Of a stretch of DNA of 25,232 nt, positions 1 through 25,232 are shown piece by piece. The stretch covers positions 1 to 25,232 of the IMG/VR virus record IMGVR_UViG_3300037507_002525; one strand, written 5' to 3'. How positions within the stretch are numbered: the first letter of the stretch is position 1; every line of letters starts with the position of its first letter. Below the pieces are notes generated by a model. That model had not been told where the DNA came from. It saw only the letters and a list, made by a program, of their open reading frames with translations, and made no database searches. This stretch comes from a virus. Position numbers and translations under genes: made by a program.

Positions 1-109
1 CGACCGGTCGGCCGTCGGCCCACACGTCCGCGAAGATGCGGCCGTCGATGCGCCCGACGGCGATGATCTCGATGCGTCCGTCAGCGGACCGCCACGACAG
101 CCACGTCAC
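1..109 (-). CDS. Hypothetical protein, partial (runs off left edge)
   Basis: An open frame begins with GTG at 109 and continues to the window edge, giving 36 residues that start MTWLSWRSADGRIEII. The GTG overlaps the TGA of the upstream gene in a GTGA arrangement, a junction used many times in this window, which is the main reason to call it. The visible residues suggest a beta-strand-rich protein (alternating GRIEIIAVGRIDGRIFADVW) but match no family I recognise. The C-terminus is missing, so no function is offered. Confidence 0.55.
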   Translation of the reverse strand, partial: MTWLSWRSADGRIEIIAVGRIDGRIFADVWADGRPV

Positions 110-348
110 GACGCATCACCGCCGCCAGCGGCATCGAGAGGGCCGACGAGGTCGAAGGGGATGCCCAGCATGTCGAGGCTGGTCCGCACCCCCGCGGCGA
201 AGCCTCGCATCCAGGCGGCGACTTGGGGGCTCCCGTCGAGGCGGGACAGGACGCCGTTGTGGACGTCTGCCAGGTCGCGGGCAGCGGGGGAGACGATCGA
301 CTGGGCGATCTTGATCGGATGCAGGTGGTGTTCCATAGCCGGCATCAT
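106..348 (-). CDS. Hypothetical protein, 80 aa
   Basis: The frame starts with ATG at 348, two bases after the stop of the helix-turn-helix gene upstream, and ends in a GTGA overlap with the next gene. This tight packing supports translational coupling; no clear Shine-Dalgarno is visible. A second ATG follows immediately and a third (PAMEHH) is possible. The product is mixed alpha-helical (SPAARDLADVHNGVLSRL, then QVAAWMRGFAAGVRTSLDML) with a Gly/Asp/Ala tail. It has no signal peptide or membrane segment. I do not recognise the family. Confidence 0.55.
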   Translation of the reverse strand: MMPAMEHHLHPIKIAQSIVSPAARDLADVHNGVLSRLDGSPQVAAWMRGFAAGVRTSLDMLGIPFDLVGPLDAAGGGDAS

Positions 349-349
349 G

Positions 350-931
350 TCAGTCGCCGATGTCGCCGGTCAACCCGACGCCGGTGACGGTCGCCGGGGC
401 CACCACGGCCGACGCCGTCGACACGGCATCGGCGACCATCGTCTGCCGGATGAGCCGGGTGAGCACCGAGGCGAGCAGGAGCGACCCTTCGGGGTTGCGG
501 TCGATCGCGCCCCGTGAGAGGCGTGCGACGGTGCCTCGGTGCACGCCGAGGATCGCTGCGGCGTCGGCGTGACTGACGGTGTCGAGATCGCTGAGCGTCG
601 GGATGATCGCAGGGGCGATGGCGAGCCCGAGCGGGGTCCGCCACCATGACAGGCGGCCGACACCCCACGGGTTGATCGCTCGCATGATGGTGCGGGCGAG
701 AGCGTTGCGGTACACGTCGGTGTGATCGAGGAGCTGGTCGGCCCATTCCTCGGCTCGGCCGGCGAGCTCGCGGTGGAGCGCGTCGGACATGGTGGTGATC
801 GGTCCGGCGTGGTGGTGGCCGATGAGCGCGATGATCGGGTCGAGCTGCTCGCCGACCTCGAACGCGATCTGGGCGGCGACGTCCGCGGGGGTTGGCATGG
901 CGGGCGGCGGGGTGGTGCGTGGGGTGGGCAT
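350..931 (-). CDS. Helix-turn-helix DNA-binding protein, 193 aa
   Basis: The likely start is ATG at 931, with AGAAAGG seven bases upstream; a longer frame from 961 would begin inside the repeated terminator/RBS module. The N-terminus is Pro/Thr-rich (MPTPRTTPPPAMPTP). An alpha-helical middle follows, and around residues 120-150 the segment SHADAAAILGVHRGTVARLS reads as a helix-turn-helix (AAAILGVHRGTVARL), as in phage repressors and excisionase-like proteins. Its downstream neighbours are two short hypothetical genes in tight linkage. A truncated copy of its first 55 bp lies at 1318-1376, so this locus has been rearranged. A regulatory role is inferred from the helix-turn-helix; the operator and target are unknown. 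Confidence 0.65.
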   Translation of the reverse strand: MPTPRTTPPPAMPTPADVAAQIAFEVGEQLDPIIALIGHHHAGPITTMSDALHRELAGRAEEWADQLLDHTDVYRNALARTIMRAINPWGVGRLSWWRTPLGLAIAPAIIPTLSDLDTVSHADAAAILGVHRGTVARLSRGAIDRNPEGSLLLASVLTRLIRQTMVADAVSTASAVVAPATVTGVGLTGDIGD

Positions 932-934
932 CTG

Positions 935-1021
935 GGTGCCTTTCTGGGTGCCGTCCAGCATGGTGCTGGGCGGTCACCGCACCGGCCCGGTGGTGCCGGG
1001 CCGGACGGTGATCAGAGGGCG
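935..1021 (-). repeat. Terminator/RBS repeat module, copy 1
   Basis: This stretch of about 85 bp is almost identical to 1574-1656. Read on the minus strand it contains the end of the preceding gene region, a 9-bp GC hairpin and then the Shine-Dalgarno AGAAAGG that serves the next ATG. Copy 1 differs mainly by one extra C between the Shine-Dalgarno and the start codon and by CAT versus CGG near 959. Each copy precedes a helix-turn-helix gene. Confidence 0.85.
982..1004 (-). terminator. Terminator-like hairpin
   Basis: A perfect 9-bp stem (CCGGCCCGG/CCGGGCCGG) with a 5-base loop lies 18 bases downstream of the stop of the 70-aa gene. No U-tract follows, so it is either a U-less actinobacterial-type terminator or an mRNA 3'-end stabiliser. 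Confidence 0.5.
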
Positions 1022-1022
1022 C

Positions 1023-1235
1023 TCAGAAGCCGTGGACGTGGGGGTCGCCGTGGACCGTCTTCGACCACTCATCGTTGATGAGTTCGATCGCAGTGTAAAG
1101 GCGGCTCTCATGGAGGCCGCAGTTCCAGTCCAGCTCGCACTCGCACTGGACGATCTCGACATCGTCCCAGTACTCGTCGCCGGGGAGACCGGCGATGCTC
1201 GACGTCACGGTGCTGGTGCTATTGCTGTTGCTCAT
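1023..1235 (-). CDS. Small acidic hypothetical protein, 70 aa (leaderless cassette A)
   Basis: The start is the ATG at 1235, chosen because a promoter (TTGACA, 17 bp, CACACT) ends six bases before it, so transcription is predicted to begin at the A of the ATG. There is no Shine-Dalgarno. The product starts MSNSNSTSTVTSS, then DDVEIVQCECELDWNCGLHESRLYTAI, and ends KTVHGDPHVHGF. Three Cys and several His residues could bind a metal, but the spacing matches no family I know. The open frame continues upstream in frame through the promoter to ATG 1376, which I regard as fortuitous. The gene is followed by a hairpin, forming a complete promoter-gene-terminator cassette. Confidence 0.65.
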   Translation of the reverse strand: MSNSNSTSTVTSSIAGLPGDEYWDDVEIVQCECELDWNCGLHESRLYTAIELINDEWSKTVHGDPHVHGF

Positions 1236-1241
1236 GCACCT

Positions 1242-1270
1242 AGTGTGGCAAATCCTGCCGGTGGTGTCAA
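1242..1270 (-). promoter_or_regulatory. Leaderless promoter, copy A
   Basis: TTGACA at 1265-1270, a 17-bp spacer and CACACT at 1242-1247 lie six bases before the ATG at 1235. Upstream of the -35, 24 further bases to about 1294 are conserved with three other copies, suggesting an activator or repressor site or an UP-like element. Unlike the other copies, this one has no 13-bp-stem hairpin directly upstream. Confidence 0.8.
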
Positions 1271-1317
1271 GCAGAAATTGTCGCCCAGACGCGAGTCGGC
1301 GGTGCTCATCCATCTGG

Positions 1318-1376
1318 GCGACGACGTTCGCTGGGGTTGGCATGGCGGGCGGCGGGGTGGTGCGTGGGGTGGTCAT
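1318..1376 (-). pseudogene. Duplicated 5' fragment of the 193-aa helix-turn-helix gene
   Basis: From ATG 1376 the reading MTTPRTTPPPAMPTPANVVAQ matches the start of the 193-aa gene (MPTPRTTPPPAMPTPADVAAQ), and the DNA match continues for about 55 bp with few changes. The ATG overlaps the TGA of the upstream helix-turn-helix gene (ATGA). The homology stops where the promoter module of cassette A begins. This looks like the scar of an insertion into the start of the 193-aa gene. Confidence 0.75.
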
Positions 1377-1573
1377 GCCGCACCTCGGAAGGTGGCGATG
1401 GCAGCTTCGATGGCGTCGACGGGGATGAGACGGCGGCGGCCGATGCGGACGCTGGCCAGTTGCCCGGTGCCGAGCAGGCTGTAAACGGACGTGCGTGAGA
1501 TGCCCAGTTCGGCTGCGGCCTGCGGGATGCTCAGCAGCTTCGGAGGCCGGTTGTGTTCGTTGGGGGTGTGCAT
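1373..1573 (-). CDS. Excisionase-type helix-turn-helix protein, 66 aa
   Basis: The start is ATG 1573 with AGAAAGG six bases upstream, supplied by the repeated terminator/RBS module. After a short polar N-terminus the protein is one winged-helix/excisionase-like domain: LLSIPQAAAELGISRTSVY (helix-turn-helix), then LLGTGQLASVRIGRRRLIP (the beta-wing seen in MerR/Xis-type domains), then DAIEAAIATF. The length fits phage excisionases and small regulators. No integrase is visible nearby, so a role in excision cannot be separated from a role as transcription regulator. It ends in an ATGA overlap with the truncated gene copy downstream. Confidence 0.85.
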   Translation of the reverse strand: MHTPNEHNRPPKLLSIPQAAAELGISRTSVYSLLGTGQLASVRIGRRRLIPVDAIEAAIATFRGAA

Positions 1574-1656
1574 CTGGTGCCTTTCTGGGTGCCGTCCAGC
1601 GGGGTGCTGGGCGGTCACCGCACCGGCCCGGTGGTGCCGGGCCGGACGGTGATTCA
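1574..1656 (-). repeat. Terminator/RBS repeat module, copy 2
   Basis: Second copy of the 935-1021 module. It contains the same 9-bp hairpin at 1623-1645 and supplies the Shine-Dalgarno AGAAAGG of the 66-aa helix-turn-helix gene. It begins right at the stop codon of a gene fragment (1654-1711). Confidence 0.85.
1623..1645 (-). terminator. Terminator-like hairpin
   Basis: Perfect 9-bp stem CCGGCCCGG/CCGGGCCGG with a 5-base loop, identical to 982-1004. It lies about 60 bp after the stop of the 67-aa gene and has no U-tract. Confidence 0.5.
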
Positions 1657-1711
1657 GAGGGCGTTGAGGACGCTGACGGCGGCGGCGGCGTCGGTCACGT
1701 CGACGTCAACG
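1654..1711 (-). pseudogene. Orphan 3' end related to the 99-aa gene
   Basis: Read on the minus strand this segment encodes NVDVDVTDAAAAVSVLNAL and a stop, very close to the C-terminus of the 99-aa gene (LDVDVTDAAAAARILNAL). The DNA match covers nearly 60 bp. No start codon of its own belongs to it, so it is a gene remnant lying just after the 67-aa gene. Confidence 0.7.
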
Positions 1712-1909
1712 TTCCCACTCGGCATAGTCGACGACGCCACCATCGTCATCGCAGAGCGTGACGGACATCCACAGGATCCCGACACCATCGTCATCGGCGA
1801 GTTCCGCTTCCAACAGGTCGGAGGCTGAAGCGTCGTCGAACCAGTCGAGACCGTAACCGCCGAGCCGGTAAGCCGTCTCGAACTGGACATAGGCTGACCG
1901 CATCGACAT
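1706..1909 (-). CDS. Small acidic hypothetical protein, 67 aa
   Basis: The frame starts at ATG 1909 (MSMRSAYVQFETAYRL), two bases after the stop of the 99-aa gene, so it is probably co-transcribed with it from promoter copy B. It is strongly acidic (WFDDASASDLLEAELADDDG, later CDDDGGVVDYAEWER) with no membrane segment. It is flanked by the real and the duplicated 3' end of the 99-aa gene, so it may have been gained by recombination. I do not recognise it. An acidic DNA-mimic or antirepressor role would be speculation. Confidence 0.6.
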   Translation of the reverse strand: MSMRSAYVQFETAYRLGGYGLDWFDDASASDLLEAELADDDGVGILWMSVTLCDDDGGVVDYAEWER

Positions 1910-1911
1910 GG

Positions 1912-2211
1912 TCAGAGGGCGTTGAGGATGCGGGCGGCGGCGGCGGCGTCGGTCACGTCGACGTCGAGCATGACGGCGTCGAAGCCGTAGCGGCTGTCGT
2001 CGGTGTCGATGAGGAGCCCGGCGTTGGCGAGCGCTGCGACGGCGGCGTCGAGGTCCTCGATGAGCGCTTCGCGCAGCTCGGCTTTGCTGACGGTGTCGTC
2101 GCGGTCGGGCCCGGCGGGGCCGGAGTCGTCGGCGGTCCGCCATGCGAGGCCGGGGCAGTCCGGGTCGGCGTAGAGCGTGATCGTTGCGGCGGTGCTGGTG
2201 CTGTTGTTCAT
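1912..2211 (-). CDS. Acidic hypothetical protein, 99 aa (leaderless cassette B)
   Basis: The start is ATG 2211, six bases after the -10 CACACT of promoter copy B; there is no Shine-Dalgarno. The N-terminus MNNSTSTAATITLYADPDCP resembles the Asn/Ser/Thr start of the 70-aa cassette protein (MSNSNSTSTVTSS). The middle is acidic and helical (SKAELREALIEDLDAAVAALANAGLLID), and the end LDVDVTDAAAAARILNAL recurs as a fragment at 1654-1711. The open frame continues upstream through the promoter to an ATG inside the hairpin at 2298. I do not favour that start, because it would require translation through promoter and terminator sequence. Confidence 0.65.
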   Translation of the reverse strand: MNNSTSTAATITLYADPDCPGLAWRTADDSGPAGPDRDDTVSKAELREALIEDLDAAVAALANAGLLIDTDDSRYGFDAVMLDVDVTDAAAAARILNAL

Positions 2212-2217
2212 GCACCT

Positions 2218-2246
2218 AGTGTGGCAGACCTCGGCAGGGCTGTCAA
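2218..2246 (-). promoter_or_regulatory. Leaderless promoter, copy B
   Basis: TTGACA at 2241-2246, a 17-bp spacer and CACACT at 2218-2223, with the ATG A at 2211 as the predicted transcription start. The upstream conserved block runs to 2270 and abuts the hairpin at 2271. Confidence 0.82.
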
Positions 2247-2270
2247 GCAGAAATTGTCGCCCAGACGCGA

Positions 2271-2300
2271 CGATGCCCCCGGCCGAAGCCGGGGGCATCG
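2271..2300 (-). terminator. 13-bp-stem hairpin between cassettes C and B
   Basis: A perfect 13-bp stem (arms CGATGCCCCCGGC and GCCGGGGGCATCG) with loop CGAA lies 20 bases after the stop of the 203-aa gene. No U-tract follows. The stem is perfectly symmetrical and could act on either strand. It is fused to promoter copy B in one repeated unit. Confidence 0.7.
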
Positions 2301-2319
2301 AAGGGGCCGTCGGGGCCGG

Positions 2320-2931
2320 TCAAGCGCCGCCCCACTTAGCCCAGCAGATCGGGCCGATCCCACGAGCGATGGACTCCTCGTTGTCGAGCCGGGTGCCGCA
2401 GATCATGCAGATGCCCGTGCGGCGTCCCCATGCTGCGGCGGCGTCACGGTCAGCGATCCGCATCTCGGGGCGGAGCTTGGCGATCAGACCGGCCTCGTAG
2501 TCCCACTGCTTCGCTGCGACGAGCCGCTTGGCGTAGGTGCGGCCAGCCTGGGAGGTGACCACCTTGGCGACCTCGCCATCCCCCAGGTCGTAGTAGCCCT
2601 CGGCCAGCTCGACCGGCTCGACCGGCGCAGCCTTGGGCTGACGGGCGGCCATCTTGGAGCGCATCGACTCGGCTGCGGCACGCTGCTTCGGGGTCAGAGA
2701 CCCGTAGCGGGCGTGGGCCTTCGCCAGCGACTGGGCGAACTCGGACCAGGTCTGGGCCTTCAGCCAGTCGGCGAGGTCCCGATCGGCGGCGCTGGCAGCG
2801 ACCTTGACTGCAGCCTTGGCGATCGCCTCGGCTTCGGAGACGATCGGGCCGCAGCACACCTGGCAGGCCGAATCGAACCCGGCGTCCCACCCGGTCCCGT
2901 CGCAGATCTTGCACGTCATGGTGTTATTCAT
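2320..2931 (-). CDS. Zinc-ribbon phage protein, DUF6011-like C-terminus, 203 aa (cassette C)
   Basis: The start is ATG 2931, six bases after the -10 GACAAT of promoter copy C, so the mRNA is predicted to be leaderless. An N-terminal cysteine cluster (CKICDGTG, then CQVCC) looks like a zinc knuckle. An Ala-rich helical middle follows. The C-terminal 30 residues hold CMICGTRLDNEESIARGIGP and then ICWAKW, the Cys-x2-Cys-G-x-x-L ... S-x-x-x-G-x-GP-x-C pattern of small zinc domains (DUF6011 type) common in actinophage non-structural proteins. The molecular role of that family is not established. Its own promoter and flanking hairpins make it a self-contained unit. Confidence 0.75.
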   Translation of the reverse strand: MNNTMTCKICDGTGWDAGFDSACQVCCGPIVSEAEAIAKAAVKVAASAADRDLADWLKAQTWSEFAQSLAKAHARYGSLTPKQRAAAESMRSKMAARQPKAAPVEPVELAEGYYDLGDGEVAKVVTSQAGRTYAKRLVAAKQWDYEAGLIAKLRPEMRIADRDAAAAWGRRTGICMICGTRLDNEESIARGIGPICWAKWGGA

Positions 2932-2937
2932 GCATCC

Positions 2938-2966
2938 ATTGTCGCAAACCCTGGCAGGGGTGTCAA
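2938..2966 (-). promoter_or_regulatory. Leaderless promoter, copy C
   Basis: TTGACA at 2961-2966, a 17-bp spacer and GACAAT at 2938-2943, with ATG at 2931. The -10 is closer to consensus than in copies A and B. The upstream block to 2990 has a single change (CTAG for CCAG on the plus strand). Confidence 0.82.
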
Positions 2967-2990
2967 GCAGAAATTGTCGCCTAGACGCGA

Positions 2991-3020
2991 CGATGCCCCC
3001 GGCCGAAGCCGGGGGCATCG
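2991..3020 (-). terminator. 13-bp-stem hairpin between cassettes D and C
   Basis: Identical in sequence to the hairpin at 2271-2300, with a CGAA loop. It lies 15 bases beyond the stop of the 101-aa gene and directly abuts promoter copy C. Confidence 0.7.
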
Positions 3021-3035
3021 AAGGGGCCGTCGGGC

Positions 3036-3341
3036 TCAGCGGGTGGCAGCCCGGGCTGCCCGGGCTGCCCGGAAGCACTCGGAAGCGTAGCGCTTGCCGC
3101 TTGCCGTGCCAACCGACCACCACTCGCCGCAGCCGCAGCAGCACTTGTTGCTTGCGGCGCGGGCGACGTCGGCGCCGGTGAGTCCGGGGAGCTGCTTCGC
3201 CGCGCACGTCGTGCCCAGGTAACGCACGTCGGCCTCGGAGAACTCCAGCGCCACGGTCCGCTTCAGCCCGCTCTTGCCGCAGCACTCGCAAGTGGTGATC
3301 TCATCGGTGATGCCCAGGATCTTGGGTCCGGTGTTCTTCAT
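3036..3341 (-). CDS. Cysteine-rich zinc-ribbon protein, 101 aa (cassette D)
   Basis: The start is ATG 3341, six bases after GACAAT of promoter copy D. The N-terminal half has CECCGKSGLKRTVAL ... RYLGTTCAAKQL, a Cys-x2-Cys-G with a later G-x-x-C as in small zinc domains related to the one in the neighbouring 203-aa protein. A second cluster CCCGCGEWW follows, then an Ala/Arg-rich tail (FRAARAARAATR). Two related zinc proteins in adjacent, identically driven cassettes suggest paralogy or selection for a shared function. Nucleic-acid binding is plausible from the zinc ribbons and basic tail but not shown. Confidence 0.7.
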   Translation of the reverse strand: MKNTGPKILGITDEITTCECCGKSGLKRTVALEFSEADVRYLGTTCAAKQLPGLTGADVARAASNKCCCGCGEWWSVGTASGKRYASECFRAARAARAATR

Positions 3342-3347
3342 GCAGCG

Positions 3348-3376
3348 ATTGTCGCAAACCCTGCCCGGGTTGTCAA
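3348..3376 (-). promoter_or_regulatory. Leaderless promoter, copy D
   Basis: TTGACA at 3371-3376, a 17-bp spacer and GACAAT at 3348-3353, with ATG at 3341. This is the first promoter after the late structural operon and should re-start transcription for the small-gene array. Confidence 0.82.
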
Positions 3377-3400
3377 GCAGAAATTGTCGCCCAGACGCGA

Positions 3401-3430
3401 CGACGCCCCCGGCCGAAGCCGGGGGCATCG
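3401..3430 (-). terminator. Hairpin ending the structural operon
   Basis: The same hairpin as at 2271 and 2991 but with one C-A mismatch in the stem. It lies 11 bases after the stop of the repetitive 383-aa protein and so probably terminates the late operon. No U-tract. Confidence 0.65.
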
Positions 3431-3441
3431 AAGGATGCCGG

Positions 3442-4593
3442 TCAGTCGCGGACGGAGCCGCTGACTGCCGGAGTGGTGGTCGATGCCGACAGGACCAGCC
3501 CGCCAGCGCTCACAGTCCCGACCGTCGACCCAGGCGGCACCACGGTGCCTGTCATCACGTGCCTGGCAGCTTGCCCGACCGTCGACACCGTCGGAGCCTG
3601 CGTCGCACCGCTGCCCGTCGCAGCCGAGGGCACGGTCAGGGCGACCGACCAGCCGGGAGCAGCAGCCGATCCGGTCGCCCCAACCGCCGGCGGGCGCGCA
3701 GCGACGCCCACCCCGACGGCCAGCGTCGCCCCCACCGCAGCGGCGACACCGGCCGAGACCACGATCAGCACCGTCGGTGCGAGCACCGCACCGGTGCCGG
3801 TGACGGTCGACGGGGTCACCGTCGTCGCACCGGTGGTCGACACCGACGGCGCCGGTGCAGCACCGGTGCCCGTGGCAGCCGCAGGAGCCGCCAGGATCGT
3901 CTCCGACGGGCCAGGTGTGGCACCAGCACCAGTGACAGCTGCAGGAGCCGCCACGATCAGCACCGTCGGCGTGAGCACAGCGCCGGTGCCGGTGACGGTC
4001 GACGGTGTCACCGTCGTCGCGGCCGACGTCGACACCGTCGGGGCGAGCACCACACCGGTGCCGGTCACTGTCGACGGAGCGACGAGCACCTCGACTGTCG
4101 GCGTGAGCACCGCACCGGTGCCGGTCACCGTCGACGGTGTCACCGTCGTCGCACCCGACGTCGACACTGTCGGGGTGAGCACCACACCGGCACCGGTGAC
4201 GGTGCCAGGGGCCGCCTGGATCGTCTCCGACGGGTCAGGTGTGGTGCCAGCACCGGTGACGGTGCCAGGGGCTGCCTGGATCAGCACCGTCGGCGTGAGC
4301 ACCGCACCGGTGCCGGTCACGGTCGACGGGGTCACCGTCGTCGCGCCCGACGTCGACACCGTCGGCGCCAGCACCACACCGGTGCCGGTCACCGTCGACG
4401 GGGTCGCAGTGGTCGACGCCGGTGGCGCACCAGCAGGCTGCCACCAGAGATCGTTGTCGACCTCGAGGGCCCACGTGGCGGCGCCCGTGACCCAGCCGAG
4501 CGGCCCGTCGATGCGGACGACCTGCTCGCCCTGGAGCAGCGAGACAGTCGGAGTCGAGGTCTGCTGCGATGCGAGGAGCAGCAGCAGACTCAT
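3442..4593 (-). CDS. Repetitive Thr/Val/Gly-rich virion protein, 383 aa
   Basis: After a hydrophobic start (MSLLLLLASQQTSTP) and a unique part ending in a Trp-rich stretch (WALEVDNDLWWQP), the protein consists of about a dozen imperfect repeats of roughly 22-25 residues. Each has a core TVTGTGAVLTPTV, variants being TGTGVVLAPTV, TGAGTTPDPSE and TGSGATQAPTV. The C-terminus is non-repetitive. Such beta-prone repeats are usual in tail-fibre or surface-decoration proteins. The same motif (SGTGRVLAPTV) closes the large minor tail protein ending at 10567, which supports a virion role. It is the last gene of the late operon, one base after the 54-aa gene. The opposite strand is also open, but all neighbours are on the minus strand. 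Confidence 0.7.
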   Translation of the reverse strand: MSLLLLLASQQTSTPTVSLLQGEQVVRIDGPLGWVTGAATWALEVDNDLWWQPAGAPPASTTATPSTVTGTGVVLAPTVSTSGATTVTPSTVTGTGAVLTPTVLIQAAPGTVTGAGTTPDPSETIQAAPGTVTGAGVVLTPTVSTSGATTVTPSTVTGTGAVLTPTVEVLVAPSTVTGTGVVLAPTVSTSAATTVTPSTVTGTGAVLTPTVLIVAAPAAVTGAGATPGPSETILAAPAAATGTGAAPAPSVSTTGATTVTPSTVTGTGAVLAPTVLIVVSAGVAAAVGATLAVGVGVAARPPAVGATGSAAAPGWSVALTVPSAATGSGATQAPTVSTVGQAARHVMTGTVVPPGSTVGTVSAGGLVLSASTTTPAVSGSVRD

Positions 4594-4594
4594 G

Positions 4595-4759
4595 TCAGCT
4601 CCCTGTCAGCGAGGCGATGAGCGCTTCGGTTTCGGCGATCTCGGCGTCGGCGACAGCGACAGCGTCGAGATCGCCGAGGCGGAGCGCCTCGGAACGCAGC
4701 GTCGATTGGCGTGCCAGGTTGGCGCTTGCCGCTGCAAGCCGCTCGGCGTCGGTCAACAT
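4595..4759 (-). CDS. Small helical hypothetical protein, 54 aa
   Basis: ATG 4759 overlaps the stop of the Kelch-like gene (TGATG), and its own stop is one base from the next ATG, so it is firmly embedded in the operon. The product is almost entirely predicted helix: LTDAERLAAASANLARQSTL, then RSEALRLGDLDAVAVADAEI, then AETEALIASLTGS, with heptad-like spacing of Leu and Ala that suggests a coiled coil. A role as a small virion or tail-assembly protein is inferred only from position. Confidence 0.65.
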   Translation of the reverse strand: MLTDAERLAAASANLARQSTLRSEALRLGDLDAVAVADAEIAETEALIASLTGS

Positions 4760-6192
4760 CAGATCACCATGCAGCGCAGCACGATGCTGCTGGTGTTGAG
4801 AATCATGTAGACGTAGGCGACTTCGGTTGCGCCGTCAATGAATCTCACGTCCCACGCCGTGTCCCCGAGCAGCGCCGCCCCCTGAAGAGCGGGCATGACA
4901 GACCAGCCGTCCTGCTCGGATGTGACCACGTTGTAACGGAACCAGCGACCCGTGGCGTCTTTCTGGACATAGATCTGATCGCGGATCAGCGCCCATTTGG
5001 TTCCCGTAGTCAACGTTTCCGTGGCAGGCGCATAAGTAAGAGCGCTTACCCAGGTGTTGGCGGCGATGTCGTAGTAGTCGAGCGTGGTCGACGCCGCACC
5101 ACGAAAGCTGTAGATGCGTCGACCGTTGATGATCGAGTTCTCGGCGGTCCATGCCGAATCGGTCGACTGGGAGATCCACGATCCCGACATGCCAGCGCCA
5201 GGGGCGCCGCTACGGGCAGCTCCAGGCGTCAGAGTCGACCACGTGTTGGCACTGATGCTGTAGCGATAAAGCGTGACAGCGTTGTTACCGAGGAAGTAGA
5301 GGAAGTCGTCGTTGCCGGAGATCGCATAAGTCGACGTAGCGTCGGGCGTCGTGGTCCACGTCGCCACAGTGATCGACGTGGCGTCGTTTGCCGTGATCGT
5401 GCGGATCTGGCCAGCGCCAGTGCCGCCCGTGATGCGCACCTGGGCGTTGACCCATTGCGACGGAGTCCAGTTCTTAGCCGAGTTGACGAGCGTTGTCGAC
5501 GTTGCCGACGTTGCCGTGCCCGTCGCCATCGAGTTGTAATCCGTGCCGATCCAAGACGGTGTCGACACGAGACGCCCATCGGTGGCGACCGAAGCAGGAA
5601 GGCCAGTTTGCGACAGCGTCTGCCAGGTGTTGGTAGCAAAATCGTAAACGCGGAACGAGCCTGAGGCGAGCGTGCCAGCACCCAACACATAGAACCGTGG
5701 CGTCATAAGACGGAACACGGTCGACGCAGAGAACGCTGATGCTTGAGCAGGCACAGTGATCGTGGCATTCGTACCGATCGTGTTGGACGAGATCGTCAGC
5801 GTGGCGCCGGCGTTCGGGCCAGACAGGATCTGGACGGAGTAGCCGCGCAGGTCGCGGGCCAGCGTCTGGTTCGTCACGATCGTTGACGTGGTGCCTGAGG
5901 TTGCGGTGAGCGACGCTGCTGCCACGGTCGACCCGGTCGACCAGGAGTGTGCGATGCCGCACGCTCCTGCGCCGAACGTGCCCGCCAGTGCGGGCGACGG
6001 AACCTGCGCCCAAGCATCCTCCGACGGGTTGTACAAGTGAGCGGCAGTGTTCGAAGTGACGTAGAGCTGCTGCTGACGGTAGTGATAGGACGACACGACG
6101 AACGTGGCGCTGGTCGTGGCGACGGGCGCCGGGTTCATGACCTCCCATCGCTTGGCGTCAAGGATCTTGCGGAGGTTGACAGTGGTAGGCAT
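4759..6192 (-). CDS. Kelch-like beta-propeller virion protein, 477 aa
   Basis: The start is ATG 6192 with a strong Shine-Dalgarno (GAGGAGG) upstream. The protein carries blades with the Kelch signature of an aromatic residue, a spacer, then NTW: LYNPSEDAWAQVPSPAL, VYDFATNTWQTLSQTGL, YRYSISANTWSTLTPGA, DYYDIAANTWVSALTYAP and FRYNVVTSEQDGW. Two inserted Thr/Ser/Ala-rich segments (near residues 90-165 and 220-285) share the pattern of an STxTLVNSAKNW-like start followed by GxGAGQIRTI or GPNAGATLTI, so they look like internal duplications. Beta-propellers in phage tails often serve as receptor-binding or scaffold proteins; that role is inferred from fold and position. Confidence 0.72.
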   Translation of the reverse strand: MPTTVNLRKILDAKRWEVMNPAPVATTSATFVVSSYHYRQQQLYVTSNTAAHLYNPSEDAWAQVPSPALAGTFGAGACGIAHSWSTGSTVAAASLTATSGTTSTIVTNQTLARDLRGYSVQILSGPNAGATLTISSNTIGTNATITVPAQASAFSASTVFRLMTPRFYVLGAGTLASGSFRVYDFATNTWQTLSQTGLPASVATDGRLVSTPSWIGTDYNSMATGTATSATSTTLVNSAKNWTPSQWVNAQVRITGGTGAGQIRTITANDATSITVATWTTTPDATSTYAISGNDDFLYFLGNNAVTLYRYSISANTWSTLTPGAARSGAPGAGMSGSWISQSTDSAWTAENSIINGRRIYSFRGAASTTLDYYDIAANTWVSALTYAPATETLTTGTKWALIRDQIYVQKDATGRWFRYNVVTSEQDGWSVMPALQGAALLGDTAWDVRFIDGATEVAYVYMILNTSSIVLRCMVI

Positions 6193-6207
6193 GAGGCTCC
6201 TCCTCGA

Positions 6208-6645
6208 TCAGGTGACGGTGATGCCGCTACGCAGCTGGCCGGCGGCGATCTGCATGAGCGCAGGGATCTGCGGTGAAGCGTTAATGCCGCCGACCTGCGT
6301 CTGGTTCGTCAGCGTGCTTAGGGTCGTCACGGTCGTCACGGTCGTGATCGTAGACAGCACAAGGTTTGCCGTGATCGCATCGACCACGACACGCAGACGG
6401 TTGCTTGAGTCGGGATAGGCCGCACCAATCGAACGGGTCAGCGACGTCAGCAGCATCCCGATCTGAGTGAGCGTCTCCAGCATCTCGCCGAGCGGAGCGA
6501 CAGGAAGCGGAGCAGCCGTCGACACGTCGACAGCAGTCCCGTCGGCACCCCACGCAGGCTTCACGCGCTGGTAGTTGACGCCGCCGATGTCGTCGGTGGC
6601 GATGACCGTTCCAGACCCGGCAGTGATTGCGACGTTGTCAGGCAT
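6208..6645 (-). CDS. Virion-associated protein, 145 aa
   Basis: ATG 6645 lies inside the 3' end of the upstream gene (8-base overlap). The N-terminus MPDNVAITAGSGTVIATDDI followed by GGVNYQRVKPAWG is a motif I associate with tail-fibre or neck-type phage proteins. The centre is hydrophobic helical (MLETLTQIGMLLTSLTRSIG) and the C-terminus is Thr/Val-rich (TTVTTVTTLSTLTNQTQ). There is no clear signal peptide. A structural role is inferred from motif and position, directly upstream of the Kelch-like gene. Confidence 0.65.
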   Translation of the reverse strand: MPDNVAITAGSGTVIATDDIGGVNYQRVKPAWGADGTAVDVSTAAPLPVAPLGEMLETLTQIGMLLTSLTRSIGAAYPDSSNRLRVVVDAITANLVLSTITTVTTVTTLSTLTNQTQVGGINASPQIPALMQIAAGQLRSGITVT

Positions 6646-6970
6646 CAGGCATCAGCCTCCCGATCAGCAGGGTGACAGTGGCCTCCAGGGCGGCCAGACG
6701 GGCCGCCATGGAAGGGTTCGGCACGTCAGGGTCAAGCGCCGCCGACAGGTCCGCTGCGGCCGACGCAACGGCCAACTTGGCAGCCTTTGCGGCCCTCGCA
6801 GTGACCTGTGGGAGCCGAGGCTCGACGGGCTCGGCGTCAGGGATCTCGTCGGCGGTCAACGGCCTCGTGGAGATCACGAGGCCGTTGCCGTCGAGGGTCT
6901 CATGCACCTTGCGGTCCGTGTCCCAACGTTGGCGGACACGGCCACCGACGAACACCTCGGTGACGCTCAT
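6638..6970 (-). CDS. Hypothetical tail-region protein, 110 aa
   Basis: The start is ATG 6970, in an ATGA overlap with the gene before it; a longer frame to 7084 lies wholly inside that gene and is unlikely. The N-terminus (MSVTEVFVGGRVRQRW) is beta-like, with an Ala/Lys-rich helical centre and a C-terminal coiled segment MAARLAALEATVTLLIGRLM. The ending resembles small tail or baseplate-associated proteins with a C-terminal coiled coil. A 13-bp-stem perfect hairpin lies within the coding sequence (6857-6887). Confidence 0.6.
   Translation of the reverse strand: MSVTEVFVGGRVRQRWDTDRKVHETLDGNGLVISTRPLTADEIPDAEPVEPRLPQVTARAAKAAKLAVASAAADLSAALDPDVPNPSMAARLAALEATVTLLIGRLMPDA
6857..6887 (-). other. 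Perfect 13-bp-stem hairpin inside a coding sequence
   Basis: Arms CAACGGCCTCGTG and CACGAGGCCGTTG are exact complements around a 5-base loop, inside the 110-aa gene. It is as stable-looking as the intergenic hairpins but no T-tract follows. It could attenuate transcription or translation between tail genes, or be incidental to the residues GNGLVISTRPL. Confidence 0.6.
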
Positions 6971-7635
6971 GCTGCCGCCAACCGCATAAAGATGAGAACA
7001 CCCAAGTTGGTGCCGCTCGAATCGCCTTTGCGTTGCAGGTATCTTGCCGAGTTGGGCAACGCTGTCTGCCCCGCTGCGCTCCACATGAGACTTGGGGCGT
7101 TCCCTCGGTTGCCGCCAGGCCCAGAATCACCGCTCCCCCAAACGGCGGTATTCATAAGCCCGTGCCAATAACTGTGGCCAGCCCTGGGCTCCGACATCAG
7201 CCTGAAACTAGGCATAGATGTTCCGATCGGCAGCATCGCAGTGAAATAGAACCCAGGCTGGAGAGTAGCCGGGGTGGTGATGCCAACCTTTGTGCCAGTG
7301 GTCGTTATGCCTATCAGCGAGGTCGAGCAGACAAGATCGGTCGGCGTCTGCAAGGTCCGATTCGCCCCGCCAGCATAAAGACCAAGGTGCAGATCAAGGT
7401 TTGCGGTTCCGCTTGGGATGTCGACGGCGAAAGCGTCAATCCTGGCAGCTTGCGGCAAATGGAACCCCCACAAAGAGAGTTCGTTGTTTACTGGGGAGCC
7501 AGTGTTTCCTGACGGGTGGTCGGGGCGAGGACTTGTCCAGATGCCGACACTGGACGAGAAAGCCAGCGGGGCGTTAACCGACAGATCCACTCTTGCAGCA
7601 GGCCGCAGCCTGGGGATCAGTCCCGATGACGGCAC
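6967..7635 (-). CDS. Virion protein of the tail-tip module, 222 aa
   Basis: I place the start at GTG 7635 because GAGAGGG lies about 7 bases upstream and the upstream stop is 3 bases away; an ATG at 7716 would need an 80-base overlap. The product is beta-rich with no long helices: the N-terminus VPSSGLIPRLRPAARVDLSV, a hydrophobic core with FHLPQAARIDAFAVDI and LHLGLYAGG, and an Asn/Gly-rich loop before the C-terminus. This is the style of jelly-roll-like tail fibre or carbohydrate-binding head domains. The function is inferred from fold impression and operon position only. Confidence 0.6.
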   Translation of the reverse strand: MPSSGLIPRLRPAARVDLSVNAPLAFSSSVGIWTSPRPDHPSGNTGSPVNNELSLWGFHLPQAARIDAFAVDIPSGTANLDLHLGLYAGGANRTLQTPTDLVCSTSLIGITTTGTKVGITTPATLQPGFYFTAMLPIGTSMPSFRLMSEPRAGHSYWHGLMNTAVWGSGDSGPGGNRGNAPSLMWSAAGQTALPNSARYLQRKGDSSGTNLGVLIFMRLAAA

Positions 7636-7637
7636 GG

Positions 7638-8063
7638 TCAGGCCCTCTCGCAGAAGGCCACAACTTCGACGTTGCCCGCCGTCGGCGTAACCGTTACCGA
7701 GAACCGCAGACCGCACCCAGCGGCGAACGTGTAGTCGGCGCCGAACGCCTCGGAGAACAGGGCAGCGCCGACCGTTGTCGACGTCGCAGCAGGGTCACCG
7801 ATGTCAATCGACCGCAGCAGACGAGGGTTCGCATCGGAACCGTCCGTCCCGAACACGTTGACGACACTGTCAGCAGGGTTGCCCGAGCAGGTCACCTCGA
7901 CACGCTTGAGCAACCAGTCGGTCGTCGGAGCTCCGGCGCCACCCGACCCGATCCACGTCGGCGTGACAAGGTTAGCGCCCGTGCCGTCGTAGGCCGTTTC
8001 GCCCGTCGTCAAACGGGCACGGGCAATCGTTGCCTTATCAAAGAACGAAGGTGCGGCAGCCAT
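7638..8063 (-). CDS. Putative virion structural protein, 141 aa
   Basis: ATG 8063 lies one base after the upstream stop. The protein starts MAAAPSFFDKATIARARLTT and is beta-rich, with SVVNVFGTDGSDANPRLLRS and the C-terminal LRFSVTVTPTAGNVEVVAFCE. It has no membrane segment or coiled coil. Its context is a run of similar-sized beta-rich proteins between the lysis genes and the Kelch-like gene, consistent with minor tail or fibre components. No specific family recognised. Confidence 0.62.
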   Translation of the reverse strand: MAAAPSFFDKATIARARLTTGETAYDGTGANLVTPTWIGSGGAGAPTTDWLLKRVEVTCSGNPADSVVNVFGTDGSDANPRLLRSIDIGDPAATSTTVGAALFSEAFGADYTFAAGCGLRFSVTVTPTAGNVEVVAFCERA

Positions 8064-8064
8064 G

Positions 8065-8532
8065 TCAGAGCGTCAGCTGCATGATGCCGGACGCGTTCCA
8101 CTGGATCGTGAACGTCCCCGACGTGACCGACTGTGCGCCCCCGAAATACAAGTAGCAGACGCCCTGATCAGCGACCGGCGTCGACAACGTGTCGTCATAG
8201 ATCAAGCAACCATGAACGTTCGACAAGGTGGCGGTCGCGCCCGACGCCGTGTTCGACGCCGAGAACGTGAACACGTTCCCGGTGAAGCTCGACGTGACAC
8301 CCGACAGGGCCACGCCACCTGCAGCCCACTGGGCGCCCGACGACACCTCGTTCGCCGTCGCCCACTGGCCGGCGTTGTACGCGGTGTTTGCTGACGCAAC
8401 AGTCTGATCAGGGGTGATCGAGTTGTTGTACAGCGCGACCTTGAAACTGTCGCTGTTGAGGTCCAGCGCAGCGGTCCGATTCAAGGAATCGGTCACAAAC
8501 GCCGAGAAGATCTTGCCGTTAGACCAAGCCAT
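8065..8532 (-). CDS. Putative virion structural protein, 155 aa
   Basis: The start is ATG 8532 with AGGAGG upstream. The N-terminus MAWSNGKIFSAFVTDSLNRT, then DLNSDSFKVALYNNSITPDQ, is typical of a family of phage virion proteins of about 150 residues that I recognise by this opening. A Ser/Thr/Ala-rich beta domain follows (SFTGNVFTFSASNTASGA), and the C-terminus FTIQWNASGIMQLTL is characteristic of the same group. The exact position in the virion is not established. Confidence 0.7.
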   Translation of the reverse strand: MAWSNGKIFSAFVTDSLNRTAALDLNSDSFKVALYNNSITPDQTVASANTAYNAGQWATANEVSSGAQWAAGGVALSGVTSSFTGNVFTFSASNTASGATATLSNVHGCLIYDDTLSTPVADQGVCYLYFGGAQSVTSGTFTIQWNASGIMQLTL

Positions 8533-8541
8533 CGGGGCCTC

Positions 8542-8847
8542 CTAGTGGTTGATGGTGAAGGAGCCGGTGCTCACGGGTGCGAGCACAGTGCAGTCGTTGG
8601 ACCCGTCAGCGCGCTCCAACACAACCGACGAGATGATACGGCCGTTGACGTCGACCAAACCGGCTTGACCGTTGACAAAATCGTCACGCTCGACAAGCAC
8701 ATGCCGTGCATGCTGGCCGACCAGGGCCAGCGGGACATTCAGCCCAGCGAGAGCCGGGCAGCGATGATGAGGCACATGCGGCCGCGGGTCATATGACCTG
8801 TGCTCGAACCCGCACGACGGGCAACGCCACGCCTTCACCCTTGGCAT
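8542..8847 (-). CDS. Zinc-ribbon protein next to the lysin, 101 aa
   Basis: The start is ATG 8847, 13 bases inside the end of the endolysin-like gene; the longer frame to 8988 is mostly antisense to conserved lysin codons and is rejected. The N-terminus has CPSCGFEHRSYDPRPHVPHH followed by RC, a Cys-x2-Cys ... His ... His ... Cys set that could bind zinc. The C-terminal half is beta-like (GRIISSVVLERADGSND, ending STGSFTINH). Placement between lysis and virion genes suggests a virion or late role, but none is proven. Confidence 0.6.
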   Translation of the reverse strand: MPRVKAWRCPSCGFEHRSYDPRPHVPHHRCPALAGLNVPLALVGQHARHVLVERDDFVNGQAGLVDVNGRIISSVVLERADGSNDCTVLAPVSTGSFTINH

Positions 8848-9299
8848 CCGATCGACAGATGCACATGGTCCTTGTGCGCGGACCGGCCCACGTAGCGGCG
8901 GGGCTTCCAGCCGCCACGAGCAGACCAGATCTGCCCCCACCAGATGATCACGGTGATGTCGAGCCGGTCTCGGTGCAGCAGCGCCCACTTGACGACAGCG
9001 TCACCGAGTGCCCGGTCGGTCGTCATCGCGTCGATAGCCCTCGGCCCGGTCCTCGGCCCAGCTGGCGTATTCAGGTTGTGACACGATGTCCGCGCCTGAT
9101 GGGACCTGTCACCCCAAGCCCCCAAGCCGGTGAGGCGAGGGAACGTCGCGGCAAGCTCACGCCACACCACTTGCGTCATCGGCGGCAACCCCTGCTGCAT
9201 GCGTTGGGTCGACACGAGCGCTTGCACACCTGCGGTGTCCAACGCGACGGGATCGACACCGGCGCACCGGTCAACAAGCTCGACAAGCGGCAGCCTCAC
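8835..9299 (-). CDS. Endolysin/peptidase-like protein, 154 aa
   Basis: GTG 9299 overlaps the previous stop (GTGA). The C-terminal half carries GPRAIDAMTTDRALGDAVV, then TVIIWWGQIWSARGGW, then RSAHKDHVHLSIG (about residues 138-150). The H-x-D-H-V-H pattern, after a strand with WxxQIW and an upstream RAIDAM, is the arrangement of a C-terminal domain found in actinophage lysins and some actinobacterial secreted cell-wall proteins. The His and Asp residues are probably metal ligands or catalytic. The N-terminal half is helical. It lacks a separate wall-binding domain and signal peptide, so release would depend on a holin. The two membrane genes just upstream fit that. Confidence 0.7.
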   Translation of the reverse strand: MRLPLVELVDRCAGVDPVALDTAGVQALVSTQRMQQGLPPMTQVVWRELAATFPRLTGLGAWGDRSHQARTSCHNLNTPAGPRTGPRAIDAMTTDRALGDAVVKWALLHRDRLDITVIIWWGQIWSARGGWKPRRYVGRSAHKDHVHLSIGCQG

Positions 9300-9466
9300 T
9301 CGACGTTGCCCTTGCGGACGAACTGGGCGTGCGCCTGGAGGGCAGCCTCAGCGACAAGCTGCACCGCAGCAATCTGCTCCGGTGACAGGTCAAGCCCGAA
9401 CGCGGTAGCGCAAATCAGGACAGCGCGCAGCAGGGCACGCAGGGCAGAAGATTGACGGTTGGTCAC
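9296..9466 (-). CDS. Small membrane protein of the lysis region, 56 aa
   Basis: GTG 9466 follows AAGGAG by six bases, and the stop overlaps the lysin start in a GTGA junction. The N-terminus is basic (MTNRQSSALRALLRAV), followed by a hydrophobic stretch LLRAVLICATAFGLDLSPEQ and a helix IAAVQLVAEAALQAHAQ. The segment with DLSPEQ then AAV resembles small actinophage proteins found next to holins. It may be a holin partner or a tail-tip peptide. The function is inferred from context. Confidence 0.68.
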   Translation of the reverse strand: MTNRQSSALRALLRAVLICATAFGLDLSPEQIAAVQLVAEAALQAHAQFVRKGNVE

Positions 9467-9484
9467 GGGATGCTCCTTAAGGGG

Positions 9485-9829
9485 TTAGCGGCCGTCGCCG
9501 GCCTCACGGTCGATATGTGCGCGAAGAATGTCGATCGTTGCCGACAGGTGCGCCATGGTGCGTTCCTGATGGTCGATCGTGACCTGATGGGTCCGGTCGA
9601 CGTCACGCAGATGCCTCACCTCGGCTTCCAACGCTGCCAGCTGTGTCGCCTGAGCGATGGACGCCCGCCACACCTTCGCTAGAGCGCCGATGAGCGTCAC
9701 GACGAGAGCACCAGCTGCCGAAACGAACGCAGCGTCGATGTTGATGTCGACCGCGGCGACCGCTGTTGCTGCTGTCGCCCCCACTGCGGTCACGGCGAAC
9801 GTGATCGGGTTGGTCACATGGTCGAGCAT
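9485..9829 (-). CDS. Holin-like membrane protein, 114 aa
   Basis: The start is ATG 9829 with AGGAG upstream. Two hydrophobic segments, ITFAVTAVGATAATAVAAVD (about residues 8-27) and AAFVSAAGALVVTLIGALAK (about 33-52), are followed by a coiled-coil tail with many charged residues (LAALEAEVRHLRDVDRTHQV, later DHQERTMAHLSATIDILRAH). Two transmembrane helices with a cytoplasmic coiled tail, two genes before the lysin, is the usual appearance of a phage holin. Pore formation is inferred, not seen. Confidence 0.7.
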   Translation of the reverse strand: MLDHVTNPITFAVTAVGATAATAVAAVDINIDAAFVSAAGALVVTLIGALAKVWRASIAQATQLAALEAEVRHLRDVDRTHQVTIDHQERTMAHLSATIDILRAHIDREAGDGR

Positions 9830-9969
9830 GGCCGCTCCTGGTCCCGGTTACGTCGCGTCGAAGACAAGTTTCGGTTGCCGGACTTGGCGGCCCATTGATG
9901 CCAGCGGGTCCGTGCCCGTGCCCTACGGGCCCGGCTACGGCGCCGCTTGTTGCCATCATGACGAGGCAT
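9814..9969 (-). CDS. Arginine-rich small basic protein, 51 aa
   Basis: ATG 9969 overlaps the upstream stop (TGATG), and the stop lies 16 bases inside the holin-like gene. About a third of the residues are Arg or Lys (KRRRSRARRARARTRWHQW, later STRRNRDQERP). Such a composition suggests nucleic-acid or polyphosphate binding, or a fortuitous frame in GC-rich DNA. The coupling junctions favour a real gene. I do not recognise it. Confidence 0.5.
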   Translation of the reverse strand: MPRHDGNKRRRSRARRARARTRWHQWAAKSGNRNLSSTRRNRDQERPCSTM

Positions 9970-10556
9970 CAGTTCACGTTGAGGCCACGAACCGACACAT
10001 ACAGGATCTGTGATGCAAGCCAGTTGTGCGGATAGTTGCTGTGGATGTAATTGCCTGATACGCCGCCGGACATCTCTACCCAAGCGTTCGAGCCCGAGAA
10101 TGCTACGCCGGACGACGGGCCGGTCCCGGTCAACCAGCTCCCGCAGACCTGCAACCGGCCAGGACCAACAAGACTTGATGGCGTCGAAAGCCGCCAAACC
10201 CCTGACCCCAGCGCCGTAGTCGACCCGATTGTCAACGTGTAGTCGATGTCGATCGTCTTCGGGGTGGCGTAACGCCACCAGCCCTGCAACGTCCCGTTCC
10301 CCAACGTCGGGTTCGTCGTTGACGCCGTCCACGTCGGCGTGAAGGTCGCCCAATCCTGCTCACGGACAACGATCCACGCCGCACCATCCCACATCAGCAT
10401 GCGACGCGTGTCCGTCTCATAGATGTGACGGCCCGTCTGCGACGTCGACGGCCTCGTCCCCGACGTGCAGATGGTGATCCACTGATCACGCACAAACCCG
10501 TTGAGGTCAGCAGCGGTGAGGGCGTCACCATCAGCCCAAGTCTTTGTCCCAGCCAT
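9969..10556 (-). CDS. Minor tail/virion protein, 195 aa
   Basis: The start is ATG 10556 with GAGGAGG upstream. It opens MAGTKTWADGDALTAADLNG, a motif found at the start of many phage tail proteins (a W-x-D/A-GD-x-L-TAADLN stretch). Then comes a short region (RPSTSQTGRHIYETDTRRML, then WDGAAWIVV) typical of the same proteins, and a beta-rich C-terminal domain (TIDIDYTLTIGSTTALGSGV, ending SVRGLNVN). It follows the large minor tail gene, so it is probably part of the tail tip or fibre. Confidence 0.75.
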   Translation of the reverse strand: MAGTKTWADGDALTAADLNGFVRDQWITICTSGTRPSTSQTGRHIYETDTRRMLMWDGAAWIVVREQDWATFTPTWTASTTNPTLGNGTLQGWWRYATPKTIDIDYTLTIGSTTALGSGVWRLSTPSSLVGPGRLQVCGSWLTGTGPSSGVAFSGSNAWVEMSGGVSGNYIHSNYPHNWLASQILYVSVRGLNVN

Positions 10557-10566
10557 GACGCCTCCT

Positions 10567-12024
10567 CTAGTTGATGGTCACCGTCGGAGCCAGCACCCTC
10601 CCGGTGCCGGACACACCAGCAAGCCCCCACTGCAGCCACTCACACACTGTCACCGACATCCGCCAATCCACACCCGGACTGATCTCATGCGAGATCGCCA
10701 GAATCGGGCCACGCACATCCAACCCGACCTGTGTCCACTCCCACGTCACCATGTCCCCAAGATCGTTGATCAACGCCGCATACAACGCAGCGTCAGACAG
10801 CCAAGGTTCCACGTCGAACGACACCACGATCGGTGGACGCGACCCGTGCCGATCAACGAGACGCTGCGCGATCGTTGCGACATCACCATCATTGTTGTTC
10901 AGCAAGTCGGACCGGTTGAATTCGACGCGGCCGTCAGTGTCAACCTGCTCGGCCACTTTCGTCTGCTCGGTGCCGCCAGCACGCGACATCTTGATGACGT
11001 TCGCCCACGACTGCGGGTCCAGTTTCGGGTTCGGGTTGGACACGAACGCCTTATTTGGCGACAACGTCCACGACATCGTGTCCGAACGCATGATCACATC
11101 AGTGGTTGTCGACCCTGGATCGTCCGTGAACCATGACGTGGTGATCCCGGCGCCAGGCGGCGCGATAGGGCGCTGCAAACCGGTCACCGGAGTCGGGATC
11201 GCACGCCACGACAACGGCCCATCCGACGCCGCCCACACCCACGCATCCGAACTCGCAGCAGTCTGCTTGACCGCAGTCAACGCGTTCGCCGAGAAGTTCG
11301 TTGACTGCAATTCGAACTGGGCGTCCGACATCTCACGCAACCCGTACCGTTGCTGCGGGAACGACAGGAACGTTGTCGATGCAACCAATCCGTCCGTGCC
11401 AGCGACACCGCCACCGATGTTCGCGACCTCCGCCCACCGCTCCATGCGTGCACTGAGCGTGTCACCGCCGCCATAGACGCGTTCTGCCGCGTTCAAATCG
11501 ACTGACGCCAGCAGACCGAACGCGTCGATCAACGTCACCTCGGCACGAAACAGTGACCCGGTCGGGTCATAGGTGTAGTCGACGTTGTCGACCCAGCCGG
11601 CGAACAGCGGATAGTTCCGGCCGTCGACCGTCGCCGGGCCGCTCGGCGGATTGTCCTTGTTGAGGTTCGTCACCGCGACCATCATCGGCAACATGCGCCG
11701 GAACCGGTTCCGGCCCACACCGCCGCTGTAGGCGCCAGTAGTCGACAGCGGATCGAACCGGCGGTCGGTCGACTCGAACGAGACCACACACCGGCCCGGG
11801 TCAGGCGCCTCCAGGATTGTCCGTCGACCGCGGCTGATCGAAATCCGGGTCACAAAACATGACAGGTCCGTGACCGTGCCCGACGGACGCAGCTTGTTGT
11901 TCGCTGCCGCACCGATTTTGCCTCGTGTCGGATGACCGAGAATGAGCCCGTCCGGTGTCGCCCCAACAGGATCAAGATCGGCAGCTAGCACAACAACCTT
12001 CGTGGTGGAGTGCCGGAGACCCAT
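10567..12024 (-). CDS. Large minor tail protein, 485 aa
   Basis: ATG 12024 overlaps the tape measure stop (TGATG). The first 130 residues contain GTVTDLSCFVTRISISRGRR, then PGRCVVSFESTDRRFDPLST, a pattern of phage minor tail proteins that follow the tape measure gene (distal-tail or tail-hub type, early beta-barrel). Later parts contain FAGWVDNVDYTYDP, RAEVTLIDAFGLLASVDL and a C-terminal domain ending VSGTGRVLAPTVTIN. That end motif is the same as the repeat of the 383-aa protein. The position just after the tape measure supports the tail-tip call; the exact subunit identity (Dit versus hub) is uncertain. Confidence 0.78.
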   Translation of the reverse strand: MGLRHSTTKVVVLAADLDPVGATPDGLILGHPTRGKIGAAANNKLRPSGTVTDLSCFVTRISISRGRRTILEAPDPGRCVVSFESTDRRFDPLSTTGAYSGGVGRNRFRRMLPMMVAVTNLNKDNPPSGPATVDGRNYPLFAGWVDNVDYTYDPTGSLFRAEVTLIDAFGLLASVDLNAAERVYGGGDTLSARMERWAEVANIGGGVAGTDGLVASTTFLSFPQQRYGLREMSDAQFELQSTNFSANALTAVKQTAASSDAWVWAASDGPLSWRAIPTPVTGLQRPIAPPGAGITTSWFTDDPGSTTTDVIMRSDTMSWTLSPNKAFVSNPNPKLDPQSWANVIKMSRAGGTEQTKVAEQVDTDGRVEFNRSDLLNNNDGDVATIAQRLVDRHGSRPPIVVSFDVEPWLSDAALYAALINDLGDMVTWEWTQVGLDVRGPILAISHEISPGVDWRMSVTVCEWLQWGLAGVSGTGRVLAPTVTIN

Positions 12025-14663
12025 CAGCGAGCCACCCGGACGGACCCGTCAGGGCGCACAGCACCGGAGCGGCGCAGCCCGTCGACCACAGCGGCCGTCA
12101 GGTCCCTCTCTGACAGGATCGATCCGGCCACGTTGACCACGATCGTTGTCCCGCCACCAGGGACGATCGTGCCGGACCTCGAAGGCCGGAACAGTTCCGG
12201 GCCGTTCTCACCGACGACATAGGCGCCGCCGGCCATCACCGGGCCACCAGAAGCACGCGCACCAGTCTGCACCTGCCCGCCCGACTTGCGCACCCAGCCG
12301 ATCCCTTCGACCCACACATATTCGACACCGTTCTCTACGCGACGGCCGCTGTTGATTCCAGCGTCACTCGTCGCAATCGCAGATCCCGGGTCATACTGCG
12401 GCGGCGTCTGCGTGCCCTGCACCAGCGTCACCGCAACCGTCTTCATGGACGGGATCCCATCAATCGACGCAGCAAGCGACCGTGCAGCCGACGTGATCTT
12501 GTCGATCTCAGCAGCCGCCACACCCGCCTGACTCGCATACGCCGCGAACACCTCGAGAGCCCTCGGCCCCTGATCGGCAAGCTTGCGGGCCGCTTCGAAC
12601 TGGGCCAACGTCGCGTCAGTCAACGAATCCTGAGCGTCAGCTAGCTGACGGGTCGCGTCAGTCATCTCCTTCGGCAGCGACAGCTTCTCGCGGCGCAACT
12701 CGGCCAGGTCGGCCTCGGCGTCACGCAGATCCGACGCACCATCCTCCCCTTTCGCCTTTGCGTCAGCGAGACGACGCTCAGCATCGACAAGACGCTGATC
12801 AATCGTTGACGCCTTCACGCGCAACTCGTTGAGGGCCTCCTGTGCGGCAGCAGCCTGCTCGGTCGCGCCACGCGTCGACTTGAAGGCCCCATAGGCGCCC
12901 CTCACGGCGTCGATTGATGCCGTGAACGCCGACACGATCTTGTCGGCAAGGTCGTTGACAGCTCGCAGGGCGGTGTCCTGTTCTTCATCGATGCCGACGG
13001 CGAGACCGCGGACGATGTCCACACCGATCTCAGCAAACACGGTCGACGGCGACTTGATGCCCAGCACACTCTTGACCCAGCCGGGAAGCTTTTTCGCCAA
13101 CGACGAAGCCGCATCCTTGACAAGATCAATCGCCCCGCTGATGCCCTTGGCAAGGCCACGCACAATGTCCTTGCCTGCCTCCAACAAAAGGTCGCCGAGC
13201 TTGCCGAGAGCCTGGAGAATCAGCCCAGGCAGCTTTTTCGCTGCCTCAACGACCAAGTCCTTGCCAGCATCAAACGCCTTCTGTGCAAGCTCCCACGCGA
13301 GCTTCATCGCACCCTTGAGAAGCTCCCCGAGAAGCTTCGCGGCAGCAACAATCATCTCAACGCCTTTGGACGCCGCCTGCTTGAGCGCTTCCCACGCCCC
13401 AGACCAGTCGCCCTTGATCGCCCGCATCACCGCAGTGATGATGCTCTTGATCATCTCAAACGCCGGCCGAATGATCGCCATGATCATGTCAAACGCCGCT
13501 TTCACGTCATCGCCCCATCGAGCCCACGCCTGACTCATAATGTTGACAGCCGTTACCAGCCCCTCACGCAACATCTGAAACGCCTTAACGGCAACGTCAC
13601 GAATCACAGACGCAATCTTGTTAACAGCTTCCCGGAAACCTTCAAAGTTCCTGTAGGCATAAATGAACCCGGCAACAAGCGCAGCAATGGCAACAATGAC
13701 CAACCCGATTGGCGACAACAGGAACCCGATAGCCGTCACGAGCCCGCCGACAATCGTCACCACCGGCCCGATAGCGGCAGCGATCAGCGCACCGATCACA
13801 ATCATCTTCTGCGCTGCCGGAGACAACGTGTCGAACTTTGCCGCAAGATCAGCAATGAACGTCGACACCTTCTCGATGACCGGAAGAAGCAGCGAACCGA
13901 ACGACTCTTGCAGGTTGCCGACAGCGACGCGCATCCGGTCATAGGAGGTTGCCGACGCCGCAGCGGTCCCACCAACCTGCCCTTCGACTTCGGCCAGGAT
14001 GATCTTCTGGGCGCCGAGCACATCACCAGCCTGGACCAGCGTCGCGATCTGATCCTTCTGCTGCTGGGTGAAGCTGACACCGGCCCTGCTGAGCGCTCCA
14101 ATGCCCTTGAGAGGGTCGTTTAGGGCCTTGCCGAGCTGCATCGCCGCAGCATCAGTCGAACCGAACACTGTGCCGAGGTCGAGCATTGCTGCTGACGCCC
14201 GATTGAAGATGTCGTTGCCTTTCCCGGCCTCGTTGCGGATCTTGGTGAACGTCAACATGACCTGCTGACCCTTGAGGATGACTTCGTCGTCGATCGCCGT
14301 CTTGTTCGAGAGGCTGGTGGCGAGGTCGTCAACCTGCTCGGCCGTGATCTTGGCGGCGCCACCGGTCGACTTGATGACCTGCTCGGTCACAGCGACGATC
14401 TTCTGCGACTCGCGGGCGGCATCAGCAGCAGCCTTGAAGCCGGCCACGATCGGCAACGTGACACCGGCGGTCATGAAACCGCCGACCTTCATCATCGACT
14501 CGCCAACATCACGGAACTTGGAGCCGACGGCCTCCAGGCGCCCAGTCGCAGACTCGGCCTCCTTCTCCAACTTACGCATCTCGTCCGCGACCTTCTGGAA
14601 CGCCTTAGACGCGTTGTCCTTCGCCGCGATGTTGATTGTGACGCGCGATGAGCCTCCAGCCAT
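12024..14663 (-). CDS. Tape measure protein, 879 aa
   Basis: I choose ATG 14663, five bases after GGAGG; a GTG at 14669 overlaps the Shine-Dalgarno and is less likely. The N-terminus has SRVTINIAAKDNASKAFQKV, common in phage tape measures, then a long coiled-coil region (DEMRKLEKEAESATGRLEAV). Hydrophobic helices follow near residues 285-340 (IVIGALIAAAIGPVVTIVGG, then GFLLSPIGLVIVAIAALVAG). Next are repeated helical segments with AWELAQKAFDAGKDL-type units, a second coiled coil around residues 600-690, and a Gly-rich C-terminus. It sets tail length during assembly. At about 0.15 nm per residue this would suggest a tail near 130 nm, an inference only. Confidence 0.92.
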   Translation of the reverse strand: MAGGSSRVTINIAAKDNASKAFQKVADEMRKLEKEAESATGRLEAVGSKFRDVGESMMKVGGFMTAGVTLPIVAGFKAAADAARESQKIVAVTEQVIKSTGGAAKITAEQVDDLATSLSNKTAIDDEVILKGQQVMLTFTKIRNEAGKGNDIFNRASAAMLDLGTVFGSTDAAAMQLGKALNDPLKGIGALSRAGVSFTQQQKDQIATLVQAGDVLGAQKIILAEVEGQVGGTAAASATSYDRMRVAVGNLQESFGSLLLPVIEKVSTFIADLAAKFDTLSPAAQKMIVIGALIAAAIGPVVTIVGGLVTAIGFLLSPIGLVIVAIAALVAGFIYAYRNFEGFREAVNKIASVIRDVAVKAFQMLREGLVTAVNIMSQAWARWGDDVKAAFDMIMAIIRPAFEMIKSIITAVMRAIKGDWSGAWEALKQAASKGVEMIVAAAKLLGELLKGAMKLAWELAQKAFDAGKDLVVEAAKKLPGLILQALGKLGDLLLEAGKDIVRGLAKGISGAIDLVKDAASSLAKKLPGWVKSVLGIKSPSTVFAEIGVDIVRGLAVGIDEEQDTALRAVNDLADKIVSAFTASIDAVRGAYGAFKSTRGATEQAAAAQEALNELRVKASTIDQRLVDAERRLADAKAKGEDGASDLRDAEADLAELRREKLSLPKEMTDATRQLADAQDSLTDATLAQFEAARKLADQGPRALEVFAAYASQAGVAAAEIDKITSAARSLAASIDGIPSMKTVAVTLVQGTQTPPQYDPGSAIATSDAGINSGRRVENGVEYVWVEGIGWVRKSGGQVQTGARASGGPVMAGGAYVVGENGPELFRPSRSGTIVPGGGTTIVVNVAGSILSERDLTAAVVDGLRRSGAVRPDGSVRVAR

Positions 14664-14665
14664 GG

Positions 14666-15111
14666 TCACCTCCGCGCCGTGCGCGCCTGCTCTGCCTTAC
14701 GGGCCCGTTCCTGCTCACGACGCCGCCAGTCGAGATACTCGACCATCGTGTCGAGCATCTCAGCGCTGGACTGCTCGAGGTCGATTGGCGAGATGCCAAG
14801 CTCGACGGCGAGCGATGCGATCAGCCAGTGGGTTGATCGCCGGTCCCTGCTAAAGGGGCAGTCGTCTCCGCCTCTTCGCCGATCTCCTCAACACCGGGCA
14901 TCCACGACTCGAAGTCGATGCCGACACGTCCTTGACGGCGCAACGACTGCCATGCGAGCCACAGCTGATGCTCCAGGCGGATGTCTTCGAGCTTCCCGAA
15001 CGCCTTGCCGAACCCGAGCCCGAAGGCCCGTTCGAACGCGACAATGTCAGCAGGCGTTGCCGTCGTCTGGACGCGTTCACCGGCGTGGGTGAGTGTGAGT
15101 TGGATTTTCAG
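14666..15111 (-). CDS. Tail assembly chaperone, frameshifted long form (G-T), 148 aa
   Basis: This product is predicted from a -1 ribosomal frameshift at 14851-14857, so the coordinates are not one continuous frame. The first 87 codons are shared with the short form. After the slip the frame continues SRDRRSTHWLIASLAVELGI, then SPIDLEQSSAEMLDTMVEYL, then a charged tail ending QARTARR just before the tape measure Shine-Dalgarno. The T-part ending in a DTMVEYLDWRR-type helix is typical of siphovirus tail assembly chaperones. The two-form arrangement upstream of the tape measure gene is conserved in many siphoviruses, where both proteins help assemble the tail on the tape measure. Neither reading frame alone would be found from common start codons. 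Confidence 0.8.
14817..14840 (-). other. Hairpin downstream of the slippery site
   Basis: A perfect 7-bp stem (GCGATCA/TGATCGC) with a 10-base loop begins 10 bases after the slippery heptamer, and its 3' arm contains the zero-frame stop TGA. The position fits a frameshift stimulator, though the spacer is slightly longer than usual. Confidence 0.6.
14821..15111 (-). CDS. Tail assembly chaperone, short form (G), 96 aa
   Basis: The frame stops at 14821 and its only well-placed start is CTG at 15111, nine bases after GAGGAGG; no ATG, GTG or TTG lies in frame near it. The product reads KIQLTLTHAGERVQTTATPA, then DIVAFERAFGLGFGKAFGKL and a mixed C-terminus with LEHQLWLAWQSLRRQGRVGI, an arrangement I recognise from actinophage G-type tail assembly chaperones. 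If CTG is not used, the first in-frame TTG or ATG would remove more than half of this conserved part, which is why I keep CTG. Confidence 0.78.
   Translation of the reverse strand: MKIQLTLTHAGERVQTTATPADIVAFERAFGLGFGKAFGKLEDIRLEHQLWLAWQSLRRQGRVGIDFESWMPGVEEIGEEAETTAPLAGTGDQPTG
14851..14857 (-). promoter_or_regulatory. Programmed -1 frameshift site C CCT TTA
   Basis: Read on the minus strand the heptamer CCCTTTA is placed exactly as X XXY YYZ in the zero frame of the short chaperone (GCC CCT TTA). Slippage by one base lets both tRNAs re-pair (CCC, TTT) and opens the T frame. Confidence 0.82.
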
Positions 15112-15125
15112 GGGGACCAGCCTCC

Positions 15126-15533
15126 TCAGGCTTTGGTGTTGCGCGCAATGAACTGTTCGAGTTCCCGCGCGTAGAGTTCTCTGATGCGTTCCAGGTTGTC
15201 GTCAATGGCCGGGAACACGGTGTATCCGCCCTTCTTGACGGGCGGGAACTGGGCGTAGCGGTGCGATCCGAACTGGGCGCCAGCGGCCCATTCACGCACC
15301 CCTTTCCCGGGGCCGCCGATCGTGATCGACACGGACGCTTTGAGCGCCTTGTATCGGTTTGACGCTTCGGCTTTGCGGAGCTGACGGGTGTTCGCACGTG
15401 ACCGTGACTCGGACTCGATGAGCCGCGCCACATCAGGCTGCGCCGGGGCAAGCACCGTCGACAGCTTCTGATCTGTCTCCAGCGCCTTGAACGTCGCGAT
15501 CAGCTCAGCGAGACCCTCGGTGGTGACAGCCAC
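15126..15533 (-). CDS. Tail completion-type protein, 135 aa
   Basis: GTG 15533 follows the major tail stop by three bases. The protein opens MAVTTEGLAELIATFKALET, is helical with many charges, and contains a Gly-rich middle (SVSITIGGPGKGVREWAAGA, then FGSHRYAQFPPVKKGGYTVF) and a helical end (LERIRELYARELEQFIARN). This is the pattern of small HK97 gp10-like or tail-completion proteins. Those are usually encoded before the major tail gene, whereas here it follows it, next to the chaperones, so the exact name is uncertain. Confidence 0.65.
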   Translation of the reverse strand: MAVTTEGLAELIATFKALETDQKLSTVLAPAQPDVARLIESESRSRANTRQLRKAEASNRYKALKASVSITIGGPGKGVREWAAGAQFGSHRYAQFPPVKKGGYTVFPAIDDNLERIRELYARELEQFIARNTKA

Positions 15534-15536
15534 AGG

Positions 15537-16718
15537 TCACGGCGTGGTGTCAGCGGTGACGTAGGCGACGGTGATCGGCGACGTCCCAGCCGCAGGCTGC
15601 AACACGTCGGCCTCCAGATCGAACTCGACTAGCCCCTCGTCCATAGTGGGGAACGCGCCCGTGAACTCGCATGCGGGCAGAGTGAACGTGAGCGTTGCTG
15701 CGGGGTCTGCGACACCGTGAGCGGTGATGACGATCTGCGCCTGGGCGCCTGCTGCGGTTGCAGCGACGATTCGGTCAACGAGCGTGTCCGAATCGTAAGT
15801 GATCCCAGTGAGCTTCACGGTGTAGGTGCCAAGCCCGGCGCGCAACGGCTCGTCCTTCAAGCCGAAGTTGCACATCTTCTCGCGGTCGGTCTTCAGGTTC
15901 GGGTTGACAGCCAGCTCGAACCCGCCGGCGCAGACAGTTGCGCCAGCAACAGTCACCGAAATGTTGTCGACCATGAACGGCTCGGTTGAGGCCGGATAGG
16001 CGGCGGTCGCGAGAGTCGTGCCGAACGTGAGCGTGACCGACCCGGCGCTCGACCCGTTCACAGCGGCACGAGTCGACGCGTTGATCACGGTGATCGACGT
16101 GTTGTTGATCACGCTGCCGACGATCGACCCGGCAGGCGTGTTCGCGGACGTGACCGGCATGTCGAGCACGACACCGGCAGTAGACGCCATGGTCACGACG
16201 TTGCTGGTGGTGCTGGTGGTGCCGGTGAGCGACGCCGAACCCCACCCGACACGAGCGTCAACGTCAAACGAGAACGAGACAAGCTCCCCGACGGTGCCAG
16301 CGAAGGTGCCCTGGGTGATCTTGCAACCGGTCGCCGTGAATGGCTTGGTGGCAGCGGTCGGACGGCCAGTCCCCTGCTGAGCCGTGAACTTGGACGGCTC
16401 TGCGACAGTGAACGTGTGCGTGTATTTCGCGTTAGTCGGGCCGGTAGTGCTCACCGCCCCGAAAAGCATCTTGGCGAGCAGCCCGAAACCCTTGGTCTGC
16501 GGGTCATGCTGGAACGACCCGGCGACGGTCGGCCGGCCACGGACACTCATGTCTGCCGACATGGTTGCGCGTCCAGCGCGCAACCCCATCGATCGGACAG
16601 CCCGAGGCTCAGTCGAGAATCCCCCACCGGCCATGACCTCGTAGAACCGGGTGACGGTGAGCGGGGTGCCGTAGGTCGCCTCTTCGACAATGCCGAACTG
16701 GTGATCAAAAACAGCCAT
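15537..16718 (-). CDS. Major tail protein, 393 aa
   Basis: ATG 16718 has GGAGG upstream. The opening MAVFDHQFGIVEEATYGTPL is characteristic of tail tube proteins of actinophages, and a T-x-T-x-F-x-V-x-x-G-like beta pattern runs through the first half. An inserted Thr/Ser/Ala-rich domain near residues 175-245 (TGTTSTTSNVVTMASTAGVV, then NTSITVINASTRAAVNGSSA) may be an Ig-like or decoration module. The length is greater than the simple 200-residue tube proteins, consistent with that insert. Its position two genes before the frameshifted chaperones and tape measure supports the call. Confidence 0.85.
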   Translation of the reverse strand: MAVFDHQFGIVEEATYGTPLTVTRFYEVMAGGGFSTEPRAVRSMGLRAGRATMSADMSVRGRPTVAGSFQHDPQTKGFGLLAKMLFGAVSTTGPTNAKYTHTFTVAEPSKFTAQQGTGRPTAATKPFTATGCKITQGTFAGTVGELVSFSFDVDARVGWGSASLTGTTSTTSNVVTMASTAGVVLDMPVTSANTPAGSIVGSVINNTSITVINASTRAAVNGSSAGSVTLTFGTTLATAAYPASTEPFMVDNISVTVAGATVCAGGFELAVNPNLKTDREKMCNFGLKDEPLRAGLGTYTVKLTGITYDSDTLVDRIVAATAAGAQAQIVITAHGVADPAATLTFTLPACEFTGAFPTMDEGLVEFDLEADVLQPAAGTSPITVAYVTADTTP

Positions 16719-16721
16719 GGA

Positions 16722-16904
16722 TCAGCCCTCCTTGCGGGTGTTGGTCGGCCAAGCAGCGCCGACAGAGACAAGCTCATACCGGCCGTCGCCCACGTGAACC
16801 CAGGCGTCGAACGGGAGATCGTTCACGGGGCCACCAGACGGCCCAGGATCGCCCAGGACAGCCTCAGGGGCAGTGTCGGCAGTGTCGGTAGCGGGACGGG
16901 GCAT
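16722..16904 (-). CDS. Small hypothetical protein, 60 aa
   Basis: ATG 16904 follows TAGGAGG with suitable spacing, and the stop lies three bases from the next start. The first half is Pro/Gly/Asp-rich (ATDTADTAPEAVLGDPGPSG) and the second half is short strands (AWVHVGDGRYELVSVGAAWP). It is a short, Gly/Pro-rich head- or tail-region protein of unknown function. Confidence 0.6.
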   Translation of the reverse strand: MPRPATDTADTAPEAVLGDPGPSGGPVNDLPFDAWVHVGDGRYELVSVGAAWPTNTRKEG

Positions 16905-16913
16905 CAGGGCCTC

Positions 16914-17363
16914 CTAGCAGCGTTGTGAGTGGAACGGCAGATCGAACGTGGCGTTGCCACCGAACCCGCCAGAGTTAGGGATCGACCCGAACGCATAGGT
17001 GACCGTCACCGGGCGCCCGCCGAGATCCAAGCCGATCAGGTCAGTGATCGCAGGCGAACCCAACGACGGTGCCGCCAACACCACATCAAGTGCACCGTTG
17101 ACGATCTGCTCCAGCCTGGTTTCGCATTCGGGCAGTGACGTGCCAAGCATCGATGTGATCGACACCGACACGCCGAAGCTGTCATCCCACGGGCGAGGCG
17201 TACCGACGCGACGCGCAGTCAGATCGCCGGAGACCGAAGCCCCGACAAGGATCGACTCGCGGGGCTCATCGACACCTGGGGTGGTGATGATCGTGACCCC
17301 GGACAGGGCCGGCGCGGCAGCCCACAAAGCACGGAGCCGCTGCACCACCTCTGCCCGGTTCAC
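16914..17363 (-). CDS. Tail terminator-like protein, 149 aa
   Basis: GTG 17363 overlaps the connector stop (GTGA). The opening NRAEVVQRLRALWAAAPALS is followed by a beta-rich centre with ESILVGASVSGDLTARRVGT, EEF-like helix ECETRLEQIVNGALDVVLAA and a C-terminus with VTVTYAFGSIPNSGGFGGNA. The size and order (between connector and major tail protein) fit the tail terminator or head-tail joining proteins of HK97-like phages. The identity is inferred from synteny rather than a motif. Confidence 0.65.
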   Translation of the reverse strand: MNRAEVVQRLRALWAAAPALSGVTIITTPGVDEPRESILVGASVSGDLTARRVGTPRPWDDSFGVSVSITSMLGTSLPECETRLEQIVNGALDVVLAAPSLGSPAITDLIGLDLGGRPVTVTYAFGSIPNSGGFGGNATFDLPFHSQRC

Positions 17364-18184
17364 GCGATTCCTGCCATGCCTGCGACAGCGACAGCGCGAT
17401 AGATCGCGTCGACTTCGGCGACACCGGTCGACTGTGCCGACGGCAGCAGACGCGTCGTGGTGAACGCGTCAGACACAGACACCCGTTCGCTGAAGAACGG
17501 CAGGGCCGACGATGACTGCATCGCGAAATAGCGTGCACGCGCAAGCAACGCGAACCGGACCTGCGCGGTCGGCTCACGGACACCATGCTCGACACCAACA
17601 ACCGCCTCGAGACCGTCAGTGACGGGCCCCAGATCCAAGGTGCCTGTCAACGGGACGATGTCGATGTCTGCGAGCTGCGAAGCGGACCACACCGTGTCAT
17701 CGAGCGTGAGACGGCCGACACGGGCGATGTCGGCGAAGTGGGTGATGAGACGGTCGCCTCTGGTTTCGAAGCGGGCGACGTCGTAACGGCGCACCCATGA
17801 CCGGCCCGTGATCCGCCGGCATTCGTCGTGTGCCAGCTCGATCGCGTCACGGAGCTGATCGGCAGTCTTCGACGTCAACGTCGGATCTGACGCGCGCAGT
17901 TCCCCGACGGTGATCGGCATCCGGCCGATCACATCGACCGGGTCGACCAGCACCGCTGTCCCATCGACAGTCCACGTCAACGTGACGAGAGTCGGTTGCG
18001 CGACGGTCATTGACGCAGTGTGCACACCGGCGCCACCGCCACCGATCGTCACTGCTGACAGCAGCACCGTGGTGCCATCGTCAGCGGTGCCGGTCACCGT
18101 GACAGTGGTCGGCGTCGAAGGGTTGCCCGAGGTGTCCTCGGTGCGGAGCTGCACCGTGGAGGTGCCGACGACAGCGGTGATCAT
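17360..18184 (-). CDS. Head-tail connector protein with N-terminal Ig-like domain, 274 aa
   Basis: ATG 18184 overlaps the preceding small frame (ATGA). Residues 1-90 are a Thr/Val-rich beta domain (TSTVQLRTEDTSGNPSTPTT, then VTVTGTADDGTTVLLSAVTI) resembling an Ig-like module. From about residue 90 onward come VGELRASDPTLTSKTADQLR and AIELAHDECRRITGRSW, the helix pair seen in gp6-type connector proteins, then a beta part (GDRLITHFADIARVGRLTLD) and a helical end. The connector (adaptor) role is inferred from this helical signature and from position right after the capsid gene. Confidence 0.72.
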   Translation of the reverse strand: MITAVVGTSTVQLRTEDTSGNPSTPTTVTVTGTADDGTTVLLSAVTIGGGGAGVHTASMTVAQPTLVTLTWTVDGTAVLVDPVDVIGRMPITVGELRASDPTLTSKTADQLRDAIELAHDECRRITGRSWVRRYDVARFETRGDRLITHFADIARVGRLTLDDTVWSASQLADIDIVPLTGTLDLGPVTDGLEAVVGVEHGVREPTAQVRFALLARARYFAMQSSSALPFFSERVSVSDAFTTTRLLPSAQSTGVAEVDAIYRAVAVAGMAGIA

Positions 18185-18282
18185 CGGGACACCTCCACGG
18201 GACAGCGTTGCGGGGAGCGGTGATCCATGCGGCGCACCAAAGCCGGTCCGGAGACATCCTCCGGCCCCACGCCCGCTCCCAC
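18181..18282 (-). CDS. Possible short ORF, 33 aa
   Basis: A GTG at 18282 opens VGAGVGPEDVSGPALVRRMD and ends in an ATGA overlap with the connector gene. The junction is suggestive, but the frame is short, GC-driven and without a clear Shine-Dalgarno. The longer frame that contains it is antisense-like. I give it low weight. Confidence 0.3.
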   Translation of the reverse strand: MGAGVGPEDVSGPALVRRMDHRSPQRCPVEVSR

Positions 18283-18289
18283 AGTGATC

Positions 18290-18490
18290 CTATCGGCCGA
18301 TGCGTCGCCGTGGTGACGGCGCAACGACCGTCTCCACGTCGACATCGGCGTCGGCGGTCTCGACCGTGCCCACAGTGCGGGCAATCTCGGCATCGACCTC
18401 GCGGACACGGTCGGTGAGACCGGCACGCACATAGCCCTCCCGCTCGTAGCGGAGAGCAGCCAGATAGACGTCGCGGTCCACCAGGATCAG
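18290..18490 (-). CDS. Small head-region protein, about 66 aa
   Basis: The product reads ILVDRDVYLAALRYEREGYV then RAGLTDRVREVDAEIARTV, a short helical protein that commonly follows the capsid gene in actinophages. GTG at 18481 is the first ordinary start; a CTG at 18490 overlaps the capsid TGA and gives the longer (M)ILVDRDVYL opening that I associate with this family. The C-terminus is Arg-rich (PSPRRRIGR). It lies between capsid and connector genes, so a head-completion role is likely, but the function is unknown. Confidence 0.68.
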   Translation of the reverse strand: MILVDRDVYLAALRYEREGYVRAGLTDRVREVDAEIARTVGTVETADADVDVETVVAPSPRRRIGR

Positions 18491-19851
18491 AACGTCGGGG
18501 CGATGAGGCCGGTGCCGCCGATGGTCGAGATCGCCGTCGGATAGCGCCCGGCGGTGAACGCCTGGAACTTGCCGACAGCGAGACGGACCTGACCGGGAGA
18601 GGTCGACAGGGTCTGCTCGAACGAGAACGTCATCTCGGGCCCATCCCACAGCAGGATGTCGGTTGCGCGAGCAACGATGATGATGTCCTCGTTGGTGCCC
18701 GCCCCAAGGTTGGTGGGGATGTTGGCGTCGGTGATCACGGGCAGACCCATGACACGGCCGACGACCTGGCCGTACTCGGCAGCAGTCCCAAGACCGACGA
18801 CCGAGTTCGGCGCGACAAGGGAGAATTCGAACGTGGGCCGGGAACCGTCAAGAGCGGCGGTGAGCCAACCCCAACGGCGCGGATGCATGTAGATCACGGT
18901 TGCCGGAGCGAACCGGAGAGCGTTGACACGCTGAATCGCATCAGCGAGCTTCGGCCACAGCAGCGCGACGGTCGGCGAACCCGACGTGAACGTCACAGCA
19001 TTGATGCCGGACACCTGCAGCACACCACGATGCTGCGGGGCAGTGCCGTTGCCGTTGATCGCGGACACGTTGGAGGAGACCATGAGCGCAGCCATCAGAT
19101 CCGGGAAGATCACGCTGTCGACGGTCGCTCCGCCGCGCATGAACAGGGTCCGGGAGATGTCCTGCTGTGCCGACACGAGGTTCACCGTGACAGTCAGATC
19201 GGTCGTCGCCATGTCCTGCTCATTGAAGCCCGCGGCCTCAGACGTCATCGCCGCAGCAGACCCGGTGGTCACACGCGGAATCACGAACGACACACCGTCA
19301 GTCGGCAGAGCCCGATCAGTCAGCGAGTTCAAAAACGGCGAACCGGCACGGGCCAGCGGCGCGTACTGATCCAGCAGATAGCGGGGCGGGACAAGCCCGT
19401 TGAACGTCGACACGGTCGTGTCACGAGACTCCAGACTGTGCCGGTGCAGACGCTGCTCGGCAGACGCCAGATCACCCGACCGGAACGTCTGCGCGTACAG
19501 GTCAGCGAAGAACGAATGCTCCCCGTCGGGCCGATAGGTGCGGGCCTCCGCACGGACACGCACAGACCCGTCAGGGGTCGGCAGAGCAGCCGCAGCAGCC
19601 TGCGCGGCAGCACGAGCCTCCAGGCGGGCGACCTCGGCATCGTGACGCTCCTGGAGCGACACACGAGCCTCATCGACAGCACGCAGCTCACTACGCAGAC
19701 GATCCAGGTCAGCAGTCTCAGCCTCAGTCAGGACAGCGTCACCACGCGCCTCGACAACAGAGATGATCTCGTCCATGCGCCCCTCAAGAGCGGCACGGGC
19801 AGTCAGGTTGGCACGCAGCTGCGCACGCAGCTGCTCGATCAGAGAATCCAT
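18487..19851 (-). CDS. Major capsid protein, HK97 fold, 454 aa
   Basis: ATG 19851 follows CTAGGAGG by ten bases. The first ~90 residues are a coiled coil (MDEIISVVEARGDAVLTEAE, then LRSELRAVDEARVSLQERHD), the delta/scaffold domain of HK97-like capsids that is usually removed by the prohead protease. The rest has typical HK97 motifs: LVPPRYLLDQYAPLARAGSP, VIPRVTTGSAAAMTSEAAGF, TVTVNLVSAQQDISRTLF, IYMHPRRWGWLTAALDG and VGRVMGLPVITDANIPTN. Around 380 residues after cleavage fits a mature capsid subunit. A TTG at 19983 would add 44 residues but I find no support for it. Confidence 0.95.
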   Translation of the reverse strand: MDSLIEQLRAQLRANLTARAALEGRMDEIISVVEARGDAVLTEAETADLDRLRSELRAVDEARVSLQERHDAEVARLEARAAAQAAAAALPTPDGSVRVRAEARTYRPDGEHSFFADLYAQTFRSGDLASAEQRLHRHSLESRDTTVSTFNGLVPPRYLLDQYAPLARAGSPFLNSLTDRALPTDGVSFVIPRVTTGSAAAMTSEAAGFNEQDMATTDLTVTVNLVSAQQDISRTLFMRGGATVDSVIFPDLMAALMVSSNVSAINGNGTAPQHRGVLQVSGINAVTFTSGSPTVALLWPKLADAIQRVNALRFAPATVIYMHPRRWGWLTAALDGSRPTFEFSLVAPNSVVGLGTAAEYGQVVGRVMGLPVITDANIPTNLGAGTNEDIIIVARATDILLWDGPEMTFSFEQTLSTSPGQVRLAVGKFQAFTAGRYPTAISTIGGTGLIAPTF

Positions 19852-20001
19852 CAGGGGAATGCCTCCTAGGGCAAAAGGGAACGGGCAAAGATGGTCTGCA
19901 TTCACCGAGGCCGAGGTGGACGTCGAGTCGACAGGCACCACAGGTGCGGTCGGAGGCGACGTCCGGGATCGGAGTGACGACAAGCAAAACCTTTCAGGGG
20001 G

Positions 20002-20625
20002 TCAGCTCAGACGGCCGGCCCGGGCAGCGATCGCCTTAGCCATCGCCAACGACATGCCGCCACGGGCAGCGGCACGACGCTCATCGACACGTGCGGCAGC
20101 ACGCACCTGAGCAACCGTGAACGGGTTCGCCGGCGACGACACCAGCGACACATCCGACCCGGCCACATCGAGTGCAACCTCACGGATGATCCGCTCAGTC
20201 ATGTCGTCACGCCACTCGTCACGAGTGACACGGAACGCGAACGACATCTGATCAAGATCACCGCGGCTCATCGCCGAACGGACCTGCTGCACCAGCGGAT
20301 TCGACAGGTCGAGCGCAGGGGCGGACACCACCAGGCCCCGCTCGTCTTCCTCGAGCAGCAGCGTCCCGGACCGGGTCCGTGCCAGCGGCACACCCTTGTG
20401 ATCGACAAGCAGACGCACATCGGGACGGCCGTTGAGGGTGCGGCGCGCTGCACCAGCAGCGATCAGTTCACGCCACCCGCCGTCTTTCGGGCCGCCGGCA
20501 ACGTCATACCAGACGTCGTAAACGGACGCGTAGCCGTCGAGGGCGATCGTGCCAGCTTCCTCAGCAGACCTGATCGTCAACGACGCCGCATGAATGCGGG
20601 GTTCTAGTTCGCGATGTTGCGCCAT
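20002..20625 (-). CDS. Prohead protease (HK97 type), 207 aa
   Basis: ATG 20625 overlaps the portal stop (TGATG) with GGGAGGTG just upstream; the longer frame to 20646 would start inside the portal gene. Residues 70-80 contain the catalytic His in LLVDHKGVPLAR (His76) and residues 126-131 contain QMSFAFRV with the nucleophile Ser128, the pattern of HK97 prohead proteases. Its neighbours are the portal and capsid genes. It should mature the capsid by removing the N-terminal delta domain. Confidence 0.9.
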   Translation of the reverse strand: MAQHRELEPRIHAASLTIRSAEEAGTIALDGYASVYDVWYDVAGGPKDGGWRELIAAGAARRTLNGRPDVRLLVDHKGVPLARTRSGTLLLEEDERGLVVSAPALDLSNPLVQQVRSAMSRGDLDQMSFAFRVTRDEWRDDMTERIIREVALDVAGSDVSLVSSPANPFTVAQVRAAARVDERRAAARGGMSLAMAKAIAARAGRLS

Positions 20626-21764
20626 CAAGCACCTCCCGGTGGCCATGTGAACTCGTCGCCACCCTCCGGCAGCGGGGACTCGTCTTCCAGCTCACGGACC
20701 TCGTTCCGCGAGCGGACACCCAACTCGACAGCGGTTTTGTGGACTTGCCAGCGGACCGCAGCGTCAGAACGCAGGAACCCGTCAAGGTTGACGCGCACGA
20801 ACTGGCCAGCTGGCAGGAACGCCGAGATCAGCCGCTCGATCCGCCCAACCCACCACTGCAACGTGAACACGAGCACGTCAATCGCACGCTGCTCACGGTT
20901 GCCGTAGGTCAGCGAGCCGGTGTTCGATGGCGCATAACCGAGCAGCTCCGGCGGGACGCCATAGAACCCGCAGATGTCGATCGCCGTTGCGTTCGACGCC
21001 GCCAGGAACAACGCATCATCAGGCGCGACCTGCACCGACTTCAGCTCCCAACCGTTCCCCATCACAGCGATGTGATCACCACGAGTCGCCTGCCGGAACC
21101 GCTCCTTGGCCTCCAACGCCTGCTTCGCGTCGACCTGCTGCGTCGTCGTCAGCACCGTAGTGGGATGCCCACCGGACGCATACCATTCGCTGCCGAACTG
21201 GCGTACCGCCAACCCGAGCCCGATCGTCTCACGCGCATACGCGATCGGCGACATGCCCAACACCGACCCGGCAACCGGACCATACGCGCGCAGATGATGC
21301 ACACGGCCACTGTCAACCTCACGCCGATGCAGCTGATACGTCGGAGGTGACAGCGCCCCATCAGGCTGACGGACCACCACATCAGCCCACGACACCGTCT
21401 CCGCTTTCAGCGGGAACCCGAAGCTGTCCAGACGGGTCGTCACCGCCAACGCATTCCCCCACCGCAACGCATCCAACAGCAGCGCGTAACGCCACTCCTG
21501 CGCCGACACCAGATCCGACGGCGCCGACACAATCGTTGACCGGTCAATCTCATCAGTCCTACCGGACCGACGCCGGAACTGCTGCACCGGCAACCCCGAC
21601 ACGATGTCAGCAATCATGTGCTGACACCGCCACACCGGCATGAGCGTCAACGCCCGATCATCAGTGACCGTCACACCAGCCTGCGACATCCCGCCACGCA
21701 ACGCAGCAAACATCGCGTCCGACTCGACAGACCGCGTCTCCGGCCGGCGCCGGAACACACTCAC
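20625..21764 (-). CDS. Portal protein, 379 aa
   Basis: I choose GTG 21764, which overlaps the stop of the small membrane gene (GTGA). Recognisable portal features are RCQHMIADIVSGLPVQQFRR, LLLDALRWGNALAVTTRLDS, ISPIAYA-type (MSPIAYARETIGLGLAVRQF) and YGVPPELLGYAPSNTGSLTY with the N-REQ-x-x-x (GNREQRAIDVLVFTLQWWVG) that follows in phage HK97-family portals. The protein forms the ring at the DNA-packaging vertex, between terminase and capsid. Confidence 0.93.
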   Translation of the reverse strand: MSVFRRRPETRSVESDAMFAALRGGMSQAGVTVTDDRALTLMPVWRCQHMIADIVSGLPVQQFRRRSGRTDEIDRSTIVSAPSDLVSAQEWRYALLLDALRWGNALAVTTRLDSFGFPLKAETVSWADVVVRQPDGALSPPTYQLHRREVDSGRVHHLRAYGPVAGSVLGMSPIAYARETIGLGLAVRQFGSEWYASGGHPTTVLTTTQQVDAKQALEAKERFRQATRGDHIAVMGNGWELKSVQVAPDDALFLAASNATAIDICGFYGVPPELLGYAPSNTGSLTYGNREQRAIDVLVFTLQWWVGRIERLISAFLPAGQFVRVNLDGFLRSDAAVRWQVHKTAVELGVRSRNEVRELEDESPLPEGGDEFTWPPGGA

Positions 21765-21898
21765 GACTGCACCCACCCGGCAGCGACCAGACCCACACCG
21801 GCAACGATCAGCGACGCCGGCCAATAGATCACAGCCACCCCAGCCACCACCAGGGCAACACCGACAACCTCAAGCAGTGTCGTCACGACAGCACGCAT
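21761..21898 (-). CDS. Small two-helix membrane protein, 45 aa
   Basis: ATG 21898 has GAGAGGGGG upstream, and the stop overlaps the portal GTG (GTGA). The product MRAVVTTLLEVVGVALVVAG, then VAVIYWPASLIVAGVGLVAAG, then WVQS consists of two hydrophobic segments joined by a short YWPAS turn. Such a tiny membrane protein between terminase and portal is common in actinophages. Its role (possibly superinfection exclusion or assembly) is not known. Confidence 0.72.
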   Translation of the reverse strand: MRAVVTTLLEVVGVALVVAGVAVIYWPASLIVAGVGLVAAGWVQS

Positions 21899-21910
21899 CG
21901 CAACCCCCTC

Positions 21911-23335
21911 TCAGAAGATCGACAAGTCACCGGACGACGGCCCCTGATGGCAAGCAAGCGCATGCGCGACCGTCACCGCCACCAGCGGACAGATGTCCCC
22001 CTCGAACGACGACCGCGCCCACGACCATGTGTCACCGTTCTGCTTGCGTCGAGCAGCCGCAACTGCGTCGTCCAACGCCGGATGACGTCGAATCGCAACA
22101 CGGCCCTCCACAACAGCGTCGTAGAACACCGCGCACGCATCCCTGAAATCACGCCCGAGCAACGGACGCACCGTCACCCCTGCACGCTCCAGATCACGCA
22201 CCAGCGACCCAGCCGGACCAGACACATCTAACCCGACCGGAGTCCGCCACGTCGCCACCAACTCCACGACACGATCAACAAGCCACGACAGGCCGCCACG
22301 ATGCTCCACCAGCTCCACCCGGCCGCTGCTGTCACACACCGCAATGGCCGCAGCAGACCGCTGCGGATTCACGTCCACAGCAAACATCAGCTGGCCATCA
22401 GGCTCCACCTGCGCCGAACACACGCTGTCCCACACATGCGCCGGGAACACCCGCTCCACAGCAGCAGTCCGCCGATTACAGAACGACCGCTCGAACTCGC
22501 CAGCCGTCATCGTCGCCTTCGCATGCCGCACCACAGACACATCGATCGTGTGCCCCAACGCCGGCATGAACGACGGCCAACACGACTCATCATCAGGATC
22601 GTCATCGTCACCGATCGACCACTCGAAATAGGCAATCCCGGACTCGGCATCACCCTCAACCGACAACCGGCCAGCATCCACCTTCCGATTCAGCAGCACC
22701 GACGTGTCCGTCCCAGCCGTCGACACCCCAAGGATCTGAGCGTCTTTCCTTGTCGCCATCGCAGGGATCAGCGACTGCTCACGCCGATCATCAGTGTCCG
22801 CGAACAGCTCATCCAGCACAGCCATATCCAACGTGCGGCCATGACCTGACGTCTCCGACGACGCCAACACATCGATCCTTGACCCGCCACGCAACCGCAA
22901 CGACTCGTTGCCGACACCACGCAACACCCGCTCCACCGCGGGAGCCAACGCAGACCGTTGCAGCTCCGGAGCAAAATCATCAATCAGTTTCTTGCGGGCG
23001 TCCCACCCGGTCTGCGCCGTGTAAGCGACCCGCTGAGCGCCACCCCACCGCAACGCCCGATGAATCATCCACGACAGCGTCAGCGTCGACTTGCCCGACT
23101 GGCGAGGCACGGTCACGATCACCTCACGCCAAAACGGCCTGCCGACGTCATCGACCTCGAGGCCAACGTCCGCCACAAGCCGCTGCCACGGCATCAGCGG
23201 CTGCCCCATCAGCTCAGCAATCGCGGCAAGCTCACCGCCCCTTGAGCGGCGCTCAACGCGCCTTGGAGTCGCCCACCGGGGCTGACATGCCGTCGAGACG
23301 GCGGAGGAGGTCGCCGAAGTCGTCGCCTTGGGCAT
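21911..23335 (-). CDS. terL: Terminase large subunit, 474 aa
   Basis: I take ATG 23335; an alternative TTG/GTG cluster lies three codons upstream. The ATPase motifs are clear: Walker A VTVPRQSGKST at about residues 75-85, Walker B MAVLDELFAD at about 171-180, and a coupling-type segment GVSTAG near 203-208. The nuclease domain starts with MFAVDVNPQ (Asp321). Family-typical features are MGQPLMPWQRLVADVGLEV at the start of the ATPase domain and the late C-terminal His-rich end. The 5' end overlaps the small-subunit gene by 83 bases, which is unusually long. It packages DNA into the prohead, together with the small subunit and the HNH protein. Confidence 0.95.
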   Translation of the reverse strand: MPKATTSATSSAVSTACQPRWATPRRVERRSRGGELAAIAELMGQPLMPWQRLVADVGLEVDDVGRPFWREVIVTVPRQSGKSTLTLSWMIHRALRWGGAQRVAYTAQTGWDARKKLIDDFAPELQRSALAPAVERVLRGVGNESLRLRGGSRIDVLASSETSGHGRTLDMAVLDELFADTDDRREQSLIPAMATRKDAQILGVSTAGTDTSVLLNRKVDAGRLSVEGDAESGIAYFEWSIGDDDDPDDESCWPSFMPALGHTIDVSVVRHAKATMTAGEFERSFCNRRTAAVERVFPAHVWDSVCSAQVEPDGQLMFAVDVNPQRSAAAIAVCDSSGRVELVEHRGGLSWLVDRVVELVATWRTPVGLDVSGPAGSLVRDLERAGVTVRPLLGRDFRDACAVFYDAVVEGRVAIRRHPALDDAVAAARRKQNGDTWSWARSSFEGDICPLVAVTVAHALACHQGPSSGDLSIF

Positions 23336-23555
23336 CGGCACCAACCGCCTTGAGCGCCGCCAACGCGGCGCGGTACTGGGCCCACAGCGAAGCGTGGGCC
23401 GGGTCTGAGTCGACAGCGTCAGCGAGCCGCTGCGCCGCCATAACTGTCGCTGCGTCGACTTGTTCGAGTCGGCCGGCGGCGTGGAGAGCTGCGATGGTCA
23501 TGTCGCACGCGGCCCGGTTGGTCGTCGGCGCCTGGGTTTGGGGCTTGCGTGGCAT
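23253..23555 (-). CDS. terS: Small terminase subunit, 100 aa
   Basis: ATG 23555 is preceded by GAGGTG. The product opens MPRKPQTQAPTTNRAACDMT and is helical throughout (LHAAGRLEQVDAATVMAAQR, SLWAQYRAALAALKAVGADA), ending in DGMSAPVGDSKAR. Small helical terminase subunits of this size sit directly before the large subunit in actinophages. It should recognise the packaging site, so the repeat-rich region just upstream is a plausible target. Confidence 0.82.
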   Translation of the reverse strand: MPRKPQTQAPTTNRAACDMTIAALHAAGRLEQVDAATVMAAQRLADAVDSDPAHASLWAQYRAALAALKAVGADAQGDDFGDLLRRLDGMSAPVGDSKAR

Positions 23556-23668
23556 CGAGCACCTCTATGCACGGGTCATGCAGCGGTTATGCACGGCAGA
23601 CGCATAGTGGTTTGCATAGCGAGTGCATACGGACCCGCCTTATGCAGCCCTATGCATAATGCATTCCA

Positions 23669-23698
23669 TGCTGTTCCGTGCCGTTTCATGTCGTTTCA
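23669..23698 (+). repeat. Three tandem 10-bp units
   Basis: Three adjoining 10-mers TGCTGTTCCG, TGCCGTTTCA and TGTCGTTTCA follow the consensus TGYYGTTYCR, with a 9-bp degenerate unit (TGCATTCCA) just before. The 10-bp spacing puts one unit on each helical turn, as in protein-binding arrays. Confidence 0.65.
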
Positions 23699-23736
23699 GT
23701 AGATATGTCGATAAGGGGGGGCGGGGTCTCCGTCGC

Positions 23737-23770
23737 TATCCACAAAAAACCCACAGGTTGCCCACAGGTT
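23737..23770 (+). other. DnaA-box-like centre with CCCACAGGTT direct repeats
   Basis: TATCCACA matches eight of the nine bases of a DnaA box (TTATCCACA) and is followed by two copies of CCCACAGGTT spaced 11 bp apart. This may mark a replication origin, or may be incidental. Confidence 0.4.
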
Positions 23771-23901
23771 TTCCCCAACTTGTCCCCATGGCTGGGGGAT
23801 TTACCCAGGCCCCTCATGCATAGTTATGCAAGCCCGTTATGCATGCCGAGTGCATAGCCATACGCCGTTTATGCATTGCCAATGCATCATGCATGCAGCG
23901 C

Positions 23902-24150
23902 TCACCAGCGCCGGGACGGCACGCCGCGCCCCTTCGGCGGGTGCGCCCGCCACGTGTTGCACCAGGTGCAGGCGGCTCGCAGGTTTGCCTGGTCCCACCA
24001 CGCTCCACCCCTGCTGACTGGGACGATGTGATCGACGCAGTCAGCGATCCGATTGCAGCGCGGCCCGCCGATCTGGCAGACGTGACCGTCACGCTCCAGC
24101 ACGCTGGCCCTGATGCGCCGCCACGACCCCGAGTATGGCGCCTTAGGCAC
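23902..24150 (-). CDS. HNH endonuclease, 82 aa
   Basis: GTG 24150 opens MPKAPYSGSWRRIRASVLER. The HNH core is CVDHIVPVSRGGAWWDQANL (Asp40-His41 and Asn56), with zinc-ligand cysteines at about 25, 32, 61 and 64 (GHVCQIGG, PRCNR, ACTWCNTW). Small HNH proteins directly adjacent to the terminase genes are known in cos-type phages, where they help cut the packaging site. This supports a cos-packaging mechanism here and places the intervening repeat region in the right location for the cut site. Confidence 0.88.
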   Translation of the reverse strand: MPKAPYSGSWRRIRASVLERDGHVCQIGGPRCNRIADCVDHIVPVSRGGAWWDQANLRAACTWCNTWRAHPPKGRGVPSRRW

Positions 24151-24173
24151 AGCTCACCCCAGATACCGGACTG

Positions 24174-24203
24174 ATCATGGGTTGCTATGGGGTGCTGTGT
24201 CAA
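24174..24203 (-). promoter_or_regulatory. Possible promoter of the HNH gene
   Basis: TTGACA at 24198-24203 overlaps the stop of the 180-aa gene (the TGA is inside TTGACA), with CATGAT at 24174-24179 after an 18-bp spacer. The preceding GC matches the other TTGACA promoters of this window. It would start about 20 bases before the HNH GTG. Confidence 0.4.
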
Positions 24204-24742
24204 GCATTGGGGCGGGTAGCGGTGCGTCGGCGGGGTTGGCGTCCGGCTGACCAGTCTGCGATGACGTGCTTCGGGGGCAGCTCGCCGGTGTCTCGGAGCC
24301 AGCGCCAGGTGCGTTGCCCGACTCGGAGCCGGCCGCCTCCTGGGCCGTCGACGCTGTAGCGCGCCTCCTCCCATGGGCCGCCGTGGCGGGACATCCATTG
24401 GCAGCCGGGGTCGCCGGTGCCTGATCCGGCGGGGGTGGGGCGGCTGGTCCAGATGTCGATGATGGTCCGGGTCCATGCGGTGCGCTGCTCGATGCCAGCG
24501 ATCCAGTCGGCGAGGTCTTCGAGGGCGCGGACGGCGGGATCGTGAGCGCGGCTGGCAGCTTGGGTGGCGGTGGGGTCGGTGTGGTGGGTGCGTGGTCCGC
24601 TGTCGGTGGGTGTGGATCGGATGCCGGGTTGTGCTGCTTGCAGTTCGGCCCAGGCGCGTTCGAGGCGGTCGCGGATGTGGTCGATGTCGGCGGCTGCCAT
24701 GGAGAGACGCCTGTGGAGGTCGCTGAGGCGCTGCGGTGTCAT
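24200..24742 (-). CDS. Conserved-type hypothetical protein, 180 aa
   Basis: ATG 24742 overlaps the WhiB stop (ATGA); the longer frame to 24961 runs antisense to WhiB codons. The N-terminus is helical (MTPQRLSDLHRRLSMAAADI, then DHIRDRLERAWAELQAAQPG), followed by a polar Thr/His-rich linker. The C-terminal half is Trp-rich: ALEDLADWIAGIEQRTAWTR, GDPGCQWMSRHGGPWEEARY and QRTWRWLRDTGELPPKHVIA. Proteins of this type sit near WhiB and HNH in actinophages, but the function is unknown to me. A short helix-turn-helix-like end (RTWRWLRDTGELP) suggests DNA binding; I would not rely on it. Confidence 0.7.
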   Translation of the reverse strand: MTPQRLSDLHRRLSMAAADIDHIRDRLERAWAELQAAQPGIRSTPTDSGPRTHHTDPTATQAASRAHDPAVRALEDLADWIAGIEQRTAWTRTIIDIWTSRPTPAGSGTGDPGCQWMSRHGGPWEEARYSVDGPGGGRLRVGQRTWRWLRDTGELPPKHVIADWSAGRQPRRRTATRPNA

Positions 24743-24990
24743 TGGGTGGTCCTTGTGCGGTCGCGGCGGAGGGCTCGTCTCTGGCGTCCACTGAGCCCGC
24801 CCCAGATGCCGTCGCGTTCGTTCGCGCGCATAGCAAGAGCGAGACAGGCTTGCTTGACAGGGCAACGGTTGCAGATGGCGCGGGCACGGTCGGTGGGCTC
24901 GCCGAGGCGCGGGTAGAAGAGTTCGGGGTCGAGGCCGCGGCATGCCGCGTCGACCATCCACGGTTCGCGGGTGACTGTTAGGGCTGTCAT
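24739..24990 (-). CDS. whiB: WhiB-like transcription regulator, 83 aa
   Basis: ATG 24990 follows GGAGG. The four cysteines of the Fe-S cluster are Cys17 (DAACRG), Cys40 and Cys43 (AICNRCP) and Cys49 (KQAC), with the conserved GIWGG at residues 61-65 followed by a basic C-terminal helix (LSGRQRRALRRDRTRTT) that binds DNA. WhiB proteins are Fe-S regulators restricted to actinobacteria and their phages. This is the strongest host indicator in the window. A phage-encoded WhiB usually modulates host or phage transcription; the target is unknown. Confidence 0.92.
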   Translation of the reverse strand: MTALTVTREPWMVDAACRGLDPELFYPRLGEPTDRARAICNRCPVKQACLALAMRANERDGIWGGLSGRQRRALRRDRTRTTQ

Positions 24991-25190
24991 GGGGTGTCCT
25001 CCAGGTCGAGTCCGGCGAATGGGTCTAGGGGGTCTGTCGGGTGGGCTTGGGCACACTCCCCATCTATAGATGGGGAGTGTGTGCCCAAGAGTGCCTTCGG
25101 TTGTGTGCCTGAGTGTGCCCGCGGTGTGTACGTGCTGGTCAGAGCGTTTTGCGTGTCGTGTGCCTGCCCTTGTGCCCGAGGCACGAACAT
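24987..25190 (-). CDS. Doubtful ORF across a regulatory region, 67 aa
   Basis: The frame from ATG 25190 ends in an ATGA overlap with WhiB, the junction seen at real genes here. However, it runs straight through a 30-bp perfect palindrome and a set of TGTGCC words. Its composition (GTHSPSIDGECAQAHPTDPL) matches no family. I keep it at low confidence: it may be a short leader-type gene, or may simply be open because of base composition. Confidence 0.3.
   Translation of the reverse strand: MFVPRAQGQAHDTQNALTSTYTPRAHSGTQPKALLGTHSPSIDGECAQAHPTDPLDPFAGLDLEDTP
25046..25089. promoter_or_regulatory. Long palindrome upstream of WhiB operon
   Basis: Positions 25052-25081 form a perfect 30-bp palindrome (arms CACACTCCCCATCTA and TAGATGGGGAGTGTG, centre CTATAG). 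Six more pairs extend it on each side after a 2-base bulge. It is a strong candidate operator or regulatory RNA hairpin. Confidence 0.7.
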
Positions 25191-25213
25191 ATGTGCGTGC
25201 GGAGGCGTGTGCC
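25050..25213 (+). repeat. TGTGCC word cluster
   Basis: TGTGCC occurs at 25080, 25104, 25114, 25159, 25171 and 25208 on the plus strand, with one inverted copy (GGCACA) at 25050 that forms part of the palindrome. Several are spaced 10-12 bp. The region reads like a multi-site operator. Confidence 0.6.
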
Positions 25214-25232
25214 GACCCGTTTCGAGGTCGGT
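25212..25232. other. Inverted repeat at the window edge
   Basis: CCGACC and GGTCGG flank about 8 bases at the very right edge, giving a short hairpin whose continuation is outside the window. It could terminate an upstream gene; not resolvable here. Confidence 0.35.

Follow-up and report, generated by a model that had tools for sequence, protein, structure and literature searches.

The Cluster O mycobacteriophages (Corndog group) have SigA-like promoters whose predicted transcription start is the first base of a start codon (PMC4351075). In cluster K phages, the repeated SAS motif occupies the ribosome-binding site, 3-9 bp ahead of the start (PMC11373665), and the cluster EC and EI Microbacterium phages carry repeated intergenic motifs of 18 and 30 bp among small genes (PMC7302621). 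Single leaderless SigA-like phage promoters are known, as are ESAS-type repeated promoter motifs; rows of leaderless promoters seem to be little described. The open literature searched yielded no paper on such rows in phages, which does not prove that none exists.

The window analyzed here is the whole 25,232-nt stretch of DNA, a fragment of an actinophage-like siphovirus. The host is probably actinobacterial; the terminase relatives found in actinobacteria and their phages are only distant, at 36-37% in Nocardia altamirensis and 35% in Arthrobacter phages. No Rfam family or tRNA was found in the window. A promoter array begins directly past the tail genes (Table 1), and the right arm of the phage carries small non-structural genes, probably early ones, split among short transcription units. 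A contig syntenic with the window (L097) stops short of the array.

Table 1. Positions of the promoter, hairpin, upstream and coding features of the array.
Feature	Position	Strand	Description
Promoter A	3348..3376	-	-35 TTGACA 3376-3371; -10 GACAAT 3353-3348; extended TG; ATG at 3341
Promoter B	2938..2966	-	-35 2966-2961; -10 GACAAT 2943-2938; extended TG; ATG at 2931
Promoter C	2218..2246	-	-35 2246-2241; -10 CACACT 2223-2218; extended TG; ATG at 2211
Promoter D	1242..1270	-	-35 1270-1265; -10 CACACT 1247-1242; extended TG; ATG at 1235
Upstream element, unit A	3377..3400	-	24 bp conserved
Upstream element, unit B	2967..2990	-	24 bp conserved, one base different
Upstream element, unit C	2247..2270	-	24 bp conserved
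Upstream element, unit D	1271..1294	-	24 bp conserved; no hairpin before it
Hairpin before unit A	3401..3430	-	13-bp stem, TTCG loop; after structural repeat-protein gene ending 3442
Hairpin ending unit A, before unit B	2991..3020	-	13-bp stem
Hairpin ending unit B, before unit C	2271..2300	-	13-bp stem
Second module kind	1576..1653	-	Double hairpin and Shine-Dalgarno region; 97% copy at 935-1012
ORF A, predicted leaderless	3036..3341	-	101 aa, rich in Cys (zinc-ribbon-like); matches no Pfam or PHROG family
ORF B, predicted leaderless	2320..2931	-	203 aa, DUF6011 (PF19474, phrog_636)
ORF C, predicted leaderless	1912..2211	-	99 aa, no family
Small ORF, second gene of unit C	1906-1706	-	Downstream of ORF C
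HTH_17/excisionase-like DNA-binding protein	1373..1573	-	66 aa; candidate regulator
ORF D, predicted leaderless	1023..1235	-	70 aa, no family

Within 2.2 kb, the minus strand carries four copies of TTGACA, 17 bp, a -10 hexamer (GACAAT in two, CACACT in two), 6 bp and ATG, exactly as the original prediction had it. This geometry has 0 matches in 100 shuffles of the window. The further claim that the sites are repeated promoter-start modules is supported. The 17-bp spacing of all four falls within the 16-18 bp of SigA-type promoters, and the 6 bp between -10 and ATG, again in all four, agree with the roughly 6-7 bp that separate the -10 from an ATG or GTG in SigA-type leaderless ones. Each copy has the TG of an extended -10; the hexamers themselves retain A2 and T6 and lack the usual first T. 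Across the four copies, 23 of the 24 columns upstream of the -35 are invariant, as are all 6 of the -35; the counts are 9 of 17 for the spacer, 4 of 6 for the -10, 7 of 9 for the discriminator plus ATG, and 6 of 27 for codons 2-10. Conservation therefore tracks promoter anatomy, supporting the promoter reading, and the first of these values bears out the claim that a conserved block reaches about 24 bp beyond the -35. Three of the four copies are preceded, as was also predicted, by a hairpin with a 13-bp stem, CGATGCCCCCGGC-TTCG-GCCGGGGGCATCG; in the one at 3401-3430 a U-G replaces a U-A and pairing is kept. The hairpins have folding z-scores of -3.4 to -4.4 and no U-tract. All four ORFs look coding.

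The four units are not built alike. Each small gene had been proposed to be self-contained, and the order promoter, ORF, hairpin in units A and B agrees with this. Units C and D differ: the former (from 2211) continues into a second gene (1906-1706) and then a different hairpin module, and the latter (from 1235) has no hairpin in front.

The translation signals of the array are distinct from those of the structural genes. Many structural genes of the phage have a clear Shine-Dalgarno sequence (e.g. AGGAGG) a few nucleotides before the start, in contrast to the four cassette ATGs, none of which has a usable one. In two copies, AGGTG ends 1 nt before the ATG; it is too close to work as a Shine-Dalgarno and would lie outside the predicted mRNA, on its 5' side. 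The original description of these starts as lacking a Shine-Dalgarno sequence is correct. Because the -10 sits 6 bp before the start codon, the mRNA is predicted to begin on the A of the ATG. Taken with a 6-nt peak in unrelated phages (see below), the contrast with the structural genes makes the predicted leaderless transcription of the four units well supported from sequence.

The upstream part of the block spans about -36 to -59. It comprises a small dyad, GTCGC-N6-GCGAC in three copies with a 4-bp version in the fourth, and then AATTT at the position of a proximal UP element. The dyad overlaps the foot of the hairpin. The window contains exactly four copies of the 20-mer TGTCAAGCAGAAATTGTCGC and no fifth at up to 3 mismatches. 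As conservation is far higher in this upstream block than in the spacer, a shared control element is proposed; most likely, the 24-bp element sets a common strength or control of the units. As in the original prediction, we infer one common control signal for all of them. The motif GCGACAAT, also in the upstream block, was considered as a second copy of the -10 region (GCGACAATnnCTGCnTGA also fits the unit A start region) and was dropped: there is no -35 at a distance of 17 bp upstream, and it is not shared by units C and D.

Taken in aggregate, these features are probably best read as leaderless promoters of the SigA type, each opening one short transcription unit and all sharing an upstream control element. 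Host SigA (sigma-70 type) polymerase would open each unit at a promoter with a consensus -35, a 17-bp spacer and an extended -10. The first base transcribed would be the A of the ATG, and the ribosome would initiate at the 5'-terminal AUG, with no need of a Shine-Dalgarno sequence. The 24-bp element could act via the alpha subunit of RNA polymerase or via a phage or host regulator. Finally, the hairpins ahead of three promoters may insulate the units if they act as terminators.

If instead transcription is ordinary and leadered, the true starts lie upstream, through read-through from the structural operon or from other promoters, and the TTGACA/-10 pairs are unused. The imperfect -10 hexamers are consistent with this, as is the unit D ATG (1235), which shares its frame with an ATG farther upstream (1376) preceded by a possible Shine-Dalgarno. 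However, four exact geometries with an extended -10, which shuffles do not produce, the absence of usable Shine-Dalgarno sequences and the strong hairpins just upstream of three ATGs make such starts very unlikely. Slightly less improbable, though still unlikely, is that the units, called moron-like in the original prediction, are lysogenic cargo inserted among the phage genes, each carrying a promoter and a terminator of its own. This would account for the promoter-ORF-hairpin order of units A and B, whose hairpins lack a U-tract, and for genes of no known structural role placed between the tail genes and the rest; units C and D depart from that pattern. No integrase was identified in the window fragment, where the excisionase-like protein is the only sign of lysogeny, and no empty site was seen in a relative. 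A search of IMG/VR found no close relative of the DUF6011 protein. Homologues of the family sit in ordinary early-type runs of other phages; in Arthrobacter phage Wollypog, it lies in a tight run of small genes ahead of a helicase. ORF B accordingly looks like an early gene under a promoter of its own rather than lysogenic cargo.

The repeated sequence might also have spread by duplication or recombination at short repeats, so that identity among the hairpin-block copies reflects recent copying and not selection. Further duplications lie within the same 3.4 kb (a 78-bp hairpin/Shine-Dalgarno module, a 65-bp gene start and a 54-bp gene end), and units B and C share 52 identical bp spanning hairpin and block. 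Simple recent copying would not, however, give an identity that ends at the -35, yields to a diverged spacer and returns with the -10 and ATG, and the genes adjoining the copies are unrelated; we regard this origin as possible but doubtful. A somewhat stronger case, if still short of an even one, can be made for the 30-bp block serving chiefly to bind a repressor or activator of the phage, as a counterpart of the cluster K ESAS or of the repressor sites of temperate actinophages, with the promoters switched as a group and the leaderless start secondary. The block, including the -35, is better conserved than the spacer, it contains the dyad, and an HTH_17/excisionase-like protein, a candidate regulator, is encoded within the array. 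Against this, the dyad is short and shares the hairpin foot, and the block has no copy outside the four promoters. This explanation and the leaderless-promoter reading are compatible, and both can be true.

The block itself is private to this record. Outside it, an exact 18-mer is absent from IMG/VR, as is an exact 20-mer from 84,980 GTDB species genomes. A relaxed form has 14 matches in IMG/VR, and since none fronts a promoter-start unit, they are attributed to chance; a window-like 3' promoter part occurs at one single site, in a 66-kb phage (L370). Among terminase relatives, no such array was found in 48 records (the closest distinct phage is about 60% identical), and relaxed promoter scoring of 224 stretches of relatives gave no peak at 6 nt. 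The search of related phages for the block, suggested by the original prediction, finds no second phage with it, and the leaderless-promoter reading draws no backing from cross-phage conservation of the block.

The fixed 6-bp spacing from -10 to ATG, proposed originally as a search motif, does recur. A motif-only scan gave 120 motif-selected stretches among the matches listed, making the count of phages with arrays a lower bound. With bait sites removed, the distance from -10 to ATG in these listed stretches is exactly 6 nt in at least 53 promoters, against about 3 promoters per distance at 10-40 nt; in 224 stretches not chosen by motif (2.46 Mb), no promoter lies 6 nt from an ATG. Rows of leaderless-spaced promoters occur in at least the environmental phages L148, L192, L214, L235, L189 and L196, whose three placed terminases (G049, G053 and G054) fall in other groups. 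In 50 aligned sites among the matches listed, 22 of them from L148 and L192, the first -10 position is T in 50/50 and the extended -10 G is present in 35/50; the sequence upstream of the -35 is A/T-rich, and a Shine-Dalgarno-like word appears in only 3. As all 50 keep the first T, the window promoters, which lack it, may be weak or need help.

It is nearly an even question whether rows of one leaderless promoter per gene or short unit are a general early-gene strategy in many unrelated phages, the window being the form that it takes in a G+C-rich actinophage, where a shared control element is added. If so, phages could acquire, drop and rearrange small genes as units that depend on no operon and no ribosome-binding site. 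Were such rows common, each unit could move between genomes with its expression retained, and the phages would rely on Shine-Dalgarno-independent translation. Gene callers easily miss, or mis-set, the starts of small phage genes that have no Shine-Dalgarno; the fixed rule of -10, 6 bp, ATG finds them, and a scan for this geometry makes the idea testable across many phages.

How the locus stands to described systems can now be stated. The environmental phages named above resemble it in having TTGACA-17-TAnnnT-6-ATG before many small genes, A/T-rich sequence ahead of the -35 and a near absence of Shine-Dalgarno sequences; unlike the window, they retain the first T of the -10, and for the most part they have no long identical block upstream. 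The cluster K ESAS/SAS and the cluster EF Microbacterium motifs resemble the array as repeated intergenic motifs before several small non-structural genes (PMC11373665, PMC7302621); the cluster K motif comes with a SigA-like promoter, as here. The originally drawn analogy with cluster K divides accordingly. SAS is a poor match, being an element of the ribosome-binding site, which a leaderless mRNA lacks: SAS mRNAs have leaders and 13 conserved bp at that site, whereas in the window the 6 bp before the ATGs vary and the conserved stretch takes in the -35 and the bases upstream of it. ESAS, with its SigA-like promoter, fits better, although it has imperfect inverted repeats of 15-17 bp and the window only a 5-6-5 dyad upstream of the -35. 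The cluster EC and EI repeats likewise occupy short intergenic gaps among small genes, but their sequences differ and they have been assigned no promoter or leaderless role; in EC, the motif stands 22-30 bp ahead of start codons (PMC7302621). Cluster O shares SigA-like promoters with a predicted start at the next gene's start codon; it has few leaderless promoters per genome, and its 17-bp palindrome is a separate repeat (PMC4351075). In the window, by contrast, a single 30-bp block, the -35 included, is common to four units within 2.2 kb.

All four copies of the promoter in the original prediction (TTGACA, 17 bp, GACAAT or CACACT, 6 bp, ATG) are exact, and none arose in 100 shuffles of the window, placing them beyond chance. 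With the A of the ATG as +1, the -10 hexamer lies at -12 to -7, the spacer at -29 to -13, the -35 hexamer at -35 to -30 and the conserved upstream element at -59 to -36. An extended -10 TG is present in every copy. The element reads TCGCGTCTGGGCGACAATTTCTGC, with one base changed in unit B; its AATTT occupies the position of a proximal UP element, and its first part is able to form a small dyad. Identical columns among the four copies number 23 of 24 in the element, 6 of 6 in the -35 hexamer, 9 of 17 in the spacer, 4 of 6 in the -10 hexamer and 7 of 9 in the discriminator plus ATG. Because the spacer diverged while the flanks on both sides were kept, the pattern speaks for selection on the element beyond mere recent copying.

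The noted absence of a Shine-Dalgarno also held: none that could function precedes the four ATGs, whereas many structural genes of the same phage are led by one (e.g. AGGAGG 4-6 nt before the starts at 16904, 10556, 8532 and 6192). The cassette ORFs have a third-position G+C of 0.87-0.94, and the best codon score falls in the named frame. In mycobacteria, leaderless initiation requires a 5'-terminal ATG or GTG, which is also sufficient for it (PMC4633059). Taken from the sequence, it is likely that the four are leaderless promoters. The unit D ATG (1235) shares its reading frame with an ATG further upstream, at 1376 (region 1023-1376), which overlaps the HTH gene stop and has GAGGTG 4 nt ahead; unit D may be one gene with two starts.

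Unit A encodes a Cys-rich protein of 101 aa and unit B a DUF6011 protein; the proteins of units C and D have no family match. Gene 39 of Arthrobacter phage Wollypog, a homologue of this DUF6011 protein, overlaps the genes on either side of it in a series of small genes directly before a helicase; this context favours an early, non-structural function. ORF C is followed by a small ORF (1906-1706), then by a second module type and an HTH_17 protein. The second module appears to be a leadered kind of gene-start module, each copy preceding a different gene. Duplicated gene starts and gene ends within the same 3.4 kb show an array region shuffled in modules.

Features of the array and of the structural region
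Feature	Positions	Strand	Detail
Second module type	935-1012 and 1576-1653		78 bp, 97% identical; two strong hairpins plus Shine-Dalgarno region
Duplicated 5' gene start	867-931 / 1312-1376		94%
Duplicated 3' gene end	1654-1707 / 1912-1965		94%
Large terminase	23344-21911	minus	
Major head protein	19983-18487	minus	
Minor tail protein	16718-15537	minus	
Tape measure	14669-12024	minus	
Kelch-like protein	6192-4759	minus	
Thr/Val-rich repeat protein	4593-3442	minus	

The recognised structural genes are on the minus strand and follow the order typical of siphoviruses; the 25,232-bp IMG/VR record is a fragment, its first bases already inside an ORF. The nearest syntenic contig, L097, keeps the gene order (54% identity in the tape measure, 66% in the Kelch protein) and ends inside the repeat-protein gene, short of the array. 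Its counterpart repeat protein (18630-19191) shares its start with that of the window, which begins MSLLLLL; the repeat unit differs. The host is probably an actinobacterium: the terminase comparison puts actinophages nearest among isolates (35% identity, Arthrobacter) and also matches two Nocardia altamirensis loci at 36-37%. A 5.3-kb contig from another metagenome (L005) carries a terminase protein 100% identical to the window's, apparently the same phage or a very close one sampled twice. Homologues of the Kelch-like gene at 61-70% identity occur in contigs spanning 0.33 to 0.70 G+C, which suggests that this tail-region gene has been widely transferred.

The exact block has no match outside the window in IMG/VR, terminase relatives or GTDB species genomes. 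IMG/VR was therefore searched by geometry alone (C-TTGACA-14-TG-2-ACANT-6-ATG), and the motif search originally proposed, at fixed 6-bp spacing from -10 to ATG, yielded promoter rows in several stretches. Records were picked by the motif itself, and phages with rows number at least those listed. Most of the 120 stretches among the matches listed hold a single match; some hold rows. One (L148) has 26 promoter-like sites counted, 17 exactly 6 nt from an ATG and 2 at 7 nt; L192, L214 and L235 have 8, 6 and 5 at 6 nt. With the bait (the match by which a stretch was picked) removed, the 120 give 53 sites at 6 nt, 14 at 7 nt and 7 at 5 nt, over a background of about 3 at every distance from 10 to 40. 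None stood at 6 nt in 224 stretches (2.46 Mb) fetched irrespective of motif. Counted over entire records, TTGACA-16/18-NANNNT-5/7-ATG has 26 matches in one of 59 kb, 22 in one of 158 kb, 21 in one of 146 kb (G049), 17 in one of 67 kb, 14 in one of 34 kb and 12 in one of 37 kb; the reversed pattern, used as a control, gives 0 or 1 match in each.

Alignment of 50 leaderless-spaced sites, 22 of them from two stretches, places T first in the -10 hexamer in 50/50, A fourth in 38 and fifth in 39, and the extended -10 G in 35. The sequence ahead of the -35 is rich in A/T, and just 3 of the sites have a Shine-Dalgarno-like word. The window's -10 hexamers, in contrast, lack the first T. The terminases of three row-bearing records fall into separate groups: one with T4-like cyanophages, one with Providencia and Nitratiruptor phages, and one, distantly, with Bacillus phages. 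Leaderless promoter rows thus appear to be a recurrent arrangement of which the window is one case. In G049, which has the T4-like cyanophage terminase, G+C shifts abruptly from about 0.42 to 0.55 at about 132 kb, and most of the leaderless-spaced promoters of the record fall in its last 14 kb (stretches L148 and L369 cover 130-146 kb); this end was either imported or joined on by chimeric assembly.

The best-supported explanation is that SigA-type leaderless promoters would each open one short unit, the common upstream element would act on promoter strength or control, and the hairpins would insulate units from one another. The hairpins, 13-bp stems before promoters A, B and C, probably function as terminators; whether control is common to the four units is evenly balanced. 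A promoter and terminator for each unit are also what the moron reading invokes, with the units as lysogenic cargo, an account we consider unlikely.

The literature searched contained no match for a set of four leaderless starts that share a single, almost invariant upstream element, or for leaderless-unit rows in unrelated phages; that combination and those rows are what would be new here. Microbacterium phages carry other repeated intergenic motifs (PMC7302621). The window resembles Cluster O mycobacteriophages (PMC4351075) and Adephagia gene 90 (PMC11373665) in its SigA-like promoters with predicted leaderless mRNA, and it resembles ESAS, the repeated promoter-bearing motifs that precede small genes (PMC11373665), in placing such a motif ahead of small genes.

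Follow-up and report, generated by a model that had tools for sequence, protein, structure and literature searches.

The window, by which we mean the whole 25,232-bp stretch of viral DNA that was analysed, contains a gap between the gene for the small terminase subunit (TerS) and that for an HNH endonuclease in which one short word, TATGCA or its complement TGCATA, recurs in two clusters. The locus raises the question of whether this gap is where the genome is cut for packaging, where its replication starts, or both, and of which protein reads the words. The preliminary description of this DNA had named cos and origin as candidates, with the words as binding sites for TerS, in the manner of a cosB, or for a replication initiator. 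The gap and its neighbours are as follows.

23556–23901, unstranded: intergenic region between the HNH and TerS genes, read as the cos region with flanking word arrays; its homologous centre is where relatives' contigs end.
23253–23555, minus strand: TerS, small terminase subunit, 100 aa; overlaps the start of TerL; 33-member family alignment A1.
21911–23344, minus strand: TerL, large terminase subunit (Pfam TerL_ATPase, 1.8e-07; PHROG 9, terminase large subunit, 9e-60).
23902–24150, minus strand: stand-alone HNH endonuclease, 82 aa (Pfam HNH, 5e-05; PHROG 333, 3e-15).

The order HNH-cos-TerS comes from gene calls together with Pfam and PHROG matches, and the portal, protease and capsid genes come after TerL. 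The window TerS has no Pfam match, a sequence search of solved structures returned no TerS for it, and no gene is predicted in the gap in the shared gene direction. Scans of the gap for tRNA, Rfam matches and terminators found none, nor did a promoter scan, which covered the sigma-70 type and no other. Searching with TerL yielded 80 related viral loci, and the same query found no relative among host or prophage genome contigs. Many relatives encode, adjoining cos, a fusion of HNH with a P-loop NTPase-like domain (GPP.AGK.TYV..; examples are L017:2248-2895 and L005:1375-2109, and also L030, L057, L059 and L078), whereas the HNH of the window stands alone. Elsewhere in the window, four copies of a repeat of about 116 bp (1223–1338, 2199–2314, 2919–3034 and 3329–3444; 65–91% identical to one copy) sit before small genes and contain a CTTGACA-like element, which suggests that promoters, or sequences associated with starts, are repeated here, and a 383-aa protein encoded at 3442–4593 on the minus strand consists mostly of degenerate TVTPSTVTGTGAVLTPTV-type repeats.

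Recounting in the window bore out the described arrangement of 12 words in two groups around a 155-bp centre. All 12 exact copies in the window lie within 23566–23875. As had been claimed, chance gives far fewer: dinucleotide shuffles of the whole window led to an expectation of 2.7 words with a maximum of 8, and first-order Markov sequences of the gap itself averaged 0.82, with 12 reached in none of 20,000. TATGCA is the commonest 6-mer in the gap, where inclusion of near copies (ATGCA/TGCAT) brings the number of distinct word centres to 16. The two groups stand as described, with a small correction to the HNH-side end, where near copies run to about 23897.

23566–23664, unstranded: TerS-side word group, seven exact TATGCA/TGCATA words plus near copies, mostly 10–13 bp apart.
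23815–23897, unstranded: HNH-side word group, five exact TATGCA/TGCATA words plus near copies.

Spacing between words is mostly 10–13 bp or double that, the two groups lie about 155–157 bp apart, and the best common period is 10.85 bp, a fit matched by 53 of 5,000 random placements. All 12 words are kept in L002, a contig 99% identical to the window. We consider it very likely that the words are protein-binding arrays.

Contig ends of relatives place cos within the centre between the groups. The homologous centre holds a contig end of each of three near relatives, a start in two of them and a stop in the third. A contig that spans this region, L017, has the layout of the window (words, TTATCCACAGG, a G-run, the centre, TTGTGGATAA, words, terS). 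L020 and L021, which differ from L017 by 7% and 6%, respectively, and come from other metagenomes, both start at CCCTTTATTCG, mid-centre of L017, and L092, which comes from the same metagenome as L020 and represents the HNH side (its HNH is 92% identical to that of L017), stops at ..GAGAC. The spanning contig reads GAGAC|CCCTGCCCTAG|CCCTTTATTCG, with exactly 11 nt between the two contig-end positions. Because the same 11 nt are absent from both arms, they would represent a trimmed 3′ overhang; a filled-in 5′ overhang would appear on both. The corresponding length inferred for L026 is 13 nt, to be set, like the 11 nt missing relative to L017, against a range of about 9–14 nt, and in both comparisons the missing nucleotides suggest trimmed 3′ overhangs. 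Among more distant relatives, (G/A)TGGATTTATATTC-type motifs open many contigs, and seven relatives of about 19 kb run from TerS to HNH with such a start, ending in ..GGACAC or ..CCAC shortly past HNH. Named actinophages agree: most of the records examined have HNH at their right end or close to it. Unique, fixed genome ends are thus seen as coincident contig ends in the relatives, and for the window phage by homology. With these ends, the missing overhang, the homology of the end motifs and the HNH-cos-TerS order in its favour, the earlier suggestion of a cos region is well supported, and we conclude from these comparisons that the gap is, with high probability, the cos site. Six relatives (L006, L008, L009, L010, L011 and L089) appear to carry an additional gene between cos and TerS, their left end preceding TerL by about 1 kb.

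Alignment to these ends allows a prediction for the window itself.

23717, minus strand: predicted first base of the left (TerS) genome end, CCCTTATCGACATATC, within 1 nt either way, from alignment to the physical ends of L020, L021, L006, L089 and others.
23718–23728, minus strand: predicted single-stranded 3′ overhang, GACCCCGCCCC, uncertain by about 3 nt, by homology to the 11 nt of L017 that fall between the contig ends of L092 and L020/L021.
23689–23703, minus strand: predicted TerS-binding segment, positions +15 to +29 from the end, with G21 at 23697.
23659–23698, minus strand: four 10-bp units, TGAAACGACA/TGAAACGGCA/CGGAACAGCA/TGGAATGCAT, directly downstream of the predicted cut, read from the sequence.

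We infer a cut at about 23717–23728, the overhang length being uncertain because the window centre is 3 nt shorter than that of L017. TerS of HK97 binds from +15 to +29 relative to the cut, and its Arg128 contacts G21 (PMC11331095). Of 11 left ends of relatives, one of which (L011) was shifted 2 nt by hand and lacks the dinucleotide, eight have G21-A22, a recurrence that random offsets reached in none of 20,000 trials; the window reads G21-A22-A23 if its end is 23717. Taken together, the HK97 position and the recurring G21-A22 make it likely that the TerS site lies at 23689–23703, within the centre. The four 10-bp units, a series comparable to the 10-bp GAATC series of L061, could possibly form an extended TerS contact region.

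The distribution of the words follows that of neither TerS nor HNH. L005, a contig that runs across its own cos, has the same core (GACCCCGGCACTAC|CCTCTTTTTCGTACC) without any words, and yet its TerS is 53% identical to that of the window and 57% to that of L017, and its HNH is 57% identical to both. Conversely, Mycobacterium abscessus prophages carry words at cos with a TerS that shows no similarity to that of the window, as does L128, a 39-kb contig that starts TerS-TerL and ends with HNH, three copies of TTATGCACA and a G-run. L126, an isolate prophage contig, has two word groups around a similar centre. Repeats of the cosB or pac type (lambda cosB, SPP1 pacL/pacR) would be expected to co-occur with the cognate TerS in close relatives, and in L005, which has the nearest TerS with a spanned cos, they do not. 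TerS as the reader of the words is weakened by L005 and by the word-bearing unrelated TerS families, and HNH is weakened likewise. Nor are the words a general mark of cos in actinophages, since the ends of most named phages examined are wordless. Some AT-rich contigs (L115, L118 (L170), L134 (L171) and L168 (L180)) have two TTATGCA groups about 140–150 bp apart; they were left out of the comparison because neither a terminase nor an HNH could be recognised in L170, the one stretch for which ORFs were read.

One could still envision the words as sites of the terminase, with TerS, alone or with HNH, binding both groups and looping or wrapping the DNA around the cut. The groups flank the cut almost symmetrically, phased words would suit a wrapping ring protein, similar words adjoin HNH and cos in the M. 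abscessus prophages and L128, and SPP1 gp1, whose sites pacL and pacR flank pacC, is a real precedent (PMC6316719). However, L005 retains TerS, HNH and the cos core without the words, TerS families of no similarity have them, and the conserved feature is instead the HK97-type TerS position from +15 to +29, whose key base recurs where words are absent. The cosB-like reading of the preliminary description is thus poorly supported, and we regard this arrangement as unlikely.

The features that accompany the words point rather to a replication initiator. The DnaA-box-like TATCCACA at 23737–23744 and the two CCCACAGGTT repeats at about 23750–23771 are present as previously described, and a motif scan resolved four sites.

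23736–23788, plus strand: three DnaA-box-like sites, CTATCCACA at 23736, TTGCCCACA at 23758 and TTGTCCCCA at 23780, with 22-bp spacing.
23706–23714, minus strand: fourth DnaA-box-like site, TTATCGACA.

Four of the six one-mismatch TTRTCCACA sites in the window fall in the gap, at 23706–23788, as compared with 0.14 in shuffles of the junction. Each of these sites is one mismatch off, and the words of the window lack the final CACA of the DnaA box. The middle site (23758) is a perfect TTGTCCACA in L002, L017 has two perfect TTATCCACA in inverted order, and the TTATGCACA words of L128 are one mismatch from a DnaA box. When about 360 bp around cos was scanned, DnaA-box-like sites were found in three of five word-bearing groups versus none of 23 wordless junctions; the word-bearing L126 and M. 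abscessus prophages had none. Other contigs (L113, L117, L122, L123, L125, L138, L145, L147, L151, L158 and L164) contain DnaA-box-like units (TTATCCACAGG and TTATGCACAA) at a spacing of mostly about 11 bp. Genes were read in L113 and L158 (L177), and in both a gene for a small KRGRPRK-type protein lies downstream of the array.

GC and AT skew also flip sign at the gap in both the window and L017, with genes co-directional throughout. GC3 skew is −0.57 (ORF at 24200) versus +0.47 (TerL) in the window and −0.48 to −0.81 versus +0.28 in L017, and the cumulative skew minimum lies at the gap or within a few hundred bp of it. However, the switch is present without words in P104A, Parmesanjohn and L005 and absent from the word-bearing L128, so it was rejected as a specific mark of word-bearing cos and gives only weak support for an origin. 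The genes adjoining HNH in L092 include a DnaB/AAA_25-type helicase, the domain having been called on the L017 homologue. Of the two readers first proposed, the initiator fits better than TerS, as DnaA-box-like sites accompany the words and the skew switches at the gap, albeit not specifically. Binding of the words by a replication initiator is, of the single readings, the one with the best support, and we hold it tentatively, at a little under an even chance. A bolder proposal, that paired TTATGCA and DnaA-box arrays bracket the cut as a compound ori/cos, so that the same ~350 bp would both start replication and define the genome ends, having arisen or spread in several unrelated terminase lineages, is possible and more speculative.

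Alternatively, the words could have no role in replication and act as operators. A transcription factor or nucleoid protein, of phage or host origin, would then bind them to control the late operon that begins with terS, or to bend the DNA at cos. The late genes begin directly downstream of the TerS-side group, regulators commonly have phased short words, and a WhiB gene is nearby at 24739–25056; however, no sigma-70-type promoter was found in the gap by a scan confined to that type, the HNH-side group is separated from terS by the cut, and the DnaA-like sites are left unexplained, so that we think this improbable, somewhat more so than looping by TerS. Contig ends could in principle be assembly breaks, for instance at G-runs, and the gap not cos at all, since the region is G-rich, such stretches can halt assembly, and the window and its relatives are metagenome-derived with record ends classed only as "linear" or not at all, but contigs that are independent and diverged end at exactly the same base, dozens of relatives have an end motif in common, the same 11 nt are absent from the two sides and ~19-kb contigs have HNH and TerS at opposite ends, like named actinophage records, all of which makes this very improbable.

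As a whole, the locus is on balance probably best explained as an HNH-assisted 3′-overhang cos overlaid by a probable array of replication-initiator sites. TerL, with the help of HNH, would cut concatemers at about 23717–23728, leaving a 3′ overhang of about 11 nt; the left genome end would carry TerS and the right end HNH. TerS would probably recognise a short sequence a little way in from the left end (at about 23689–23703, G21), as in HK97. Overlaid on this, the words and DnaA-box-like sites would form a second element, a pair of arrays with a phasing of roughly 11 bp, one to each side of the cut. The most likely protein to bind it would be a replication initiator, either host DnaA or a phage protein, and circularised phage DNA would thereby start replication at or near cos. 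The computation establishes the words, the position of cos by homology and the lack of linkage of the words to TerS or HNH, while the exact cut and overhang in this phage, binding by DnaA or another initiator, and a function as origin are predictions. Contig ends alone give a base-level prediction of cos, with a predicted TerS site, for uncultured phages. The comparison also points to a 7-bp word that phages with unrelated terminases have in common at cos. Should the words prove to be initiator sites, the start of replication and the packaging cut would be physically coupled, which would bear on how actinobacterial phages make and cut concatemers.

Among known systems, HK97 (gp74 HNH, gp1 TerS, gp2 TerL) has HNH and TerS on opposite sides of cos with TerS-TerL at the left end, a 3′ overhang (10–12 nt, compared with about 11 nt inferred here) and, counted from the left end, the G21 that is predicted for the window. 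It differs in that the window TerS, at 100 aa, has no sequence match to a solved TerS and in that TTATGCA arrays and DnaA-box-like sites flank the cut here, a feature that the consulted passages of two HK97 papers do not describe. SPP1, with pacL-pacC-pacR, also has sequence elements on both sides of its cut, but it is a headful (pac) phage whose TerS has been shown to bind pacL and pacR, whereas the words of the window do not track TerS. Bacterial and plasmid DnaA-box arrays and iteron origins share helically phased short sites, DnaA-box-like sites and a local GC-skew minimum, although the array of the window coincides with cos and its replication role is putative. Finally, M. abscessus prophages such as prophiGD53-3 and prophiT36-2a have another TerS family, a weak skew change and no DnaA-box-like sites in the region scanned, but they share the arrangement itself: the HNH side, then TGCATAA/TTATGCA words flanking a G-rich centre, then TerS.
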